Shown here: piece by piece, positions 1 to 26,680 of the stretch
Layout: every line of letters starts with the position of its first letter
How positions within the stretch are numbered: the stretch's first letter is position 1
Virus record (IMG/VR): IMGVR_UViG_3300008113_000308
Span: 1 to 26,680 of that record
DNA: 26,680 bases
Strand: one strand, 5' to 3'
Source: a virus
Notes under the pieces: model-generated
Told to the model about the DNA's origin: nothing
Database searches by the model: none
Seen by the model: only the letters and a program-made list of their open reading frames with translations
Translations under genes and position numbers: made by a program

Positions 1-141
1 TAATAGAGCATGCGTCACCATGCCAAATGACGCATTGTCAGATATATGCTGCGCCTTCCAAGCAGCATCAAACTCAGGAGCCGCGCTTGCGGTAAATGCA
101 CCTAAAGCAAGCAATATTAACCTGCCCCAAGCTATGTTCAT
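1..141 (-). CDS. Partial gene with N-terminal signal peptide, runs off left edge
   Basis: The frame is open from an ATG at 141 to the window edge (47 codons, no stop). The ATG overlaps the stop of the upstream gene as ATGA, which supports the start and suggests translational coupling; an AGG lies about 7 nt upstream. The N-terminus has one Arg, then a hydrophobic stretch (LILLALGAF) and a small-residue motif TASA-A at about residues 17-21, as in a signal peptidase I site. The mature part begins PEFDAAWKAQ. A secreted or envelope-directed protein encoded just after the adaptor genes could be a lysis, tail or exclusion protein. The visible part is too short to assign a function. Confidence 0.6.
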   Translation of the reverse strand, partial: MNIAWGRLILLALGAFTASAAPEFDAAWKAQHISDNASFGMVTHALL

Positions 142-878
142 CGTTGCACCTGCTGAGGAATTGGAGGCATTGCGTATGGCGCACCTGGCGACTTTAATGA
201 CTTGTCAAGTTGTAACCACAGGCGCATTCGCCACTCGTCATAAAATTGCTTCCAGAAAGCCCTGCTTGCAACTGAAGGATCATCAGTATTCTTCATGACC
301 AACATCATAGCTGCATAGGCACCAGCCATCTGCCTCAGTACGTCATCCGGCAAAAAGTCATACGAATTAGTGCCGTCTGCAGCAGGAACCGCTGGTATAC
401 CGCACCCGTGTATGATTAATGAGACAGACCCACCTGTATTATTGCCTGGGTAAACATTTAATCTATTGTTATCTGGCCTATACCAATAAAGAATAGATGC
501 CGCCGAGCTAGTAGTAGTAGTCTTGTAATTAAGATCGTTTGCTCTAACCGACTGCTCGCTGGCGTGCGATAACCTAGTTGTTGAGATGTAAACATCAGTT
601 GGATACCACAACTCACTATTGAGTGGAACAGTAGTCAGACTACCTGACGTTGATACACCATACGATCCGTTAGCTAATGTTATTGTATTAGTAACTGGGT
701 AAAACACACATGTTCGACATATGTTGGCTACACCGTCAAGAATATAAGTTCTGACTGTCGCATCACTTGTTATAGTTGTCCCGCCAGTGCCATTTGGCAA
801 TTGGCCTAGCGTTGAATTTGAAGATTCGTTTAAAAGCCTATAAGTTTCTTGGCGAATCGTGTCTATGGATATAGCCAT
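138..878 (-). CDS. Putative head-to-tail adaptor/connector protein, paralogue 2
   Basis: This 246-residue protein lies downstream of the capsid genes. Its start (TAATG, 878) overlaps the stop of the preceding gene and has an AAGGAGAG ribosome site. The layout resembles the upstream protein at 878-1528: an N-terminal helical part, a middle with a LNVYPGN motif followed by a beta segment ending GCGIP, and a C-terminal helical part ending in an aromatic and basic segment (FWKQFYDEWRMRL). The upstream protein has IKLYPSP, GYAIP and YYQSEYEKRM at the same relative places, so the two look like diverged paralogues. Position and fold pattern suggest a phage adaptor that sits under the portal. The family assignment is an inference. 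Confidence 0.5.
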   Translation of the reverse strand: MAISIDTIRQETYRLLNESSNSTLGQLPNGTGGTTITSDATVRTYILDGVANICRTCVFYPVTNTITLANGSYGVSTSGSLTTVPLNSELWYPTDVYISTTRLSHASEQSVRANDLNYKTTTTSSAASILYWYRPDNNRLNVYPGNNTGGSVSLIIHGCGIPAVPAADGTNSYDFLPDDVLRQMAGAYAAMMLVMKNTDDPSVASRAFWKQFYDEWRMRLWLQLDKSLKSPGAPYAMPPIPQQVQR

Positions 879-1528
879 TAAGTTGCTCTCCTTGCATAGG
901 TTGCAGCAAAACTTTCAACCATACCCATACGTTTTTCATATTCTGATTGGTAATACTGAATCATCTCAACGTCACGCTGTTGCATAGCTTTTTTAAACAG
1001 GACACCGTAAACAACGCAGTCGTGAGCTATGTCAGGCAATGGACATTCTTGTTGATCAGCTGGAGTCGTAGATGGCGTTCCATTAACTGTGTATGTCCAG
1101 ACATCTCCGGGAATAGCGTAACCCTCAATCATAATTCCTGACGGCGTACTTGCCGATGGAGATGGGTACAACTTAATTCTATTAGCACCAAAGATTAATG
1201 CATGAGTAGGAGTCGATGGCTGATCATTACGACGATAAACATCGTTATTGCCTTCATACCATTCAACTATCCGCATGCGCTTGTAGTTACCGTCAGTGTC
1301 TAACACCATGACGTTTTTAATTCTGTACAAGTCACTAGCGCAGTACTCGTCTGTTCCGTAGACAGTATCTAAATACCGACGACCAATGAAGCAGTCAGTT
1401 AACCTGGCTACGTCATTGGCCGTTTCGTTCACCAAGAGGTCAAGACCAAACGGATCTTGATCTAGGTCACCACTAAAATAATGCTGACCAAGAAGTCTGA
1501 CTTGCCGTTTGATCTCTGCCCTTGTCAT
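878..1528 (-). CDS. Putative head-to-tail adaptor/connector protein, paralogue 1
   Basis: I place the start at the ATG at 1528 (MTRAEIKRQ), 7 bp after the preceding stop; the longer frame to 1603 would overlap the upstream gene by 68 bp. That gives 216 residues. The N-terminus is helical (ETANDVARLTDCFIGRRYLD), as in phage adaptor proteins that bind the portal. The middle has RIKLYPSP, a beta segment GIMIEGYAIP, then a helical C-terminus (CVVYGVLFKKAMQQRDVEMIQYYQSEYEKRM). The order portal, scaffold, capsid, structural protein, adaptor, adaptor fits a short-tailed phage head-completion cluster. No enzymatic motif is seen. It is likely a virion protein; exact family not verified. Confidence 0.55.
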   Translation of the reverse strand: MTRAEIKRQVRLLGQHYFSGDLDQDPFGLDLLVNETANDVARLTDCFIGRRYLDTVYGTDEYCASDLYRIKNVMVLDTDGNYKRMRIVEWYEGNNDVYRRNDQPSTPTHALIFGANRIKLYPSPSASTPSGIMIEGYAIPGDVWTYTVNGTPSTTPADQQECPLPDIAHDCVVYGVLFKKAMQQRDVEMIQYYQSEYEKRMGMVESFAATYARRAT

Positions 1529-1535
1529 GTGCCTA

Positions 1536-2447
1536 TTATCCCACCATAGCGTTGTCACGTCCAAGGACAAGTGACGTCTTGCTAATAGCGACAGTGGACA
1601 CATTGGTGTTGCTTGTTGTGAAGTAATGTACTGCCCAGCGGAGCCAAGGACGAAGGCTCTGCGTCATAGGTGCAGACAGAATCTTCGTTTGTCCGTTGTT
1701 TGCAATTAGCCTCTGAACAACGGCACCAGTGGATGTACCAGTGACAACAAGTGCTACAGTAGGAGCAGCTAAAGTTGCAATTGTAAACGTAGTTTGCGAT
1801 GGCGCTGATTGCACAACATAAACCTGATCTACAACTGGAACACCAGCTCCGGCAAGTCCACCAACTGCACTAAACACAACGTTATCACCAACGGACAAGC
1901 CGTGTAGAGTCGTTGTAGTAAATGTGTTGTTAGACAATGCAACTGTTGTTGATAGAGACGCTACGCCACTTACAAGTGGAATGGCTCCAGAAACTGGAAC
2001 CCAAAGACCGCTAGGACCTGGGGTTGCTGCGCCATTGTCATAAGCTCCTTCCATGACAATGTATCCACCAGCAGCCTGTGGCCATGTGACTGTGGCGCCA
2101 GTAACCTGAGCACCAATAGAAACAGCACAGCGTGCGTACATATTCATGTACGACGTGTTGCCCCAAAGGGCTGGCTGATTGGTTACCGAGGATACTTCAT
2201 TACCTGCAATGAAGTTCGCAAACGAGGAGCTATCCATCCTAGAGTTGATAAACCCAGCTACATTTTTTGCATCCGAAGCCGCACGAAATGCAGCAACGTT
2301 TGCACCAGCAACTGCTCCAGCATTCAGGGTAATCGTACCTTGTGTGTTCGTCGGATCACCTGTTGGTGTGCTGTTGACAATTGTCATGACACCTGAACCA
2401 CTTGCTGCGGTCCAAGTCCAGTTAGACAGTTTAAGATCACGTGCCAT
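1536..2447 (-). CDS. Virion structural protein, possible capsid decoration/fibre protein
   Basis: This 303-residue protein follows the major capsid gene after 21 bp, with an AAGGTG ribosome site before the ATG at 2447. It is rich in Thr, Ser, Ala, Val and Gly and reads as mostly beta structure. Residues of about 165-235 (from VSGVASLSTTVALSNNTF through HGLSVGDNVVFSAVGG and VYVVQSAPSQTTFTI to GTSTGAVVQR) resemble a beta-sandwich insert with a GDxVxF signature that recurs in phage fibre and structural proteins. The flanking parts (WGNTSYMNMYARCAVSIG and LRPWLRWAVHYFTTSNTNVSTVAISKTSLVLGRDN) would form the host domain. Placement next to the capsid gene suggests a decoration or head-fibre role, which is inference. 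Confidence 0.5.
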   Translation of the reverse strand: MARDLKLSNWTWTAASGSGVMTIVNSTPTGDPTNTQGTITLNAGAVAGANVAAFRAASDAKNVAGFINSRMDSSSFANFIAGNEVSSVTNQPALWGNTSYMNMYARCAVSIGAQVTGATVTWPQAAGGYIVMEGAYDNGAATPGPSGLWVPVSGAIPLVSGVASLSTTVALSNNTFTTTTLHGLSVGDNVVFSAVGGLAGAGVPVVDQVYVVQSAPSQTTFTIATLAAPTVALVVTGTSTGAVVQRLIANNGQTKILSAPMTQSLRPWLRWAVHYFTTSNTNVSTVAISKTSLVLGRDNAMVG

Positions 2448-2468
2448 ATATTTTCACCTTTTCCTTTA

Positions 2469-3536
2469 TTACTGGCTTACGACCACGTCAATTCGACCAA
2501 TGGCGCGGTTGTGAGGAATCCACAAACCTACGCCCCAGTCAAACAGGACGTTATGCATGATTCCGTTTTCTGGCGAAAGCCCGAGGTACTTTGGCTTGAA
2601 CGGTTCAGACTGCCATCCAGTTACGTATCCAGTTCCATAACGAACTGCATAGATAGATGTCTGACGGTTTACTGTAGAAACAGTATTAATTGTTGCTGCA
2701 GTGCTTTGGGTTTGCGTGTTTGAAATTACTGGAGTTACACCGTCAGATTTACGACCAACAGTACGAATGGTTGCATTCTTGTACTTTTCGACTGGTCGGT
2801 CAAAGCTGTCCTGTGTAATGTCAAAACCAGCACCAATTCCCATCACGCGAATTGCCATTTCAATCTGACGCTTACAAAGTTCAGACATGTATAGCACTAC
2901 GCCGTCACCGTCTGGCGCATTCATGTTGTCAAACAGGTTCTGGATTTCAGCCATAAAACGGTTTGCACTACCGTTTCCGTAGGCAGAAACAAGAAGTCCA
3001 GATGTAGCGTTCGTTGAAAGGTCAGCCGAGGACGAAATAATCATTTCACCAGGGATGTCGTAATCAGACGCGTTTTTCAAGCGGTAGTTAAGACCTGGGA
3101 AACAATCTTGTGAATTGCCTGCGGCTGTCGATGACGGATCATTATTAATGAATTTGTCATTGAAATCATAGGCAAAGCCCTCTAGGAACATCTGAATCTG
3201 CGACTCAACTGGGTCGACGATTGCATTTGGCTGATCCAGAATGCGGCGGTCAACAGTCAGTTTGTTGCGCAGAATATAAAGCTGCTCTTCGTACGACTTT
3301 GGCTTTGACTTAAACGTCTGTGGTTCAGCGTTAAGGCCAGTCCAGTTGGGCGTAGGAATGTTTGCGTTGAGATAACGCATACCAGTCTGACGAAGTGATG
3401 GGTTGGTTGAGAGTGGAATATCCTTAAGCGCGTTCCACGTCTTATGCAGCGACTTCGTGATCTCTTTAACAAGAGGATCATTGGAAATTGCAGCATAGTC
3501 CGCAAGCGTAAGGGCTCCGTTAAAATCGATTGCCAT
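2469..3536 (-). CDS. Major capsid protein (HK97-fold type)
   Basis: This 355-residue protein is encoded right after the scaffold gene and before a structural protein, the usual place of the major head protein. It has an N-terminal helical arm, then a segment SYEEQLYILRNKLTVDRRILDQPNAIVDPVESQIQMFLEGFAYDFNDKFINND that matches the spine-helix region of phage coat proteins. A glycine- and asparagine-rich middle (about 150-190) and a beta-rich C-terminal half (AIYAVRYGTGYVTGWQSEPFKPKYLG) follow. An AGGTG site precedes the ATG. Length and organisation fit an HK97-fold coat protein with a separate scaffold. No protease gene is seen, so maturation may not need cleavage (inference). Confidence 0.85.
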   Translation of the reverse strand: MAIDFNGALTLADYAAISNDPLVKEITKSLHKTWNALKDIPLSTNPSLRQTGMRYLNANIPTPNWTGLNAEPQTFKSKPKSYEEQLYILRNKLTVDRRILDQPNAIVDPVESQIQMFLEGFAYDFNDKFINNDPSSTAAGNSQDCFPGLNYRLKNASDYDIPGEMIISSSADLSTNATSGLLVSAYGNGSANRFMAEIQNLFDNMNAPDGDGVVLYMSELCKRQIEMAIRVMGIGAGFDITQDSFDRPVEKYKNATIRTVGRKSDGVTPVISNTQTQSTAATINTVSTVNRQTSIYAVRYGTGYVTGWQSEPFKPKYLGLSPENGIMHNVLFDWGVGLWIPHNRAIGRIDVVVSQ

Positions 3537-3546
3537 ATTCTTTCAC

Positions 3547-4365
3547 CTACATTGAGTTTCGATTACGAGAGATACCTAAAAGTTGAGAGATTGTAGACAA
3601 TCCTTGACCTTGTTGTGGAGATACTGGGCGAGCTGCTGCTTGACCATTACTCATTGGGGTTGGGGCTGCCTGTCCCTGCAACTTTGTGGCAAGTTCTGGA
3701 ACTAGCTTTTTGGTCAGGGCTCTAATCTGTTGATCAACCGCCTGAGCTGCCTCAGTTGGACTCATACCAGACCGGACCAAACCTTGAACTAATTCAGGAG
3801 CTTGGTTAGCCAACGGGTACTGAGACATTGCTTGGGATTGCTCCTGTTGCAATAAATATGAGTTCACCTTTTGCATCTGCCGCTCGTAGCGTAACTTTGT
3901 CAGCTCCGCTTCTTGCTGCAGTTGTGCATTGTAAGGATCAATCACATTTGCGTCTTGCAGTTGTTGGTAGCGCTGCGCTATCTCTGCTTCCTCATTGGCT
4001 TGTTGTTGTGCCTCTAAGGCGGCTTGGATATCAGCTGCGCTGTTGTAGCCAAGTTGCTTGAATTCATCAATGACACCGCGCCAGTTGTCAAACTCATTGG
4101 AGAGTTGATCAGCTTGCTTAGCTCGTTCATTGACCTCGCGAAAACGCTCGTATGGAACATTGCCGGGCGTTTCTACACCAAGCAGATCGTTCAAATACGC
4201 GTCGTTGTCTACATCTAAACCGGCGTCTACGGCACCTATCGCCCCTTGTGCCTCTTGTCCAGAATCGGCGTTCTCCTGGATAAAGCCAGCGAATGCTTCG
4301 CGTAAACCACTGTCCGTCGCCCCCGCTGGTGAATCGGGAGTTGGCATCACCATCTCGTCAGACAT
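3547..4365 (-). CDS. Capsid assembly scaffolding protein
   Basis: This 272-residue, Gln/Glu/Ala-rich protein sits between portal and capsid genes. The N-terminal 90 residues are acidic (EAFAGFIQENADSGQEAQ, DAGLDVDNDAYLNDLLGVE). A long helical, coiled-coil-like middle follows (residues about 110-190, ALEAQQQANEEAEIAQRYQQLQ and LQQEAELTKLRYERQMQKVNSYLLQQEQ). The C-terminus ends in a short basic segment (SQLLGISRNRNSM), a feature that in phage scaffolds such as that of P22 contacts the coat protein. GAGGG lies 7 nt before the ATG. It probably directs procapsid assembly and then leaves or is degraded. Assignment rests on composition and gene order. Confidence 0.75.
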   Translation of the reverse strand: MSDEMVMPTPDSPAGATDSGLREAFAGFIQENADSGQEAQGAIGAVDAGLDVDNDAYLNDLLGVETPGNVPYERFREVNERAKQADQLSNEFDNWRGVIDEFKQLGYNSAADIQAALEAQQQANEEAEIAQRYQQLQDANVIDPYNAQLQQEAELTKLRYERQMQKVNSYLLQQEQSQAMSQYPLANQAPELVQGLVRSGMSPTEAAQAVDQQIRALTKKLVPELATKLQGQAAPTPMSNGQAAARPVSPQQGQGLSTISQLLGISRNRNSM

Positions 4366-4389
4366 TAAGTTTCCCTCAATCTACCACAA

Positions 4390-6576
4390 TTATTTATTGT
4401 TGCTACCATCAGGACGTGGTTTTTCCTGACTGTCTCCGCCACTAAGTTGTTTCATAATAACTTCGTGGCGCAAGTCTGCTAATTTCTGTGAAGCGTAATC
4501 GTCTTGCTTAGCACGGCTCTGAGCTTCAATTTTCTGCATGTCAGCTTCCTGTTTAGCTTGCTGCTTCTGCATGTCAATCTCAGCTTTTACCTGTTCAGCT
4601 TCAGGATCAAATGACTGTTTTGGCTGATTTTGTGCTGCAATCTGTTGCTGTTGCATTTCCATCATCTGTTGCTGCTGTTGTTCCATCTTCTGTTGCTGCA
4701 TTGCCAGATGTTCGAGGATCTGCGTTGTTTCCGGGAGTTGCAACATTTTCACAACAAGAGCGTTGGTATCTGGATCTGCAGGATCACCAAACAATCCCAT
4801 CTGTCGCAAGATAGAAATTTTTTGCATTCTCTGGTCTGGCGAATCTTCCTGTGTTGAACCAGGCACATACACAACTCTGTATTGACCACCATCCCGAATG
4901 GCCTCGAAATCGATAATGCCTTGTTGTACAGGGTCTTTAGGATTCATCTGGTCGTCTACGGAGCCCATGAAAGGAGCAACAGCAAACTGTTCAACGAGAG
5001 CGATTTCCCATTCTTTAATTTTTGCTGCACTAATTTCGATGTCTGCTCTGATGTAACTGTGCTGTGTGTTGTCAGCTCGCTGTAGCAAGCGAACAGATTC
5101 AGCTGGTGTGCCAGCTTGAGCCATTCCTTGGCTGACGTCATGAAGTCCTGCAATGTCAGCCATGTCCTTTTCAATAACTTGGAGAAACGGAAACAGATCC
5201 GCACTGATGCCCGGTGAACGCTGAATCTGCGGAGGATGCGTGCCGGTATCGTAATAGATTTTACGGAATTGCCTGTTCTTGTCGTCAATATCATCTCCAG
5301 TCACATTGAACGCGTCAGCACCGATACGTGACCTGCGCTCAATGACAACGTAGTCTTTGTTCTTCTCCATCTGTTCAACAGCGCGGCTGTAAATGCGGTT
5401 GTACGTCAGCTGAAGATGAGTAAGGTCGTAGCCTAAACTGTGTCCGTAAGGGGTTCCACTTCTGGGTTGCCAGCGCAATGGCACAAATGGAAACTCGTCT
5501 CGCTTATTGTATGGCCACACACCCGCGTACAGTAGTACGTCGTCAGTGGATACAATGTATCGACCTTTAGGGTATTGACTTGTAGGTTTCTCCCAATATT
5601 CGTAAACAATGGATGCGTGTCGCCGGTGGTCAGCTGCATTAAGCCTAGCCGACGTCGGTTGCACCCAGCCAAGTCCTGTTCCATTTGCACCTTCCAAGTA
5701 AGCGTCAACATATCCAGCTGTCTGCCCAGTTAAGGCATTCGCTTTTACTTTCTTACCAGCCTCACCGTAGTTGTCGACAAACCATGAAAGCGGCTTGATA
5801 GATGCGTGAATCATCCACCTGATCTGTTCGTCAGTCTGCGCGTGCGGATCAACATACACATTAAAACAGGGGATGATTTCCTCACACACATCACCAAGTG
5901 GTAGTTTTTCAAATCCTTGAATTTGTCCATCGATGCCCATGTATGGCATCACTTGCTCTGCTTTGCTATCCCACCATATCTTGACAAACGACGTACCTGT
6001 CACGCATGCCCAGCGGACGCGTTCTTTAAGTTGCGTCTCTCTACTAAACTTTCGTGTGTAGTGACCAGCAATGAAATTTGCTTCATCTGCAGCAGCTTGG
6101 TCACGCTCGTTGTATGACAATGGGACAGCACGAGCATCCGGACTAACCTGTGTTAGTTTGCCGACAACGCCGTCAATCAATGGCCTCATCTTATTCACAG
6201 TGATATATCTGTTACTCTCAGATGGGTCTTGTAGACTTGCTAGGTTGCGTGCTTGGCTATTAATCTTGTACCACTGGCGCCCCTCGAAAAATGCAAGGGC
6301 TTGCATCCATTCAAGTTCCATTTCGTGGCGTGTACGGTAAGCTTTTTCAAACTGATCGCGAACAAACTTATTGATCTTTGCTGATTCTTCGGGATCTTCG
6401 TCGGGAGAAACTTTCCAATCAGCCTTGTCATGATCAATGCCCATTTTGTCAGGGTCATTCAGTAACAAGCTTTCCACATCAAAACTGCCAGGCGTTCCGT
6501 AGTTGTCTGGCTTTTTCATAGCCATAACCTTGGGTTTCCCTGGCATTAAGTTACTCAGTATGTCCTGCAGTGCCAT
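4390..6576 (-). CDS. Portal protein
   Basis: This 728-residue protein has the make-up of a P22-like portal. An N-terminal segment includes FVRDQFEKAYRTRHEMELEWMQALAFFEGRQW. A core follows with IPCFNVYVDPHAQTDEQIRWMIH, PFVPLRWQPRSGTPYGHSLGYDLTHLQLTYNRIYSRAVEQMEKNKDYVV and a stem/crown region DVSQGMAQAGTPAESVRLLQRADNTQ. The C-terminus (about 620-715) is a Gln- and Met-rich coiled-coil tail (runs of QQQQ and KMEQQQQQMMEMQQQQ), as in portal barrels. It forms the dodecameric vertex ring through which DNA enters and leaves. Its ATG at 6576 overlaps the stop of a 43-codon gene as TGATG. It follows terminase and precedes scaffold, the normal order. Confidence 0.9.
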   Translation of the reverse strand: MALQDILSNLMPGKPKVMAMKKPDNYGTPGSFDVESLLLNDPDKMGIDHDKADWKVSPDEDPEESAKINKFVRDQFEKAYRTRHEMELEWMQALAFFEGRQWYKINSQARNLASLQDPSESNRYITVNKMRPLIDGVVGKLTQVSPDARAVPLSYNERDQAAADEANFIAGHYTRKFSRETQLKERVRWACVTGTSFVKIWWDSKAEQVMPYMGIDGQIQGFEKLPLGDVCEEIIPCFNVYVDPHAQTDEQIRWMIHASIKPLSWFVDNYGEAGKKVKANALTGQTAGYVDAYLEGANGTGLGWVQPTSARLNAADHRRHASIVYEYWEKPTSQYPKGRYIVSTDDVLLYAGVWPYNKRDEFPFVPLRWQPRSGTPYGHSLGYDLTHLQLTYNRIYSRAVEQMEKNKDYVVIERRSRIGADAFNVTGDDIDDKNRQFRKIYYDTGTHPPQIQRSPGISADLFPFLQVIEKDMADIAGLHDVSQGMAQAGTPAESVRLLQRADNTQHSYIRADIEISAAKIKEWEIALVEQFAVAPFMGSVDDQMNPKDPVQQGIIDFEAIRDGGQYRVVYVPGSTQEDSPDQRMQKISILRQMGLFGDPADPDTNALVVKMLQLPETTQILEHLAMQQQKMEQQQQQMMEMQQQQIAAQNQPKQSFDPEAEQVKAEIDMQKQQAKQEADMQKIEAQSRAKQDDYASQKLADLRHEVIMKQLSGGDSQEKPRPDGSNNK

Positions 6577-6707
6577 CAGATGTACCTATCCCCATAGGGC
6601 AAGAATGGTAGTTGTATACCTACTCCCGTTATTTGCTTCAATTGCAAGTATACGATAACTGTTAACGATAGGTTTATGATTCCCAAAAGTATGGCAATAT
6701 AGATCAT
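6576..6707 (-). CDS. Small single-span membrane protein between terminase and portal (43 aa)
   Basis: A 43-codon frame fills the gap between terminase and portal exactly. Its ATG (6707-6705) overlaps the terminase stop as ATGA, and its TGA (6578-6576) overlaps the portal ATG as TGATG. The product begins MIYIAILLGIINLSLTVIVY, a clear transmembrane helix, followed by a short tail LQLKQITGVGIQLPFLPYGDRYI. The perfect fit of both ends to its neighbours argues that it is translated. A small one-helix protein in a phage late operon could be a holin, a spanin partner or a membrane-anchored assembly factor; sequence alone does not decide. It is not similar to anything I recognise. Confidence 0.65.
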   Translation of the reverse strand: MIYIAILLGIINLSLTVIVYLQLKQITGVGIQLPFLPYGDRYI

Positions 6708-8437
6708 ACAAAGTCCTCTGGTGACTTTTTTGCAAGCCATGAAGGCTTGAACTTACCTTGCGACTGAACTTCATCACACGACACCGGGTACTCACGCCAC
6801 ATGACTCCGTATCTACAAGAGTCAAGAGCGTGGTCTGATTTAGTGCCGTTGTCGAGGTCTTCTGGATCACGCGGGTCTGCCATTGCAGCTTCTAGCTCAC
6901 GAATAAGGTTTGGGCACCCATTGCGCAAAATCCTAAACCGTGGTGTAACTGCTCCGTCGTTCATTCGAGTTGAAGCAAGCCACTCCTTGACTCGGCGCCA
7001 CCCAGCTTTACGATCCTTAACAGCCCTTACTGCTGGCATACCCTTACGCCACCAGACTTCGACAGGATATTCACCAATGCGCTGTGCCGGGTTATCTGGT
7101 GGGAATGTGTTGCCCCAGTCAAACGCGATAGCCTCAAGCCTTGTCTTCCATTCACCAGTGCGGCGCTCTGGGTCAACAGGTTCAGCCATTTTGAACTTTT
7201 CAAGCAATTCCAGTGCAGCCTCAGCCTGCTGACTGGAAACCATGCCTGCCTTATAGATCTCGCCAATAACGTACACGTTTTCGTGCTCGTCGCTACAGTA
7301 CAGATAAAACGCACATGGAGCGTTGGTACCAAAGTCGTGACTTGCCCAGTATCTCCACCAAGGCTTAAAGTCAATGGTGTCAACTACATGCCAAGGATTT
7401 CCCTTGTCATCATGCTGCTTAAATTCAGGGAAGAATCGTCCGCCAACACCAACGTCGTGCTGGCACTCACGCAGGAACGATATGAGGCCATACGTGTCAA
7501 TCTCTTGTTGACACACCTCCAGGTCCTTGTGCTTCCATGAAGGTGTGCCACTGGTAATCCTATAGCCCATGCGTCCATCTTCTTTTTCCACAGGCTCATA
7601 CCGAAGGTCGTTAATAGCTGGGACAATTGGGCTCTGTACGCGATTCTGCAACATGTCTAGCTCACCAGACAGCACTTGAGACATAACACTGTTGGCGTGA
7701 ATGCGGTTCTGAACAAATACAACAGCGCAATCATTTGACTTAGCTGGCAAAATTGTTTGCGTGATCGTTGCTACTTTTTTCTCGACTCGATTAACTGAGT
7801 CATCCAATTCATCAATGTCGTCCAAGATGATGAAATCTGGACGAAGATGGTCCAGCTTAACACCACGAGCACCAGTATCGAGCCCAAAAGCAAGAACATT
7901 AAACCCGTTAGCAGTCCTAAGCTTTGACGCATTCCAGCCTTTAGAAAAGCCATACTTGTTCATAGCCCTTTCAATACCACAGCGTTCCATTGCGTTGGCG
8001 ATGTCAGTGACGTGGCGGTCAGCTGCTTCTTGCGTACTACACACATACAACAGGAACCTGCGGGTACCTTTAACTGCAATGCGTGCTGATATAAGTTCCA
8101 TGGTTGTGCTTTTCCCACCACCACGAAACCAACACTCAATAAGCGCTGGTGGAGTTATGCCTTGCTCGAGACTTTCAGCCCACTCCCATGCGCGTTTATG
8201 ATGCGGTGCGAGCTCTGATGACGCCGCGTGTGGAGCAAACGTTTTGAGCCAAGTCAAGTAGTCTAGTTCTGATCCGTTAATTTTAAATGCCTTCCCACTG
8301 TCGTAGTCACCAGTCTCTATAACTTCTTTCAACCTGGCGTCCATTGCTTCAAGCAAAGCATGTGTCAATGGTTTATCCGGACGAGCAAATTGCTTAAATT
8401 TCTTTGGAGTCATCTTCTCCAAATCACGCAGATTCAT
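6704..8437 (-). CDS. terL: Terminase large subunit (ATPase and nuclease)
   Basis: This is the packaging motor protein, 577 residues. The N-terminal ATPase carries a Walker A motif RGGGKST (105-111) and a Walker B motif IILDDIDE (203-210). The C-terminal RNase H-like nuclease domain shows the acidic residues expected: HDFGT (D368), IAFDWGNT (D440) and KSDHALDSCRYG (D535, H536, D539). GGAGGT lies 6 nt before the ATG at 8437, which overlaps the end of the small-subunit candidate by 14 bp. It would use ATP to thread DNA through the portal encoded downstream and cut the concatemer. All key residues are present, so the gene looks intact. Confidence 0.93.
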   Translation of the reverse strand: MNLRDLEKMTPKKFKQFARPDKPLTHALLEAMDARLKEVIETGDYDSGKAFKINGSELDYLTWLKTFAPHAASSELAPHHKRAWEWAESLEQGITPPALIECWFRGGGKSTTMELISARIAVKGTRRFLLYVCSTQEAADRHVTDIANAMERCGIERAMNKYGFSKGWNASKLRTANGFNVLAFGLDTGARGVKLDHLRPDFIILDDIDELDDSVNRVEKKVATITQTILPAKSNDCAVVFVQNRIHANSVMSQVLSGELDMLQNRVQSPIVPAINDLRYEPVEKEDGRMGYRITSGTPSWKHKDLEVCQQEIDTYGLISFLRECQHDVGVGGRFFPEFKQHDDKGNPWHVVDTIDFKPWWRYWASHDFGTNAPCAFYLYCSDEHENVYVIGEIYKAGMVSSQQAEAALELLEKFKMAEPVDPERRTGEWKTRLEAIAFDWGNTFPPDNPAQRIGEYPVEVWWRKGMPAVRAVKDRKAGWRRVKEWLASTRMNDGAVTPRFRILRNGCPNLIRELEAAMADPRDPEDLDNGTKSDHALDSCRYGVMWREYPVSCDEVQSQGKFKPSWLAKKSPEDFV

Positions 8438-9176
8438 CTATTACCTCCGCGTCAATGACTTCATCATCCTCACTCTTGTACACCTTCAATAGCCTCTGTA
8501 CCCCGGCTCGAATAGCAATCAGTTCCTCGGCGTTATGCACATTTTCCCGCACAATATCCAACACTTGCATCGCGAGGCTAAAGGCTTGATCCACTTCCAG
8601 TGTATAAGCTTTCTGATGCATCATCTTATGCTCCGCCTCTACAATACCAACGCGTTTCTCTATTAACTCAATAACATCTCTACTAGCTGCGTATTGGTCA
8701 AGTGTTTCGGATAACACATCGCCAATCTGTTCAAACGAGTCTATAAAGTCTGGAGACCCAAGCTTACTGTGTGCCAACGAATAAGCGGCTTGAACCTTCT
8801 TGTATTGATCAATGCCGACACCTTCAGCAGCAGCCTCTGCCCTAGCATCCATAATGGCAGTGATAAAAGCCGCGTCATCTTTAAGACTAAATAAGTCAGG
8901 ATCTTCACGCAGTGTTTCAATCTTCTTTAATAGATCTTTACCTACGTTGCTAAATCGTTTGTAATTCTTGGATTCTAAGCCAGTAATAAAGTTAGGATGA
9001 GCTGGACCTATAAGAGACCTGCCGCCATGATAGCCGCAATAATCACGGCCTTTAAGAGCCATAGCATTACACGGACGTGGCCCATTTTCATCAACTGTTG
9101 TTCCACTGCACAGCAGGACCTTCCGGTTATCCGTCACGCGATAGCGCTTACCATCAATAGTGACAATTTCTGACAT
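8424..9176 (-). CDS. Probable terminase small subunit with N-terminal zinc-knuckle-like motif
   Basis: This 250-residue protein lies immediately upstream of, and overlaps, the large terminase gene, the standard position of the DNA-recognition subunit. Residues about 22-52 have a Cys/His cluster (LLCSGT, RPCNAMALKGRDYCGYHGG), probably metal binding. The remainder is helical, with a long probable oligomerisation coil from about 90 to 230 (AAFITAIMDARAEAAAEGVG, IELIEKRVGIVEAEHKMMHQKAYTLEVDQAFSLAMQVLDIV) and an acidic tail DDEVIDAEVIDESA. I see no canonical helix-turn-helix, so the call rests on gene order and helical content. An alternative is a separate DNA-binding packaging accessory protein. 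Confidence 0.6.
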   Translation of the reverse strand: MSEIVTIDGKRYRVTDNRKVLLCSGTTVDENGPRPCNAMALKGRDYCGYHGGRSLIGPAHPNFITGLESKNYKRFSNVGKDLLKKIETLREDPDLFSLKDDAAFITAIMDARAEAAAEGVGIDQYKKVQAAYSLAHSKLGSPDFIDSFEQIGDVLSETLDQYAASRDVIELIEKRVGIVEAEHKMMHQKAYTLEVDQAFSLAMQVLDIVRENVHNAEELIAIRAGVQRLLKVYKSEDDEVIDAEVIDESA

Positions 9177-9196
9177 GCATTAATAATACCAACTTA

Positions 9197-9955
9197 CTAG
9201 CGGATGATGTACGGCCTGAGGTTCGTCTTGTCTGTTAACTGATACCAGTTCTCTGTCATCGGCCCTGCCTTAAGAGAGCCAAATGGAACATTGTTGGCTG
9301 TATCGTAATATCTAATAAAATCGCCAGGGTTAAAAGGATTGCGGCTATTTCTTAATTTGGTCATCTCGTGAATAATCCTTGCAACTTGCTTTGGATCATT
9401 GTTTGCCGCTTTTAAAACACGTGGATCAGTGCGCATTTTTTGCTGGAAAGCAATAGTTTCTTTATGCCTTGCTGCTGCTCGTTGCTGCAAAGTTTCCCAG
9501 TCTTCAAATGGTTTACTGGCTGCTGCATCTTGAGCTTCTTCAGTTTGCCTCATTCCTTGATTGTGCTTTACAGCAGCTTCTAAGTATGGATCGTACATGT
9601 TGCCCATACTGCCCATGCCAGACATACCCCATGGACTTAATGTAAATTTTGTCTCTGGTACATATCCTCTTGAGTGTGAGCCTTGGCCTAAAAAAGGAGG
9701 AGCCATAGGAATAGATCCTACATTTCCAGCAAAATCTCGAAATTTCTGTATCGTCTTAATTACTGAGGGAGATGGATTAAACTCTGAGGCGTATTTCTCC
9801 ATGGCTACTCTTGGCGGATCAGTCAGCATGTCTACCCAGTTAACAGCTTGATCGTAAACGCCTGGCGCAATTGCTTTTGCAACAGGCGCCAACTTGCCAC
9901 GACCTGCTTTTAGCAAGCCTAGCATTTGCTTAGCAATAAGAGTTTCGTTTCCCAC
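9197..9955 (-). CDS. Virion-associated protein of unknown function
   Basis: This 252-residue protein starts with GTG at 9955, 9 bp after the stop of the large 728-residue gene. AAGG is very close to the GTG (about 2 nt), so the start is not certain; an ATG lies a few codons in (MLGLLKAG). The N-terminus is Ala/Lys/Gly rich (AKQMLGLLKAGRGKLAPVAKAIAPGVYDQAVNW). The middle is rich in Gly, Met and Pro (SPWGMSGMGSMGNMYDPYLEAAVKHNQGMRQTEEAQDAAASKPFEDWETLQQRAAARHKE). No enzyme motif is visible. Its place between the 728-residue protein and terminase suggests an internal head or ejection protein. Function is unknown. Confidence 0.55.
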   Translation of the reverse strand: MGNETLIAKQMLGLLKAGRGKLAPVAKAIAPGVYDQAVNWVDMLTDPPRVAMEKYASEFNPSPSVIKTIQKFRDFAGNVGSIPMAPPFLGQGSHSRGYVPETKFTLSPWGMSGMGSMGNMYDPYLEAAVKHNQGMRQTEEAQDAAASKPFEDWETLQQRAAARHKETIAFQQKMRTDPRVLKAANNDPKQVARIIHEMTKLRNSRNPFNPGDFIRYYDTANNVPFGSLKAGPMTENWYQLTDKTNLRPYIIR

Positions 9956-9964
9956 TGCCTTGCG

Positions 9965-12151
9965 TTACTTTCCGCCATCGCGTTGTTTAGCGTAAGTGAT
10001 CCAGAATGATATAGCTTTTTTCTTTTTATCTTCGGACATCTTATTCCAACCATTCAACTTCTTTGCTTCTTCTATAACTGTGTTGTAAATATCTTTACCT
10101 GACTGATATTTGTTTGCTTCCATTCCTGCAATTCTATTCCAGCCTTTAAGCGCCCATGCTTGCAACGCGTCTGGTTGCTCAGACGTCGGAGCTGGATTCG
10201 GAGCGCTTTTTGCTGACGCTGCCGCATCTTTTTCAGCTCCCTTAGCTCTTAGGTAGTTATAGCCAACCATTGCCCCAGTGCCAAGAAGTGATCCACCTGT
10301 CATCCATCTATTCAACTTACCTAAGTTAACGTCACCCACTTTAAGGTCTGGGTTAAATGTCTGTGTACCCTTGAGCCCAAGAGTTCGTCCAGCATCAGCT
10401 GCAGCGGCATTCATGCCAAGCCTAGTGCGTGGCACTTTAATATCGCCAACACTAGCAGCATTATTTGCAGCGTTGCTAATAGCACTTGTTTGCCGTACAG
10501 ACAAAGGATCTTGCCAACCCATTCCAGCAAGTTGTTCAACATGCTGCGGGTTTGCTGGATCAAACGTGACTTTCGGGTTAGCCGCTTGCCAAGCTTTTGT
10601 AGCCACTGCATTCTTAGCTTGAACAGTTGCTTGACTACCAATATTTGCGGCTACTTCGGGAGAAACATTCCCAGTTACGTTAAACATCTTTAAGATTCTG
10701 TCAATTAACGTCGGGTCGGTCTTATTACCGGCTTGCTTTTCAGCTGCCATCCTCATAATTCGACCTGTACGTTCAGCAGGGCTTACTTTTGTTTGACCTG
10801 TAGGATCATAACGACTATTGACGTTAGCGGGATTAAACGTATCCATCGCTTCCGTAAATTGATCTTGTATTGCCTGGTATCCAGCAGGATCGTATTTCTC
10901 AAGAAATCTGTCCCGTATTGTTGGTGATGGTTCTGGCATTGGTCCCTGCTGAGGCGTGAACTGAGGTGTGCCAGGTGCAGCCACGTCAAAATATCGCTGA
11001 GTCTCAATTGCGCCAGGGAATGGAGTGGTCGTTCCTCGAGCATTAGGATTTGCTGGGTCTGTAAATATTGACATAGACCCCTGTGGTTGACTGAAATTAG
11101 GTGGTGTTAAACCAAATGGAAGAACATCTCTCTGCAATCTACCTAGGTCAGTTATGTCTTGATTAAGTTGTTGCCTAGCAGGCGGAACATTTTGACCACC
11201 TCGGAAGAAGGTACTAGTTGGTTCAGTACCTGGCATTCTTCCAATAATAGAAGCGGCAGCTCCCGGTAGTTCAGTAATAGGTAGTTGAGGATTTACGCGT
11301 AATTGACCGCTTGGCACAATTAATGCGTCTAACTTTGCTATTTGCTCATCAATAGCCTTGACTTGCTGTTGTTTAGCGTCCCATGCGACAGCAGCATCTC
11401 TGCTTGCTTGGGTTCGTCCTCGCTTTGGCTTTTCTCCAAGCTCTTTATTTAATTTATTACGAGACGCTATTAACCTGCGCCGCTCTTTTCCAAGTTCTGG
11501 AATACGTTTGGAAATAGTCTCGTTAACTGCGATACCAGTTCCTCTGAGTTTGGCATCTCTATTCATGCCGATAACTTGTTGTGATATTTCGGCATCAATA
11601 CGCTTGGCAGCAGCGGCGGCCTTTGCTGCTTCGGATCTTTTAACGCGTGCGTTGTATGCAGCAGTGGCTTGTTTCTGCTTAGCTTGAACCTGTTTTTTTT
11701 GCTCTGGAACAAATTTCCTGCGAGCACTTTTATTAACAGCAGTAGGACTTATAGCCTCTGTAATTGGCTGCGTAATCCCAGATGTTACCTTCTTAAGGCG
11801 CTGTACTTCTGATGCAACAAGGTCATGTATCTGCTGTCTCAGTGCAGGATCTAGCGCAGCCTGTCTTGCATCCTTGCCAGTAATTGTGGTTTTTACACGT
11901 CTTTGATCAGGAGTAACTTGTTTAGTTTGATCTAAAAAGCTTTTACCTACAACCGACTTGCCGCCTTTAGCTAAAAAGTCTTTACCAAGATCCCCTCGCT
12001 CCATCATCTTGAGGATCTTGGCACCGACAACTTGTTTACGCCCAGCTTCAGCAACCGGAATGCCTAACAACCCAGCTAGTCCAACTATAGCGGTATTCCG
12101 TAGATTGTCGCGTGTTTTTTCGTCTTCTTTAGTGAGTTGTTCTTGAGGCAT
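9965..12151 (-). CDS. Large Ala/Gln/Lys-rich protein, possible internal virion/ejection protein
   Basis: This 728-residue protein is basic and low in complexity. It has a short hydrophobic patch near the N-terminus (TAIVGLAGLLGIPVAEAG), a long Lys/Ala/Gln helical stretch (about 140-290, EQKKQVQAKQKQATAAYNARVKRSEAAKAAAAAKRIDAEI), a Pro-rich central part (about 290-430) and a Gly-rich hydrophobic segment near the C-terminus (WMTGGSLLGTGAMVGYNYLRAKG). The end is Lys-rich and would suit DNA contact. There is no recognised catalytic motif. Size, composition and location upstream of terminase resemble internal core or DNA-ejection proteins of short-tailed phages, but this is inference. A GGAAG site precedes the ATG. 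Confidence 0.5.
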   Translation of the reverse strand: MPQEQLTKEDEKTRDNLRNTAIVGLAGLLGIPVAEAGRKQVVGAKILKMMERGDLGKDFLAKGGKSVVGKSFLDQTKQVTPDQRRVKTTITGKDARQAALDPALRQQIHDLVASEVQRLKKVTSGITQPITEAISPTAVNKSARRKFVPEQKKQVQAKQKQATAAYNARVKRSEAAKAAAAAKRIDAEISQQVIGMNRDAKLRGTGIAVNETISKRIPELGKERRRLIASRNKLNKELGEKPKRGRTQASRDAAVAWDAKQQQVKAIDEQIAKLDALIVPSGQLRVNPQLPITELPGAAASIIGRMPGTEPTSTFFRGGQNVPPARQQLNQDITDLGRLQRDVLPFGLTPPNFSQPQGSMSIFTDPANPNARGTTTPFPGAIETQRYFDVAAPGTPQFTPQQGPMPEPSPTIRDRFLEKYDPAGYQAIQDQFTEAMDTFNPANVNSRYDPTGQTKVSPAERTGRIMRMAAEKQAGNKTDPTLIDRILKMFNVTGNVSPEVAANIGSQATVQAKNAVATKAWQAANPKVTFDPANPQHVEQLAGMGWQDPLSVRQTSAISNAANNAASVGDIKVPRTRLGMNAAAADAGRTLGLKGTQTFNPDLKVGDVNLGKLNRWMTGGSLLGTGAMVGYNYLRAKGAEKDAAASAKSAPNPAPTSEQPDALQAWALKGWNRIAGMEANKYQSGKDIYNTVIEEAKKLNGWNKMSEDKKKKAISFWITYAKQRDGGK

Positions 12152-12153
12152 AG

Positions 12154-12366
12154 TTAACTTCCAGCGCTATAAGGAGATTTACGGGCTGCTAATCCCATAA
12201 GGTTATTCATGGACATACGCTGTGAGGGGCTAGTAAGCCCATTCTGCATCCTTGCCATGTTTAAGCGACGATTACCCTGCAATGGACTTTGCCGGGTGTT
12301 TTGAGGCTGATTTGGAAGTACCGCCTTCACCTCTTCTTCCGACGGTACTGTCTTCTTACTTGCCAC
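12154..12366 (-). CDS. Small basic protein (70 aa, GTG start)
   Basis: This short gene starts with GTG at 12366 and overlaps the end of the Met-rich 55-codon gene by 11 bp; its stop is 2 bp before the next ATG. The product is polar and basic, with many Asn, Gln, Arg, Ser and Met residues (RQSPLQGNRRLNMARMQNGLTSPSQRMSMNNLMGLAARKS). It is probably disordered with one short amphipathic helix. No family is recognised. Tight packing in the late operon supports it being a real gene, perhaps a minor internal protein. Confidence 0.55.
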   Translation of the reverse strand: MASKKTVPSEEEVKAVLPNQPQNTRQSPLQGNRRLNMARMQNGLTSPSQRMSMNNLMGLAARKSPYSAGS

Positions 12367-12523
12367 GCATGAATCCCATAGGCATAGACTTCTTGCCCTT
12401 AGCTTTAGAATCCATACCCTTCTTCATGCCCTTCTGCATGCCCATCATCTGACCCATGGACTTGCCTTCGCAACCTGGACACTTACCGCCGACCATTCCT
12501 TTACCGCATCCCTTGCACTTCAT
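12356..12523 (-). CDS. Met/Lys/Gly-rich mini zinc-ribbon protein (55 aa)
   Basis: A 55-codon frame starts at ATG 12523 and ends at TAA 12358-12356. The start overlaps the stop of the preceding gene (ATGA), and GGGGAAGAAGAA lies upstream. The product begins MKCKGCGKGMVGGKCPGCEG: two CxxC pairs spaced like a small zinc ribbon. The rest is an unusual tail made almost only of Met, Lys, Gly, Gln and Ser (SMGQMMGMQKGMKKGMDSKAKGKK). About one residue in five is Met. It may bind nucleic acid or metal. No family is recognised; the overlaps with both neighbours favour a real gene. Confidence 0.6.
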   Translation of the reverse strand: MKCKGCGKGMVGGKCPGCEGKSMGQMMGMQKGMKKGMDSKAKGKKSMPMGFMRGK

Positions 12524-12768
12524 TTCTTCTTCCCCTTTTCATAACCCTTACCAATGATAATGTTTCCGTTTTTGACATGCTCTTTTTGCTCCATGCGCAA
12601 GATCTGTTTCATAGACGGCTTATTCTTTAGTCCATGTTCTTTCTGTTCCATGGTAGCTAAATTCTTAGCGCTAGGCTTCTGGTTAAGCCCGTGTTCTTTC
12701 TTCTCAATGCCAAGTAATATACGCATATTCAAGTGATTGACATGCTTGTTCATTTGCCCAAAAAGCAT
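12520..12768 (-). CDS. Basic protein with internal 19-residue repeats (82 aa)
   Basis: The 82-residue product contains two and a half tandem repeats of about 19 residues: IEKKEHGLNQKPSAKNLAT, MEQKEHGLKNKPSMKQILR and a partial MEQKEHVKNG. The invariant core is a KEHGL-x-x-KPS-x-K pattern. It ends in a Lys-rich tail (GKGYEKGKKK). It overlaps the next gene as ATGA and begins 2 bp after the previous stop with an AAAGG site. The repeats could give several copies of a short binding motif, for example for nucleic acid or a capsid partner. No function is known to me. Confidence 0.6.
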   Translation of the reverse strand: MLFGQMNKHVNHLNMRILLGIEKKEHGLNQKPSAKNLATMEQKEHGLKNKPSMKQILRMEQKEHVKNGNIIIGKGYEKGKKK

Positions 12769-12770
12769 TA

Positions 12771-13229
12771 TTACTTACCTTTCGGCATGCCAAGCATGCT
12801 TCTCATTGATGGCGCTGGTTTTGCGCTTGCAGCACGTGCCTTAGCCATACCGGCGCCCATATCTTTTTGCAATTTAGCTACAGTTGAACGGGCTTTCTTT
12901 TTTGCAACATCCTGTTGCATTTTATACGCGGCAATGTCGCCTTGAGTTTTAATACGGGCTTCACGAGTATTGCTTTTACCAGTTGGGTATTTAAAGTCTT
13001 TCTGCTCTTGCGGGTCGTAAGTATTATTGTTAATTGCTTTTGCAATAGGCTTTTGCGTGCGCGGATCATCTTTCGGAAGATTGCCTTTTCTGTATTCAGG
13101 CATCGCCATGTCTGCGCGTTCTTGATCAGTGTAGCCATTTGGAGTTAATCCATAAACAGCTTTCCTCAAAGCAAAAACAGGTTTTTCTGTTACCTTTAAA
13201 ACCTTATCCAGTACATCTTCCTTTGGCAT
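12771..13229 (-). CDS. First gene of the leftward late operon, unknown basic protein (152 aa)
   Basis: This gene starts at ATG 13229 after an AGGATG site and is the first of the long leftward virion operon. The product is polar and basic. It has an N-terminal helical part (DVLDKVLKVTEKPVFALRKAVYGLTPNGYTDQERADM), a middle with short motifs (YRKGNLPKDDPRTQKP, YDPQEQKDFKYPTGKSNTREARIKT) and a Lys/Ala-rich, Met-containing C-terminus (QQDVAKKKARSTVAKLQKDMGAGMAKARAASAKPAPSM). The composition resembles the other small basic proteins next to it, and the set may be packaged in the virion with DNA. No family is recognised. Confidence 0.55.
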   Translation of the reverse strand: MPKEDVLDKVLKVTEKPVFALRKAVYGLTPNGYTDQERADMAMPEYRKGNLPKDDPRTQKPIAKAINNNTYDPQEQKDFKYPTGKSNTREARIKTQGDIAAYKMQQDVAKKKARSTVAKLQKDMGAGMAKARAASAKPAPSMRSMLGMPKGK

Positions 13230-13278
13230 GGCTACTCATCCTATGTGTTATACTTACTTGCTAATACTGCATGTATTA
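13223..13278. promoter_or_regulatory. Divergent promoter/operator region between late operon and LuxR gene
   Basis: On the plus strand an extended -10 TGTTATACT lies at 13246-13254, with TTGGCA (13223-13228) upstream at a long 20-bp spacing. Transcription would start near 13261, just before an inverted repeat TAATAC-TGCAT-GTATTA (13262-13278) that could be an operator. On the minus strand TATAAC (13252-13247) overlaps the same site and is a weak -10 candidate for the late operon. The word TGTTATACTTAC recurs at the leftward promoter near 17640. Predicted by eye only. Confidence 0.45.
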
Positions 13279-13310
13279 CATAACCAGATTGTACATCAAG
13301 GAATATTCAT

Positions 13311-13628
13311 ATGGAAGAAGAAACACCAGGCCGACGTGAAGGCGAATATTTTGATGGTTTTGAATGGAAGAAAATCGGCGAAGAGGCAGCACCTGCCGAG
13401 AAGCCAGCGACAGCAGATGGATCTTACGAGCTCAGCCCACGCGAAAAAGAAATCGTAAAAATGATGGCTGGAGGTATGACTGCTAAGCAGATGGCTCAGT
13501 CGCTTCTTATTAGCCACAGGACCGTTCAATTCCATATGGATGCAATGTACTGGAAGCTTGGTTGTAGTGGTCGTGGTGCCCGTGTACAGGCCGTACAGAA
13601 GGCACGTAAGCTAGGCTACATCAAGTAA
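13311..13628 (+). CDS. LuxR-type HTH transcriptional regulator (105 aa)
   Basis: The C-terminal half is a typical LuxR/GerE DNA-binding domain: LSPREKEIVKMMAGGMTAKQMAQSLLISHRTVQFHMDAMYWKLG at residues 41-84, with the recognition helix near SHRTVQFHM (68-76). The first 40 residues are acidic, Pro-rich and probably disordered, so there is no receiver or autoinducer domain; it is a stand-alone HTH protein. AAGGAA lies 7 nt before the ATG. It is one of only two protein genes here on the plus strand within a leftward half of the genome, and it faces the late operon promoter across about 80 bp. That makes it a candidate regulator of late transcription (inference). Confidence 0.85.
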   Translation: MEEETPGRREGEYFDGFEWKKIGEEAAPAEKPATADGSYELSPREKEIVKMMAGGMTAKQMAQSLLISHRTVQFHMDAMYWKLGCSGRGARVQAVQKARKLGYIK

Positions 13629-13635
13629 CGATTAA

Positions 13636-13707
13636 TCCCACTTAGCTCAGCGGTAGAGCATCCGGCTGTTAACCGGACGGTCGTTGGTTCGATCCCAACA
13701 GTGGGAG
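13636..13707 (+). tRNA. tRNA-Asn (anticodon GTT)
   Basis: A full cloverleaf can be drawn. The acceptor stem is TCCCACT with AGTGGGA, discriminator G at 13707. The D arm is GCTC-AGCGGTA-GAGC. The anticodon stem is TCCGG with CCGGA around loop CTGTTAA, giving anticodon GTT (13668-13670) for Asn. The T arm is GTTGG-TTCGATC-CCAAC. CCA is not encoded. It lies 8 bp after the LuxR stop and 11 bp before the next gene, so it is probably cotranscribed with both and must be cut out of that transcript. Confidence 0.95.
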
Positions 13708-13718
13708 TACAATACGCC

Positions 13719-13967
13719 ATGGGCGTAACTAAAAAACATCAAAATCCAGCAGGTGGTCTAAACGCTGCAGGTCGCGCATATTACAAGAAGACGACTGGCG
13801 CAAACCTTAAACCACCTGCTCCAAACCCTAAGACACCTAAAGATGCAGCTAGACGAAAGTCATTCTGTGCTCGCATGTCCGGCATGAAAGCCAAGAACAC
13901 CTCGAGTAAGACAGCAAACGATCCGAATAGCCGCATCAATAAGTCGCTAAGAGCGTGGGACTGCTAA
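13719..13967 (+). CDS. Small basic phage protein, DUF6321-like (82 aa)
   Basis: I use ATG 13719 (MGVTKKHQNPAGGLNAAGR). The product has the pattern NPAGGLNAAGRAYYKKTTGANLKPPAPNPKTPKDAARRKSFCARMSGMK and ends NKSLRAWDC. I recognise this as a family of small basic phage proteins, catalogued I believe as DUF6321: a GGL-x-x-AGR start, LKPP linker, RRKSFCARM core and terminal WDC. Function is unknown; it may bind DNA or be a minor virion component. The only SD-like bases (GGGAG, 13703-13707) are the 3' end of the upstream tRNA. The gene converges with the minus-strand gene and the two stop codons overlap. Confidence 0.7.
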   Translation: MGVTKKHQNPAGGLNAAGRAYYKKTTGANLKPPAPNPKTPKDAARRKSFCARMSGMKAKNTSSKTANDPNSRINKSLRAWDC

Positions 13968-14218
13968 TCGACGGTTGTGATGAACAGTGGTGTCATCTCA
14001 CCTACGTAGCAGCTGTATGTGTTGAACTCAAGGAACTCAATGGCTTCTTCTTCTGAGATGCCGTCAGCTTCCATTATGGATCGAACACATCTATTTTTAC
14101 TGTATACGGCAACACCGTCGTCAGTAATGCCAATGAAGGCGTCATCAAGTCCTTCAGCAACAAGCGTGGACTCAAATCCAGCAGCTTCTACGAAGTCGTT
14201 GATCTGTTCGCGTGTCAT
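13964..14218 (-). CDS. Conserved small acidic phage protein, unknown function (84 aa)
   Basis: The last gene of the SSB operon; its ATG overlaps the SSB stop (ATGA). The product is acidic with the pattern NRCVRSIMEADGISEEEAIEFLEFNTYSCYVGEMTPLFI. I recall the combination of a xxxDGxSEEEAIEFLEFN helix and a YVGExTPxF end from many phage genomes as an unnamed small protein. No catalytic motif is visible. Companionship with SSB suggests a role in DNA metabolism, but this is only positional. It ends 4 bp inside the converging gene. Confidence 0.7.
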   Translation of the reverse strand: MTREQINDFVEAAGFESTLVAEGLDDAFIGITDDGVAVYSKNRCVRSIMEADGISEEEAIEFLEFNTYSCYVGEMTPLFITTVD

Positions 14219-14598
14219 GCGAATGGGTCCTCAATATCATCTGTTGCTACAGGCGCTGAAGTACGGGTGGGTTGTTCCTGGCTCTCGACCTTCCGTGAGT
14301 CAAGAGGATGAATCTCATCGATAACGATCTCCCAGACCTTCCGTTTGGATCCATCCTTGGCGTCGTACGAGCGTACACGGAGCTGGCCGACGAGTGCCAC
14401 CATGCGTCCCTTGTTCAAGTACGTCTCAACAAACTCCGCCGTCTTCCCAAACGCCGTACAGTCAAAGAAGTCCGTCTCTTTTTCACGGCCCTTGCGATCT
14501 ACTGCTACACGTACCTTGGTGATAGATGTACTACCGGACGTCTGAACTGGCTCAGGGTCTGCCACCATGCGTCCGGTTAGAATAACTTTATTCAGCAT
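14215..14598 (-). CDS. ssb: Single-stranded DNA-binding protein
   Basis: A clear SSB, 127 residues. The OB-fold starts MLNKVILTGRMVADPEPVQTSGSTSITKVRVAVDRK, followed by DFFDCTAFGKTAEFVETYLNKGRMVALVGQLRVRSYDAKDGSKRKVWEIVIDEI, all in family order. A disordered linker leads to an acidic tip DDIEDPFA; in bacterial SSBs this tip (consensus DDDIPF) recruits partner proteins. Here it carries an extra final Ala and Glu-Asp before Pro, a slight variation. The ATG directly abuts the stop of the XRE gene, with AAGGAA within the end of that gene. It would coat single strands during phage replication and recombination. Confidence 0.92.
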   Translation of the reverse strand: MLNKVILTGRMVADPEPVQTSGSTSITKVRVAVDRKGREKETDFFDCTAFGKTAEFVETYLNKGRMVALVGQLRVRSYDAKDGSKRKVWEIVIDEIHPLDSRKVESQEQPTRTSAPVATDDIEDPFA

Positions 14599-14919
14599 TT
14601 ACAATTCCTTGTTGAGGTTGTCTAAAAACCTGTTTTCGATCTCTTTTTTGATGTGATCAGCTACGTGATTTGCCACAACTGGCGTGTGTGAGCGCACAAT
14701 ATTGAGTGCAATCAGGTAACCACGTAGGTAGTCGCGATCTACTTGGAGCACTTCCGCCATCTTTTCGATGTTTGGGTCGGTAGGCATACGCTTTCCAGCG
14801 CACCATGTAGAGATTGTCGGCGCATCGACACCCATATAATCCGAGAATCTTCGTTGCGATAGACGTTGTTTGTCAAGAAGACTGTGGATCAGTGTCTTTG
14901 GTTCGTAAGGGCGTTCCAT
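14599..14919 (-). CDS. XRE/Cro-CI type HTH regulator (106 aa)
   Basis: The N-terminal region (about 8-65) reads as a Cro/CI-type helix-turn-helix domain: LIHSLLDKQRLSQRRFSDYMGVDAPTISTWCAGKRMPTDPNIEKMAEVLQVDRDYLRG, with the turn near GVDAPTISTWCAG. The C-terminal 40 residues are helical and charged (VVANHVADHIKKEIENRFLDNLNKEL) and may dimerise. A strong AAGGAGG precedes the ATG and its own promoter lies upstream. It heads the transcript with ssb, so it may be a repressor that controls phage transcription, including itself. No integrase or CI-type protease domain is seen, so lysogeny cannot be inferred. Confidence 0.85.
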   Translation of the reverse strand: MERPYEPKTLIHSLLDKQRLSQRRFSDYMGVDAPTISTWCAGKRMPTDPNIEKMAEVLQVDRDYLRGYLIALNIVRSHTPVVANHVADHIKKEIENRFLDNLNKEL

Positions 14920-14976
14920 TTTACCTCCTTAGTGTAAAAAGTTAACGTTTGAATTATATCATTTTGTCATTTAGAG
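14920..14976 (-). promoter_or_regulatory. Promoter of the XRE-SSB operon
   Basis: On the minus strand a perfect TATAAT lies at 14958-14953, with TTTAAC 17 bp upstream as a poor -35. Transcription would start near 14946 and AAGGAGG follows just before the ATG. The region is AT-rich and holds GTTAAC and AACGTT palindromes. An inverted repeat TTAGA-N8-TCTAA (14971-14988) overlaps the end of the lysin gene and would suit repressor binding by the HTH protein encoded next. Inference from sequence only. Confidence 0.5.
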
Positions 14977-15528
14977 TTAAAAGTCTAACGCTATGAACCC
15001 GCCCTTCTTACCAAGCTCTTCCCAGTTACGAACTTTTGGATAGTATCCATCGCCATCTCGGTCTACGTACTCTGAATCATCTAACTCAGGAGAAGTATTA
15101 CCTTCTATGGTGTGCACTCCCCAGTCGCCAACCTTATCTACCATGCCCATGTGAGCGTGTCTGCCCATCTGTGGGAAGTGAAAGCATACGAGGTCACCTT
15201 CTTTTACCAAGGAAGGATCAGCTTTTGCCTGTGAGACGCTGATCCACTTCCCGGTACGGTATGCCCACGCTACGTAATCTGGTGTGTACCCAGTGCGTGG
15301 CATAGTCACATCGTATGTAAAGCCTAGTTCCGTTGCTGCCTGTTTTAGTCTAAATCGAACCACAGCAACGCACCATGGAGCCCCGGGTGGAAGAGAAGGA
15401 ACGCAACTTGCGAGATAAGCCTCAACTGATTTGCCGCGATTTTCTCCACCTTCTTCAGTTACTCCAATGTTCATACGGGAATTGCGGATCGCTCTTAGCG
15501 CTATCGGCCTGTTCGTTGCTCGGTTCAT
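14977..15528 (-). CDS. CHAP-domain peptidoglycan hydrolase (endolysin)
   Basis: The 183-residue protein shows a CHAP (NlpC/P60-like) cysteine peptidase pattern. The probable catalytic Cys is in GAPWCVAVVRF (C53). The catalytic His is in HAHMGMVDKVGDWGVHTIEGN (H126), and the third polar residue is in the IEGN segment. GDLVCFHF (111-118) is the strand typically found before the His. It would cut peptide bonds in the cell wall and act as the phage lysin. There is no signal peptide, so it would need a holin. The start at ATG 15528 has AAGGA at 8 nt; ATG 15474 gives a shorter form but lacks a ribosome site. It overlaps the upstream gene by 74 bp. Confidence 0.8.
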   Translation of the reverse strand: MNRATNRPIALRAIRNSRMNIGVTEEGGENRGKSVEAYLASCVPSLPPGAPWCVAVVRFRLKQAATELGFTYDVTMPRTGYTPDYVAWAYRTGKWISVSQAKADPSLVKEGDLVCFHFPQMGRHAHMGMVDKVGDWGVHTIEGNTSPELDDSEYVDRDGDGYYPKVRNWEELGKKGGFIALDF

Positions 15529-15808
15529 TGTCTGTATCCTTGTACTTTTGATGCAATTTAACTAGTTCGATGACCATACCACACAGAGTTTTGTTCTTAG
15601 AAATGGCATATACGAGGTACCAGATCGCCTTGATTAGGTCTGATTCACGCGTATTGCCTTCTTTATTTCCCCTCCGGTAGAGATATTTAAGTGCGCTGAA
15701 CTCATAGCGATCCAGCTCCCACGCGTCTGCAATATCTACTGGCTGTGTGTCACGTGCAACCATGTAGTGGCTATTAATTACCGGTGCTTCCGAATCCGTT
15801 TTGCCCAC
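15455..15808 (-). CDS. DUF3310-family protein (nucleotide-kinase-like phage protein)
   Basis: I choose the GTG at 15808, because a perfect GAGGAGG lies 9 nt before it; the frame could be extended to a TTG at 15826. That gives 117 residues. The segment INSHYMVARDTQPVDIADAWELDRYEFSALKYLYRRGNKEGNTRESDLIKAIWYLVYAI (11-69) matches DUF3310: HY at the start, a GN/FxAxKYLYR-GxK core and DLxKAxWYL. The family is common in phages and usually sits near nucleotide metabolism genes, as here next to dUTPase. Its biochemical activity is not established to my knowledge. The tail is Asp/Ser/Glu-rich and overlaps the lysin start. Confidence 0.8.
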   Translation of the reverse strand: MGKTDSEAPVINSHYMVARDTQPVDIADAWELDRYEFSALKYLYRRGNKEGNTRESDLIKAIWYLVYAISKNKTLCGMVIELVKLHQKYKDTDNEPSNEQADSAKSDPQFPYEHWSN

Positions 15809-16229
15809 GCTTTGATTCCTCCTCAAAAAGGTCCATAGTTACTTGTTCGTGCAGTTCTACATCTGGCAGTTTATTGACAACTGCCTGAGCAATTCTGGCG
15901 CCTGGTTCAACGTGGAATACGTCACCACCAGCGTTGTACAGGATGACACAGATCTCGCCTTGATAGTCAGAATCAATAGTGCCCGGGCTGTTTAGTACCA
16001 TCACACCGTTTTTGGCAGCGAGTCCGCTGCGACTTCTAATTTGGATCTCATATCCTTCAGGGATATTGACCTTGATGCCGGTCTTGACGATGGCATGCTT
16101 TCCTGGCTGAATACTAACCCGCTCAGCTGTGCCATTTGCAAGGTCGTAACCTGCTGCGCCTGGAGTCTGCTTCTCCATCTTTTGAGCTCGTGAGCGATCG
16201 CGCATGCGCATGTAAGCAATCTGTATCAA
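15774..16229 (-). CDS. dut: Deoxyuridine triphosphatase (dUTPase)
   Basis: All five motifs of the trimeric dUTPase family are present in 151 residues. Motif 1 is PGAAGYDL (23-30), motif 2 RSRSGLAAKNG (65-75), motif 3 NSPGTIDSDYQGE (80-92, with the catalytic Asp), motif 4 GARIAQAVV (110-118) and motif 5 RGQNGFGSTG (141-150, the flexible Phe arm). It hydrolyses dUTP to dUMP and pyrophosphate, keeping uracil out of phage DNA and feeding dTMP synthesis. Translation probably starts at the TTG at 16229, with GAGGGAGG about 9 nt upstream; ATG 16211 is the alternative. The TTG overlaps the stop of the nuclease gene as TTGA. Confidence 0.95.
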   Translation of the reverse strand: MIQIAYMRMRDRSRAQKMEKQTPGAAGYDLANGTAERVSIQPGKHAIVKTGIKVNIPEGYEIQIRSRSGLAAKNGVMVLNSPGTIDSDYQGEICVILYNAGGDVFHVEPGARIAQAVVNKLPDVELHEQVTMDLFEEESKRGQNGFGSTGN

Positions 16230-16573
16230 ACTCTTTTTCCTCCCTCGTAGTCAACTCCGTGACCAGCGATTTTAAGGGCATCGGCAAGACTTTGGCCATT
16301 TCGGGTAACAGTGCCAAGGATCCTGCCATACTTGTCTTCACGGTGATTCTTGACAAGGACAACTGCATCTGTTTGCCCGAGAACCCATGACTCAGTAAAA
16401 AATTTTGCGTCCAACCCTTCTTCGGTATTTTTCTCCGGGCAGTTGATATGTTCAAGGCGGATCTTCTTGGAAGCGAGGATGACACCAAACCCAAGATCTA
16501 GATCAGCCTTAATTGTGTCGCCGTCAACAACTGATATGTTCTTAAGGGCGTATTGATATAAGGTTGCTTTCAT
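16226..16573 (-). CDS. Thermonuclease (SNase-like) family nuclease
   Basis: Starting at ATG 16573 (MKATLYQYALKNISVVDGDT), the 115-residue protein matches the staphylococcal nuclease fold. VVDGDTIKADLDLGFGV (15-31) supplies the first calcium ligand region. KKIRLEHINCPE (36-47) carries the catalytic Arg (R39) and Glu (E47), and REDKYGRILG (78-87) carries the second catalytic Arg (R84). The position of the usual second Asp ligand (D40 of the S. aureus enzyme) is Asn (N44), so activity may differ. No signal peptide is present, so it would act inside the cell, for example on host DNA or on recombination intermediates. It is followed immediately by dUTPase. Confidence 0.82.
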   Translation of the reverse strand: MKATLYQYALKNISVVDGDTIKADLDLGFGVILASKKIRLEHINCPEKNTEEGLDAKFFTESWVLGQTDAVVLVKNHREDKYGRILGTVTRNGQSLADALKIAGHGVDYEGGKRV

Positions 16574-16591
16574 ACGTCTAGTATAGCAAAA

Positions 16592-16674
16592 AGACCACCG
16601 ACGGACTCGAACCGTCACCGTAGAGTAATAAGCTACGGACTACCCCAACCTTTTAGGCAGGTAGTGAAGTGGTC
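16592..16674 (-). tRNA. Non-canonical tRNA-like element, no confident anticodon
   Basis: On the minus strand an 82-nt cloverleaf-like fold is visible. The acceptor is GACCACT with GGTGGTC (one G-U). A perfect T arm is GACGG-TTCGAGT-CCGTC. A D-side hairpin is ACTACC/GGTAGT with a 15-nt loop containing AGG. A central hairpin is CCGTAG/CTACGG with a 9-nt loop CTTATTACT. The T arm and acceptor are convincing. The central arm has six pairs and nine loop bases instead of five and seven, and only one base separates it from the T arm. Reading after a U33-like base could give TAT or ATT, but neither is secure. It may be a degenerate tRNA, a tRNA mimic or, with its flanking T and A runs, also a terminator. 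Confidence 0.5.
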
Positions 16675-16723
16675 TTTTCGTGTGCAGGATCGGACATGCT
16701 GGAACCTGCGCGTGACTATAATA

Positions 16724-17116
16724 TCACTTGACTGATTCCCACGTAAGTACTACCCAATCTTTAGCAAGCAAGTCCTCAAGCTCTAAGTCAAGACTGTATG
16801 TAACAAGCTCACTTTCTCTTCGTTCATACACCCTAACAAACCATTTATTTGGCTCATCAATAGCACAGTAATAGTATAAACCTTCAGGCCATGACTCACG
16901 CCTAAAAGGCAATCCATTTTTGATGTGGCCTAAGCAGCTAGTCAAAGAAGATCTCTTGAGCTTTACTTCGCCGCGATCCATAGCAGACTTGATCCTAGAC
17001 ACGTGAGTAGTGCTAATATTGAACTGCCTGGCAATCGTTTGATGCTTCATCTTCTTGGCTATATGCGCCTTAATTTCTTCTAACTGCTCAGGGCTGAGCT
17101 TCTTTCTCCTGTCCAT
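16724..17116 (-). CDS. HTH protein with C-terminal Tad2-like (DUF2829) domain
   Basis: I use ATG 17116 (GGAGG 7 nt upstream), giving 130 residues. The N-terminal part (7-45) is a simple helix-turn-helix: LSPEQLEEIKAHIAKKMKHQTIARQFNISTTHVSRIKSA. The C-terminal part (57-126) follows the DUF2829 pattern: SLTSCLGHIKNGLPFRRESWPEGLYYY, then a short beta segment, then DLELEDLLAKDWVVL. Known members of that family (Tad2) sequester the cyclic ADP-ribose signal of the Thoeris defence system; others are uncharacterised. The matched features are the AL-x-x-IK-G-x-x-x-R-x-W start and the DLLAxDW end. The fusion to HTH is unusual. Alternatively the domain could sense a nucleotide to control DNA binding. 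Confidence 0.6.
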   Translation of the reverse strand: MDRRKKLSPEQLEEIKAHIAKKMKHQTIARQFNISTTHVSRIKSAMDRGEVKLKRSSLTSCLGHIKNGLPFRRESWPEGLYYYCAIDEPNKWFVRVYERRESELVTYSLDLELEDLLAKDWVVLTWESVK

Positions 17117-17384
17117 TAGACGCCTCCATAGCCTTATACTTCTCAACCACTACACGGATAGCACTATCACCCCAAGGTACCTTCATTGGTGGGCTTGGAA
17201 CACCAAGCTCCAACAATGAAGCACTCATCTGACGGCGGCTCTTACCTTCCTTATACCAGAGCCAAATCATCTCCTGCGTAGAAATGCTAATGTGATCGAT
17301 CAGTCGCGTAAACGGACGATAATCACGCTGATTACGACTACGCTTGCAAACACTGCCAATAGTACGCGCATTACTTAAACCCAC
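17088..17384 (-). CDS. Small HTH-like protein resembling a serine-recombinase accessory segment (98 aa)
   Basis: The gene starts with GTG at 17384, overlapping the previous stop by 10 bp, with GGTGG 5 nt before it. Residues about 35-85 (STQEMIWLWYKEGKSRRQMSASLLELGVPSPPMKVPWGDSAIRVVVEKY) look like the helix-turn-helix segment found after the catalytic domain of large serine recombinases: G-x-S-x-R-x-x-A-x-x-L-x-x-x-G-V-P-(S/T)-P then W-x-x-S-x-(V/I)-R. The catalytic domain is absent, so this is not a recombinase by itself. It is probably a DNA-binding protein. It overlaps the Tad2-like gene by 29 bp. Confidence 0.55.
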   Translation of the reverse strand: MGLSNARTIGSVCKRSRNQRDYRPFTRLIDHISISTQEMIWLWYKEGKSRRQMSASLLELGVPSPPMKVPWGDSAIRVVVEKYKAMEASNGQEKEAQP

Positions 17385-17614
17385 TTAGACCACCAAGGCT
17401 TCTGCTTAACAACTGGCGTCAACTCTTCTATCCCACTCATCAACACCATGTCGTTGATCACATCCTCAATAGACAAAACCATACGACGGCCAAACTTGTC
17501 ATCACGGCCACACTCAACCTGCATCCGACGACGGAACACCTCGGCCCGATACTGCATCAACAACATGTCTGACAACAACTTGTTGTACTCTTCACGCAAA
17601 TCTTCTCTCTTCAT
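17375..17614 (-). CDS. Helical protein of unknown function (79 aa)
   Basis: Start chosen at ATG 17614 (MKREDLREEYNK) because AGGAG lies 6 nt upstream; the frame extends to 17662 but would run through the promoter. The product is mostly helical (LREEYNKLLSDMLLMQYRAEVFRRRMQVECGRDDKFGRRMVLSIEDVINDMVLMSGIEEL) with a basic aromatic end (KQKPWWSKWV). It is the first gene of a leftward operon that continues with two HTH proteins. No family is recognised; a short coiled coil for dimer formation is plausible. Confidence 0.6.
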   Translation of the reverse strand: MKREDLREEYNKLLSDMLLMQYRAEVFRRRMQVECGRDDKFGRRMVLSIEDVINDMVLMSGIEELTPVVKQKPWWSKWV

Positions 17615-17634
17615 TGTAAACTCCTGTGCTCGTA

Positions 17635-17662
17635 AGTATAACATATTTATTAGGGGATGCAA
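17635..17662 (-). promoter_or_regulatory. Extended -10 promoter of the 17614 leftward operon
   Basis: On the minus strand an extended -10 TGTTATACT lies at 17643-17635 and TTGCAT at 17662-17657, 16 bp apart. Transcription would begin near 17628, leaving a 14-nt leader that holds AGGAG. The same TGTTATACTTAC word is found at the LuxR promoter (13246-13257). Read on the plus strand, CGTAAGTATA here is identical to the core of the repeated element in each array unit. Confidence 0.6.
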
Positions 17663-17841
17663 TGAAATTTAAGGGGAGGTTGTTCTCCGGTGGGAGAAAG
17701 AGGTTGTGGGGATGATCTTCTGTAGCCGTCTGGGCCCATTTTTTTAAATATAGGGGTAGGGGGGCTTGCCACATGGGTAGTGCAGCTAGGGTGGGGGAGG
17801 GGAGGGGGAAGGGGGGAGGGGGGTGCCGAACCGTATTACTC
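17663..17841 (+). other. Intergenic region with G-quadruplex-type tract (17789-17823)
   Basis: No gene is supported here. A hairpin TTCTCC-GGTG-GGAGAA lies at 17683-17698. The right half is very rich in G on the plus strand: from 17789 to 17823 there are six runs of 3, 5, 4, 5, 6 and 6 G, separated by single T or A bases or AA. This strongly fits the rule for intramolecular G-quadruplexes with 1-2 nt loops, and it is also a purine tract able to form triplex DNA. It sits between the leftward operon promoter and the first rightward array unit, so it may affect transcription or replication. Confidence 0.7.
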
Positions 17842-17969
17842 CCCCGCAAGTATGCGTAGCGTAATGACTGTGGCGCGAACTACATGGCGCACGTAAGTAT
17901 ATATATCTTTGTAATAGGGTTAGTGCGTGGTGTATTGCATATAAAGTGTAGCGTAGGAGGCTACATTGT
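17842..17969 (+). promoter_or_regulatory. Array regulatory unit 1
   Basis: First copy of the repeated unit. Box R1 CCCCGCAAGTAT starts at 17842. The AACTACA core follows and is flanked by GGCGC at 17872 and 17886. Box R2 CACGTAAGTATATATAT lies at 17890-17906, then TAATAGG and a -10-like TATAAA at 17940-17945. An inverted repeat GTAGC-GTAGGAG-GCTAC (17948-17964) carries the SD in its loop. The ATG is at 17970. No terminator precedes it, since it opens the array. Confidence 0.75.
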
Positions 17970-18521
17970 ATGGAACCTTGTATCTTTGACTTGTCCGAGC
18001 GGTTCGTCGCGCTCAAAGATGTGATTGCAGATTCTAACCTGCGTCAACTCGTCGATGTTACGTTGCCAGTATACTTTTTTGATTGTCCCGGTGCGAAAAA
18101 GCACCATCACGCTTACCGCCATGGGCTTTTTCAACATACAGTTGAAGTCGCCGAATATGCGGTTTCGATGCTTGAATGCAACGAGGAATATACCGACTAT
18201 GATATGGACATCCTTATCGTTGCCGCCCTGCTACATGATGTAGCAAAAACTACAGAGTATTGCATCGACAACGCCGGTGTCATTACGTACGGTACGTTTG
18301 ACATGGGACACGTCACGAAGTCTGTCCTGATGATGGTACGCGCTAACGCAAAGCATCAGCTATGCGATGAGGCAATGGAAAACCGCATCGCTACAGTGAT
18401 GCTTGCACATCACGGCTTTGCAGAATGGGGTACGCCCCGAGATTGTGCAGTGAACGGACGTAACGCTACGACGTTGCAAGCCGTTCTGCACTCGGCGGAC
18501 ATGGTATCCGCTGGGAAATAA
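17970..18521 (+). CDS. HD-domain hydrolase, YhaM-like (183 aa), cassette 1
   Basis: The protein has the HD metal-site pattern: YRHGLFQHTVEVAEYA (49-64, H51 and H56), ALLHDVAK (86-93, the HD pair H89-D90), a later His pair in MLAHHGFAEWGTP (H147, H148) and Asp in VLHSADMVSA (D177). The HHxxxEWGxP followed by LHxAD end is like the HD domain of YhaM-type 3'-5' exoribonucleases, but the OB-fold RNA-binding domain of YhaM is absent and the N-terminal 40 residues are unfamiliar. It could hydrolyse a nucleotide, a cyclic nucleotide signal or RNA. It is the first gene of the array, with its own promoter unit and a terminator 4 bp after the stop. Confidence 0.75.
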   Translation: MEPCIFDLSERFVALKDVIADSNLRQLVDVTLPVYFFDCPGAKKHHHAYRHGLFQHTVEVAEYAVSMLECNEEYTDYDMDILIVAALLHDVAKTTEYCIDNAGVITYGTFDMGHVTKSVLMMVRANAKHQLCDEAMENRIATVMLAHHGFAEWGTPRDCAVNGRNATTLQAVLHSADMVSAGK

Positions 18522-18524
18522 TCC

Positions 18525-18553
18525 GAGGGCGCTTCGGCGCCCTCTTTTTTTTT
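18525..18553 (+). terminator. Terminator after cassette 1
   Basis: Perfect 8-bp stem GAGGGCGC with GCGCCCTC closed by a TTCG tetraloop, followed by nine T. It begins 4 bp after the stop codon. The same stem sequence ends cassette 4. Confidence 0.95.
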
Positions 18554-18575
18554 GTGCCGCGATCGCCCACTATCG

Positions 18576-18704
18576 CCCCGCTGGTATAGCAAGAATAGTG
18601 AGCTGCTGCGATCTACATATCGCACGTAAGTATATATCTATGTCTAATAGGCGCGTGACGTAATGTAATGCATATAAAGTGTCGGTAGAAAGAAAGGTTT
18701 AGTT
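18576..18704 (+). promoter_or_regulatory. Array regulatory unit 2
   Basis: R1 variant CCCCGCTGGTATAG is at 18576-18589 and the ATCTACA core near 18611. In this copy TGCGAT-CTACAT-ATCGCA is an inverted repeat around the core. R2 CACGTAAGTATATAT is at 18623, then TAATAGG and TATAAA at 18673-18678. The leader is of the second type, TCGGTAGAAAGAAAGG, shared only with unit 3 and without the hairpin. The ATG is at 18705. Confidence 0.75.
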
Positions 18705-18857
18705 ATGAGTTTCAAACAATGGCAAACAGTTGCCAAGACATGTGTTAGCGTCGCTTGTTGTATCGTTTGCGGCTGGTCGTTTTACAACGACTTCAGCGTG
18801 ACACTCTGCGTCAGTGCAATGTGGATTGCCATCTTCATCTGGGAGAAAAATAAATGA
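18705..18857 (+). CDS. Small two-span membrane protein (50 aa), cassette 2
   Basis: A 50-codon gene sits exactly where the repeated regulatory unit predicts one: AAGAAAGG is about 10 nt before the ATG at 18705, and its TGA overlaps the next ATG (ATGA, 18854-18857). The product begins MSFKQWQTVAKTCVSVACC and has two hydrophobic stretches, about residues 8-26 and 29-46, with Cys in both and a short charged end EKNK. It is likely an inner-membrane hairpin protein. A role as holin-like or superinfection/host membrane factor is possible; nothing in the sequence decides. Confidence 0.7.
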   Translation: MSFKQWQTVAKTCVSVACCIVCGWSFYNDFSVTLCVSAMWIAIFIWEKNK

Positions 18858-19072
18858 GACCAATGAGAGTTACAACGTACTGGGGAAACCCAGTACGCCG
18901 CCATCTAAAGGCGGGAATACGACGTGAGCGGAATGCGGCACGCCGCTCTACCTGTCGCTTCTGCAAGGGGGCGAGAAAGTTAGGGTGGAATGAAGATTCC
19001 GTCCTATGCTTCTGCTACGGTGAAGAGGCTGACAATCGCACGTGTTCGTGCTGGTGCAGTTGCGGTAAGTAA
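18854..19072 (+). CDS. Cys-rich, Arg-rich small protein (72 aa), cassette 2
   Basis: Translationally coupled to the membrane protein through the ATGA overlap, this is the only second gene within a cassette. The first half is basic (MRPMRVTTYWGNPVRRHLKAGIRRERNAARR). The second half has CRFCKGARKLGWNEDSVLCFCYGEEADNRTCSCWCSCGK, with CxxC, CxC and CxCxCxC arrangements suited to binding zinc or another metal. It may be a compact nucleic-acid-binding protein. No family is recognised. A terminator begins 7 bp downstream. Confidence 0.65.
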   Translation: MRPMRVTTYWGNPVRRHLKAGIRRERNAARRSTCRFCKGARKLGWNEDSVLCFCYGEEADNRTCSCWCSCGK

Positions 19073-19078
19073 TCAGAA

Positions 19079-19108
19079 GAGGGCGTGCCGACCGCCCTCT
19101 TTTTTTTT
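19079..19108 (+). terminator. Terminator after cassette 2
   Basis: Stem GAGGGCG with CGCCCTC around loop TGCCGAC, followed by nine T. It differs from the cassette 3 terminator only in the loop. Confidence 0.93.
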
Positions 19109-19131
19109 GTGCTAAAAATCGCCCACTCGCA

Positions 19132-19262
19132 CCCCGTCAGTATAGGTACGATTGTGTCTGCCCAGGATCTACATGCACCAGGTAAGTATATATATCTTTG
19201 TAATAGGCACGTGACGTGGTGTATTGCATATAAAGTGTCGGTAGAAAGAAAGGTTTAGTATT
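19132..19262 (+). promoter_or_regulatory. Array regulatory unit 3
   Basis: R1 variant CCCCGTCAGTATAG is at 19132-19145. The core ATCTACA has CCAGG on its left and again before R2, where all complete units have CACG or a close form, so both copies changed together. R2 is CCAGGTAAGTATATATAT at 19178-19195, then TAATAGG and TATAAA at 19229-19234. The leader TCGGTAGAAAGAAAGG is as in unit 2. The ATG is at 19263. Confidence 0.75.
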
Positions 19263-19664
19263 ATGTTGGTTTTGATTCTTGGAGTCCTGTGCTCCGTTAT
19301 GCTTCTCGTCACGGTTATCGCTTGTGGAAAGTACATTGAACAGGTACACCACAGCGAGTCATTGCAACGTAGTGTAGACATCTACACTGCACGCTCCGCT
19401 AAGGATTGGAATACAATCATGAAACTCTTGGCGGACAATAAAAACGCTCTCGGTATATGGGAACTGTGCAAGAAAGAACTTGACAATGAGCGAAACATCT
19501 GCGCTCATTACAAGTCGCTGTATCGGCAAGCGATTGCAGAAGCGCAAGAAGAGCGTGACGCAAAGAAAGTACTGCGCGAACAGTTAGCCAACAAAACGCA
19601 AGAAGTCGTGGTACTTGCTAGGGAGTTGGACACATACATCGCCAAGTTTGAGGGCGATATGTAG
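19263..19664 (+). CDS. Membrane-anchored coiled-coil protein (133 aa), cassette 3
   Basis: The N-terminus is a strong transmembrane segment (LVLILGVLCSVMLLVTVIACG, residues 2-22) with few flanking charges. A long helical, charged region with heptad-like patterns follows (LQRSVDIYTARSAKDWNTIMKLL, CKKELDNERNICAHYKSLYRQAIAEAQEERDAKKVLREQLANKTQEVVVLARELDTYIAKF). The topology resembles an inner-membrane spanin (i-spanin) or other signal-anchor coiled coil, but no lipoprotein partner gene is seen nearby. Alternatively it is a bacterial-envelope modifying early protein. The terminator starts 8 bp downstream. Confidence 0.65.
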   Translation: MLVLILGVLCSVMLLVTVIACGKYIEQVHHSESLQRSVDIYTARSAKDWNTIMKLLADNKNALGIWELCKKELDNERNICAHYKSLYRQAIAEAQEERDAKKVLREQLANKTQEVVVLARELDTYIAKFEGDM

Positions 19665-19671
19665 TGACAAA

Positions 19672-19700
19672 GAGGGCGCACCGACCGCCCTCTTTTTTTT
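19672..19700 (+). terminator. Terminator after cassette 3
   Basis: Stem GAGGGCG with CGCCCTC around loop CACCGAC, followed by eight T. Confidence 0.93.
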
Positions 19701-19723
19701 GTGCTAAAAATCGCCCACGCACG

Positions 19724-19850
19724 CCCCGCTGGTATAGGTGTGGTGTAATCTAGCCACGATCTACATTCGCCACGTAAGTATATATCTATGTCTAATAGGC
19801 GTACGGCGTAGTGTAATGCATATATTGTGTAGCATAGGAGGCTACGTATC
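19724..19850 (+). promoter_or_regulatory. Array regulatory unit 4
   Basis: R1 variant CCCCGCTGGTATAG is at 19724-19737. GCCACG-ATCTACA-TTC-GCCACG gives an exact 6-bp direct repeat with 16-bp period. R2 CACGTAAGTATATAT is at 19771, then TAATAGG and -10-like TATATT at 19821-19826. The inverted repeat GTAGC-ATAGGAG-GCTAC is at 19829-19845 with the SD in the loop. The ATG is at 19851. Confidence 0.78.
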
Positions 19851-20273
19851 ATGCAGTATGTTGTTCAGCGCAGAAACGCTCTGGGTCGCCTAGAGTGGTT
19901 AGGCGAGTTCGCTAGACTTAAAGAGGCGCTCGCCAAAGTAAAGGAAATCAACCGTGACCGTGGACGTTGTTACAAGTTATACCCAGCGTATATCTACGAC
20001 ACAGTAGACGGTTGCATCTATCGCCAAAAAGACTTGAGTGGATACCACTGCATCTTTGTTGGTGGCTCATCATATAGCATTGGTGAACCGGAGTACTTCA
20101 AGAGTATTCCAGCTATCAAGAATGCGTTGTGGCGCAGACTTGATGACCAACGGATGTATCCATGTCTCGATGACGACGCCTACTTTGAGTGCTACGTTGG
20201 AGAGGTCGGCGACTATCCTGACTTCATCATCAAAGTTGGTCCACGTGGCGGGATAATAAAAGAATCCTGCTAA
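19851..20273 (+). CDS. Unknown protein (140 aa), cassette 4
   Basis: The product starts MQYVVQRRNALGRLEWLGEFARLKEALAKVKEINRDRGRCYKLYPAYIYDT. It has a basic N-terminal half with a beta-helix-beta feel, and a C-terminal half with aromatic and acidic residues (YFKSIPAIKNALWRRLDDQRMYPCLDDDAYFECYVGEVGDYPDFIIKVGPRGG). Five Cys are scattered. I do not recognise the family. It has its own promoter unit and a terminator 5 bp downstream, so it is expressed as a single-gene transcript. Confidence 0.65.
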   Translation: MQYVVQRRNALGRLEWLGEFARLKEALAKVKEINRDRGRCYKLYPAYIYDTVDGCIYRQKDLSGYHCIFVGGSSYSIGEPEYFKSIPAIKNALWRRLDDQRMYPCLDDDAYFECYVGEVGDYPDFIIKVGPRGGIIKESC

Positions 20274-20277
20274 CTCA

Positions 20278-20304
20278 GAGGGCGCTTCGGCGCCCTCTTT
20301 TTTT
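20278..20304 (+). terminator. Terminator after cassette 4
   Basis: Stem GAGGGCGC with GCGCCCTC and TTCG tetraloop, followed by seven T; identical hairpin to that after cassette 1. Confidence 0.95.
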
Positions 20305-20325
20305 GTCATTTGACGCCCACCAGCA

Positions 20326-20471
20326 CCCCGTCAGTATAGCCGAGAGTAGTGGATCAGCACGATCTACACACAGCACGTAAGTATATATATTGTTGTAATA
20401 GGTGCGTCGCGTGGTGTATTGCATATAAAGTGTACGGTGAAAACCGATACTCACTCGGAGGTTTGCCTATC
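20326..20471 (+). promoter_or_regulatory. Array regulatory unit 5
   Basis: R1 CCCCGTCAGTATAG is at 20326-20339. CAGCACG-ATCTACA-CA-CAGCACG is an exact 7-bp direct repeat with 16-bp period. R2 CACGTAAGTATATATAT is at 20374-20390, then TAATAGG and TATAAA at 20424-20429. The leader is longer and unlike the others: a CGGT-GAAA-ACCG hairpin (20435-20446) with a GNRA-type loop, then SD CGGAGG near 20456 and ATG at 20472. Confidence 0.75.
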
Positions 20472-21182
20472 ATGGCAGAACGTAAAACTGACCGCGAGCA
20501 ATGGCTCGCAATGATTCAACACGATACCGGGCGGCACTTTCTCGACTCGGGCGGCGCCTATGGGCGGCACTTTGAGCGCAACGCAGGTTTGACCCTCGCC
20601 GATGTCGAATGGGACTTTCGTTTGAACGTCCGTTCATACGGTTGGGACATCACCCGCAACGTCGTAGATGCATTGTGTACATTCTTCACCATTGATGATG
20701 ATTACACTGATGCACTCAACGCGGTTGCAGAAACAATGCCTGATGCATCATGGGGCGAAGTGGTAGAGCACTTCTTCACAAAGAGCCTGATGGCAAAAAG
20801 CGTAGGCGCTCACAACACATACAACAGCGAAAGCTTCCTTTCCCAAGAAGTCCTGTTTTACAACTGCACCATTCAAGATGGCGAGTGCGATTGGGACGAC
20901 GTCACGTTGTATGCAGTCATGACCCACAACGGTTGCGATATACGCGGCGGATATTCATATCCTGTTATCGCTCGGTTGCAGGATGAAGACGCATGGTTTG
21001 ACGTTGCGTGTTGCGACCTGCGGTGCAGTGCCGGTCACGGGTTCTATACCGATGACACATGGAACTGGTACGGTCACAACAGCGAGGGCAACTACAAAAG
21101 CGATGACTTCAAGGTCATCAAAGCGAGCACACCTTGGTTGCGATGTCCTGTACCAGGATGTCGTTGCAAGGTTACCTTGTAA
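20472..21182 (+). CDS. Conserved phage protein with DSGGAYGR motif, unknown function (236 aa), cassette 5
   Basis: The start is ATG 20472 (MAERKTDREQWLAMIQHDTGRHFLDSGGAYGRHFERN) after a CGGAGG site. The LDSGGAYGRxxERN motif is one I recall from hypothetical proteins of many phages. The middle is rich in acidic and aromatic residues. The C-terminus has paired Cys (ACCDLRCSAGHG and WLRCPVPGCRCKV), which may bind metal. No enzymatic activity is known to me for this family. It has its own promoter unit and a terminator 4 bp after the stop. Confidence 0.7.
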   Translation: MAERKTDREQWLAMIQHDTGRHFLDSGGAYGRHFERNAGLTLADVEWDFRLNVRSYGWDITRNVVDALCTFFTIDDDYTDALNAVAETMPDASWGEVVEHFFTKSLMAKSVGAHNTYNSESFLSQEVLFYNCTIQDGECDWDDVTLYAVMTHNGCDIRGGYSYPVIARLQDEDAWFDVACCDLRCSAGHGFYTDDTWNWYGHNSEGNYKSDDFKVIKASTPWLRCPVPGCRCKVTL

Positions 21183-21185
21183 CTT

Positions 21186-21214
21186 GGTGGGGGCTTCGGC
21201 TCCCACCTTTTTTT
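21186..21214 (+). terminator. Terminator after cassette 5
   Basis: A 9-bp stem GGTGGGGGC with GCTCCCACC (one G-U), TTCG tetraloop, seven T. The same hairpin ends cassettes 8 and 9. Confidence 0.95.
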
Positions 21215-21235
21215 GTGCGCCAAACCCCACAGCCG

Positions 21236-21362
21236 CCCCGCAAGTATGGATGTGATGTCAATGTCGCACGATCTACATCGCGCACGTAAGTATATATCTA
21301 TCTGTAGTTGGTGCGTGACGTGCTGTAATGCATATATTGTGTAGCATAGGAGGCTACATCGT
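21236..21362 (+). promoter_or_regulatory. Array regulatory unit 6
   Basis: R1 CCCCGCAAGTATG is at 21236-21248. CGCACG-ATCTACA-TCG-CGCACG is an exact 6-bp direct repeat with 16-bp period. R2 CACGTAAGTATATAT is at 21283. TAGTTGG replaces TAATAGG. TATATT is at 21333-21338 and the inverted repeat GTAGC-ATAGGAG-GCTAC at 21341-21357. The ATG is at 21363. Confidence 0.78.
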
Positions 21363-21719
21363 ATGGAAAAACTTATGTCGGAAGCGTACCGCGTCATGAC
21401 GATTGGTATGCTCATTGACCACATCGAAGATGGCATCAAGGCACAAGACCTTGAACCACTGATGCTCACCACTGACGAAATCTACGAGATGTTTACTGAC
21501 ACAAATGTAGACGTCACCGTCGACGGAAACCACCTCGGCACCATGGTTGGTCTCGAATGGGCTCTCAAGGTGCTTCGCGAGTCTCAGGACGTTATTTGGC
21601 AGGTCGCATACAATCATGACTTTGGTCGTGATGAGTGGACAAATGCAATCAAATACGTCGAAGGATTGCTTGAGAAGCAACCTGACAAAGACGCTTGGGT
21701 TTTGCAGGTTACCGACTAA
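21363..21719 (+). CDS. Small acidic protein, unknown function (118 aa), cassette 6
   Basis: The product is acidic and helical (MEKLMSEAYRVMTIGMLIDHIEDGIKAQDLEPLMLTTDEIYEMFTDTNVDVTVDGNHLGTMVGLEWALKVLRESQDVIW), with a C-terminal helix DEWTNAIKYVEGLLEKQPDKD. No Cys and no signal peptide. Small acidic soluble proteins of this kind are common among early phage inhibitors and DNA mimics, but that is only an analogy. I do not recognise the family. A terminator begins 3 bp after the stop. Confidence 0.65.
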   Translation: MEKLMSEAYRVMTIGMLIDHIEDGIKAQDLEPLMLTTDEIYEMFTDTNVDVTVDGNHLGTMVGLEWALKVLRESQDVIWQVAYNHDFGRDEWTNAIKYVEGLLEKQPDKDAWVLQVTD

Positions 21720-21721
21720 CA

Positions 21722-21752
21722 GAGGGGAGGCGAAAGCCTCCTCTTTTTTTTT
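21722..21752 (+). terminator. Terminator after cassette 6
   Basis: Stem GGAGGC with GCCTCC, extended by GG with TC, and a GAAA tetraloop, followed by nine T. It differs in stem and loop from the other array terminators. Confidence 0.93.
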
Positions 21753-21771
21753 GTGCCAAACCCCACGCTCC

Positions 21772-21899
21772 CCCCGCAAGTACAGATGAGGTGGTATTGG
21801 CCCACGATCTACAAAGCCCACGTAAGTATATGTATCTTTGTAATAGGCGCATCGCGTACCATATTGCATATATTGTGTAGCATAGGAGGCTACATTGTT
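21772..21899 (+). promoter_or_regulatory. Array regulatory unit 7
   Basis: R1 CCCCGCAAGTAC is at 21772. GCCCACG-ATCTACA-AA-GCCCACG is an exact 7-bp direct repeat with 16-bp period. R2 CACGTAAGTATATGTAT is at 21819, then TAATAGG, TATATT at 21869-21874 and the inverted repeat GTAGC-ATAGGAG-GCTAC at 21877-21893. The ATG is at 21900. Confidence 0.78.
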
Positions 21900-22520
21900 A
21901 TGACAGAGACACAACAGAAGGCTTTCGACGCCTTCACCGCATCCGCGAAAGCATGGTTCACCATGGAAGCGGAACGCCTTGGCTGGACATCGATGAAGCA
22001 CGTCCCTATCGTGTGCAAGACCTATCTTGCAACGTATTTTGAGGACATCGAAGACGGTGAAACATGCGTCGACAATCGCCTTGTGCTTGAGATAGGCGTC
22101 TTTCATGATTGCGACCGGACACCAACCAGCGAATGCTCTGGATGTTCTGACGTCGAAAGCATCTACTACAGCATCGGTGGCGACTCTGAATCAGAGGAGT
22201 TGCTGCAAGAATGGGCTAAGTTATTCAATGATGACGTCAGCCCGTTTATGCCAGATTTCTTCAACTGGGACGGCAACGCTGAACCAGACGGCGACATCAT
22301 CCTGTGTGACTGGGACGACTATGACGACGACGACCCAGACGGCGACTTTGACTTTGCAGACCCAACCGGCGTCTCATCGTTGCGTCGCGCAACGGAAAGC
22401 AATCCGCGCAACCTGCCATGCAGACAGTGCGGTCGCGAGAATGTGCTGACACCCAAGGACAGGAGCCTTGGATACGTATGTGACATGTGCGCCAACCTCA
22501 ACGAGAGGGGAGGCTTCTAA
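21900..22520 (+). CDS. Acidic protein with C-terminal zinc ribbon (206 aa), cassette 7
   Basis: Start at ATG 21900 (MTETQQKAFDAFTASAKAWFTMEAERLGW). The middle contains ECSGCSD and several acidic patches, ending in a highly acidic run rich in Asp near residue 140-155 (DWDDYDDDDPDGDFDFAD). The C-terminus has CRQCGRENV-x(n)-YVCDMCANL, a CxxC-x(16-18)-CxxC zinc ribbon. The acidic run could mimic DNA and the ribbon could bind a protein or nucleic acid. No family is recognised. A terminator begins 5 bp downstream. Confidence 0.65.
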   Translation: MTETQQKAFDAFTASAKAWFTMEAERLGWTSMKHVPIVCKTYLATYFEDIEDGETCVDNRLVLEIGVFHDCDRTPTSECSGCSDVESIYYSIGGDSESEELLQEWAKLFNDDVSPFMPDFFNWDGNAEPDGDIILCDWDDYDDDDPDGDFDFADPTGVSSLRRATESNPRNLPCRQCGRENVLTPKDRSLGYVCDMCANLNERGGF

Positions 22521-22524
22521 TCTA

Positions 22525-22552
22525 GAGGGTGCTTCGGCACCCTCTTTTTTTT
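22525..22552 (+). terminator. Terminator after cassette 7
   Basis: Stem GAGGGTGC with GCACCCTC and TTCG tetraloop, followed by eight T. Relative to cassettes 1 and 4 one stem pair is changed on both sides (C-G to T-A), so pairing is kept. Confidence 0.95.
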
Positions 22553-22574
22553 GTCGCTGCGCTGCCCACACTCA

Positions 22575-22701
22575 CCCCGTCAGTATAGGTGGAGTGTCAA
22601 AGCTGGCACGATCTACACGCTGCACGTAAGTATATATCTGTATCTAATAGGCGTGTGGCGTGCCATATTGCATATAAAGTGTTACTAGGAGGTAACAACA
22701 A
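22575..22701 (+). promoter_or_regulatory. Array regulatory unit 8
   Basis: R1 CCCCGTCAGTATAG is at 22575-22588. GCACG flanks the ATCTACA core on both sides. R2 CACGTAAGTATATAT is at 22623, then TAATAGG and TATAAA at 22673-22678. The inverted repeat here is GTTAC-TAGGAG-GTAAC (22681-22696), a different stem with pairing kept and the SD still in the loop. The ATG is at 22702. Confidence 0.78.
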
Positions 22702-23226
22702 ATGGTTAAGTTTCTCATCGTACTTGCTGAGTTGTTCAGCAGTTTCGCCGCTAAGTTGCACAACCTTTCTGAGGAAGTGCCATCCGACTCCATTGATCGC
22801 GAGGCAGTCCTTGACATCGTGCAGGACGCTGTCAATGAGGGTCACCTCAAATTGCCTTCTAATGAGGAGGTTATCAACCCCGAAGATCTTTACGGTCTTG
22901 ATCGTTTTGTCGACAATCAAATCGACACGTACGATTTTGACGGGATTCTCGACCGCCGATTGTTTGAGGAGCAAACAATGGCTCTCGTCAACACCTATGC
23001 GTTTGACAATCGCATGGATTGTGCAAACATCTCTTGGGACAGAGAGTGTCAAGAGATGCGCGAGTACATGCACAAGCGCTGGGAAGTTTGGTCAGAAGAG
23101 CGCAAGAATCGTGAGGCACGAAAGCGTGACCAGATCATTAAGGAATACCTGAAGAGTCAGGAATGTCCTCCGTCACCGCATCGATTGATCATCACCAATC
23201 ACAAAGACGGAGACGTCAAGATCTAA
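22702..23226 (+). CDS. Helical charged protein, unknown function (174 aa), cassette 8
   Basis: The product starts with a weakly hydrophobic helix (MVKFLIVLAELFSSFAAKLHNLSEE), possibly amphipathic and not a clear signal. It continues as charged helices (DREAVLDIVQDAVNEGHLKLPSNEEV, GILDRRLFEEQTMALVNTYAFDNRMDCANISWDRECQEMREYMHKRWEVWSEERKNREARKRDQIIKEYL). No motif is recognised. It is preceded by the unit whose SD hairpin has the alternative stem, and a terminator follows 4 bp after the stop. Confidence 0.65.
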   Translation: MVKFLIVLAELFSSFAAKLHNLSEEVPSDSIDREAVLDIVQDAVNEGHLKLPSNEEVINPEDLYGLDRFVDNQIDTYDFDGILDRRLFEEQTMALVNTYAFDNRMDCANISWDRECQEMREYMHKRWEVWSEERKNREARKRDQIIKEYLKSQECPPSPHRLIITNHKDGDVKI

Positions 23227-23229
23227 CTT

Positions 23230-23258
23230 GGTGGGGGCTTCGGCTCCCACCTTTTTTT
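23230..23258 (+). terminator. Terminator after cassette 8
   Basis: Stem GGTGGGGGC with GCTCCCACC and TTCG tetraloop, seven T; same as after cassettes 5 and 9, including the CTT before the stem shared with cassette 5. Confidence 0.95.
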
Positions 23259-23280
23259 GTCAAAAAGCTGCCCACACCCT

Positions 23281-23408
23281 CCCCGCAAGTATGACTAGAG
23301 GTGGTATTGGCCCACGAACTACACGGCCCACGTAAGTATGTGATTGTCTGTGGTTGGAGTGTGACGTGGCATATTGCAATATTTATGTAGCATAGGAGGC
23401 TACTGTTT
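23281..23408 (+). promoter_or_regulatory. Array regulatory unit 9
   Basis: R1 CCCCGCAAGTATG is at 23281. GGCCCACG-AACTACA-C-GGCCCACG is an exact 8-bp direct repeat with 16-bp period, the longest in the array. R2 is CACGTAAGTATG at 23329. TGGTTGG replaces TAATAGG. The -10-like box is altered to TATTTA at 23380-23385. The inverted repeat GTAGC-ATAGGAG-GCTAC is at 23387-23403. The ATG is at 23409. Confidence 0.75.
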
Positions 23409-24233
23409 ATGCGTCTTTACAATCGTGCAGGAAATCCTGCCTTCAACACCGCTATAGTGTGGCGCGGTGTGTCCCCATGGGACAATGTCACACCAATCGC
23501 GCTCTGGGTTACCGGTCTGGAAACGTCTGCCGACAAGGCAAACGATAAGACCGGCGACATGGTGCAAACGTACATCATGCGCACCGATATGTCGCCGCTT
23601 GACGCGTTGCAATATCAGGACGCCGCTATTTGTGGCGACTGTATCAACCGCTTGCAGATGCGAACACGCGTCAATCACCGCACCGGGAAACTGGAAACGC
23701 ATGCGGTAAATACCTGCTACGTGCAGGTCGGAAACGCGCCGACAGCTATGTGGAAATCATATCTAAACGGTAACGTTGCAGACGTCGACGTGGCAGACAT
23801 CAATGAGATGATTCGCCGCTTCAACAGGCAGACCCGTGTCGGCGCATACGGTGATCCTGCTATGGTTCCGTTTCCGGTGTGGCGTTCGCTGTTGGACAAT
23901 GTCCGCATCGACAAGGGACACACCGCATACACGCATCAATGGAAGCGTGAATGGGCGCAGGATTTCAAAGGCATGTGCCAAGCTTCCTGCGACAGCATAG
24001 AGGAAGCGCGGGAAGCCAAGGCGATGGGATGGGGAACATTCACCGTCCTTGCACAGGCGAACTTTGATGTCGAATGGCAGACGCTTCGGCGTGAACGCCA
24101 CACACGCTGTCCGGCAGACACAAGTCTCAAGACCTTGCGCAAGGTTACCTGTTCCGACTGCGGTCGGTGCAACGGACAGCCTGACATGCACAATGTCATC
24201 AAGGTCCACGGATCCGCCGCTCTGTGGAGATAA
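23409..24233 (+). CDS. Widespread phage protein of unknown function, DUF7227-like (274 aa), cassette 9
   Basis: The sequence fits a family I know from many phages and plasmids, catalogued I believe as DUF7227. It has an N-terminal NDKTGDMVQTYIMRTDMSPLDAL, then ICGDC (about 77-81), NTCYVQVGNAPTAMWKSYLNG (96-120), RVGAYGDPAMVPFPVW (about 140-157), YTHQWK and a C-terminal CxASCDSIEEAREAKAMGWGTFTVL. These are normally followed by a Cys-rich tail, here TCSDCGRCNG. The conserved Cys residues suggest a metal site. No activity is established to my knowledge. It is the last complete cassette, and its terminator starts 3 bp after the stop. Confidence 0.65.
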   Translation: MRLYNRAGNPAFNTAIVWRGVSPWDNVTPIALWVTGLETSADKANDKTGDMVQTYIMRTDMSPLDALQYQDAAICGDCINRLQMRTRVNHRTGKLETHAVNTCYVQVGNAPTAMWKSYLNGNVADVDVADINEMIRRFNRQTRVGAYGDPAMVPFPVWRSLLDNVRIDKGHTAYTHQWKREWAQDFKGMCQASCDSIEEAREAKAMGWGTFTVLAQANFDVEWQTLRRERHTRCPADTSLKTLRKVTCSDCGRCNGQPDMHNVIKVHGSAALWR

Positions 24234-24235
24234 TC

Positions 24236-24265
24236 GGTGGGGGCTTCGGCTCCCACCTTTTTTTT
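24236..24265 (+). terminator. Terminator after cassette 9
   Basis: Stem GGTGGGGGC with GCTCCCACC and TTCG tetraloop, eight T. Confidence 0.95.
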
Positions 24266-24288
24266 GTGCCTGATGGCACCCCACACGA

Positions 24289-24350
24289 CCCCTGTAGGTA
24301 TAGTCTCGTGTTGTTGCCACACCACGATCCTACACGCACACGTAAGTATA
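24289..24350 (+). repeat. Truncated tenth regulatory unit closing the array
   Basis: R1 variant CCCCTGTAGGTATAG (24289-24303), a core with one inserted base (ATCCTACA), CACG-type half-sites and R2 CACGTAAGTATA (24339-24350) are present. The match then stops abruptly: no TAATAGG, no -10-like box, no SD inverted repeat and no adjacent gene. It marks where the homology block ends and suggests that R1 to R2 is a unit on its own. Confidence 0.75.
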
Positions 24351-24694
24351 GACCCTCCTAAGTAGCCGTTCCGCTGTGGTCGGCGAGAAAAACGCGAGAA
24401 AAACGCCGAATAAGACACGCGATCATCTCTCCTGTGCAAATGCGCAGCTAACGGCGAAACAGGGCAGGTTGCCGACTTACGGGGCGCACAGCAGGTATTT
24501 TTTTATTTGGCTCGAGCTGTAGGGACTTCGTCCGTTCCAAACCCACCTCATTTCTCCTAAAATCTCGCGACTTTCCCCAGATCGTTCCCACCACTTCATC
24601 CTGCTGTGATATTTCTCACTGGCGATGCCTGTGATGTTTCTGTAGCATTGGTTATCTTCTCTACCAAATGAGAAGACGTTGGAGGTTTATTGTT
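24351..24694 (+). other. Noncoding region between array and next operon, with phased A-tracts
   Basis: No gene is supported over about 340 bp. At 24383-24406 an 11-bp unit GCGAGAAAAAC is repeated in tandem, which puts two A5 tracts one helical turn apart, inside a short inverted repeat CGGCG/CGCCG (24381-24385 and 24404-24408). Further right there is a T7 run near 24498 and a pyrimidine-rich stretch around 24540-24600. Phased A-tracts bend DNA and occur at origins and promoters. A weak promoter for the next operon (TTCCCA and GATATT, about 24583-24611) is possible. Confidence 0.4.
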
Positions 24695-25228
24695 ATGGCA
24701 AATACGTGTGAGAGTGTAGTCCGGATCTCTGGACTCAAGGAGCGGCTAGATAACTTCATCGCCGTTAACATCGCTGATCTATTGGTCAAGAGCGGACGTC
24801 AGGTCATTGACGTATCTGTTGGTCTTGAGCGTTACAAGGCAGACACAGGGTGCGAAGGCGGGTGCTGTGGTCTTAGGCTCATGGACTGGAACATGAATAT
24901 GTACGAAGGCACGAGTATTACTCCAGACTTGACGCTTTACATTGATTCATCATGGGATGCGCCTATTGACTGGTTCCGTGGGATTGTGTCCCTGTACCCA
25001 GAGTTGTCCTTTAACATCAACTGGGGGCAAGCGGAGGATTTGTTTGCTGGTTCTCTGTTGGCATCAAACGGTGAGATTACCGAGTTGTCCATCCGTTCGG
25101 AGGACGAGTTAACGGAGGAGGATCTCTGGTTGATGGGCGTTGGTCATTGTGATGTGTGCGACAAGCCAAGCTTGGCGTACATGCGTGACGAACCATGTCC
25201 GCATTGTTTGAAGGAGGAGGCAAAGTAA
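24695..25228 (+). CDS. YubB/DUF1281-like ferredoxin-fold protein with C-terminal zinc ribbon (177 aa)
   Basis: ATG 24695 has TTGGAGG 9 nt upstream. The start MANTCESVVRISGLKERLDNFI and the centre LYIDSSWDAPIDWFRGIVSLYPELSFNINWGQAEDLFAGSLLASNGE follow the YubB/DUF1281 pattern: MxNxCxNxxxISG at the N-terminus, SxWxxPxxWF, then YPxLxF and a FAG turn. Members are found on plasmids and phages with unknown function. A C-terminal CDVCDKPSLAYMRDEPCPHC adds a probable zinc ribbon. It starts a five-gene operon in which each start overlaps the preceding stop. Confidence 0.65.
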   Translation: MANTCESVVRISGLKERLDNFIAVNIADLLVKSGRQVIDVSVGLERYKADTGCEGGCCGLRLMDWNMNMYEGTSITPDLTLYIDSSWDAPIDWFRGIVSLYPELSFNINWGQAEDLFAGSLLASNGEITELSIRSEDELTEEDLWLMGVGHCDVCDKPSLAYMRDEPCPHCLKEEAK

Positions 25229-25473
25229 TGAAGAACGTAGATTTTTCCAACTGCACTCAGCAGTACGCCATCGTTGACATTAAGACGGGTCGGGCTAGTT
25301 CGGTTCAGTCGTCTACGTTTGCTGAGACTGTTGCTGACAGCAGGACTTACAGCAATCCGTGCGTGATCATCGACCTGCACACGATGCAGATCACTGACGT
25401 GTTTGCTTGTGATGGTCGATTGACCATTGGGTTGTCGGGTGTTCGGTTCCGTGACTTGAAGGAGGCAAAGTAA
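25228..25473 (+). CDS. Small protein of unknown function (81 aa)
   Basis: The start overlaps the preceding stop as TAATG, with AAGGAGGAGG upstream. The product (MKNVDFSNCTQQYAIVDIKTGRASSVQSSTFAETVADSRTYSNPCVIIDLHTMQITDVFACDGRLTIGLSGVRFRDLKEAK) alternates short beta segments and contains three Cys. It reads as a small mixed alpha/beta domain, and no family is recognised. The AAGGAGG-CAAAG-TAATG junction is repeated nearly identically at the next gene. Confidence 0.6.
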   Translation: MKNVDFSNCTQQYAIVDIKTGRASSVQSSTFAETVADSRTYSNPCVIIDLHTMQITDVFACDGRLTIGLSGVRFRDLKEAK

Positions 25474-25955
25474 TGGTAGAGACGTCATTGATCCCTTTGG
25501 AGGATATGTTGCTGATAACGAAGAAGGTGCAGGGTAGCCATGCACCGGGTGTGCAGATGCGCGGTGTTGCTGAGCATGTGCACGGTTATCAACTGGTAGA
25601 GAAGCTTTTGCCTGTGTGCCGTGAGCACGGGCTCTGCATTGAACTGTTTGACGGCGAAGAAGAGTACACTCCAATCACCTCTCCTGTGCAGATGATCCAC
25701 AGCATGAGCGCATGCGACACCGAGTACCTGCTGATCTATGATGGCGAGGTCGAACGCACGGAAGACAACGACAACACGTTTATCAGCATCGTGCTGGTGT
25801 ACGGTAACTGCGCAGATGATCCAGAGATTGGACGTGGCGAGATGATTGCTGACTGGGGTGGCGTCAAGGAATGGTTCGACATCTTCGATCCCGTGATTGA
25901 CGACTTCGTCAATGACTACTACATTCAGAAAAAAGCTCAGGAGGTGACAGTATGA
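25473..25955 (+). CDS. Acidic protein of unknown function (160 aa)
   Basis: The start overlaps the previous stop (TAATG) with AAGGAGG about 8 nt upstream. The product is acidic. It has an N-terminal helix (LEDMLLITKKVQG), a segment VHGYQLVEKLLPVCREHGLCIELFDGEEEYTP, a central YLLIYDGEVERTEDNDNTFISIVLVYGN and a C-terminal FDIFDPVIDDFVNDYYIQKKA. It may be a mixed alpha/beta fold. No catalytic pattern is seen. Confidence 0.6.
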   Translation: MVETSLIPLEDMLLITKKVQGSHAPGVQMRGVAEHVHGYQLVEKLLPVCREHGLCIELFDGEEEYTPITSPVQMIHSMSACDTEYLLIYDGEVERTEDNDNTFISIVLVYGNCADDPEIGRGEMIADWGGVKEWFDIFDPVIDDFVNDYYIQKKAQEVTV

Positions 25956-26191
25956 CAGTACAAGAGTTGATCGCACAGTTGGCAGAGATGCCACAGCACG
26001 CCACCATCACCGTTCGCGTGGATTGCCCTCACGGGGGCAACTCCATGCCAGCGACCATCCACAAGGTATACGAGTGTGACCCGAAGTGGAACGATGGCAA
26101 GATCACATCGGTCATCGTTTGCGACCCTGAAGAAGGCGTGGAGTTCGAGGTGTTTGACGCTGAGGAAGACGCTGAGGAAGAAGAGGAATGA
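25952..26191 (+). CDS. Small acidic-tailed phage protein (79 aa)
   Basis: The start overlaps the preceding stop (ATGA), with AGGAGG 7 nt upstream. The N-terminus MTVQELIAQLAEMPQHATITVRVD is a pattern seen in many small phage proteins (TVxELIxxLxxxPxDAxVxV), followed by a short beta domain and a very acidic end (FDAEEDAEEEEE). Function unknown. Probably cotranscribed and coupled with its neighbours. Confidence 0.65.
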   Translation: MTVQELIAQLAEMPQHATITVRVDCPHGGNSMPATIHKVYECDPKWNDGKITSVIVCDPEEGVEFEVFDAEEDAEEEEE

Positions 26192-26577
26192 TTGACTACA
26201 GCATCAAGGACGTGCTGGGTTTTGAACTACCCAAGCGGTTTGTCGCCGAGGTCGAGATTGAGGACGACGAGTCCTCAGCTCAGGTCGAATACGAACAGAT
26301 CCAAGACGATGCGTTCGCTGAGGCAATGTTCTGGGCGCAACATAACCAGAGAGATGAAGACCTGACAGACGACCTGATGTTCGCTGTTGCGGAATCTCTC
26401 CAGCAGTACGTTGAAGACACATTCGGTGAAGGCGAAACAACCAACACCGTGTGCGATACTCTCTACGAATACAGGAGTCTGGTCGAAGACTGGGCTAAGT
26501 ACGTCAATGGAGTGATCGAAGCAGACGCACAGCGCGGTTTCGAGGATCGACAGTCAGGCGATTACTGGGCTGACTAA
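26188..26577 (+). CDS. Acidic helical protein of unknown function (129 aa)
   Basis: Last visible gene of the operon; it starts in an ATGA overlap. The product is strongly acidic and helical (MIDYSIKDVLGFELPKRFVAEVEIEDDESSAQVEYEQIQDDAFAEAMFWAQHNQRDEDLTDDLMFAVAESLQQYVEDTFGEGE). It ends AQRGFEDRQSGDYWAD. No domain is recognised. The intergenic gap after it suggests that the operon ends here, although no U-tract terminator is seen. Confidence 0.6.
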   Translation: MIDYSIKDVLGFELPKRFVAEVEIEDDESSAQVEYEQIQDDAFAEAMFWAQHNQRDEDLTDDLMFAVAESLQQYVEDTFGEGETTNTVCDTLYEYRSLVEDWAKYVNGVIEADAQRGFEDRQSGDYWAD

Positions 26578-26680
26578 ATAAGTTGTCGCGACCTGTCACA
26601 CATCATGTGCCTGATGCGATAATATCTGTGTAATGTTTCAGTGCCTTGCTGGTCGGGCGAATGACCAGCACTGGAGGTTT
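26578..26680 (+). promoter_or_regulatory. Promoter and leader hairpin for a gene beyond the right edge
   Basis: GTCACA (26595-26600) and GATAAT (26618-26623) are 17 bp apart, and a TG lies one base before the -10, so this is a fair host-type promoter. Downstream, GCTGGTC and GACCAGC (26648-26654 and 26663-26669) form a perfect 7-bp inverted repeat with an 8-nt loop, followed at once by a CTGGAGG ribosome site at 26671-26677. The hairpin could be an operator or affect translation of the next gene. This promoter does not look like the array units. Confidence 0.5.

Follow-up and report, generated by a model that had tools for sequence, protein, structure and literature searches.

In a stretch of 26,680 nucleotides from an uncultured phage (here called the window), nine promoter-like units at 17844-23408 stand ahead of 10 ORFs in nine cassettes. 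We read this block as an array of independent transcription units, each with one gene or occasionally two, that share one type of regulated promoter and a leader hairpin, end in private terminators and hold exchangeable cassettes; we put the probability of this reading at roughly 0.65. The array is also present in at least 8 other uncultured IMG/VR phages, which form about five divergent groups, and across these relatives the genes in the cassettes come and go, change order and enter new groupings.

Architecture of the units

The initial annotation described nine cassettes on one plan, with homologous regulatory units, hairpin terminators and genes that are not visibly related, and the main lines of that description hold (Table 1). 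The R1/core/R2 module occurs in 10 copies. Allowing at most one mismatch, the R2 12-mer CACGTAAGTATA has 12 sites in the whole window against 0.09 expected (mean of 100 dinucleotide shuffles; shuffle maximum 1), and the array accounts for all but two of these, which are at 13249 on the minus strand and 17629 on the plus strand. R1 and R2 are themselves related, sharing the pattern C-CG-N2-RGTAY. The 10 array ORFs, compared within the window, show no mutual similarity at E<=1e-3, and the second cassette does contain two genes, as had been proposed. Defence functions were considered for the cassette genes and rejected, since the matches were weak.

Other elements are less uniform than was first described. 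TAATAGG, assigned to every unit, is exact in seven of nine and reads TAGTTGG in unit 6 and TGGTTGG in unit 9; TATAAA or TATATT, also assigned to all, is found in eight, unit 9 having CAATATTTATG instead. A GC hairpin with a T tract follows the genes in all nine cassettes, starting 1-7 bp past the stop codon (3 to 8 bp in the initial annotation), and the region has 21 terminator-like sites where shuffles give 5.9 +/- 2.4. The array is closed by a tenth module without a promoter part, which is kept in those relatives in which the array end was read.

Table 1. Positions of the array features and candidate regulators in the window
Feature	Position	Strand	Details
GerE/LuxR-type HTH protein	13311..13628	+	second candidate regulator; Pfam E=6.5e-15
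HTH_3 (Cro/C1-type) protein	14599..14919	-	candidate regulator; Pfam E=1.2e-11
Extra R2 box	17629..17640	+	overlaps extended -10 (TGTTATACT) of leftward operon
Unit 1	17844..17969	+	R1 17844, core 17876, R2 17890, box B (TGTAAT) 17910, TATAAA 17940
Unit 1 leader hairpin	within 17844..17969	+	TGTAGC-GTAGGAG-GCTACA
Cassette 1 gene	17970..18521	+	HD-domain protein, 183 aa; Pfam HD E=1.4e-9, phrog_5889
Terminator 1	18525..18553	+	
Unit 2	18578..18704	+	core 18609, R2 18623
Cassette 2 genes	18705..19072	+	two, overlapping; 50 aa and 72 aa
Terminator 2	19075..19108	+	
Unit 3	19134..19262	+	core 19165, R2 19179; CAGG variant in core flanks and R2 flanks
Cassette 3 gene	19263..19664	+	133 aa, N-terminus hydrophobic
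Terminator 3	19669..19700	+	
Unit 4	19726..19850	+	core 19757, R2 19771; SD-in-loop hairpin
Cassette 4 gene	19851..20273	+	140 aa; family 3, also in group C
Terminator 4	20277..20304	+	
Unit 5	20328..20471	+	core 20360, R2 20374; structured leader longer
Cassette 5 gene	20472..21182	+	236 aa; phrog_11344, unknown function
Terminator 5	21186..21214	+	
Unit 6	21238..21362	+	core 21269, R2 21283; SD-in-loop hairpin
Cassette 6 gene	21363..21719	+	118 aa; family 4, relocated in G003, G015, G033
Terminator 6	21721..21752	+	
Unit 7	21774..21899	+	core 21805, R2 21819; SD-in-loop hairpin
Cassette 7 gene	21900..22520	+	206 aa; family 2
Terminator 7	22524..22552	+	
Unit 8	22577..22701	+	core 22609, R2 22623; hairpin TGTTAC-TAGGAG-GTAACA
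Cassette 8 gene	22702..23226	+	174 aa; family 5
Terminator 8	23230..23258	+	
Unit 9	23283..23408	+	core 23315, R2 23329; SD-in-loop hairpin; promoter part most divergent
Cassette 9 gene	23409..24233	+	274 aa; family 1, DUF7227; Pfam E=6.5e-8, phrog_2554
Terminator 9	24236..24265	+	
Unit 10	24292..24350	+	R1-core-R2 (core 24325) without box B, TATAAA or gene; core with 1-nt insertion (CGATCCTACA)

The new element here is the leader: most copies fold into a hairpin 2-4 nt past the TATAAA box, often with the Shine-Dalgarno (SD) sequence in the loop and with compensatory changes in the stem. The SD lies in the loop of a stem in 32 of 56 leaders (7.2 expected), and 42 of the 52 distinct leaders have a stable hairpin that begins no more than 4 nt from the conserved TGT (14.7 expected). 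Covariation is present in leaders selected for having a stem: within this set, standard pairs fill 94.7% of pair cells as against 78.0% after shuffling (0 of 500 shuffles as high), and four of the six stem pairs are altered on both sides. The loop ATAGGAG, with symmetric flanks, sits a few nucleotides before the start codon in TGTAGC-ATAGGAG-GCTACA and its stem variants. The hairpin probably acts in the mRNA. An Rfam search of the leaders returned no known RNA family at gathering thresholds; the only match elsewhere in the window was a tRNA.

The units are predicted promoters. They contain no TTGACA-type -35, and a generic sigma-70 scan found promoters no more numerous than in shuffles. Promoters for a T7-type RNA polymerase were rejected, since PF00940 is absent in 14 relatives while T7 itself, the control, was positive. 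The start site is ambiguous between box B and TATAAA. The 5' arm of the stem must be transcribed, given its covariation, yet it lies too close to TATAAA for a canonical -10; box B, about 24-32 bp upstream, may therefore be the true -10.

Conserved units and changing genes among relatives

The plan is common to records G002, G003, G009, G014, G015, G011, G012, G033 and G006. The initial annotation had proposed a search for the unit in phage genomes; it is these uncultured phages that carry it, and the cultured phages searched gave no match. Core and R2 are 16 nt apart in 62 of 63 units. Units are more alike within a phage (identity 0.75-0.78) than between groups (0.66-0.70), and, across groups, units that precede orthologous genes are on average no more alike than the rest. 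This homogeneity extends to box B and leader type, and the R2 letters shift together within each phage (GTAAG, GTAGG, GTCGG or GCAGG).

The genes behave differently from the units. The cassette 2 genes of the window are unrelated to the 80-aa gene that takes their place in G002, and leader type switches along with the gene of this cassette among the window, G002 and G003. Families 4 and 2 stand in reversed order in G003; depending on the phage, family 4 has a cassette to itself or is paired with family 2 or family 9, its partner differing in G015 and G033. The arrays of groups A and C have only families 1 and 3 in common. Given this turnover and reordering, the contrary pattern named in the initial annotation, with the same nine genes in the same order between diverged flanks, was looked for in the relatives and not found. 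Nevertheless, gene order is kept to a much greater extent than would be expected if genes shuffled freely: the window and G002 line up at eight of nine cassettes, groups A and B have families 4/2, 5 and 1 in that sequence, and family 1 is the final cassette in all arrays except G011, being second-to-last at the furthest. The suggestion of a gene-swapping platform is supported in part, in that the same units accompany different gene sets; order is largely kept, and the recombination step is proposed.

No array was seen in the stretches read of an outgroup with 68-75% terminase identity, and pattern-scan matches in L203, L206 and L210 were rejected as isolated chance sites. The terminase and portal are only distantly related (22-32% identity) to proteins of phages outside the T4 type, Microbacterium phage Shocker and Cellulosimicrobium phage DS1 among them.

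Proposed control of the units and possible routes of gene exchange

The likeliest regulator of the array units appears to be the HTH_3 protein. It is encoded in all eight array-bearing records and in none of 13 others, whose array-less status comes from pattern and repeat searches on partial stretches; group D also has it. This association is confounded by ancestry, because the arrays form one lineage. Groups that differ in R2 type also differ in the recognition-helix region of the HTH_3 protein. The GerE protein was rejected as sole explanation, being also common in phages without the array. At the leftward promoter, the R2 box did not vary consistently with group, G003 and G033 departing from their own arrays.

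We propose that a phage regulator, in all likelihood the HTH_3 protein, binds at the R1-core-R2 boxes, and that one or two -10-like elements (box B, TATAAA) bring in host RNA polymerase. The leader would fold into its hairpin, often presenting the SD in the loop, and the private terminator would close each unit, so that it works alone. With near-identical control DNA on both sides and no need of a neighbour, cassettes could be gained, lost, exchanged and moved, probably by homologous recombination between units, with regulation kept.

An ordinary regulon is a possible alternative, to which we give well under even odds: the units would be alike only because one regulator reads them all, genes would arrive by illegitimate recombination and keep or gain a unit, and the flanks would not serve as an exchange route. 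Co-change of the R2 letters is expected of sites that track their regulator, close relatives largely keep gene order, and the search for a recombination enzyme was negative; however, leader type changes with the cassette 2 gene, family 4 swaps its partner, and the homogenised box B and leader type lie outside a plausible operator. A role of R1-core-R2 beyond an operator, as an element of structure or recombination by which the gene array of a lytic phage stays open to rearrangement, is improbable; it is suggested by the covarying flanks (core/R2 direct repeats and, more weakly, R1 inverted arms) and by the promoterless terminal copy.

Two further readings are less probable. In the first, R1-core-R2 would be an integron-like site for site-specific recombination, the genes would be mobile cassettes and unit 10 would be the end site. 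Modules do outnumber cassettes by one, and the last is promoterless wherever the array end was read; in most phages of groups A and B, moreover, the core/R2 direct-repeat flanks covary in a unit-specific manner (P=0.0002-0.003), as do the R1 arms (P about 0.002-0.035). Flank covariation is missing in group C, though, and all modules but the last are joined to promoter parts. Integron cassette arrays depend on a tyrosine recombinase that acts on attC-like sites, whereas neither a tyrosine nor a serine recombinase was found in seven array-bearing records, the controls for both being positive (PF00589 gave no match in these, with 14 of 14 controls positive), and we consider this reading very improbable. 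Only slightly better placed is the proposal in the initial annotation of a row of morons, accessory genes with their own promoter and terminator in a prophage. A promoter-like unit and a terminator do accompany each gene here, and relatives vary in gene content; yet the array is constant throughout the lineage, with no sporadic insertion, and a bacterial and archaeal genome collection searched for provirus copies contained no relative. Site-specific recombinases and a RecT family annealing protein were not found; with integrase, resolvase and RecT missing from the results, neither lysogeny nor a dedicated swapping enzyme is supported.

Parallels and implications

In cluster K mycobacteriophages, the 13-bp start-associated sequence (SAS) GGGATAGGAGCCC places GGG-ATAGGAG-CCC right before the start codon, and the ESAS comprises a putative promoter and a repeat element with subcluster-specific letters, including a TTGACA -35 and a 17-bp imperfect inverted repeat; conservation of the SAS outside the ribosome-binding site was reported to lack an explanation in 2011 and to be ill-defined even in 2024 (PMC3203893, PMC11373665). 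As in our array, a repeated unit stands ahead of many unrelated non-structural genes, the loop is ATAGGAG and the overall plan is the same; in Anaya and ZoeJ, hairpins with T-rich tracts directly after them precede several ESAS sites. Cluster K hosts are actinobacteria, and distant portal relatives of the present phage are likewise found in actinobacterial phages. The initial annotation had raised this parallel, and the leader does resemble the SAS; the structured leader itself had been overlooked. In contrast to the ESAS, our units lack TTGACA and have R1/core/R2; stems of the SAS hardly vary whereas ours do so with compensation, and cluster K units are dispersed among operons, not set in one contiguous array. 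The SAS consensus has no match in the window at two or fewer mismatches, and one three-mismatch match inside a gene.

The PeSLs (promoter early stem-loops) of T4-type phages, reportedly described by Arbiol et al. in 2010 and Comeau et al. in 2014 as composite promoter-terminator units between small accessory genes, appear to be the other close parallel. Citing papers link PeSL cassettes to modular shuffling (PMC4503421, PMC3950731). By these descriptions, a PeSL joins a promoter to a stem-loop terminator between small genes, while our units have clear terminators and predicted promoters; both systems are associated with gene shuffling between relatives, here through cassette gain, loss and reordering. 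PeSLs belong to T4-type myoviruses, whereas our lineage is non-T4 and its units also have several boxes upstream and a leader hairpin with the SD in its loop. In the haloarchaeal virus HGTV-1, a conserved TATA-like motif, repeated before ORFs as here, and an inverted repeat precede most ORFs in one genome half; this is an archaeal virus, and the passage on it gives no SD hairpin or terminators (PMC3950731).

The plan of terminator, regulated promoter, SD-in-loop hairpin and gene is thus not confined to cluster K mycobacteriophages and can be packed into a single unbroken array of swapped genes. From the compensation seen in the stems here comes a concrete hypothesis for cluster K, that the SAS may be an SD-presenting RNA hairpin, which is testable by point mutation of laboratory phages already available. 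The array itself offers replicate promoters, in about five divergent groups, for studying joint change in a regulator and its sites.

Genome setting and control units

The window is an entire IMG/VR virus entry, linear and 26,680 bp long. Genes in its left part run mainly leftward and include the large terminase, the portal, and other virion genes; the right part carries the array and additional rightward genes. Among cultured phages, both terminase and portal are only distantly matched (22-32% identity; for the portal, Microbacterium phage Shocker and Cellulosimicrobium phage DS1), so that an actinobacterial host is no more than a guess. The bacterial and archaeal genome collection, when scanned, yielded no terminase relatives; among the viral contigs searched, 143 stretches encode them.

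The initial annotation had described nine control units and private terminators. The nine units are present, followed by a tenth, partial one, and a GC hairpin with a T tract closes all cassettes. R2 occurs 12 times in the window against 0.09 expected. The G-rich tract beside unit 1 is possibly a G-quadruplex, a terminator, or a replication feature.

Elements of the control unit and other features of the window (G002 and G003 are related contigs)
Feature	Position	Sequence	Remark
R1	first box of each full unit	CCGYNAGTAY	
Core	31-32 bp downstream of R1	CGATCTACA	
R2	constant 16 bp from core, CG to CG	CACGTAAGTATA	
Box B	core+34	TNTAAT-AGG	
Later box	core+64	TATAAA/TATATT	most units
TGT	few bases past later box	TGT	leader follows
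R2-like box	13246-13262		
GerE gene	13311-13628 (+)		
tRNA gene	13636-13707	anticodon GTT, read by eye	Rfam match; between GerE and DUF6321 genes
HTH_3 gene	14599-14919 (-)		
HTH_7 protein	16724-17116 (-)		HTH_7 at N-terminus; C-terminus weakly Tad2-like (Thoeris anti-defence), under Pfam cut-off
R2-like box	17629-17640		
G-rich tract	17770-17832	runs of 4-6 G	immediately left of unit 1; also in G002 and G003
DUF7227 gene	23409-24233		family 1
Tenth, partial unit	24292-24350		
Iteron-like repeat	24377-24406	GGCGAGAAAAACGCGAGAAAAACGCC	directly past terminal module; similar in G002

Conserved units and changing genes

The unit plan recurs in related IMG/VR contigs: G002 and G003 (group A, as the window), G009, G014, and G015 (B), G033 (B-like), G011 and G012 (C), and G006 (D). 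The array was not seen in the outgroup stretches examined (68-75% terminase identity). Core and R2 lie 16 bp apart in 62 of 63 units, and R2 letters are near-uniform inside one phage and group-specific: group A has GTAAG, group B mostly GTAGG, G033 GTCGG or GTTGG, and group C mostly GCAGG. Units are on average 0.75-0.78 identical inside a phage versus 0.66-0.70 across groups, where units of orthologous genes are on average no closer than those of unrelated genes; inside group A, most cassettes have orthologous-gene units that are clearly more alike (0.74-0.95). Homogenisation of units within a lineage thus proceeds over times in which the genes are still recognisable. L209 (group D, the G006 contig) has units with a doubled core (GAACTACggcgCGATCTACA) and leader hairpins that carry no Shine-Dalgarno (SD) sequence.

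Cassette gene families follow the order 6, 11, 7, 3, 8, 4, 2, 5, 1 in the window and in G002, save for an unrelated gene in cassette 2 of the latter; in G003, family 2 precedes 4 and the family-4 gene has diverged. Group B retains families 4, 5, and 1 and adds 9, 12, 13, and 14; group C has only families 3 and 1 in common with the window. Family 4 stands alone in the window, G002, G003, and G009, and is accompanied by family 2 in G015 and family 9 in G033. Family 1 (DUF7227) is found also in many array-less phages; gene and unit are therefore separable. Only an HD-domain protein has an indicated function.

DUF7227 has relatives in 147 cultured phage records, with hosts including Mycobacterium, Gordonia, Klebsiella, Microcystis, and Roseobacter. 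The DUF7227-bearing viral contigs L121, L128, L129, and L132 carry other, unrelated multi-copy repeats (CTAATTATTAG, 9-12 copies; GGTTACTGACT, 8; GTTGGGAATCCCAAC, about 8).

Candidate regulators, promoters, and leader hairpins

The 5-8 nt to the left of the core agree more closely with those to the left of R2 within units than between units (P = 0.0004 in the window, 0.0006 in G003, 0.003 in G009, and 0.0002 in G015), the strongest signal in a fixed-window scan of group A; the match is absent in group C. A dull explanation would be local slippage between core and R2, two similar sites. The arms flanking R1 show weak within-unit complementarity (P 0.002-0.035 in three of the four phages tested from groups A and B).

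HTH_3 is encoded in all eight array-bearing records searched versus none of 13 others. In its recognition-helix region the residues are DAPTIS (A), DRPNVS (B), and DESTAS (C). This pattern fits a regulator that changes along with its sites, but shared ancestry is a confounder. The case for GerE is weaker, since array-less phages commonly carry it too. The array regulator may also act at the promoters of the GerE gene and the leftward operon, because the R2-like boxes at 13246-13262 and 17629-17640 overlap their respective extended -10 elements (TGTTATACT); the letters of these outlying boxes show no consistent match to the groups.

Box B takes the forms TGTAAT, TAGAAT, TATGGT, and TACAGT, and the later box TATAAA, TATATT, and TATGAT; their -10 resemblance is slightly above that of shuffled sequence (4.64 and 4.93 vs 4.04). 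No T7-type RNA polymerase was found.

An SD-in-loop stem of at least 4 pairs occurs in 32 of 56 leaders, against 7.2 expected on shuffling the remainder of the leader, and in 42 of 52 distinct leaders a hairpin of -3 kcal/mol or lower begins no more than 4 nt from the conserved TGT (14.7 expected). Hairpin position is maintained across several unrelated leader sequences. Among 19 distinct leaders selected for stem presence, 94.7% of cells pair versus 78.0% when shuffled, both sides have changed in four of six stem pairs, and the signal is lost when partners are slid; given this preselection, the unselected counts carry the weight. Covariation indicates that the 5' arm is transcribed; since this arm starts 2-4 nt past the later box, either transcription begins unusually near that box or box B serves as the main -10.

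Relation to known phage systems

Start-associated sequences (SAS) of cluster K mycobacteriophages read GGG-ATAGGAG-CCC; their authors remarked on the outer symmetry without mentioning a pairing role (PMC3203893), and the role of SAS was still "ill-defined" in 2024 (PMC11373665). In cluster K phages Anaya and ZoeJ, several SAS sites are preceded by an extended element (ESAS) with TTGACA, and upstream of those ESAS lie a hairpin and a T-rich tract. By analogy with the present array, we infer that cluster K SAS may be an SD-presenting hairpin. The array resembles promoter early stem-loop (PeSL) cassettes of T4-type phages joined to SAS/ESAS-like control. We conclude that it is real, conserved, and modular, and that this combination is new.
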